The translations under genes and the position numbers were made by a program. A DNA stretch of 64,000 bases from Hypomesus transpacificus. Its lineage: Eukaryota > Chordata > Actinopteri > Osmeriformes > Osmeridae. The notes under the pieces were generated by a model. That model was not told the origin of the DNA. It made no database searches and worked only from the letters and a program-made list of their open reading frames with translations. Positions 1-64,000 of this stretch are shown here, piece by piece. Position 1 is the first letter of the stretch. Each line of letters starts with the position of its first letter. The stretch covers positions 906,171 to 970,170 of the forward strand of contig NC_061080.1 of assembly GCF_021917145.1 (NCBI RefSeq), in the 5' to 3' direction.

Positions 1-242
1 GTAACTCATAGGCTGTGCCCTAATTTAGCATGCACTAAACATACTTAACATATTTCAAGACCACACAAGACTGCTTTTTTTTCTTGAATTATGATTCCAT
101 CCACTCCACTGCCCTTCAATGCTTAGTTAAGTAGTCCAGGAAGATTACACACATAACCATGTACCTTAAATAGGTTTCCCAGCCATGTGAATAGCAGCAG
201 AGAGGGGCTTTGTGTGCCTTTCATACGACCTAGAATCACACA

Positions 243-285
<43 letters not shown>

Positions 286-361
286 CCATGCACCAATATA
301 CGCAACCAGAGATGCATGCACACACTTCACACTCTCGGTCTTACCATAAGATACAAGCTGA

Positions 362-414
<53 letters not shown>

Positions 415-1046
415 TTTACATAGGTAGTAACAAAGGAAGACAGTACACACATATTCCTTGCTGGGGGAACATGGCTCTGGGGAGAGGATCTTGTTTGTCT
501 TCATAATGCCACTTCCCTTGGGCTGGTACACACACACACACACACCGACTGTGTTAATGCTGATACCCCATTTTGAAACCATGTCACTCCCTACGCCACA
601 GCCCTCTCGTATGATTTAGCAGGTCCGCATTTGAGTTCCCTGTCATTTTCGTTTACATTTTTCAGGTCGGGAGCTTACAGAGTGTGGTGTGTGTATGTGT
701 GTGTACCAAGTAGAGGGTGCTCTGAAATGGAACATTTCTGTTCACGTAATGGGGTTTAGGCCTCCTGTTCTGCATGGGATTTATTGACTTGGAGAGTAAA
801 CTGCCCCGTTAACCAACTGGTACAAGTTTGTGGTATTCCCACGCTAACTAATATGCAGTTATGCCCTCAAAGTGAATCAATAATATTCCCCATCTGTTCC
901 ACCTCAGTAGTAACAAACAGTCTTCAGCCAAACATGCTGGAAGCAGACCTCATTCGGCCTGACTTTTAAATGTGTGCATTAAAAATCCCTCCACCCCTCC
1001 CCTCTTTTTTTTTTTTTCTTCATCCCTCCGTCCCCCTCCTTCCCAG
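1..1046 (+). other. BPTF intron preceding the DDT exon
   Basis: No exon is recognisable. The stretch holds two CA microsatellites (about 238-279 and 364-412) and a third short one near 530-545. It ends with a pyrimidine tract and the CCCAG acceptor at 1042-1046. Confidence 0.7.
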
Positions 1047-29971
<28,925 letters not shown>

Positions 29972-32002
29972 AATACACAGCTACCCCTCCACCCCCCCAC
30001 CACCACCACTCTGTTAAGCTAACTGTCAAAATGTCTGCCAGCGTGGCTCCTCCCCCCCCCCCCCCCCCCCTCCCCCTCGGTGACGCTGTGTGGCTGAACC
30101 TGTCCACTCAAACCCTCTGACCCAGAGCTGGAGAGTGGACCCTCACATCCCTGTCAAAACCAACGTCACACCGGCAACTGCTTTAGACCGAACGGCGCAC
30201 GTAGGAAACCGGACGGCTCCAACGTCAGTGGAGGGGGATTACGATTGGACGGCCCCGGTCTTCAGGGTGTGTGGAAGATGCTACGGCCCCGCCCCCCCGT
30301 CCCCCCGTCTTCGATGTGGGTTTTTTTTTGTTCAGAGTTAGGTTCTTCACCTTTCCTAACGGACACAGAGGGAGGGAACGAGGAACTCTAAAGTCGATGC
30401 GACGACTGGTTGTTCGATTGCAGTACAAAACAAGGCAGCAGTTAGACTCTCAAGAGTTGTTTTCAGTCTGTAGTTAATCTCTATTTTTTGTATCTTGTAT
30501 CCGCAAGTGTCAGCTCTTTCTTCCTACCCTTCGGGGTGAACTCTTAATTTCGTACTGACACTTTCCAGCTGTGTCAGCTTCTTCATCTTGTGATTCCTCC
30601 TGTGCAGGTTTTCAGTGGCACACACACACCGGTGGGTCAGCCTGTGTTTTGGAAAAACTGGTCTTAGATTAGTGAGGACCCATCTGGTAGGGTCAGGTAA
30701 CAGAATGTGTCATGACCCCAGAACCGCCATCACAACGTCAATGTTTCATCTCGACGTAACATCTCACGTTTTGCAGAAATCTTGTATCTTAAGCTTACCT
30801 GTTTAATTTACAATCTTTTGGGGGGGTTTTGCTGGGGGATTTTTCTGTCAAATGGGAACATTGATGTATATGAAATGTCAAATGCTCTTTGGGATGAAAA
30901 GCAGTTTTTCAGAACCTAAACATTAGATTTGGATGTTCATCTGATGGAAACAAGATAATGTTCTATCTTCAGGATGGACTTGGATGGTGAGAACTGTAAA
31001 GGGCCTTTTTAACCTAAGTGTTCCGACCCCTTCACACCTTAGACACACCCCTTCCCCCCTTGTCGCCTTGTGATTGGTCGAACAGGTCGACTGTCCCTTA
31101 TCTCTTTCATGCTCCACCCCCTCCACTCTCAAATGCATGATGTCAAATAATCGGTAATTACTGTTTTGAACTGTACTGAGTAAAGTATGTTGTGGTCTAT
31201 GGTAGTAAATCTGTCAGTAAATCTCGGGCGGGGGGAATCTTTATACCATTGGGGGTTTGTATGAAGATTTTATAAGGACATTTTTATCATATTTGGAACA
31301 TTTTTCTAATCTGTGATAATTAAAGCATTACTGTTTGGAGGGTGGGATAAAAAACGAAAACTATTATTGACGTATCGCCGGTACTTATGTCTTCAAGACA
31401 GATCAAGAGGGAATAAAAGTCTAGAAATCCTTAGTTTCTGTGGGTGGACTGTGTGGGGAGATAAGGTCACAGATGCCTGTTCGAGACATCGCCGATTGTG
31501 TTTGAAGGAACAGTATGTGTCATCCACTGTCTGTATTCCATATTGTACATTATGGCTGTTGATATATGACAAAATAGAGATTTGTAGAGCATTAGAAGTT
31601 ACATTTTTCACCATTTTAACCAGCAACTAAGTCTACCTGTACGTTCTCTTAACTGATCTCTTATCTTTTATCGAAGTGAACTTTACATTTAGGTGAAATT
31701 GCCCTTTATATCGAAAGTGCTGCATATTGTGTGCATATTGATTTTAAACAGGGCAGGGGAACGCTGACTCTTATGAAGATATTTTTTTCTTTCTTCAAAT
31801 GAATCCACCAGTCTGACACACCTCCTAATTTTCATCACATTATCTGTTTTATTTATTCATATCGATGAAACCTTAAATTTTTTGAGTAATGTTTAAGGGA
31901 CTATAACTGGGGAAAAATACTATCTATGTTTTTAACAGATTGTGGCAACTCTTAAGAGATCCTTTTTTGTACTTGATAGGACATTTCATCCTAGATAATA
32001 AA

Positions 32003-34067
32003 GTAATGTTTTTGACATCGATTGTCCAAAGTGCCATTGTCTTTGTTTTGTTTTTTTCTTCTAAATCAGAAGTTTATATATATGTTATGACCAGCAAGTA
32101 AAGACTACTTTACCGCTGTAGTTTATTTGTTGTTTGCTACACACCCTATTCAATCAAGATATCTGATTATCATCTCTTTAATAAATGATTAAACATTTAT
32201 TCAGCTACAATAACGACATACTATTTTGTATATATCAAAGGACAATAACGAATACCAAGATCTTATGAATAATGACCCTTATGGGACTGGTCATCTGGTT
32301 TGACCTCAGACGGTGGGGATGTTCACATGAGAATATTAACCCCTCAAATCTCAGTGGGAGGCTGCCACACAAACTGAAGTCTAACACACACACACACAAC
32401 AGAAGACACACATCTTGTATCCAAATGAAGAGTGTATGACCTCCTTTATCAGTGACCATCCCCACAAGACCTAACACCCCCTCCTCCCTTCAACCCCTAA
32501 ATGAAACCAGCAGCTAGCCTGGACACAGCCGACCACAAGTCCCACACTGACCCCAATCCCTCTCCCCTCTATCTCTCTGTATCTCCTTCCCTCTCTCTCT
32601 CTCTGCCCCCTCCTTATTTCTATGGCTTGGGGGGCTGGAACTCTTGTCACACAGGAAGGAACTTGGACAAGTTGTTTCCACCCCCCTCCCCCATCTTGAT
32701 CCCTCTCTCTCCCCCTTGAGGAATGTCCTCCCGCAGCGACGGGAGCCAAGATGGGAGCAGCCAGCTTCTGTTTCCTGCCCGCCGGCATCTGTTCCCTCCA
32801 GCTCCGATCCCAGATAGTCACAACTTACCAGCCATGGGAACGGGATGGATCTTCCGAGAAAAAACGCCGTTCCGAAATCGTTTTCCGCGAGTCCAGACGG
32901 AGCCCGTGCTATTTGGACCCCCCAGTGTTATTGAGCAGAAGGAGCTCTCATTCTACCGCTGGCATTGATCGCAGACCCCTGTAAAAGGCTGAACTGGACG
33001 TCATGTCTGTATGACTTGTGTTGAACCCTGCTTTGACAGCCTGTAAAGGACTTGAATAGCCCTACAAACGACTCTTAACAACCATTGAGTACAAAACATT
33101 AGCATTTTATTAGGTCATTGATGTAGCATAGAACCAGATTTGAGCAAGCAGTGCAAATCGTTCTCCTTTTAGAAGGCGGGCTCATAGATGTTATGACAAG
33201 GGTCCGCCCTAAAGGTCCTCCTTATCCACCCATCCACAGTTTCTCTCTCCCTCCTTCCCTCGCACTACTCATTTACATAACCCTATTCATTTGTCGTTCA
33301 CCTTCCTACCACCTTCCCTCTTTCCCTTCCTCCTTTCCCTCGTCACTCTCAAATGCCTCCTTTGGGCTTTGGCCCTCCGGGAGGAGTGTGTGTGTGTATG
33401 TGTGTGTGTGTGAGCAAATAAGAACCAGAGGTGGCTTTTCCTCCAAAGAGCAGGAGCCCCTCTGCCCGTTTCCGAGGTTTTTTTTTGTTGCATCCAGGTG
33501 CGCAGTGGATCAGATTTCACGCGATTAGATTTATGGCTCGCTCGCTACCAAACCAGCCCGGCTCTAATACCACACGCTCGCTTGTGAAGAGCCGTTCTCT
33601 GTAGGCACTAGGCAGATATTTCATCACACACACATAATTAAAGTTGGAAAACAAGCCTTGCTCTCTTTCTTTCTCTCCTGACGAGCGAATGTTGGCAATT
33701 CTAAGTTGGAATTTCTAACTTCTCTGTTTGCCTTTTTTCTTCTCCTCCACTGGGATGTTTCTGCCACTTTTCCACTCCTTTGGTCCCCATTCCCTTCCCT
33801 TAAACAATAGTAGTGCATTTCCTGTATTTGAATGACAAATAAATGATATATTTGTATAAAAAAAAAACATTGTATGAAGATGAAGCAGCTTTTACAAGCA
33901 TAAATAGTGAGCGCATGTTAATGACAGTGATATAATGAATACAGTCTCAGACATTCCCCAGCCACACTATTAGGTTCAACAGAACGAATAACCAAGTATT
34001 CCACTCTGATTTTCTGGCAGGTATCCTTCCAGTCAGGACCAAGTGAATTTGAATGGTTGGGTGAGCC

Positions 34068-34101
<34 letters not shown>

Positions 34102-34718
34102 ATGCTAGACTGACTACGAAAAATTGGAACCAACAGCCTCTATGTCACTCAAGGCACATATGGGCTGGTTTCACACACCCACAACACTATTCCACTGGCC
34201 GCTTGTACAACCCAAACAGGCCTGTGAGAGAGTGTTCTTTTAGAGGAGACACTAACACTAAAATAGACCTGAATTAACAAACCACTGAGGTCAGGTCATG
34301 CTGATTCATGTACCAGACTTGAGCAGAAGGCCCATGATAATGCCCATTTTAGGTGCTGTGAAGTAAGTGCTATCATGTCTGTCATATTTGGTGACAAACG
34401 ATGGGGTTGATGAAAAAGATCGATAATCTATAAGTGTGTTCAGAACACCGGAGACCTCCAGCCCTCTGTCAAAGAGAACGAACCCCAGAAACACGAAGAC
34501 AACTGTACAAACAAGCAAAAATGGCACCCCCCTCAACCTGGATTATAAGACAAACAAACAAATTAAGGTCCAGTCCACGCCAGAAAAAATCGATTTCCTC
34601 CTCATCCGAAAGGATCGCTTTTCCTTTCATACTGTAGGGTTGGTTAAAATAAGGCTTTTCACGTCAGCGACTGCAATGTCTCCTCCCCTGCAGTAGGGGG
34701 CCATAGTCTGTATGTGCT
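32003..34718. other. intergenic between BPTF and C17orf58
   Basis: No gene recognised. There are several short ORFs with no familiar sequence, a CT-rich patch near 32580-32720, and a GT run at 34077-34102. The 3' UTR of the - strand C17orf58 gene must extend into the right end, but I cannot place its polyadenylation site. Confidence 0.6.
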
Positions 34719-37420
34719 TCACCTACACCTGGAGCGCGTGGCCTCCAAGGCTTTCTGGTGTCTCCTCTTGTTGAACCTCTTGACGTAGTTGTTGCTTCTC
34801 AGAAGCCCATCCCCAGGCTTCAGTTTACCCCCCAGTAGGGCCAGCAGGTCGTTGGGAAGGTGGCGTCTCCGGTGGTAGATCTGACCCATTAAAATATATC
34901 TGCTCCCTAAGGAATAACAGGAGGAAAGAAGGTTATTACAAAACATCCTCTGACAACAACTAGAAAGTGGTCACTGTTTAAAGTAGTTCTTTTTTTAAAT
35001 GGAACATACGTTCTGCCACCTACTCTGCCACCTATAGAGCAAGACATTATCGAGAAATTACATGGGGTCAGATGGCTGAGTGGTTAGGGAATCGGGATTT
35101 TAATCAGAAGGTTGCCGGTTCGATTCCTGGCCGTGCTAAATGACGTTGTGTCCTTGGGCGAGGTACTTCACCCTATTTGCCTCAGGGGGAATGTCCCTGT
35201 ACTTACTGTAAGTTGCTCTGGATAAGAGCGTCTGCTAAATGACTAAATGTAAATGTAATTACAACTGCTCGTCCTTAAAGGAGGACGATGAATACGATTG
35301 GCGGCCTCGGCCCGGCGCTCACCCAGTTTGAGGTCGGGGCAGGGCTTGCTGCACTTGTAGGTGTCCAGCACCAGGAGGCGCACCTTGAAGAAGAAGCTGT
35401 CGGGGGTCACGTAGAGACGACTCATCCTGTAGAAGCCGTCGCTGCTCACCATCAGCGTGATCATCCGGATCCCTTTGCGCACCACGTCGATGTCGTGGAC
35501 GATCCCGTTGACCGCTGTGGCGAAGGAGGAGGAGGAGGGGGGGGTGGGGGTCGGGAAGGGGGAGAAACGAAACAAAGTCGGCGTATGTTATATCCTGTGT
35601 TTTTAAAGATGCATGTTTTTTTTTCTCATGAAGGCGAAAAGCACAATATCACCTGCACGCACACACACGCACGCAGACGCTTACCAAATTCACTGAAGCA
35701 GAAGTAGTCTCTCTCCTCCTTCTCCTTCCGACACTCGCTCATGCAGACGGCGTCGTGCGTGTAGTCAGACTCTGGAGGCAGAAGAAGGGGCGGTGAGAAA
35801 GGGAGGAGAAGAGCCACAGGAGAGGGCCGCTGGTCCCGTGTGGAGTTGGGCCGGCCCATTCCAGTGTCACTGGGAAGGCCATGGTTGTCATTAGAAAAAA
35901 CCAAAGGCAGCAAATTCCTCAGGGTGGGGGACAATCCCACACAGAGAGACCCTTAATGACCGTATCACAGTAACTGATCTCACTTCGGCATATTTGGCAT
36001 TTCTCATCGTGTCCTCTTCCTCGGCAAGACCTTCCCACACAGGCCATCATTGAGAATCTGCATTTTGGGGGTGAAAAGCTGCAATTTGTGGCTAGAGAGG
36101 TCATGAGGTTAACTACCGCATATCTCTGAAGCGTTTAACTGCCGCGACACCCCCCATTTACTGGGTGAAATGCGGTCGTCGGACGTAGAGCATTCCTTAC
36201 CTCGTTTTAAGATGTCAAACTGATGGAGAAGACTGGAGGAATGGCGGTTGAAGAGTATGGACGGACGGCTGGCGTTCCTGTTGGCGCCGACTCCTGATTG
36301 GTAGATACTGGACTTCCCTGGGCGGTTCTCTTCAGGGTCCAGCTTCCTGTTTGGGGGGTCCCTTCGCGGGGCAGGGGCTGGGTACGGGTGGGCTTGAGGT
36401 TGACCCCGGGGTCTGGAGTTGGGGTGGGTTTCAGGGTCACTTTGCGGCGGCGGGTTGTTAGAACTAGGGTCCGCGTTGATCCTCTGAACGCGGTCGGTCG
36501 TGCCGGTGGTCAGAGTCATCTTGGGAAGCAGGCCCATCTCGCTGCGCACTTTCTCACTGTTGTGCTCGGTCAGGCGGTCACTCTTAGGGCCCTTCTTGCT
36601 CTTGTTGTGGGGCCCGGGGCGAGGGATGGGGACCAGGTCGGTGTGCTTGGGCCAGACACCCGGAGGTAAGGGGTGGAGGGTGTATTTGGGGTCCCCAGCC
36701 CTGCTGCTCTTCTCCAGGAGTTCGTTGATGGGCAGGGTGGGCTCTTTGCCCCCCAGCCTGCTCTGGTTCTGGGCTGTGTCCACCAAGCTGTCCTGGCCCT
36801 TCTCTGTCAGGGAGAAGACGGGTGAGACGGCCGGGACAGGCCATGTTACAACCCTGTTACACTCAGCTGAAACATGCTATTGTGTGGCTTCCTCTTCCAC
36901 ACACATCCAATGTCCTCTTCAGTACACTAAATCGTTTTTGTTTTTTTTGTGTATAATATATTACATTTATTGTGTTTTTCAACAATATTGAAACAAGAGG
37001 AAATGGTAAAGTGTTTATCTCAAATATCAACATGACTCCATTATTGTTTGTCAGGATTTATTTTCATTAGATATAAACTTTCAAGTGAAGTTTCAAAGAT
37101 GGGATCGCCCTACACTACAGATTGCAAATGATCCAACAATCATTTATTGTACTTGGTATTTCGGATCATGTACACTTTTAATGTTAATAACGTTTTGGTT
37201 TCGTAAGAGACAATGTCAGGAGTTTTGAAGTGTTACCTACCTTCTACGGATCTCTACGCAACTATATAATACGGAGTAACCTAACAAGAAGCATTTTTTC
37301 TAATCAAACTGTTGAGAGGTAAAATGCAAAAAATGAAGTGTGATACTCACCATTTACAACGTTCTCCTCCGCTTCAGAGAAAGAAAAGGCAAGTAACAGC
37401 AGCACTATAATCCCTGTCAT
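34719..37420 (-). CDS. c17orf58: C17orf58-like secreted protein with netrin-like (NTR) domain
   Basis: Exons on the - strand, in coding order: 37351-37420, 36201-36803, 35685-35771, 35323-35514, 34719-34906; total 1,140 nt, 379 aa, every junction in phase 1. Exon 1 encodes a signal peptide (MTGIIVLLLLAFSFSEAEEN). Exon 2 is a Pro/Arg-rich, probably disordered linker of about 200 residues. Exons 3-5 form the NTR domain with conserved pieces YTHDAVCMSECRKE, VNGIVHDIDVVRKGIRMI, CSKPC and LKPGDGLLR. NTR domains occur in TIMPs, netrins and PCOLCE; the molecular role of C17orf58 is not established. I chose the ATG at 37420 because a TATA-like sequence lies about 60 bp upstream; an in-frame ATG at 37519 precedes that sequence. 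A SINE sits antisense in the last intron. Confidence 0.92.
35067..35258 (+). repeat. tRNA-headed SINE copy 3 (+ strand)
   Basis: Full-length-looking copy in the last intron of the C17orf58 gene, antisense to it. Head GTCAGATGGCTGAGTGGTTA, B box GGTTCGATTCC (canonical), tail GTAAGTTGCTCTGGATAAGA. Confidence 0.88.
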
Positions 37421-37478
37421 CTTGAAACGTTCCGTTGGGACAAGGTTTGAAGTCTGCTTGATGTCGGAATTCCTTGGA

Positions 37479-37488
37479 CTCTTATATG
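37479..37488 (-). promoter_or_regulatory. TATA-like box of C17orf58
   Basis: Reads CCATATAAGA on the - strand, about 60 bp upstream of the chosen ATG at 37420. This supports starting at that ATG and not at the in-frame one at 37519. Confidence 0.5.
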
Positions 37489-37520
37489 GGCCACTGTCCG
37501 GGGAAGGAAGGCGTGTCATC

Positions 37521-38127
37521 CTGACCCAGAGGTAAACACGGTGGGTGACATCAGAGAATCTTCATTCATGAATACCAAAGACGCTCTGCATCCGTCTCCG
37601 ATTATGTTTGTATTTCTAATGTAGGCAAGCTAAATTATAATTGCGATTGTTTCATATGACTATCATATGAGTTTCTTCTCCGATTATTTAGGGTTAGTTC
37701 CAGATATTCTCAAGGTCCATCAAAAAGAGTGAAAATAAAAAATACTTATAAGAATAATGCAGGAATCCAACTTTATTCTGCTTGTAACTTCTACCTTACT
37801 CTCAAAAGTGCTGAATGACTGCCCCCTGCTGGGAGACTTGTGAAATAACTACTGCAGTAGTGAGATAACCTTTTACGATCAGCTGCAAAAATCCTACCTA
37901 TGGTCAATGGACTGCAGCTGTAAAGGCGTTTTCCTTTAGTGTATAAAATAACGTACAACGCAGACGACAAGTACGTGCTATCTATAGTTTATTGCAACCA
38001 TTTTTGTAACATTGTCAGTCAGTTTCATAGTTACGAGCGAACATCCTTGATTCAGACTGGTTCCGAATTGTTTAATTTCTTTTTGATAACGACCGCAATG
38101 ACCTCTGGATAAAACGGAAACTAAATA
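37521..38127. other. intergenic between C17orf58 and the tRNA gene
   Basis: No gene seen. It holds the upstream region of the - strand C17orf58 gene and AT-rich sequence. A T-tract serving the tRNA gene lies at its right end (TTTT on the - strand at 38114-38111). Confidence 0.6.
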
Positions 38128-38200
38128 CGACCCAGATGGGACTCGAACCCACAATCCCCAGCTCCGGAGGCTGATGCCTTATCCATTAGGCCACTGGGTC
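38128..38200 (-). tRNA. trnR-CCG: tRNA-Arg (anticodon CCG)
   Basis: 73-nt cloverleaf on the - strand: acceptor arm GACCCAG pairing with CTGGGTC and discriminator G; D arm with A box TGGCCTAATGGATAAGG; anticodon loop CTCCGGA giving CCG (reads CGG codons); T arm with B box GGTTCGAGTCC. No intron. TTTT follows about 14 nt beyond the 3' end as a Pol III terminator. The sequence appears identical to a human tRNA-Arg-CCG as I remember it. Confidence 0.97.
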
Positions 38201-38449
38201 ATCACGTTGTCAATGTGCGTATATTTAGTTAATAAACTGTTAAGGGAATGTACATTTAAGAATTGAATTCATGTCGATAGCGTTGTAGTGTATTTTGTAT
38301 ATGTTGGCTGTTTCATTTGTACAATGTCAAAAAAACAGATACAAATATTTATCTGTTATTTACTTAAACATAATGGGATGTAGAGAATAATCTCGCGATA
38401 ACAGTAAGCGTTGCTAATGGCAACTGCTGCATGTTGGGGGTCTTTTTTC

Positions 38450-38568
38450 AAATAAAGACCAATGAAGTAGCGCCTTCATCCAAATCAACCAATCCTTGGT
38501 CGATCTCCCCGAGAGTTAAAGGGCGGTATCAAACAACATACGTCATTGAAAGTGAGAACAAGGAATTG
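38450..38568 (+). promoter_or_regulatory. kpna2: KPNA2 promoter and probable non-coding first exon
   Basis: Two CCAAT boxes (near 38460 and 38490) and a GGGCGG (38521-38526) precede a plausible untranslated exon that ends at 38568 with donor GTAAGA. Its intron would end at the TTTCAG acceptor at 38902-38907, 73 bp before the ATG. Paired CCAAT boxes are typical of cell-cycle genes of the NF-Y type, and KPNA2 is cell-cycle regulated in mammals (inference for this fish). Confidence 0.5.
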
Positions 38569-38979
38569 GTAAGAGCGGTCCACATGCTTTCTTGCTAGCT
38601 AGAATACTAAATGTTGTTAAATCGTCGCTAAATCGTGGGGATTTTGTTGTAATCAGCGCTAGAACGTTTGGGTGTATATTGAATATTGTAACTGTCTTGT
38701 TTTAGAGAGAGTTAAAAACTGGAATAGTAGACAGTTATGTTATGCTGCCTTGGCCACATGGTGTTAGATAATCCGTGGCTAACAGCAGGGAGTACAGATT
38801 TTGCCGGGTTTGCTCTAACATTCGGAAGATAGTTATGTTAATGTCCTGAGATGTTATTTATTTCCAAGCAAATGGTAAAAACTAAATTAGTCAATTTTGC
38901 GTTTCAGTGACGTTGTGCTAACTACAAAGAAGTTGATCTTCGTTTTCACGACACTACAGTTCTATATCGAAAGATAACA

Positions 38980-41900
38980 ATGTCAAGCGCTGCCAACGAC
39001 AATGGAGATCGTCTGCCCCAGTTCAAAAACAAGGGGAAAGATGCAAACGTAAGTTGTAAAAAAAATCTATACTGCCTTGAACCACAGCAGATATTGAGGA
39101 AATGCTGAAAATGCATTTGTTTCATCGTCTACATGAAGGAATTGCGACGCAGGAGGATCGAGGTCAACGTCGAGTTACGGAAAGCCAAGAAGGATGACCA
39201 GATTCTAAAGAGAAGGAATGTCAGTAGTTTTCCAGACGAACCCACTTCACCACTCCAAGAGAAAAATCAGAATGGACAGGTAACGATTTGAATCGTAGTT
39301 TGCTTCCCAGTAGCTTTCAAACATTATGTGCTCTATTAGGATCCCGTGGAAAACTTTGGATCAAGTGTCGTTACCGGAAGTGGGGATCATGTCATGGGTG
39401 TAGCGATCAAGCTAGCTACACCTACACTTGCAGAAACAAATTATGCATTAAATCGCTGTCATGCTTTATTCCTGTGTTCGCAGACTTTGACGAGTGGGAT
39501 GCTTGGCAGGTCGTGACATTGGCATGGTAGTCGCCTCTCTAATCCAATTGTTTTATTTCCGTAGCCTGTCCAGCATTGGACAGTGGAGGAGATAGTGAGC
39601 GGCGTAAATAGCCAGAATCTGGACACTCAGTTGCAAGCCACACAAGCAGCCAGGTAAGCCGTTAGTCATCTAAGCCCTTCTACCAAGATTATCAAATCTA
39701 TCTGTATGGGTGAGCTCTCAAGTTCTGAGGTTGTCTCTACGTAAATTCATAACAATGCACTAATCCTTACGTCTTGAGTATCTACCCTACCTACAAGTCT
39801 ACCCTCCGGTGACATGCAATATTTGCCACCACCAGCTCTGTAACTGACCTGCGTTCCCACTGTCCACAGAAAGCTACTGTCCCGGGAGAGGCACCCCCCA
39901 ATCGACAGCATCATTGACGCTGGCCTCATCTCCAAGTTTGTCGTCTTCCTGAGCTTGGCCGAGTGCTCTCCCATCCAGTTTGAGGCGGCGTGGGCCCTGA
40001 CCAACATCGCCTCGGGCACCTCGGACCAGACGACCGCTGTGGTGGAGGGAGGGGCCATCCCTGCCTTCATCAGCCTGGTGACCTCACCTCACCCACACAT
40101 CAGCGAGCAGGCCATTTGGGCCCTGGGAAACATCGCAGGTGAGGAAAAGCGCGGTGGTAGCAATTTTTTTTTTCATTGGTGGGCCATATTTTTTGGTGAT
40201 GACGCCACAATAGGGGGATTTTCAAAACCAAGCGTTTGAGCTCATTTTTTTTAAAGGCGGAGAAGAATACCCGGGGTTTGGTTTACACCTATTGAAATTT
40301 CTAGCCACTGGGGGACCAAAGGCAGGCTAGGGGAACTTGTATCAATGTTAAATAACCTCCTAAAGTGAAGCTTATAAGGCGAACTGCATTTTAAATAATT
40401 TTAAACTTGGGACAATCAGAGCGGTGGAATCGCACATGCAGAGCAAAAAAGAGACTAGCCTATGTAAAGGCACGCCAGCAGCCTGCAATTGCTAGTTTCT
40501 TCTCCACCATTTCCACCACTAGCAACGATGTCAACGCTACAATTATCTACAGTTAACAGTTAATCAGTGTGTTTACTTGTAAAGATTACTTCATATTTCC
40601 ACTTTTGATTTGTATTTCCATCATAAGTTTGGTCTTAAATGTTATTTAGAAGTGGTATTAAAAAGTCTTATAGTGAACTTGTTTATATCTGTATACACCC
40701 TGATATAGTGATGGTTGTTGAAATTAGGTCTAATGACTTTCTCTCTTCAGGTGACGGCTCTAACTACAGAGACCAAGTGATCAAGCATGGAGCCATTGAT
40801 CCCCTCATGTCCCTGCTGTCGACCCCTGACCTGTCCGGCTTGTCAGTAAGTGGTCACACTCACTAAGGCACATTGCTGACCTTGACATAGCGTGCCATGG
40901 TTTCCCCCCTAAGTTTCCAGAGAGCCATTTTCTCATGACTCACCCTCTCTCTCACGACAGTCCAGTTACCTCAGGAACATCACATGGACCGTGTCCAACC
41001 TGTGCCGGAACAAGAACCCCGCTCCTCCGTTGGCTGCCATAGAGCAGCTCCTCCCCATGCTGGTGCGCCTCATCAACCACGACGACAAGGAGGTGCTGGC
41101 CGACACCTGCTGGGCCGTATCCTACCTGACAGACGGGCCCAACGAGAGGATCGAGGTGGTGGTGCAGGCCGGCCTGGTGCCCCGCTTGGTCCAGCTGCTT
41201 GCGTCCGAAGAGCTCAGTGTCGTGGTGAGTTGTCTCCGTCCGTGTTTTTTGTTGTTTTGTGAGGCGCTTTTTGTTTATTTTGTGATGCTGAGAGAACCTG
41301 TACGGCTCTGCGCTTCCTCATTCTTTTGACTTCACAAGATTCACTTTTTAGTACGTTCCTACTTTGTGCTCTTTTTGTATTATAATTTTTTATTATTATT
41401 CGATTTTTTTTAAACCCGCTTTTGTTGACGAGTCCCGCTCCTCGCTTATCTCCTCCCCAGACCCCGGCCCTGCGCTCGCTGGGCAACATCGTGACTGGCA
41501 CGGACCAACAGACCCAGAGCGTGCTCAACGCAGGCACACTGGCCGTGTTCCCCTTCCTGCTGCGCCACTGCAAGGCCAACATCCAGAAGGAGGCGGCCTG
41601 GACGCTGTCCAACATCACGGCCGGGAAGGACACCCAGATCCAGGAGGTGGTGAATTATGGCCTGGTGCCGGTCCTGGTGGAGGTCCTCTCTCAGGTAGGA
41701 GAAAAAATCACAGGCACATTCAAGCTCTCAAGACCCTCTCTAACCCGTTTCCCAATGCTGCCCAATTTGAACGAATTGCTGTTGGAAATATGAAATGCAT
41801 TGGTGGTAATATATGCTTGATAATGATAATAACCTGGGCCTTACTGGATATCATCCATATCCAAAGTGCTTGGGGGAGATGGGACTATCTAATGCAGATT

Positions 41901-42829
41901 GCTTGTAGTTCTCTTGATCTTCATGACCATGCTTCTGTCCAACCAGGCGGACTACAAGACCCAGAAGGAGGCAGTGTGGGCGGTCACCAACTACACCAGC
42001 GGAGGCACCGTGGAGCAGGTGGTGTACCTGGTCCAGTGTAACGCCCTGGAGCCTCTCCTCAACCTGCTCTCCGCCAAGGACGGCAAAATCATCCAGGTCA
42101 TCTTGGACGCCATCACCAACATCTTCCAGGTACGTGTCGACGCACTGGATATATTGTCTTTTTTCGGCATTCGTTGGTTTGAGTTTTTTTAACACAACAA
42201 AAGCCCGCCCTCAGAAAGAAGTCCTTTTAAACAGCTGGTGAGGGTGGGTCATGTCACCTTTGCTTTCCGTCTCATTCAGATTATTTTGCATTGTCCATAA
42301 GTCCCAATTCTGTGTTGTTGTGAGTGTGTTTGTGTCCTGGTTCTAACCCCTCTCCTTGACGCTTCCCTCAGGCAGGGGATAAGATCGGTGAGACGGAGAA
42401 GCTGTGTCTGATGGTGGAGGAGTGTGGGGGCCTGGACAAGATCGAGGCCCTGCAGTCCCACGAGAACGAGATGGTTTACAAGAGTGCTCTGAACCTGATC
42501 GAGAAGTACTTCTCCGGCGAGGTGAGTCCCTCACACTGCCTTCTCAGGAAGAAATTAAGACTCATCTTGTCGTTTTTGGAAGGGGGGGGGGGGGGCGGGG
42601 GGTAGATAAGATTCAGGTTTTGGCCTTGTGTCCTTATGTCACACACCAGATTAGAGTGATATAAAATACGACTTGGCAAAATGGCCGTCAATGCACTTTC
42701 CTCTGTGCTAATGCCCGTCTTCCTGCTCGTCTGTCACAGGAGGGAGAAGATGAGTCGGTGGCCCCAGAGAATACCACGGACGGCTATGCCTTCCAGATCC
42801 CTGAGAACCAAAGCACTTTCAACTTCTAA
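38980..42829 (+). CDS. kpna2: KPNA2, importin subunit alpha-1 (karyopherin alpha 2)
   Basis: Coding exons 38980-39048, 39139-39279, 39565-39653, 39870-40138, 40751-40845, 40961-41224, 41461-41694, 41947-42129, 42372-42521 and 42740-42829: 1,584 nt, 527 aa (human 529). It is the cytoplasmic NLS receptor that binds importin beta and cargo. Exons 1-2 encode the importin-beta-binding domain ([20 protein letters not shown], then KRRNVSSFP). The body is the armadillo-repeat array with the Trp/Asn ladder that holds NLS side chains: [45 protein letters not shown]. The C-terminus is acidic (SGEEGEDES), the CAS-binding tail, ending TFNF. Two unusual points: the second exon's acceptor (ATGAAG before 39139) has a weak pyrimidine tract, and introns are short (90-640 bp). 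Confidence 0.97.
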
Positions 42830-42989
42830 CGTCTTCCAGTCCAGTCTGCATATGTCTTACCTGTCTCTCCTTTTTTTGTATTTTGATTAGCAATCTCCAT
42901 TTCCAGATTTATTTGTTTAGTTATCTTCATTTCGTAAGTGTACATACATACTGAGATGACATTATCCCTGTTTTACTACAAACTGTGTA

Positions 42990-42995
42990 AATAAA
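42990..42995 (+). other. KPNA2 polyadenylation signal
   Basis: AATAAA about 160 bp after the stop codon, in an AT-rich 3' UTR. Confidence 0.75.
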
Positions 42996-45210
42996 CTTTA
43001 TTAAGTAAAGTGGTTTTCATTGCGTTTGTGAGGATTTCTATCCACTAGATGGTGCTGTACCCTTCATTATGAATAAATGGCAAATTGGGATTTCCCTGTT
43101 GTCAACCAGTGGTAATGAAGGCTGACTTTCAATCTAAATATTTAATAGACAGTGGGCTTTCCAATTCAGATTTGCATATATTACACCATACATTTTAACA
43201 TCCAATGAATAAATTCCCTCAGAATGCAGCCCACCAACACATGTTGGTAGTAGCTTCTTCAGTCCAGACCAACAGCTTGAATCCATCCTAATTAATTCAT
43301 ATCAGATACTTGGCTACATGTGGATCAAAGGCTACAGAGAGGACCTCCAGAGTTCCTTTAATCTCCTGTGTTGAGAGCAGCCGTCTTCTACCAAACGGGG
43401 TTCAATAAAGTTGTGTGCCTGACTTCCTCTCTTTTAATTAAACTTATCAACTGATGAGCTGGCTGCCGTGATTGCTGTCCTGTACACACACACGCACACA
43501 TCTTTTTAAACGTACATCCTCGCTTCCTCAAAGCCCCCACACACTACGTGCCTTTCCTGCATCACTATTTCTCTTGCACCTCTCTTACACACACACAATC
43601 CCACATGGTCACACACACATACACAACCCTCCGCTTTCAGGGAGAAGGCCAATTTCCAGTGAGTGACTGAGGAGCGAGGCTTCTTTGATCCCTCGTTTTA
43701 TTCCGAGCACGCCCGTGTCTCCCATTACTGGTGGCCTTGTGATTAGACAAGCCACCACGCACACACACATACACCCCCTGCCACTGGCCCAAACAGACTG
43801 GGCTGGGGATGATCTACACCCTGGCTGGAGCTGGAGATAGAGCCGGTGCTGGAGGAACACCAGGGCACCATATGAAGGAGACGTGCCTTTTTGAAGAGAG
43901 TTGCCTGATGTGAGGGGCCAATTGATAGCCTAAGGCCCCTTTAGGATTGCTGCGAAAGGCAAGCTTTGGAAATGTGTCTTTGGAAAATGACTACTCTGAG
44001 ACAACAGGACTGCACAAACACAAATTCTGGGTGTAACGTGGCTCCCTGAAGACTAGTGAACACGCTATAGCCTTGTGTTATGTAGGAGTATGAAATCCTT
44101 AAGCATCGCTTGGTAAACTGATATTTGCAAATTTAGTGGTACAAAAAAATCAAGGAATCAATTGTCCTTTTTTTGTTAGAGGTGTAATGGACCAGATGAC
44201 AAAATAATAAATATGGCGTGTTACATGGAATGGATGGATGTGGTAAGAAAGCTACATGGTACACATGGGGCCTGCTATCCCTCCCTCCCTCCCCCTCCAT
44301 CAATCCATCTCACATGTACCCAGCCTGTGTGTGCTTGTGTGTGTACGTGTTTAATCTGGGGAAACGATGGGTCTCAAACTCCCCTCGCCTCAACCCTGCA
44401 ATCTAAGTCTGAGCCATTTATAGATAACCCGCATTGCCCCTGCTCCCACCCCCCCCCCCCCCCCCCGTCCCACCCCCCCATTTCATTCCCTCACACACTT
44501 ATGGAATGAGAAGCTCATGAAGACAGATGACGCCTCTCCGACCCCCCCCCCCCCGCTCCCCGCTCCCATCTGCTTCCTGACTCCAGCCGAGGGAGGAATT
44601 CCCTGGGCGTCCTCCCAGCCTCCCGGTCTGTTCCCGCTCGTCTCGCTCCGCGGGGCCCGCCGCGGGATGCTCGAAGACGGGAGGGAAGAGACCCGAGGGG
44701 TGGGCGGAGGATGGGTATCCATCTCCGCGGCGGTTCTGCTCGACATCCGCAGCTCATCCGATTTCGATTGCGGAAGATTACAAGTGAGAACCAAGAGGGA
44801 GCTGTCTGGGTCCATGGGCCCTGTTAAGATATGGGGGTAACGTGGTAATGGGAAATAACTGCAAGTCCCATGAATCCCTTGCTGTTGAGAGGTAGGGGAT
44901 CCCTCTGGCTATCTGAATAAATACATGAAAACGACTCTCCTTCTGCGAAAAGCACAGGAAGACACACAGAGACTAGAACACTGCAGCATACCGTGTGGGA
45001 AGGATTTCCGGAAGTGCCGTGTATTCTAACTTGCATACACACTGGCGCATTCACAGTGCACACACTCACACAAACACAAATGAAGACAGAACGGCCACTG
45101 AGGAAGGCAGTCCGTTTCACTTAGCTTGGCACCTTGAACCACTTCCAGAGACAGCAAACAGGAAAACACAGGAGGTGATTAAGGGCACACTGCAGCACTC
45201 TCTTTGCCTT

Positions 45211-45212
<2 letters not shown>

Positions 45213-45293
<81 letters not shown>

Positions 45294-45330
45294 GTCTGTC
45301 CGTCTCTCTCTCTCTCTCTCTCTCTCATTC
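45213..45330. repeat. CT microsatellite
   Basis: Long CT run with a short TGTCTGTCTGTCCGTC interruption. Confidence 0.92.
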
Positions 45331-46185
45331 TTTTCGTTCTGCCTATTTCTTTCAGTTTCTGCCTCCGCTTGCTATTCTCTCTTTAGCTCAGACATTGAGT
45401 TGAACATTAAACATTACTACACAATAGCATACAACTTTTAATGTATTTATATTATGTTTAAAAAAGTATATATAAATATCAAAATAAAAACATAAAACAA
45501 ATATGTTTGCTCTTTGGTGGCATGGTTGATCCCCAAAAGTATGGCAAATTCAAGCTAGCACGCATTGATGAGACAGACAGGGTCCATGGAGCCAGGCAAA
45601 GAGTGGAGAAAGATTAGAGAGCGCTCATGTCCAGGTTGACACACTGCCAAGTGAACCAGCTCTGAAATGCTGAGCTACAACGTTACTGAAACAGACAGGT
45701 CCAGTTGTGTTTGTGTGTGTGTGTTTGTGTGTGTGTGTATGTGTGTACAGCACTCAGCGGGCCTCCCCAGCGGTTCATTATAGAGGACCAAATACTTTCC
45801 AGGACAGAACTGTCTCATGAGCCATTGGAAGATACTGAAGGCTGTGTGGTGAAAAAACAATGTCAGCCATGGCTGCTGCTTCCAATCCTAGCTCAATGAT
45901 TCACTATCGACTGTAGTTTACCTTCACATGCACGAAAGAATAACTGACATATGGGGCACAACACACAAATCTCGGTTCAACACATTCCTCTGCCCTTCGG
46001 ATGAGTAGCTTATCTTTTGTTTCCATTCCGACGAAAGGCCAATGACAACACGTTTTCTCTTTCTGTTTTCGACACAAAATGTATGGCTGCCTGTGTATTC
46101 AATAGTGACGTATTACTGTACACATGGTTCTAATTACGGGGAGGCTTGACCCCCCTCATTAAGACTTACCAAAAAAACGTTACCA

Positions 46186-46276
46186 AAAGAGGTAAAAACA
46201 ACGGTTCGGGGGGGTCGATACATTTATTTATCGTTCTTACCTGTAATCGTAAATATTACTTTACGTCCTGGAGAAG
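46186..46276. repeat. unclassified dispersed repeat, copy A
   Basis: About 85% identical by eye to 57178-57266. Shared core: GTAATCGTAAATATTACTTT in copy A and TTAATCGTAAATATTACTTT in copy B, preceded in both by AAGAGGTAARAACAAC and GTCGATA. Not one of the families I can name. Confidence 0.7.
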
Positions 46277-47085
46277 ACCCTTGAAGGTCATGAAGAAGAT
46301 CAGGCAACATCATTTCAATGTCAACGTTTTTAATTTCCTCCCTTACCCTAACCTTTCTACTGTTATTATTAGTGGCAAGGAAAGTTCCTGAGGGGTGTTT
46401 AGGGGTGAGCACATTCAAACATATTTTCAGTTAATGAATTATCTCCCTTCTATAATATCATCTGAATTCTGAAGTCTCATTGTGTTCCAACCAATAACAG
46501 GCTTCGGTTGGGTTCTTGCCACTGTAATTACCTTCTGCTTGCACTATCCCTCCACCCTTGTGTGTCAGACTTCCTGTTTGATATCCGTGGAGGTGAAGTT
46601 CCAAGGCCAAAGCATCTCATTGGTTGATGAGCGTTCAATGGACTGAGGTAACCTTTCTCCATCCCACCCACAGTGCTCAGTAATTACAATGTGTACTTCG
46701 ATTCATTCTATAAAGGTACGAGTTCGGCAGCATGCAATCTTTCCCAATTACCATGTGATCCCTGGACCCTGAGTCATAACAGCCTTTTTTCCCACCACTC
46801 TGTGGATGTCAAAGTTGTTATTAGCCATTAGTGCTGCAGTGACTTCATTTGACATGGTAAATATATCTGCAGACAAAGAAGCTGAAAGCAAGGAAATACT
46901 TGCACATTTTAATCTACCAGCATTCAATTTTCATTCCAGTTTAGTCCATGTGAGTAAATGCAAAGATGCTAATAGTCATAGGTGATTTGTTTTTGTGACC
47001 TTTATGTTAAAACCAACACAAAGGAATAGCTTGGCAACATGTTTGATCTAATCTATCACTAAAATAAATTAAAGCAACCTCAGCC

Positions 47086-47814
47086 TCAGTAGCAGATGAA
47101 GCTGAGTCTCTCCTGGCAGTCGTGGGCCTCCCAGTGTCCCGCCGTCCCCACCGCCCCACAGCGGAGGTTTCTAGCTGGGCACTGGTGCCCTCCACCAGGG
47201 GGCCAGGCCTGATAGTCCAGAGGGTCCCCGTTCACCCACAGCCAGCGGTCCCCCAGGAAGCGCAGGCCCGTCCACACCAGCGCCGTCTGGGCCTGCTCCT
47301 GGATCTCCCTGTGGGCCAGAAGCATCTCCGTCTCTGACAGCAGGCTGGTCAGGTCAGTGTACTGCTCCCTGCAGTACTCCAGAGCCTCTTCCCATGTCTT
47401 GGGCTCTGTCACCACAAACAGACTCAAGCAAAAGAAGTATCCAGGATAATTTAAAGTATTATACCATCCACTGTCGCCAAGTGAAACAAAATTTTGCGAT
47501 GGTTCGTTGGTTGGGTTACCAAGCGAAAAGTTAAGGTATGTTGCAGATCCGCCATCTGACCATTTCCAGCCTGTGAAATCGTTGGGTTCTCTGTAAAGAC
47601 CAATCCAGTGAAACTTCAATGGAAAGCTTCCACCTGCTATATCTTTAAGTTTCAAGTCATCCTCTGGTCCACTGACAGGAGCTAGTTCAGTATAATGTTG
47701 TCTGCAATATCTTTGAGCATCTGTCCAGGTCTTCTCCTCACGTTTATAAACATATTTACCAAACACTCTTGATACAGTCACGACGAGGAGAACCTGGATG
47801 AAAATCTTCTCCAT
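47086..47814 (-). CDS. secreted two-domain C-type-lectin-like protein, gene 1 of 3 (intronless)
   Basis: Single-exon ORF, 242 aa, ATG in good context (GCCATGG). Signal peptide MEKIFIQVLLVVTVSRVFG, then two C-type-lectin-like domains (CTLD). CTLD1 (about 20-135) keeps KTWTDAQRYCR and WIGLYREPN but has NPTNEP at the sugar-contact loop and lacks the second disulfide pair. CTLD2 (about 136-242) has EALEYCREQYTDLTSL, WLWVNGDP and the full Cys set, ending SFICY, but lacks an EPN/QPD motif and a WND motif. A Ca2+-dependent sugar site is therefore doubtful. The CTLD1 half clearly differs from genes 2 and 3; the CTLD2 half is nearly identical to them. Not assignable to a named gene. Confidence 0.88.
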   Translation of the reverse strand: MEKIFIQVLLVVTVSRVFGKYVYKREEKTWTDAQRYCRQHYTELAPVSGPEDDLKLKDIAGGSFPLKFHWIGLYREPNDFTGWKWSDGGSATYLNFSLGNPTNEPSQNFVSLGDSGWYNTLNYPGYFFCLSLFVVTEPKTWEEALEYCREQYTDLTSLLSETEMLLAHREIQEQAQTALVWTGLRFLGDRWLWVNGDPLDYQAWPPGGGHQCPARNLRCGAVGTAGHWEAHDCQERLSFICY

Positions 47815-48420
47815 GGCGATGCTGTGTTCTGATACTGTATAAAAAGTTATTTAAACCTCTACCCTTGAAACAGATGGGTTCAGATCTAATAATTGTTGAG
47901 ATGTGAAGAAGTGTGAGAATCGTTGGGCTCAGTGTTGCTCCTTGTGTTGCTGCTCTGAGTGACGGTTGGTCTGGTGTACCTGACTAGTAAAGACTCCCAG
48001 GAACCAATAGCAACGTCTGTTCAGCTCACCTGTCTGTGAATAGAAACTATCTTTGCATACTCTTCAAATGAGATCCAGCCAATGTAACTCGCAAAATACA
48101 GACCTATCTCTCAAACAAATATTGGATCTGAGCTTAATTTATTCAGGGAGGGTTCCTTAAAGACCAGTATCAAGTTACCAGTATTTTGTCAATTTGTGTT
48201 TCTGTCTGTAACTATGTTTGTATGTATGCGGCTGCCTGTCTTGGCCAGGTCTCCCTTGAAAAAGAGATTCTTAAGCTCAATGGGTCTCTCCTGGTTAAAT
48301 AAAAGTTATCATTACTAATGGAGCCTTGTTGACATAATTAGCAAGGACATAGAGACGGGTGACAGTTTAAAGGAACAACAACATGTCTCAATGACAGGTT
48401 GGTGTCACACTGAAAAATCC
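47815..48420 (-). promoter_or_regulatory. shared upstream region of lectin gene 1
   Basis: About 190 bp upstream of the ATG is GACGTTGCTATTGGTTCC on the - strand: a CCAAT box overlapping an X-box-like GTTGCTA. The same block precedes gene 2 at about 50528-50542. Homology with gene 2's upstream DNA extends to about 48410 (TTAAAGGAACAACAACAT in both). Confidence 0.6.
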
Positions 48421-49652
48421 AGCAGACGCCCTCATTGTAGGGGTCAAAGCATTCAGGCCTGTACCCTTCTCTTGGTGTACACCACACATGGTGTCACCCA
48501 CATGTCCAGAATATGGTGAAGGGTGTGTCGTCAGGGTCACCTCACTTTTGTCCACATCTCTGTAGACCAAGGCCGGTGGTTTTATCGCGCCGCTGAACTT
48601 TCAAATGTGGATTTTCCTTTGTGACGAGGGCTTCCTATCCTGCAACCCTTCCATAATATCCCTGTCTATGTAGGTAACAAACCTTTCTCACTGACACACT
48701 CCTGAATTGACATTCCCAAGCACCTTAGGAAGACGTGCTTGTCTGTGTTTCCTTACACATTGTACTAACGTGCTAGTAGCCACGTTTAATAATGTATGCA
48801 ATACCACACAATTTCCAAATGTATTTAACTATGTCTTTAACATAGATCTAAATGAAGTAGTGTCACTTTATTGAAACACCAGCCAGTCGAGCTGCCTTTA
48901 GGACTGAAGCTCCTGCAATCTGTGCTCCATCAATTAACCGTCTTTTTCCAAAGTCCATATCTTCTTCTCTGACCATCTTGATCCTAAGCAAGGTCAATGG
49001 GCCCCACTCAGCATTTAGACACATACTCAGGATGTCAATCATATCATGCAGTACATTTACATTTAGTCATTTAGCAGACGCTCTTATCCAGAGCGACTTA
49101 CAGTAAGTACAGGGGCATTCCCCCCGAGGCAAGTAGGGTGAAGGAAACACAACGTCATTTGGCTTGGCGGGGAATCAATCCGGCAACCTTCTGATTACTA
49201 GTCCGACTCCTTCACCACTCAGACATCTGACTCCGCAGTACACCTGTCTGGAAGTATTTTCTCTGCTCATTTATTCAGTTTGTACCTTTAATTTGTCAGA
49301 CATACACACATCATATGATAGAATACAATAAACACAAAATAACCTGCATATACAATTGTAACACAACATAAGAAAGAGGTGTAGAGGTAAAGTAGGTCAA
49401 CATAAACTCTGATTACAAACAGAACCACTACTCAAATAATTCTTGGGACAAAGTATTGTAGGAAAATCCCAGTGAGGTATAAGAAGTATAGTATTTTTAC
49501 TGTCTGTTATGGAATTGACCCCAAAAATATGGAAACTTGTATCATCTAAAATTGTCCTTAGACACTCCTAACAATAAGGTTAGTAGAACATCTATACAAG
49601 TATTTTCATGCAGATTTTAATCTAGCTCTGCTTATATATTTATCAAGATCAT
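48421..49652. other. intergenic between lectin genes 1 and 2
   Basis: Contains SINE copy 4 (49053-49232) and, from about 49290, DNA homologous to the downstream flank of lectin gene 3. No gene otherwise. Confidence 0.65.
49053..49232 (-). repeat. tRNA-headed SINE copy 4 (- strand)
   Basis: Same family, between lectin genes 1 and 2. The middle CCTTGGGCAAGGCACTT segment is deleted compared with the other copies. It lies just beyond the downstream end of lectin gene 2. Confidence 0.82.
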
Positions 49653-50545
49653 TCAGTAGCAAATGAAGCTGAGTTTCTCCTGGCAGTCATGGGCCTCCCA
49701 GGGTCCCGCCTTCCCCACCGCCCCACAGCGGAGGTTTCTAGCTGGGCACTGGTGCCCTCCACCAGGGGGCCAGGCCTGGTAGTCCACAGGGTCCCCGTTC
49801 ACCCACAGCCAGCGGTCCCCCAGGAAGCGCAGGCCCGTCCACACCAGCGCCGTCTGGGCCTGCTCCTGGATCTCCCTGTGGGCCAGAAGCATCTCCGTCT
49901 CTGACAGCAGGCTGGTCAGGTCAGTGTACTGCTCCCTGCAGTACTCCAGAGCCTCTTCCCACGTCTTGGGCTCTCTCACCACAAACAGACTCAAGCAGTA
50001 GAAAGTTGCTGGAACGTCATAATAATCATACCATCCATGCCAACTCGTGCAACCAAAAAATTCCTCCGGTTCATTGGTTGGTTGGCCAGACTTAAAGTTT
50101 AGGTATGTTGCATATCCACCACCTGACCACTTCCAGCCTGTTTCATTGTTGGGTTCTCTGTAAAGTCCAATCCAGCTGAACATATTGGTTGCCTGTCTGA
50201 GTTTCAAGTCATCCTCTGGTCCACTGACAGAAGCTAGTTCAGTATAATATTGTCTGCAATATTGTTGAGCATCTGTCCAAGTCTTCTCCTCATCTACAAA
50301 AGCATATTTACCAAACGCTCTTCCTACAGTCACGACAAGAAGTACCTGGATCATCTTCTCCATGGCGATGCCAAGTGCAGATTTGAATAGTTGGAAGTAT
50401 TTCTAACCTCTAACCTCGAAGCGGATGGGTTCAGATCAAATAATTGTTGAGATATAAAGTGTTGCTGCTTGTGTTGCTGCTCTGTGTGCCGGTTGGTCTG
50501 ATGTACCTGACTAGTATAGAGTCCCAGGAACCAATAGCAACGTTT
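49290..50545. repeat. duplicated block containing lectin gene 2
   Basis: Aligns by eye with 51755-52990: shared downstream flank (ATTGTAGGAAAATCCCAG; CTCTGCTTATATATTTATCA), the gene, and about 170 bp upstream. Gene 1 shares the gene and upstream part but not this downstream flank, so the 2/3 duplication is the younger. Confidence 0.75.
49653..50363 (-). CDS. secreted two-domain C-type-lectin-like protein, gene 2 of 3 (intronless)
   Basis: Single-exon ORF of 236 aa. Signal peptide MEKMIQVLLVVTVGRAFG; one residue shorter than gene 3 there. CTLD1 reads WIGLYREPNNETGWKWSGGG and GQPTNEP, and uniquely keeps a Cys in FFGC that genes 1 and 3 lack, though its usual partner Cys is missing. CTLD2 differs from genes 1 and 3 at a few positions (GKAGPWEAHDC, EKLSFIC). 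It shares flanking DNA with gene 3 on both sides: upstream to about 50540, downstream to about 49290. Function is inferred only from the fold: extracellular ligand binding. Confidence 0.88.
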   Translation of the reverse strand: MEKMIQVLLVVTVGRAFGKYAFVDEEKTWTDAQQYCRQYYTELASVSGPEDDLKLRQATNMFSWIGLYREPNNETGWKWSGGGYATYLNFKSGQPTNEPEEFFGCTSWHGWYDYYDVPATFYCLSLFVVREPKTWEEALEYCREQYTDLTSLLSETEMLLAHREIQEQAQTALVWTGLRFLGDRWLWVNGDPVDYQAWPPGGGHQCPARNLRCGAVGKAGPWEAHDCQEKLSFICY

Positions 50546-50820
50546 CTTCAGCTCACCTGTTTGCAAATGGAAACTATTTTTGCATGCTGTACAAACATAC
50601 ATCCAAATAATCAAATAAAGAAAACACAACCTTTTCTCCCAAACAAATGTTTAATCTGACCCTCATTTCTTAAGGGAGAGTCCTACAGAGACCAGCATCT
50701 CGTTACCATTGGAGCCTGGTTTACATGATCAGCAGGAATGTGGAGACGGGTGACAAATTAAAGGAACAACAACATAAAGTGTCTCAGTGAGAGGGTTAGT
50801 GTCACAGTGAGGGTGTGTCA
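50364..50820 (-). promoter_or_regulatory. shared upstream region of lectin gene 2
   Basis: Homologous to the region upstream of gene 1, including CTATTGGTTCC about 170 bp before the ATG and TTAAAGGAACAACAACAT near 50760. Confidence 0.6.
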
Positions 50821-50978
50821 CCCCACTCTATGTCCTACATTCTTCACTTCCTGCCCTTTATTTACCACTGGCTGTTTATCAATCCACGTTTTTTTCCGTT
50901 CTTGTGCTCTTGCGAACTCGTTTGACGTCATCTCTCATTGCCCAAGTACGGTTCCAATCCAAAGAACACAAGTCACAT

Positions 50979-51413
50979 ATGCTTTGTCTACTACCGCGCA
51001 CTTGTGCACTTCGAGCACTGACTTTCAGTGCTTAAGGCGCTTCACTCACAAAACCAGCAGAATTCAGTGCACTGAAAGTACCCGGATGGCGCACTGCAAA
51101 CGGTCCAAAAAAACTGTGTACAACGATGGACACTACTCGCCCTAAACGGGCGCCATCTTGGCTACGTGGCGGAAAAGGAGGAGCCCTTTCGGCAGCATTT
51201 TCCACTTGAGTGGAGAAGCGCGTTCATTTTGGCAGGTTATGTGGGTGTCGCGAGCAGATTTGCGTCCGTCACTTCCACCAAGTGTTTAACGTAAGTGTTC
51301 CATTTGAGACAGCACTTATCAGCGACGGAGTGAACTGAATATGTAAGTGCACTGTTTTGTAGTGCACTGTATTGCAGTGTACTTCGTAAAGTGCGCGGTA
51401 CTAGACACAGCCC
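50979..51413. mobile_element. candidate non-autonomous DNA transposon (MITE)
   Basis: Ends are near-perfect inverted repeats: TGTCTACTACCGCGCACTT on the left and, on the opposite strand at the right end, TGTCTAGTACCGCGCACTT. The 435-bp interior has no ORF of note and contains GCGCCATCTTGGC. I could not see a clear target-site duplication, so exact ends and superfamily are unknown. Confidence 0.5.
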
Positions 51414-51754
51414 AAGAACGCCAAAAATACCTGGAAATGTTCTTGATCCGCCCCTTTTATCGAGGATGCATCAGATGGTGACTTGACCAGCGAGAACGCT
51501 TCTGATTCCCCAGAAGTCATTGCAAGATGTCTAGCGAGGCGGACAAACCTCACAACTGTAATATTTTACTTTTCATATTTCAGAATTTAAAATGTAATGA
51601 GAAATAGGCAGTTCAGTCGCTGAAAATGTTCTTATTTTATTGATGAAACGGCTAATTTGTAAATTTGCTCCGACTTGTCGATAACCTAGCTAGCATCTCA
51701 GTGCAGTGCAGACACTAGTTAACATTAGGTACTGTAAGTTAGCAAGGGCTACAC

Positions 51755-52990
51755 AGACTTACACAAATCATACGAAAGAATACAATAGTACACAAAAGAA
51801 CCGAAATGAAAATAGTTCATAAAGCATGAGAAAGAGGTGTATATATAGAAGGTCAATACAATATATGAATAAAAGCAGAACCACTACTCTAATAGTTATT
51901 GGAATAAGGTATTGTAGGAAAATCCCAGCGTGTTGTAAAAAGTATAGTATATTTACCTTCTGTTATGGGCTTTGATATACTTTTTATGGAAAACTGTTCC
52001 CATCTGAAAATGTCCTTAGGAAATCTTAACATTAATTTTATTAAAGAATCTATACAAACATTGTATATGGATTTTAATCTAGCTCTGCTTATATATTTAT
52101 CAAGATCATTCAGTAGCAGATGAATCTGAGTCTCTCCTGGCAGTCGTGGGCCTCCCAGTGTCCCGCCGTCCCCACCGCCCCACAGCGGAGGTTTCTAGCT
52201 GGGCACTGGTGCCCTCCACCAGGGGGCCAGGCCTGGTAGTCCACAGGGTCCCCGTTCACCCACAGCCAGCGGTCCCCCAGGAAGCGCAGGCCCGTCCACA
52301 CCAGCGCCGTCTGGGCCTGCTCCTGGATCTCCCTGTGGGCCAGAAGCATCTCCGTCTCTGACAGCAGGCTGGTCAGGTCAGTGTACTGCTCCCTGCAGTA
52401 CTCCAGAGCCTCTTCCCACGTCTTGGGCTCTCTCACCACAAACAGACTCAAGCAGTAGAAAGTTGCTGGAACGTCATAATAATCATGCCATCCATACCAA
52501 CTCGTGCCGCCAAAAAATTCCTGCGGTCCATTGTTTGGTTGGCCATACTGAAAGTTTAAGTATGTTGCATATCCACCACCTGACCACTTCCAGTCTGTTT
52601 CATTGTTGGGTTCTCTGTAAAGACCAATCCAGCTGAACATATTGGTTGCCTGTCTGAGTTTCAAGTCATCCTCTGGTCCACTGACAGGAGCTAGTTCAGT
52701 ATAATTTTGTCTGCAATGTTGTTGAGCATCCGTCCAGGTCTTCTCCTCATCTACAAAAGCATATTTACCAAACGCTCTTCCTACAGTCACGACAAGAAGT
52801 ACCTGGATGAACATCTTCTCCATGGCAATGCCAAAGTTCAAACCTTTACCCTTGAAACAGATGGGTTCAGATCTAATGTTGAGATTTGAAGAAGTGTGAA
52901 AATCCTTGGGCTCAGTGTTGCTCCTTGTGTTGCTGCTCTATGTGCTGGTTGGTCTGATGTACCTGACTAATATAGAGTCCTAGGAACCTT
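51755..52990. repeat. duplicated block containing lectin gene 3
   Basis: Partner of 49290-50545 in the same orientation; see that entry for the shared landmarks. Confidence 0.75.
52110..52823 (-). CDS. secreted two-domain C-type-lectin-like protein, gene 3 of 3 (intronless)
   Basis: Single-exon ORF; the real start is the ATG at 52823 (MEKMFIQVLLVVTVGRAFG), since the six codons before it in frame begin with TTG, giving 237 aa. CTLD1 has WIGLYREPNNETDWKWSGGG and the loop GQPNNGP, the closest of the three to a canonical QPN-type sugar motif. The Cys of gene 2's FFGC is Gly here. CTLD2 is almost the same as gene 1's, ending RFICY in place of SFICY. The CCAAT-box block found upstream of genes 1 and 2 is decayed here. 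Confidence 0.88.
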   Translation of the reverse strand: MEKMFIQVLLVVTVGRAFGKYAFVDEEKTWTDAQQHCRQNYTELAPVSGPEDDLKLRQATNMFSWIGLYREPNNETDWKWSGGGYATYLNFQYGQPNNGPQEFFGGTSWYGWHDYYDVPATFYCLSLFVVREPKTWEEALEYCREQYTDLTSLLSETEMLLAHREIQEQAQTALVWTGLRFLGDRWLWVNGDPVDYQAWPPGGGHQCPARNLRCGAVGTAGHWEAHDCQERLRFICY

Positions 52991-53000
52991 TAGCCACTCT
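52824..53000 (-). promoter_or_regulatory. shared but decayed upstream region of lectin gene 3
   Basis: Homologous to genes 1 and 2 up to about 52990, then diverges. At the CCAAT position the + strand reads GGAACCTTTAGCCACTC in place of GGAACCAATAGCAACG, so both the CCAAT and the X-box-like core are lost. Confidence 0.6.
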
Positions 53001-56000
53001 TACCCTCTCCTTTTTTCTTCTTCACATGTTTGGAACTATCTTTGCATAGCTGGGTGTATGTCATACATACATTTGTAGTCTCACAAGCAAATCACTTCCT
53101 CCTAAACCTCCTAAACACAAAGGTTTGTAGCAGAGAGTCAACAGACAAAGCTTGGTACCATCCACACCTTTCTCCTACCCCCGAAAAGGGGGAAGGGTCC
53201 TTCCCCCTTTGTCCTTATCTCCCAGAAGATGCTTCAAAGCCCTGACCCAGCATGGGGTCAGGAACAGAGACCACATGGTCACACAGTATCAGACAATGGA
53301 GTATAAGGGAGAACTTTCTTTCGTGGATTTACAAACATATTTCTCAAGGACTACATGGCTCATGGACACTAATTCAATGACAGTAGTCGATGTGTTATAA
53401 TGTGTGTTTTCTCATTTACCTAGAACGTGTTTATTGATGTTTGATTATAACTCCCCTTCAGATATAGTAAATCAGTCAATCTTGATATCAAAATAATTGT
53501 ATCATACTAACAAAACCAGTTATGAACATTGTATTGCTCTATTCTGAAGTTTAAGCATTTCATGGACATTTGAGATAATGGAATTTAAACTATCAGCCAC
53601 TTCACACCTCTGGGCAGATCTCAAGACGACGCCCAGGTGGAAGTAACTGACCAATGAGAGAGGTCACCTTCACACGGATGACCCCCTGTTCTTTGGAGTA
53701 TAAAATCGCCAAACGTACAATCACCCCCGCTTGTTCGTAGGATTAACTTGGGGTGAACGCGTCACTCTCTAACCTTTACCTCATAACTTGCATATTCACT
53801 TTGCTTTACTTTAAACTTCTTATTATCTGACTGTGTGGTACACATCAACAGCAGTTTTACAAAATGTATTGTGTATATAGTGCATACATGTGGTACTAGA
53901 TGTTCCTTCCTCCATCCCTCCACACTCTGGGTAAGGTAATTGAACCTGGTTTTGCATGGCTCAGGTGTCCTTCAGACCCCGGAAAACAAGATGCACGGGC
54001 TGCCTCTGCTTAATCTTTGCATGACGTTCTAGACATAACAATTTACAAGGGAAGTTGAGTGTCGCCTTAAATCTAGTGAACTTCTATCTCAGCCTCATGA
54101 ATTTATGGCGTCTGAATCTTTGCATCTTGACTTCTTTTTCCACAACCCCCCCTTTATAACGTTGTGCACCTGATTGTTTTTAAAAGGACCAAACAAATGA
54201 CTCAATTATTCCACCCATATGGGGTGTCACTCACTTCCAAATCATTTGCCTGAGTAAGACACCAAAATTCTTGAAATTATAATCATCAGACGATACCCCA
54301 ATTTCTTTAAGGTTCCAAAATGTCAGCCATAATCTTTTATCGTCCCCAAATGGGTTAGTTGTCAGTGTAGAGTCTAGACTTCTCAGTGTAATATTGTCCA
54401 TGACGATGTGAGGTAATCAGGTAAATATGCGAGGGTTTGAATGTTCTCCAATGCATCTGGACACACAAGTGTTGACCAGAAATGTGTCCTTATTGAGGTC
54501 ATTTCCTGCAGTGCTTCAATGTGCACCTATACCCTACCAACCTCTACCTGCCAATGTAGGCAGTTGACACACAGCACAGTTTATTACCTATCTAAAAGGC
54601 CAATTAGTTAAGGCCTTATCTTCTAAAATACAAGCATCGAAAGGTGAATTGTAAACGTCTCCAACGACGCCCATGCAAATTCCCAGCAGGTCATTTCCAA
54701 ACACAAATGACACCTGCCTGTCTAGGCAAATGGTTGGGTGCAACCATATCACATGGAAGTTTTCTTAAGGCAATACAATATGTTTTGTGGCCTACCTCAT
54801 TCTTACGATCACAAACTGCAACTCATCTGTACAATAGAGCTGGTGCGTAAATTTATGTGCAAAATTAAGTTACCTGACAGTGGCTATAGTGACACATTCC
54901 ATTCCACTATTCAATGGAAAAGTGAGAAACAAACGGATCACACTGTTGCTGTCCACTTGTGAAGCCGTCAAACGCAAAACGAAAACATCCAGACAATGGA
55001 CAACACCGAGGTCAACATCAAAGCCAATCAGGTGAAGGCGTTCCACAAAAGGACAATCGACTGGATGTCGCACAAGCTGTCAGCTAGCCAAACATCTCTC
55101 AAGGGCCCACAAAGGGTGCTGATGGGGTAAAGCTAAACACTAGTCTCAGGTCATTTCCTCCCCTGATTATGCTTTGTCTGGAGGACTGACTTCCCTTTGT
55201 CATTAATGAACGTTTACCAGAGACGACTATTTAAAATTCATGGTAGGGGAGCTCTCCCCGTGAAAGAGCATAATCACATTTTGGAGCGCCCGTGCCGTCG
55301 ATGCTCGCAATCAAGTGTGATGGGAGCTGATGGATTCACTTTAGCGAGGGTAATCAGTTGTCAGGTACTCTCCATTTTATTCGCCGTTCACATACACACA
55401 CACGCGCGTGCAAACGCACACGCGGAAACGCACACACAAATTGTCGACAGATTAACTAGATGGCTGTGATGGCGTAGACCACACACACACACCTACACAC
55501 ATTAACACTTTATACTGTAACAGTAGGAGGCTGATTATATTAGGGTGACAGCTCGGTGACTTTTCATCCTCCAGTTCCATAAACATTGTTTTTCCTGGCG
55601 TCAAGACATGTTTTGTTTAAAAAAAGAAACTTGCTTAACTGTCGCTCAGTCATAAATAAATGAATAAATATATATATATATATATATTTATATCTGAAAG
55701 AAATAACCTCTCAGTCCCAATCTCTATCTTTCTCCATTTATACAACAACTAAATTACATTACTGTAAGAAGGCAGCGCTGTTGTCATTGCTTATGTTCTT
55801 GACTCAGGATAAAGTAGTGTAGAAGTGGATTTACTGGTGTGTTATAGGTGTCCGGTCTGAAAGATTGACGCACAGGGGTTACGTCTACAAAGTGATTAAT
55901 AATATCATCTACCTCGTAAATCTCTCAAAGCGGTGAAGGATTGACACGTCAAGGATGAGTCAATGCAATAGCAAACAAAACAAAAAACCTACTGAACAAC

Positions 56001-57300
56001 ATGGTGAGGGAAGGATCACATTTACAAGCAACTACAATGACTATCATGGATGTTGAAAGGGAAGCATTTACTGCAACAACAAAAAGTACAGGTACAAAGC
56101 CAATGTGTGAATGTGTGCATTTACATTGTGTTTCAGATGCAAACATGCAAAGAATGTTTTCTAAAACACAAAAATGCCCAATACAATATGCTCCAGTGTC
56201 AATAGTTAGCAAGAGGGAATACTTTAGCACATAAGTGACTGCTAGCATTGTTTGTTGTCATCAAAGCATGAACATTGATGTGGGAGTTTGTCTTTTAGGT
56301 CAAAGGTAACACAAGGTTTAACAGTCTGACCTTAGAGGGTCTGCAGGTGAACACCCCCTTCCAATCTTCACTCTGAGTAGTCACGCAAACAACACACACC
56401 TCAAAAAAGGTTAGCTATGCTAATCCAGGTCATATTACTTCCTACATTTGGGGGGGGGGGGGAAACACTTCCTTTCTCTTGCAAGAGTTCTCTTTTGCAG
56501 TCAGAGAAAGACCGTAAAAGGTTGAGGTGATAATCAGTGGAAAAATACTGCAATGATTTCAATAAGCCTCCTACCTTTTTGTCTCTGCAGGTGGAGCAGT
56601 GGTGCTAATCAGCAGAGGGTGTGTGTGAGTGTGTGTGTGTGTGTGTGTGTGAGAGAAAGAGAGCGTATGAGAGAGTGTGTGTGTTTATTAAGGTTAAGCA
56701 GTATCAGAGAGGCTCAGGGAGAGACGACTCTTATCTCTAGTCTGAATAATGCAGGAGACCCTGGGGTCCAGAGACGCCCCCCCCCCCCCCCATTCCCCCG
56801 CCCGCCCCCCCCCCCCCCCCCACTTCCCCTTGCTACCCTTCCAGCTAGCTCTGTGGACACACACACACACACGAGCACAAACAAAGACACAAACAAAAAC
56901 ACACTCATTGCATCGCTCTGATACTGGTTAACCTTCAGCAATAAAGGCCAGCACACTGCATATATAGAGTAACCCTTGGAGGCTTGATCCCAGAGCCCTC
57001 CTTATCTCACACAATAGAAGGGCACAGAGACTGGGAGGCATGTCAATTAGAATTGGTGCAGAGTGAATGCAGGAGCTTAAGTCCAATCCAAAAGTTTATA
57101 TTTCAGGTTACACCATATTAAAGACCTAAACAATCCGAGAACAGGGTTCACATTTTTGGGGGGCTTGGGGGTAAAAAAAGAGGTAAGAACAACAAGTTGG
57201 GGGAGTCGATATATTTATATATCATTCTTACCTTTAATCGTAAATATTACTTTACGCCCTGGAAAAGAGGTTGACCCCCTCGATTATCATTGTAAAATGT
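53000..57300. other. gene-poor intergenic region
   Basis: No gene recognised in 4.3 kb. A perfect 12-bp inverted repeat lies at 53185-53210, CA/AT repeats at about 55390-55500 and 55665-55690, and a C-run at 56780-56822. The stretch 55140-55370 is repeat-poor with several ATTA/TAAT cores and could be a regulatory element. Confidence 0.5.
57178..57266. repeat. unclassified dispersed repeat, copy B
   Basis: Second copy of the repeat at 46186-46276, in the same orientation. It is followed by TTGACCCCCTCGATT; a similar TTGACCCCCCTCATT precedes copy A, which hints at a longer or tandem ancestral unit. Confidence 0.7.
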
Positions 57301-57308
57301 GCACTCTG

Positions 57309-57484
57309 GTTAGTATGTGTGTTTTGAATTAAATTACCAAAGGGGTTAGTTTGCGTGTTTTGGACAAAATGACCAGAGGGGTTAGCATGTGTGTTTTGGA
57401 CAAAATGACCAAAGGGGTTAGCATGTGTGTTTTGGATGAAATTACAAAAGGGTTTAGAATGTGTGTTTTGGATGAAATGACATA
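57309..57484. repeat. 36-bp minisatellite
   Basis: About five imperfect copies of a unit that includes TTAGCATGTGTGTTTTGGAC and AAAATGACCAAAGGGG. Confidence 0.85.
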
Positions 57485-57711
57485 TCCCAATACATTTGAT
57501 CTAATGCAACAATCACCAGGATAGGAACAATCAGATCTAGCTCTAACATTGAGTCAATGGGGAACCAGACCTCAAAATGGCTGCTAATTGATTCTATGCT
57601 CGTGATTGATCATCATGTGATCTGATTGCTACTCAATACAAACGATTGACAGGTGTGTTTTGCTAATGAGTGGGTGATTATGAGCAAGTGTGACTGTCCA
57701 CATCCATTATT

Positions 57712-57785
57712 TAGGGTGGAAGGGTTAGCTCAGTGGTTGGCTGACTGCAAATTAAGAGGTTGGAGGTTCGAATCCCCCAAGGTGC
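57712..57785 (+). repeat. tRNA-like unit 1 (+)
   Basis: A-box-like GTTAGCTCAGTGGTTGG and perfect B box GGTTCGAATCC at tRNA-like spacing. It does not fold convincingly at the acceptor ends; probably tRNA-derived, not a working tRNA. Confidence 0.55.
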
Positions 57786-57850
57786 TTTGGATGAAAGCTG
57801 AAAGTGGGCTTTTTTCAAAGATATATTTGAATTCTGAAGGTAGTTGAAGC

Positions 57851-57930
57851 AGGGCTCTGGTAGCCCAGTGGATAAGCATGAGCACCATGCAGGCTGCTCT
57901 CAGGTCCAACACACAAGGGTGGAATCCAGC
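57851..57930 (+). repeat. tRNA-like unit 2 (+)
   Basis: A-box-like GGTAGCCCAGTGGATAAGC; the B box is degraded. Follows unit 1 by about 65 bp. Confidence 0.45.
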
Positions 57931-58080
57931 AGGGCCACCAACATGCATGGTCCCCGCTTCCTGTCATGCTTGGTCAGAACAGGAAGATGCTGATAAAAAT
58001 TGTTAAGTGTTAAGTATGCTTTATAAACAGACATTTAAAAATCAGCTTGTACTTTCTTTGGGTAGATCTATGAAGACACA

Positions 58081-58165
58081 CATGGGATTTGAACCCAAGA
58101 CCTTTTGACATTGCATCAGTTTAAATGTTACACATGCTTAACCACTTAGCTACCAGGGTTCCATG
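58081..58165 (-). repeat. tRNA-like unit 3 (-)
   Basis: On the - strand: CCTGGTAGCTAAGTGGTTAA, then GGTTCAAATCCCATG (B box). About 80% identical to unit 4. Confidence 0.55.
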
Positions 58166-58227
58166 ACAACATCGAAATACATCCTAAGGTTTCGTAAAGA
58201 TACACTTGACTACATTAGTGAAGCCAG

Positions 58228-58312
58228 ACCTGGGATTGGACCACAAGACCTTTAGGCTTAGCATCAGTTTACATGTTACACATGCTTAACCACTGAGCTA
58301 CCAGGGCTCCAT
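58228..58312 (-). repeat. tRNA-like unit 4 (-)
   Basis: On the - strand: CCTGGTAGCTCAGTGGTTAA, then TGTGGTCCAATCCCAGG. Paired with unit 3 as a direct repeat. Confidence 0.55.
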
Positions 58313-58319
58313 ATGAGAA

Positions 58320-60174
58320 CAATAACTTTTGGTTGCTTAGGCCCAAACCTCTCTTAGGTCAAAGAGACAGTGTGGTTTATCTGCAGAAATTATTACTTTA
58401 TGAAAATAACTATTACTAAATTATATCTATGCTTAAATTACTACATCATGGTTGGAGCTCTGCCATAGGCCCAGGCCCATGTCATACCAGACAGTCCCTG
58501 GTTAAAATATGTTTGCAGAAACCTCAGTATCATTATAGTTCCCCTTAGCTTTGTTTAACTTCATTTGACCAAACGTTTTGTCATACACAAGTTCCAACAT
58601 GCAAACTCCACAGTCTAAATGCATCTATAAGTAATACATCTATTATTGTTGCACTATCGATGGAAGTGATAACAAACTGTCATTCTGGCTAGTGACGATA
58701 GACTGTAACCACAAAATACTGTGCAAAAACGGTGTACTTCTGATCCCGGATCCTCTATTGTACTTTATACATGCACTCAATCTGTGAGTCGCTTTGGGTA
58801 AATGTCTGCTAGATTAATAAAATGTAAATATATACACACAGACGTCCTGTAAACACACATAGCGCCACACACACGCACGCACGCACGCACACAGTCGGGC
58901 GGCGGGCCAGGTCTTCTTAAGCAGTGCTGATGAGGATCATTAAGCTCGATCAAAGGAAGTGATTACAGCTTTTGTCTGAGAGAGAGAAAGAGAGACAGAG
59001 AGAGAACGACAGAGAGAGAACGACAGATGGAGAAAATGAGAGATACAGAGAGGAGAGGGAGATGGTTAATGGGTCATTAATATAGTTAGGTGTGCCAAGG
59101 CAACCAAAAAAACATTCAAAGTGTGAAGGAGGAGGCCCGTAAAAAGAAAACATGACTACACCACATGCAGATTAAGCATGTAGCGTGTACGTCGACACTC
59201 TCAGAGCATGTTCACCAGGATCCAGCTGTGCAACACCATTTACTGTAATCCATCAACACCGATGAGTAATTTCCGTTGTCAGCAGAATAAAACAGGACAT
59301 TCCTCCATTCAGGTTTTTCACACGACCACCCTCTTTCCCCCATCCCTCAACGACCAAGCCATCTCTTGAGCAGAGCGGATGAATTCAGCCTCGGCAAGGC
59401 CGCCAGACACGAGCTCTGTGCACATGCAAATGAATTCATTAGTTTGATCCAGCATGACCGTGATCCATTCATGGCCACTGTTAGTCAGTGATTACAGTTA
59501 AATTCAGGTGGAACACGTACAACCTTCCGAGCACTCCACCTCACTCATCCCCCAGGTAATACACACCATTGGACAGGCTTCATTAGTGGACGTGGAGTCG
59601 GGCGAGGCAGGTTGACACATATAGGGTGTATTAGCGGAGGACACCGCGTGTTCCCGTCGGCTCGTGCCTCATCATTAATCATGTCGAGAGGGATTGTGGG
59701 TAATTACCTTTGAAAAATATTCATTTGCAAGGTCACGGGGTGGTCTTTACGAGAAGGGGGAACAGCGGATGAGGAGGTTAGGATGTACAGAGTGCTCGAC
59801 ACTGAGGTCTTCTTTTTCGTGTGCGTGCGCTGATGGGGGAGGGGGTGACATAGGCTTCTGTCAGTATACAGTTTAAGGAATGGAAATGAGTGCATGAGGA
59901 CAAAGTGGTGACTGTGTGTATGTTTCTGAGAGGTACATTACATTTCCATGTATTCATTTAGCAGACGCTTTTATCCAAAGCGACTTCCCAAGAGAGAGCT
60001 GTACAAAGTGCATACGTCACTGATAATAACAACAAGATAGCCCCCAAAAACATTGCGAGTAGCCAAAACATGAAGCACATAATGTGAACAACCAAAATAA
60101 GTGCCAAAGGGAAGAAGAATAAGAGCAGGTGTGTGCCAGCCAGTGGCTCAGTGATGTAGGTGTGTGGGTGAGCT
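58320..60174. other. intergenic before the LINE, with fragments of SINE/LINE tail
   Basis: A decayed tail (GTCGCTTTGGGTAAATGTCT) at about 58788-58830 and a - strand one (TTTAGCAGACGCTTTTATCC) at about 59950-59990. Between them, 59180-59720 is repeat-poor and dense in AATTCATTAG and CATTAATCATG motifs, a possible enhancer. No gene seen. Confidence 0.5.
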
Positions 60175-62831
60175 ATGCTATGTTATATAAAGCTAGCTTC
60201 AACCTCAGCCTAAAATCTGTCAATACCTTTAAATCATTTGAGATAATTTGTATGAAACCACCAACTACTTTAAAAAGGACTAATTCTACTACTGTTGCCC
60301 CCCCTCCTTCGTTTTGTATAGTTACTCTATACCGGCCCCCTGGCCCATACTCCCTCTTCCTTGAGGAATTTGCTGATTTTAGTGCTGATCTTGTGACATA
60401 CACTGACAATATCTTAATTATGGGTGATTTTAACATTCATGTCGATGACCCAAAAGATCCTCTAAGTAAGGCCTTTACTGCTCTTATGGATTCCACAGGT
60501 CTCACTCAGGTGGTTTCTAAACCTACCCATCTTCACTCGCATACATTGGATTTAGTTCTCACGCGGGGAATCAAGATTAGTGATGTCATTGTTCATACCC
60601 ACAATCCTATATTATCAGACCACTGCCTGGTAACCTTTAAAATGGATCTCTGCCAGAGCCTTGGAGGCACCCAGAATATTTCTATTAGCCGCTGCTTAAC
60701 CCCAAATACAGCTCTGGAACTGGCTAGTATTCTACCCGCTGCACTAGAAGCACTTGATGTCCCGAATAAATCATTAAATGCTAAAACAAGGGATCTGAAT
60801 TTGGTTCTTCAGCAATCCCTAGATTCTGTTGCTCCACTCAAACCAAGGAAAAGAATAGACAAGAAACTGGCTCCATGGTATTCAGAGGAAACCCGCACTC
60901 TCAAGAGGTCCACTAGAAAATTAGAGCGTAAGTGGCGTACCACTAAATTGGAGGTTTTCCGCCTGGCCTGGAAGGACAGCCAAATAGAGTACAAGCAAGT
61001 CCTCATCAGGTCCAGATCAGAATATTTCTCTAAGTTGATTAGTAAGAACAAACACAACACTAAGTTCCTATTTGATACTGTTGCAAAACTCACTAAGAAA
61101 AGTACACTCTGTGTTAGTTCAGATCTCTCTCCCAATGATTTCTTAGATTTCTTTGACCAAAAAATCTATGCAATAAGGGACAAACTACAGACTTGTCCTG
61201 GAGGAGTGGCCATCAACACTGATTTTCCCTCTGTACCCAGCATTCTGCATGTTGAGACTCTCACTCACTTTAACCCTATTTCTATGGAAGCATTCATCAA
61301 GCTGATGGATTCCTCGAAACCCACTAGCTGCCTTCTCGATCCCCTCCCTGCCAAACTTTGTAGGGAACTTCTCCATATTATTGGACCGCCCATGCTTAGT
61401 ATTATTAATGAATCTCTTGTAACTGGACAAGTCCCTGACGATTTCAAACAAGCTATTATCAAGCCCCTTCTTAAAAAACCAAACCTGGATCCAGGTTGTC
61501 TTAGCAATTACAGGCCCATTTCAAATTTGCCATCTCTCTCCAAAATTTTGGAAAAAGCTGTGGCAAAACAGCTCACTGAGCACCTCTCCTCAAATCAGCT
61601 CTATGAACCTCTCCAGTCTGGATTTCGTCTTCACCACAGCACTGAAACTGCATTAGCCAAGGTAGTCAATGATCTATTATTAGCCTCTGACGCGGGCTTT
61701 AGCTCTGTCCTTGTTCTTCTAGACCTAAGTGCAGCTTTTGACACTGTAGATCATGAGATTCTCCTGGAACGTATGGAGAACTATGTTGGGATTTCTGGTA
61801 CTTCACTTCAGTGGTTCAGATCGTATCTATCTGATAGATCACAATATGTCCACTATGATGGTTGCTCATCCAGGAGCTCCATTGTAAAATACGGAGTACC
61901 ACAGGGTTCAGTTTTAGGCCCTCTGTTATTTTCACTCTATATGTTGCCTTTAGGAAACATAATTAGAAGTTTTGGGGTAGATTTTCACTGCTATGCAGAT
62001 GATACTCAGCTATACATGTCTATAAAGCCGGGAGAATTTCCACATGCTATGGAAACCTGTGTTTCCGGGTTGAAAACTTGGATGACTGCAAATTTCCTTC
62101 TTCTTAATTCGGATAAAACCGAGGTTCAAATTTTTGGTCCGAAAAAACACCGAAATAATTTATCCCATCTAACCTTAGACTTAGACGGCGTCAAAGTATC
62201 TCAAAGCCAGCTGGTAAAAAATCTGGGAGTCACAATGGACCCAGACCTTTCATTTGAGTACCATATTAAGCAAATCACCAGAACAGCATTTTTCCATCTA
62301 CGTAATATTGCCAAAATACGAAAATTCCTCTCAAAGGATGATGCTGAAAAACTAATACATGCTTTTGTTACGTCCCGATTGGACTACTGCAATGTGTTGT
62401 TCTCTGGCCTCCCAATTACCTACCTAAAAAACTTACAGCGGGTGCAAAATGCTGCTGCTAGACTATTGACTAAAACTAGAAAGTTTGATCATATAACATC
62501 GACTCTTATCTCTTTACACTGGCTCCCTATCCAAGCCAGAGCTGATTTCAAAGTTCTACTACTAACTTACAAATCTCTGCATGGATTGGCACCACTGTAC
62601 CTCTCCGGTCTCCTTGCACCCTATTGCCCCGCAAGGTCTCTAAGATCTCAAAATGCCGGCTATCTGGTAATACCCAAAGTTAAGAAAAAAACTGCTGGAG
62701 GTAGGGCGTTCTCATATAGAGCACCTCTTCTTTGGAACAAATTACCCATCTCAATTAAGGAAGCTGATACTGTCTCGACATTTAAAACTAGATTAAAAAC
62801 GTTCTTGTTTAGTCAATTCTATGATTGTTAA
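60129..62831 (+). CDS. L2-like ORF2: partial endonuclease plus reverse transcriptase
   Basis: A 900-codon ORF with no stop. The first ~15 codons, including the ATG at 60129, are probably flanking host sequence. The C-terminal part of an apurinic-type endonuclease follows: GDFNIHVDD (about residue 98) and SDHCLV (about 163); the N-terminal catalytic Glu region is missing. The reverse transcriptase spans about 440-720: [18 protein letters not shown], the first catalytic Asp in [25 protein letters not shown], and the active site YADDTQLY (about 621). The C-terminal domain ends FLFSQFYDC. Without a whole endonuclease it is unlikely to retrotranspose. Confidence 0.88.
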
Positions 62832-63766
62832 AGGGAAGTATGTGTGTACTTTCTATGTAAACCTGGGATGTGTGCTTGCCTATGTGTGTATCACATGTAA
62901 CTTTTAAATTTTAATTATAGCTTATGTTCACATTGCCCAGCTAGATGTTACAAATAAAGTAAACCTGTTACTGTATATTGTTAGTATTATTATTATTATA
63001 GTTCCGTTGCTGTATATTGTTACTGTTATAGTTTTTATTACTAGTTGGAGACAACGGGGGACTGGCTGTTTTCATCCTTATTCGTATAAGTATAACCTAC
63101 TTTAGAGTTCTTTCCCCTGGAACAGATTTCATGTTCCAACTGAGGGGGGCTGTCGTTGTTTTGGTGTGTGGGGCTGCATCAAATACCCTTTTTGCTCTGT
63201 TAAATTGCTGCACTAGTCCACACTTGACCGGTGGGGATCTCATTCTATTTTGACTGTAACTGTTAGCTGCTCCTGGCATTCTCTAATCCCTGCTCTCCTC
63301 TCTGTCCCCCCCCCACACATTCCCTGTGGTGTGGGGGGTTTGAGCTGTCAGGACCTGCTTGGTCGTCGGTCTGCCAACGCTGAACCAGGTCGTCACCCGG
63401 AATCCAGTCTCCATGACGGCCAACAGCGAGTTTCCCGGTCCCATCCAACGTCTATAAAGCCGAACAATGGATTTTGGTGTTTCAAAACCCATTGACACTG
63501 TATGACTATGTTTAGCTTGTGTTCTGCTCCTCTCTCTTACCAACCGTCTCTGGAGGAGGGGATCCCTCTCTGAATTGCTCCTCCCAAGGTTTCTTCCATT
63601 TTTTCTCCCGGTGGGAGTTTTTCTGGGAGTTTTTCCTTGTCTTCCTTGAGGGTTTAGGTTGGTTGAGGGGCAGTTCTATGGGCGCATGTGAAGCCCTCTG
63701 TGACATGCTTGCGTGTAAAAAGGGCTATACAAATAAATTTGATTTGATTTGATTTGATTTGATTTG
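60175..63766 (+). mobile_element. L2-like non-LTR retrotransposon (LINE), 5'-truncated
   Basis: It begins inside the endonuclease coding region, so the 5' end is lost, and runs through the ORF, a roughly 930-bp 3' UTR (with AAAAAGGGCTATACAAATAA) and a (TTTGA)n tail of about five units. Clade by sequence: L2/CR1-like. The left edge is approximate, because upstream sequence in the same frame appears to be host DNA. The uninterrupted ORF suggests recent insertion. Confidence 0.85.
63729..63766. repeat. (TTTGA)n LINE tail
   Basis: AAATAAATTTGA followed by about five TTTGA units, the usual 3' end of teleost L2-like elements. Confidence 0.9.
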
Positions 63767-64000
63767 TGAACCGGTAGTCACGCTGTCTGGCCGCGTTGGA
63801 GACTGTCGAAAACAAAACGCAGCTCAACAGAACGTGCCGTGGAGAGATGGGTCTCTCGGGATGTGTGTGCCCAGTGATCTCGACGCAAACAAGTGGGAGG
63901 AGACACATCGGGTCCAGGTGCGTCCAATCAGAGGAAAGACCCGCTCACCTCTGCCCACAGTCTTGCGACAGAAGGAACGGGGAAGAGCAGAGGACAGCAG
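63767..64000. other. unassigned sequence at the window end
   Basis: GC-moderate, repeat-free 234 bp with no recognisable exon. It could be promoter or UTR of a gene beyond the window; I see nothing decisive. Confidence 0.4.

Follow-up and report, generated by a model that had tools for sequence, protein, structure and literature searches.

Organization of the lectin genes

How can the two halves of one single-ORF gene come to have different histories? A compact case is offered by three tandem lectin genes (g1, g2 and g3; Table 1) within a 64,000-nucleotide stretch of the Hypomesus transpacificus genome, hereafter the window. The preliminary description of three tandem intronless lectin genes at this position proved accurate: three intact ORFs were found, and it can be added that all lie on the minus strand. 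The g3 ORF as called begins upstream at TTG.

Table 1. Features of the three lectin genes and their flanks, in window coordinates
Feature	Coordinates	Strand	Basis
g1, single-ORF dual-CTLD gene, 242 aa	47086..47814	-	ORF; two stretches matching Pfam Lectin_C (6.6e-23)
g2, single-ORF dual-CTLD gene, 236 aa	49653..50363	-	ORF; two stretches matching Pfam Lectin_C (2.5e-23)
g3, single-ORF dual-CTLD gene, 237 aa	52110..52823	-	ORF; two stretches matching Pfam Lectin_C (2.9e-22)
g1 CTLD2, GC-rich and homogenised (GC3 0.813)	47086..47430	-	Ks 0.054/0.026 to g2/g3
g2 CTLD2, GC-rich and homogenised (GC3 0.813)	49653..49997	-	Ks and GC3 by half
g3 CTLD2, GC-rich and homogenised (GC3 0.822)	52110..52454	-	Ks and GC3 by half
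g1 CTLD1 last third (codons 96-127), divergence peak vs. g2/g3	47431..47526	-	Ks 0.89-1.08, Ka 0.64-0.77
g1 proximal 5′ flank, also alike among the trio	47815..48007	-	Segment from -193: g1-only changes few
g1 3′ flank, unlike g2/g3 3′ flanks	46386..47085	-	BLAST, Smith-Waterman
g2 3′ flank, 77% identity to that of g3	49297..49652	-	Alignment
g3 3′ flank, 77% identity to that of g2	51754..52109	-	Alignment

Each protein carries two CTLDs and, as judged by eye, no membrane segment, and a signal peptide was recognized by eye in g1. The trio, which corresponds to cluster C21 in our survey of lectin loci, constitutes a small tandem family of dual-CTLD lectins, whose secretion is predicted. The best relatives of solved structure are PLA2R, LY75 and the mannose receptors. 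NCBIfam profiles gave no meaningful family for the trio proteins, and viral contigs scanned with g3 gave no match.

Divergence along the genes

The final Cys of CTLD1, in codon column 128 of 242, was taken as the border between the domains, and Ks and Ka were calculated for each half by the Nei-Gojobori method. In CTLD1, Ks/Ka was 0.367/0.256 for g1-g2, 0.370/0.282 for g1-g3 and 0.072/0.042 for g2-g3, while the corresponding values in CTLD2 were 0.054/0.019, 0.026/0.011 and 0.026/0.015. The step in Ks was significant for both g1 pairs (codon permutation, P ≤ 1e-4) and weak for g2-g3 alone (P 0.08). The g1 CTLD1 is thus far more diverged from g2 and g3 than these are from each other, and synonymous divergence is not even but steps sharply near the domain border, both as first described. 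The two amino acid changes reported between g1 and g3 over about 105 residues of CTLD2 were also recovered, with 2 differences in the last ~105 residues and 3 over all 114 codons.

If CTLD2 had diverged as fast as CTLD1, it would be expected to hold about 22 synonymous differences, as compared with 4 observed for g1-g2 and 2 for g1-g3 (Poisson, 2.4e-6 and 5e-8, respectively). The longest identical runs spanned 174 comparable sites for g1-g2, 174 for g1-g3 and 318 for g2-g3 (permutation p 2e-4 each). In CTLD2 the three genes are approximately equidistant, whereas in CTLD1 g2 and g3 are far closer to each other than to g1; the two halves coalesce separately.

The diverged part of g1 is a peak in the last third of CTLD1, not a uniform half. 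Ks between g1 and g2/g3 was 0.18 in codons 0-56, 0.32-0.38 in codons 56-96 and 0.89-1.08 in codons 96-128, the latter two bins holding ~20 synonymous sites each, and it fell to 0.026 beyond them. The segmentation favoured by BIC divided the alignment into four. One boundary fell at offset 383/384, a single base ahead of the CTLD2 border codon, and offsets 288-383, the last third of g1 CTLD1, formed a separate segment. This segment, which adjoins the homogenised CTLD2 block, could have been imported from another lectin. In finer segmentations that were not preferred by BIC, the nearest relative also switches at offsets -144..-41 and 670-728.

It is probable, in our judgment, that recurrent ectopic gene conversion maintains the near-identity of CTLD2 in the trio and that CTLD1 has escaped it. 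The case is built on three genes in one genome; from the low Ks, conversion is plausibly ongoing.

Tract edges and other lectin loci

An alternative, which we consider possible but doubtful, is a one-off replacement by a single conversion or unequal crossing-over. If CTLD2 had been copied once into g1 and g2 and g3 had split recently, most of the pattern would follow. However, two states near the 3′ end that seem derived, as judged with a weak outgroup, are common to g1 and g3 but not to g2, and the edges of similarity run contrary to plain crossing-over. Resemblance of g1 to g2 and g3 stops at the g1 stop codon, beyond which its 3′ flank gave no BLAST match to those of g2 and g3 at 1e-3 and Smith-Waterman scores no higher than those of shuffles. 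Had simple crossing-over taken the 3′ flank with it, similarity would not stop at this boundary, and we infer conversion rather than repeated crossing-over. On the other side of the genes, the proximal 5′ flanks (g1-g3) show 87% identity over 165 bp.

The one-off alternative is further weakened by recurrence of the pattern elsewhere in the genome. A survey gave 42 matches, from which 30 loci were fetched, and 56 domain stretches, 3 of which fell short of 220 bases and were not entered in the tree. Cluster C93, whose genes have introns, provides a natural replicate, with the other lectin clusters as internal controls. Among C93 genes A, B and D, Ks was 0.072-0.091 in the last CTLD vs. 0.69-0.79 in the preceding one, a step of the same polarity as in the trio (Fisher, 5e-8 to 5e-6); copy C is a truncated fragment. 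Four comparisons without the terminal domain type showed no consistent step. Similarity among C93 genes A, B and D continues into the 3′ flank, so crossing-over is possible at that cluster. The notion that islands of similarity always end at the stop codon, which fits g1 and roughly c19a/c19b, was discarded on account of these C93 genes.

The C19 pair repeats the trio pattern only weakly. Its CTLD2 sequences are identical at 329/346 positions and its 3′ flanks are unrelated, but the 5′ flank (401/406) and N-part (190/191) are nearly identical as well, only the middle being diverged and mostly gapped, and Ks in the comparable first-domain stretch (0.038) is lower than in CTLD2 (0.075). With so many gaps in its first domain, C19, whose ratio would be ~0.5, was left out of a comparison of Ks ratios covering 23 pairs (3 from C21, 3 from C93, 1 from C5/C7 and 16 others). 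C93 copy C, with its partner exon not in view, and the single copies C2, C49 and C23 were likewise outside this comparison. One C2 stretch (2846223) was assigned to the terminal type by a hair (45.8 vs. 43.9), yet groups with other CTLDs.

GC content

GC3 and identity shift together at the domain border of the trio. In CTLD1, GC3 was 0.328, 0.327 and 0.360 for g1, g2 and g3, respectively, and the homogenised CTLD2 is GC-richer than the CTLD1 of the same genes (0.81-0.82 vs. 0.33-0.36), in agreement with the preliminary description. Homogenising conversion might also raise the GC content of CTLD2, giving both steps one cause, but we hold this extension only tentatively. The largest GC3 steps (terminal minus partner domain) among 8 loci carrying the terminal type belong to the three tandem clusters C21 (~0.47), C93 (~0.35) and C19 (~0.23), followed by C2 (0.15), C5/C7 (~0.1), C49 (0.05) and C23 (0.02), the last a single-copy, single-ORF relative with almost no step (58/105 vs. 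59/103). The tree pairs C93 (0.77-0.79) with C2 (0.69), and C19+C21 (0.72-0.82) with C23 (0.56), as sister groups. Both contrasts run in the direction expected of a GC bias, but they number two only, and C19, C21 and C93 are related. Moreover, at 7 of the 8 loci, single copies included, the terminal CTLD type exceeds its partner in GC; the idea that a GC step is peculiar to the trio was dropped after the survey.

Local composition also speaks against a GC bias. GC3 is 0.87-1.0 in nearby exon pieces of BPTF and importin-alpha (0.73 for the whole BPTF long exon), so a value of 0.81 in CTLD2 is not exceptional here. The trio CTLD1 stretches (0.28-0.34) are the most AT-rich among the 56, and part of the step is therefore a fall in CTLD1. 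The 3′ UTR stretch homogenised between g2 and g3 is AT-rich, and the 5′ flank (GC 0.43-0.44) is not GC-rich either.

The direction of change was examined in CTLD2 itself. Polarised by hand with outgroup c19a, 3 changes were to GC, 3 to AT, 1 was neutral and 3 were unpolarisable; by majority rule, 7 were to AT and 1 to GC. In these small numbers there is no AT-to-GC excess by either count. The majority-rule ratio of 7:1 was rejected as evidence against GC bias, as it becomes 3 to 3 with the C19 outgroup, and the latter count fails to support such a bias rather than refuting it. Both of the changes that g1 and g3 share to the exclusion of g2 and the outgroup lead towards GC. Of the GC-biased conversion originally proposed for the 3′ half, conversion mainly in that half is supported by the synonymous step, which is not a mere matter of rate, and by C93, while the GC bias is unproven. 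The trio can serve as a test of whether GC content, conversion and constraint cause, or follow from, one another. GC is reportedly raised in the near-identical, repeatedly converted arms of X-chromosome palindromes (PMC8981503), where three primates provided orthologous arms for the test; the trio is alike in this respect, although its case is only correlative.

A broader and rather improbable reading is that the GC-rich terminal CTLD lineage acts as a portable conversion hotspot, homogenised and driven towards GC by biased conversion wherever it closes tandemly arrayed lectin genes, as its partners diversify. It would span C21, C93 and perhaps C19, with or without introns. If true, it would imply a constant-domain/variable-domain scheme upheld by recombination, and a GC step would mark domains undergoing conversion.

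Constraint and conversion

Divergence might in principle reflect selection without any conversion, through strong synonymous and amino acid constraint on CTLD2 and relaxed or positive selection on CTLD1. CTLD2 is indeed more conserved than CTLD1 between loci (56-57% vs. 29-37% amino acid identity to c19a), the g1 pairs have a Ka/Ks of 0.70-0.76 in CTLD1, and codons 96-128 hold 8 non-synonymous vs. 1 synonymous differences between g2 and g3. Rate scaling should, however, hold the proportions of g1-only to g2/g3-only changes constant. Changes confined to g1 fell from 77/366 sites in CTLD1 to 4/342 in CTLD2 (Fisher 2e-19), whereas the drop in g2/g3-only changes, from 12/366 to 6/342, was not significant (Fisher p 0.24). 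As these proportions differ between the halves (Fisher 0.002 for all sites, 0.048 for third positions), constraint alone is no explanation, and we regard this alternative as very unlikely. An assembly artefact, with CTLD2 copies collapsed or over-polished into one sequence, is likewise very unlikely: g2 and g3 do share an identical run of 318 comparable sites, but the three copies vary at 10 CTLD2 sites and have distinct flanks on a 10.7-Mb contig.

Under recurrent conversion, constraint may nonetheless play a part. Stronger constraint on CTLD2 would keep the paralogues alike enough there for pairing and conversion, whereas the fast-changing CTLD1, chiefly its last third, would fall below the similarity needed for pairing and drift freely. 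The last third of a CTLD is where the lectin fold bears its ligand loops, and any ligand function of this divergence would be putative. If pairing depends on constraint, the edges of an island should lie at the edges of constraint; those of the g1 island are the domain junction on the left and the ORF end on the right. The outcome would be one common terminal domain with diverging first domains. Whole-length alignments of such lectins blend two histories, which calls for caution with gene trees and dating.

Known systems

The behavior of the trio is of an already known kind, the closest precedent being TLR1/TLR6. These are mammalian tandem paralogues in which the C-terminal part is homogenised by conversion, synonymous sites included, as the N-terminal part diverges; the process is described as holding one functional region together while the rest diversify (PMC2077338). 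The trio likewise consists of tandem paralogues of an innate-immunity type, with a homogenised 3′ part whose right edge lies near the coding end; this segment is far more alike at synonymous sites, and its similarity goes beyond constraint. The homogenised region carries the TIR domain in TLR1/TLR6; in the trio it is the second lectin domain, in a protein whose secretion is predicted. Independent TLR1/TLR6 events were shown by trees in nine species (PMC2077338), as opposed to one genome here, in which the pattern recurs in at least one further cluster (C93). Among the matches listed, no paper dealt with domain-restricted conversion in fish lectins.

By description, the products also resemble fish group F1. 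These soluble dual-CTLD proteins of Fugu and zebrafish were first mistaken for mannose-receptor fragments, and members are stated to have at least one CTLD with Ca/carbohydrate-binding residues (PMC514892); "gene conversion" is absent as a term from the main text of that paper. The likeness lies in the two CTLDs, the mannose-receptor-type relatives and the lack of a visible transmembrane segment, whereas the trio genes, unlike group F1, are single ORFs without introns. The carbohydrate-binding motifs EPN/QPD and WND are, by eye, not intact in g1-g3. A C19 relative carries, also by eye, QPN and WYD in its CTLD1.

Sequence divergence within the lectin trio

Each protein of the trio (g1-g3; Table) carries two Lectin_C stretches detected by Pfam, CTLD1 and the terminal CTLD2, and a predicted signal peptide, judged by eye. 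By architecture alone, these proteins are like the soluble lectins with two CTLDs described from Fugu and zebrafish (PMC514892). The closest solved relatives of CTLD2 are PLA2R (4e-38), a chicken-type yolk-sac IgY receptor entry, LY75 and mannose receptors; CTLD1 matched this set of proteins more weakly (best 4.6e-15). The exon pieces upstream were identified as BPTF by a PDB match (2e-38) and by DDT and PHD domains, and as importin alpha by PDB entries for importin alpha-1/-2, matched at about 1e-51. The SINE-like repeat between g1 and g2 has three further copies in the window (83-86%).

Coordinates of the lectin genes and other features. Window positions refer to contig C21, bases 906171-970170, of a 437 Mb genome in 376 contigs, which its gene content and repeats suggest to be that of a fish.
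Feature	Position	Strand	Description
Lectin trio g1-g3	window 47086-52823	minus	tandem single ORFs, 242, 236 and 237 aa
BPTF and importin-alpha exon pieces	window 1100-26600 and 40991-41793		upstream of trio
LINE ORF	window 60129-62831	plus	900 aa, intact-looking; endonuclease and reverse transcriptase domains
UnaL2-type 3' ends (n=4)	window 2111-2164, 21328-21381, 35195-35248, 49061-49114		end at 49061 within SINE-like repeat between g1 and g2
tRNA-Arg (CCG) gene	window 38127-38201	minus	
c19b	L006 (C19:6548500-6558400), 5046-5687	minus	tandem copy of single-ORF c19a
Isolated terminal CTLD exon copy	L037 (C93:205679-209005), ~1501-1830		GC-rich

The halves were compared in a codon alignment, with the final Cys of CTLD1 as the dividing point. 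Ks in CTLD1 was 0.367 (g1-g2), 0.370 (g1-g3) and 0.072 (g2-g3), and in CTLD2 0.054, 0.026 and 0.026, respectively (codon permutation, P <= 1e-4 for both g1 pairs and 0.08 for g2-g3), confirming the near-identical CTLD2 and diverged g1 CTLD1 of the preliminary description. For 974 gap-free columns, BIC favoured a multinomial segmentation into four segments, cut at -194/-193, 287/288 and 383/384 relative to the ATG. The last cut adjoins the CTLD2 border codon, which starts at offset 384, in keeping with the proposed step near the domain border. CTLD1 is not evenly diverged: g1 divergence climbs borderward through CTLD1 (Ks ~0.18, 0.32-0.38, then 0.89-1.08 at codons 96-128; first vs. last bin, Fisher 0.005 on rounded counts) and is 0.026 immediately past the border. 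The peak and the cuts thus redefine the "half" as a block of low divergence with a peak of divergence at its edge.

Constraint, crossing-over and gene conversion

Slow evolution of CTLD2 would shrink all three branches jointly. Changes unique to g1 fell from 77/366 sites in CTLD1 to 4/342 in CTLD2, far more than those unique to g2 or g3 (12/366 to 6/342, p 0.24), and branch proportions differed between halves (Fisher 0.002 at all sites, 0.048 at third positions); constraint alone therefore does not account for the pattern. Crossing-over that took the 3' end along would bring the flank with it. The likeness of g1 to g2 and g3 ends at the g1 stop codon, and its 3' flank gave no BLAST hit to theirs and alignment scores at shuffle level, which argues against simple crossing-over; the flanks of g2 and g3, in contrast, share 77% identity across ~356 bp. 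On the 5' side, g1 resembles g2 at a distance and both g2 and g3 close in. Finer segmentations, not preferred by BIC, suggest g1-g3 pairing at -144..-41 and 670-728.

Taken together, the collapse of g1-only changes and the unrelated g1 3' flank provide good support for homogenization of CTLD2 by gene conversion, as originally proposed. The process is of a known kind; the trio is a new instance, its value raised somewhat by an internal replicate.

Related loci in the genome

A survey with the g3 protein (E <= 1e-5) returned 42 matches. Full single-ORF relatives outside the trio were c19a on contig C19 (253 aa, two Lectin_C stretches) and one gene on C23 (227 aa, only the second domain reaching Pfam). 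All eight inter-CTLD gaps examined in other clusters contain stops in every frame, so the CTLDs there are separate exons. The terminal exon on contig C93 is preceded by acceptor-like CCCCTCTAG, and an alignment at the EN/P-KTW motif, which both share, would place the left edge of the trio's homogenized block within a few bases of that exon's start. A tree of 53 domain stretches, which carries a warning of several long branches, parts a terminal type (C5, C7, C49, C2, C93, C23, C19, C21) from other CTLDs (support 97/97).

C93 genes A, B and D repeat the contrast, with Ks of 0.072-0.091 in the terminal and 0.69-0.79 in the preceding CTLD (Fisher 5e-8 to 5e-6) and GC3 of 0.78-0.80 and 0.42-0.46. 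Preceding/terminal Ks ratios, from pairs that are not independent, were 3.4-15.2 in six pairs of C21 and C93, 1.3 in C5/C7, and 0.18-2.32 in 16 comparison pairs ending in an ordinary-type domain (C13, C119/C36, C207 and the other C21 cluster). An isolated exon copy on C93 is 98% identical to the gene A terminal exon over 327 bp, with different flanks and without the last-Cys end and splice acceptor.

The C19 pair is a weak replicate. Identity is 401/406 in the 5' flank, 190/191 in the N-part, 63/94 in the middle (130 gap columns), 329/346 in CTLD2 and 136/285 in the 3' flank. c19b, 99% identical to c19a in its 5' part, has an in-frame stop, a CTLD1 middle deleted and replaced, and an unrelated 3' flank; it is a mosaic and probably dead copy.

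Identity of the trio to c19a is 56-57% in CTLD2 and 29-37% in CTLD1 (amino acids). Conservation of CTLD2 between loci probably leaves copies alike enough for conversion. CTLD1, with Ka/Ks of 0.70-0.76 (g1 pairs) and a divergence peak in its presumed ligand-loop part, probably escapes it. The arrangement is that described for TLR1/TLR6 (PMC2077338), where conversion restrains one region from diverging as the other regions diversify.

GC content

CTLD2 is indeed GC-richer than CTLD1 (GC3 0.81-0.82 vs. 0.33-0.36). With stretches classed by score and the trio excluded, mean GC3 genome-wide was 0.69 for the terminal type (n=12, 0.43-0.80) and 0.50 for the ordinary type (n=38, 0.42-0.60). Within-gene steps were 0.02 (C23), 0.05 (C49), ~0.1 (C5 and C7), 0.15 (C2), 0.23 (C19), ~0.35 (C93) and 0.47 (C21), indicating that GC-richness of the terminal domain is older than the trio. 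This richness peaks where copies are tandem and homogenized, the trio CTLD1 is unusually AT-rich, and outgroup-polarized CTLD2 changes are balanced (3 to 3, hand count). The GC-biased conversion initially suggested is therefore possible but unproven. Nearby GC3 was 0.94-1.0 in four BPTF pieces (0.73 for the whole long exon), 0.87 and 0.91 in two importin-alpha pieces, and 0.35 in the LINE ORF; the exon pieces reach 0.87-1.0 though noncoding DNA around the lectins is ~42% GC.
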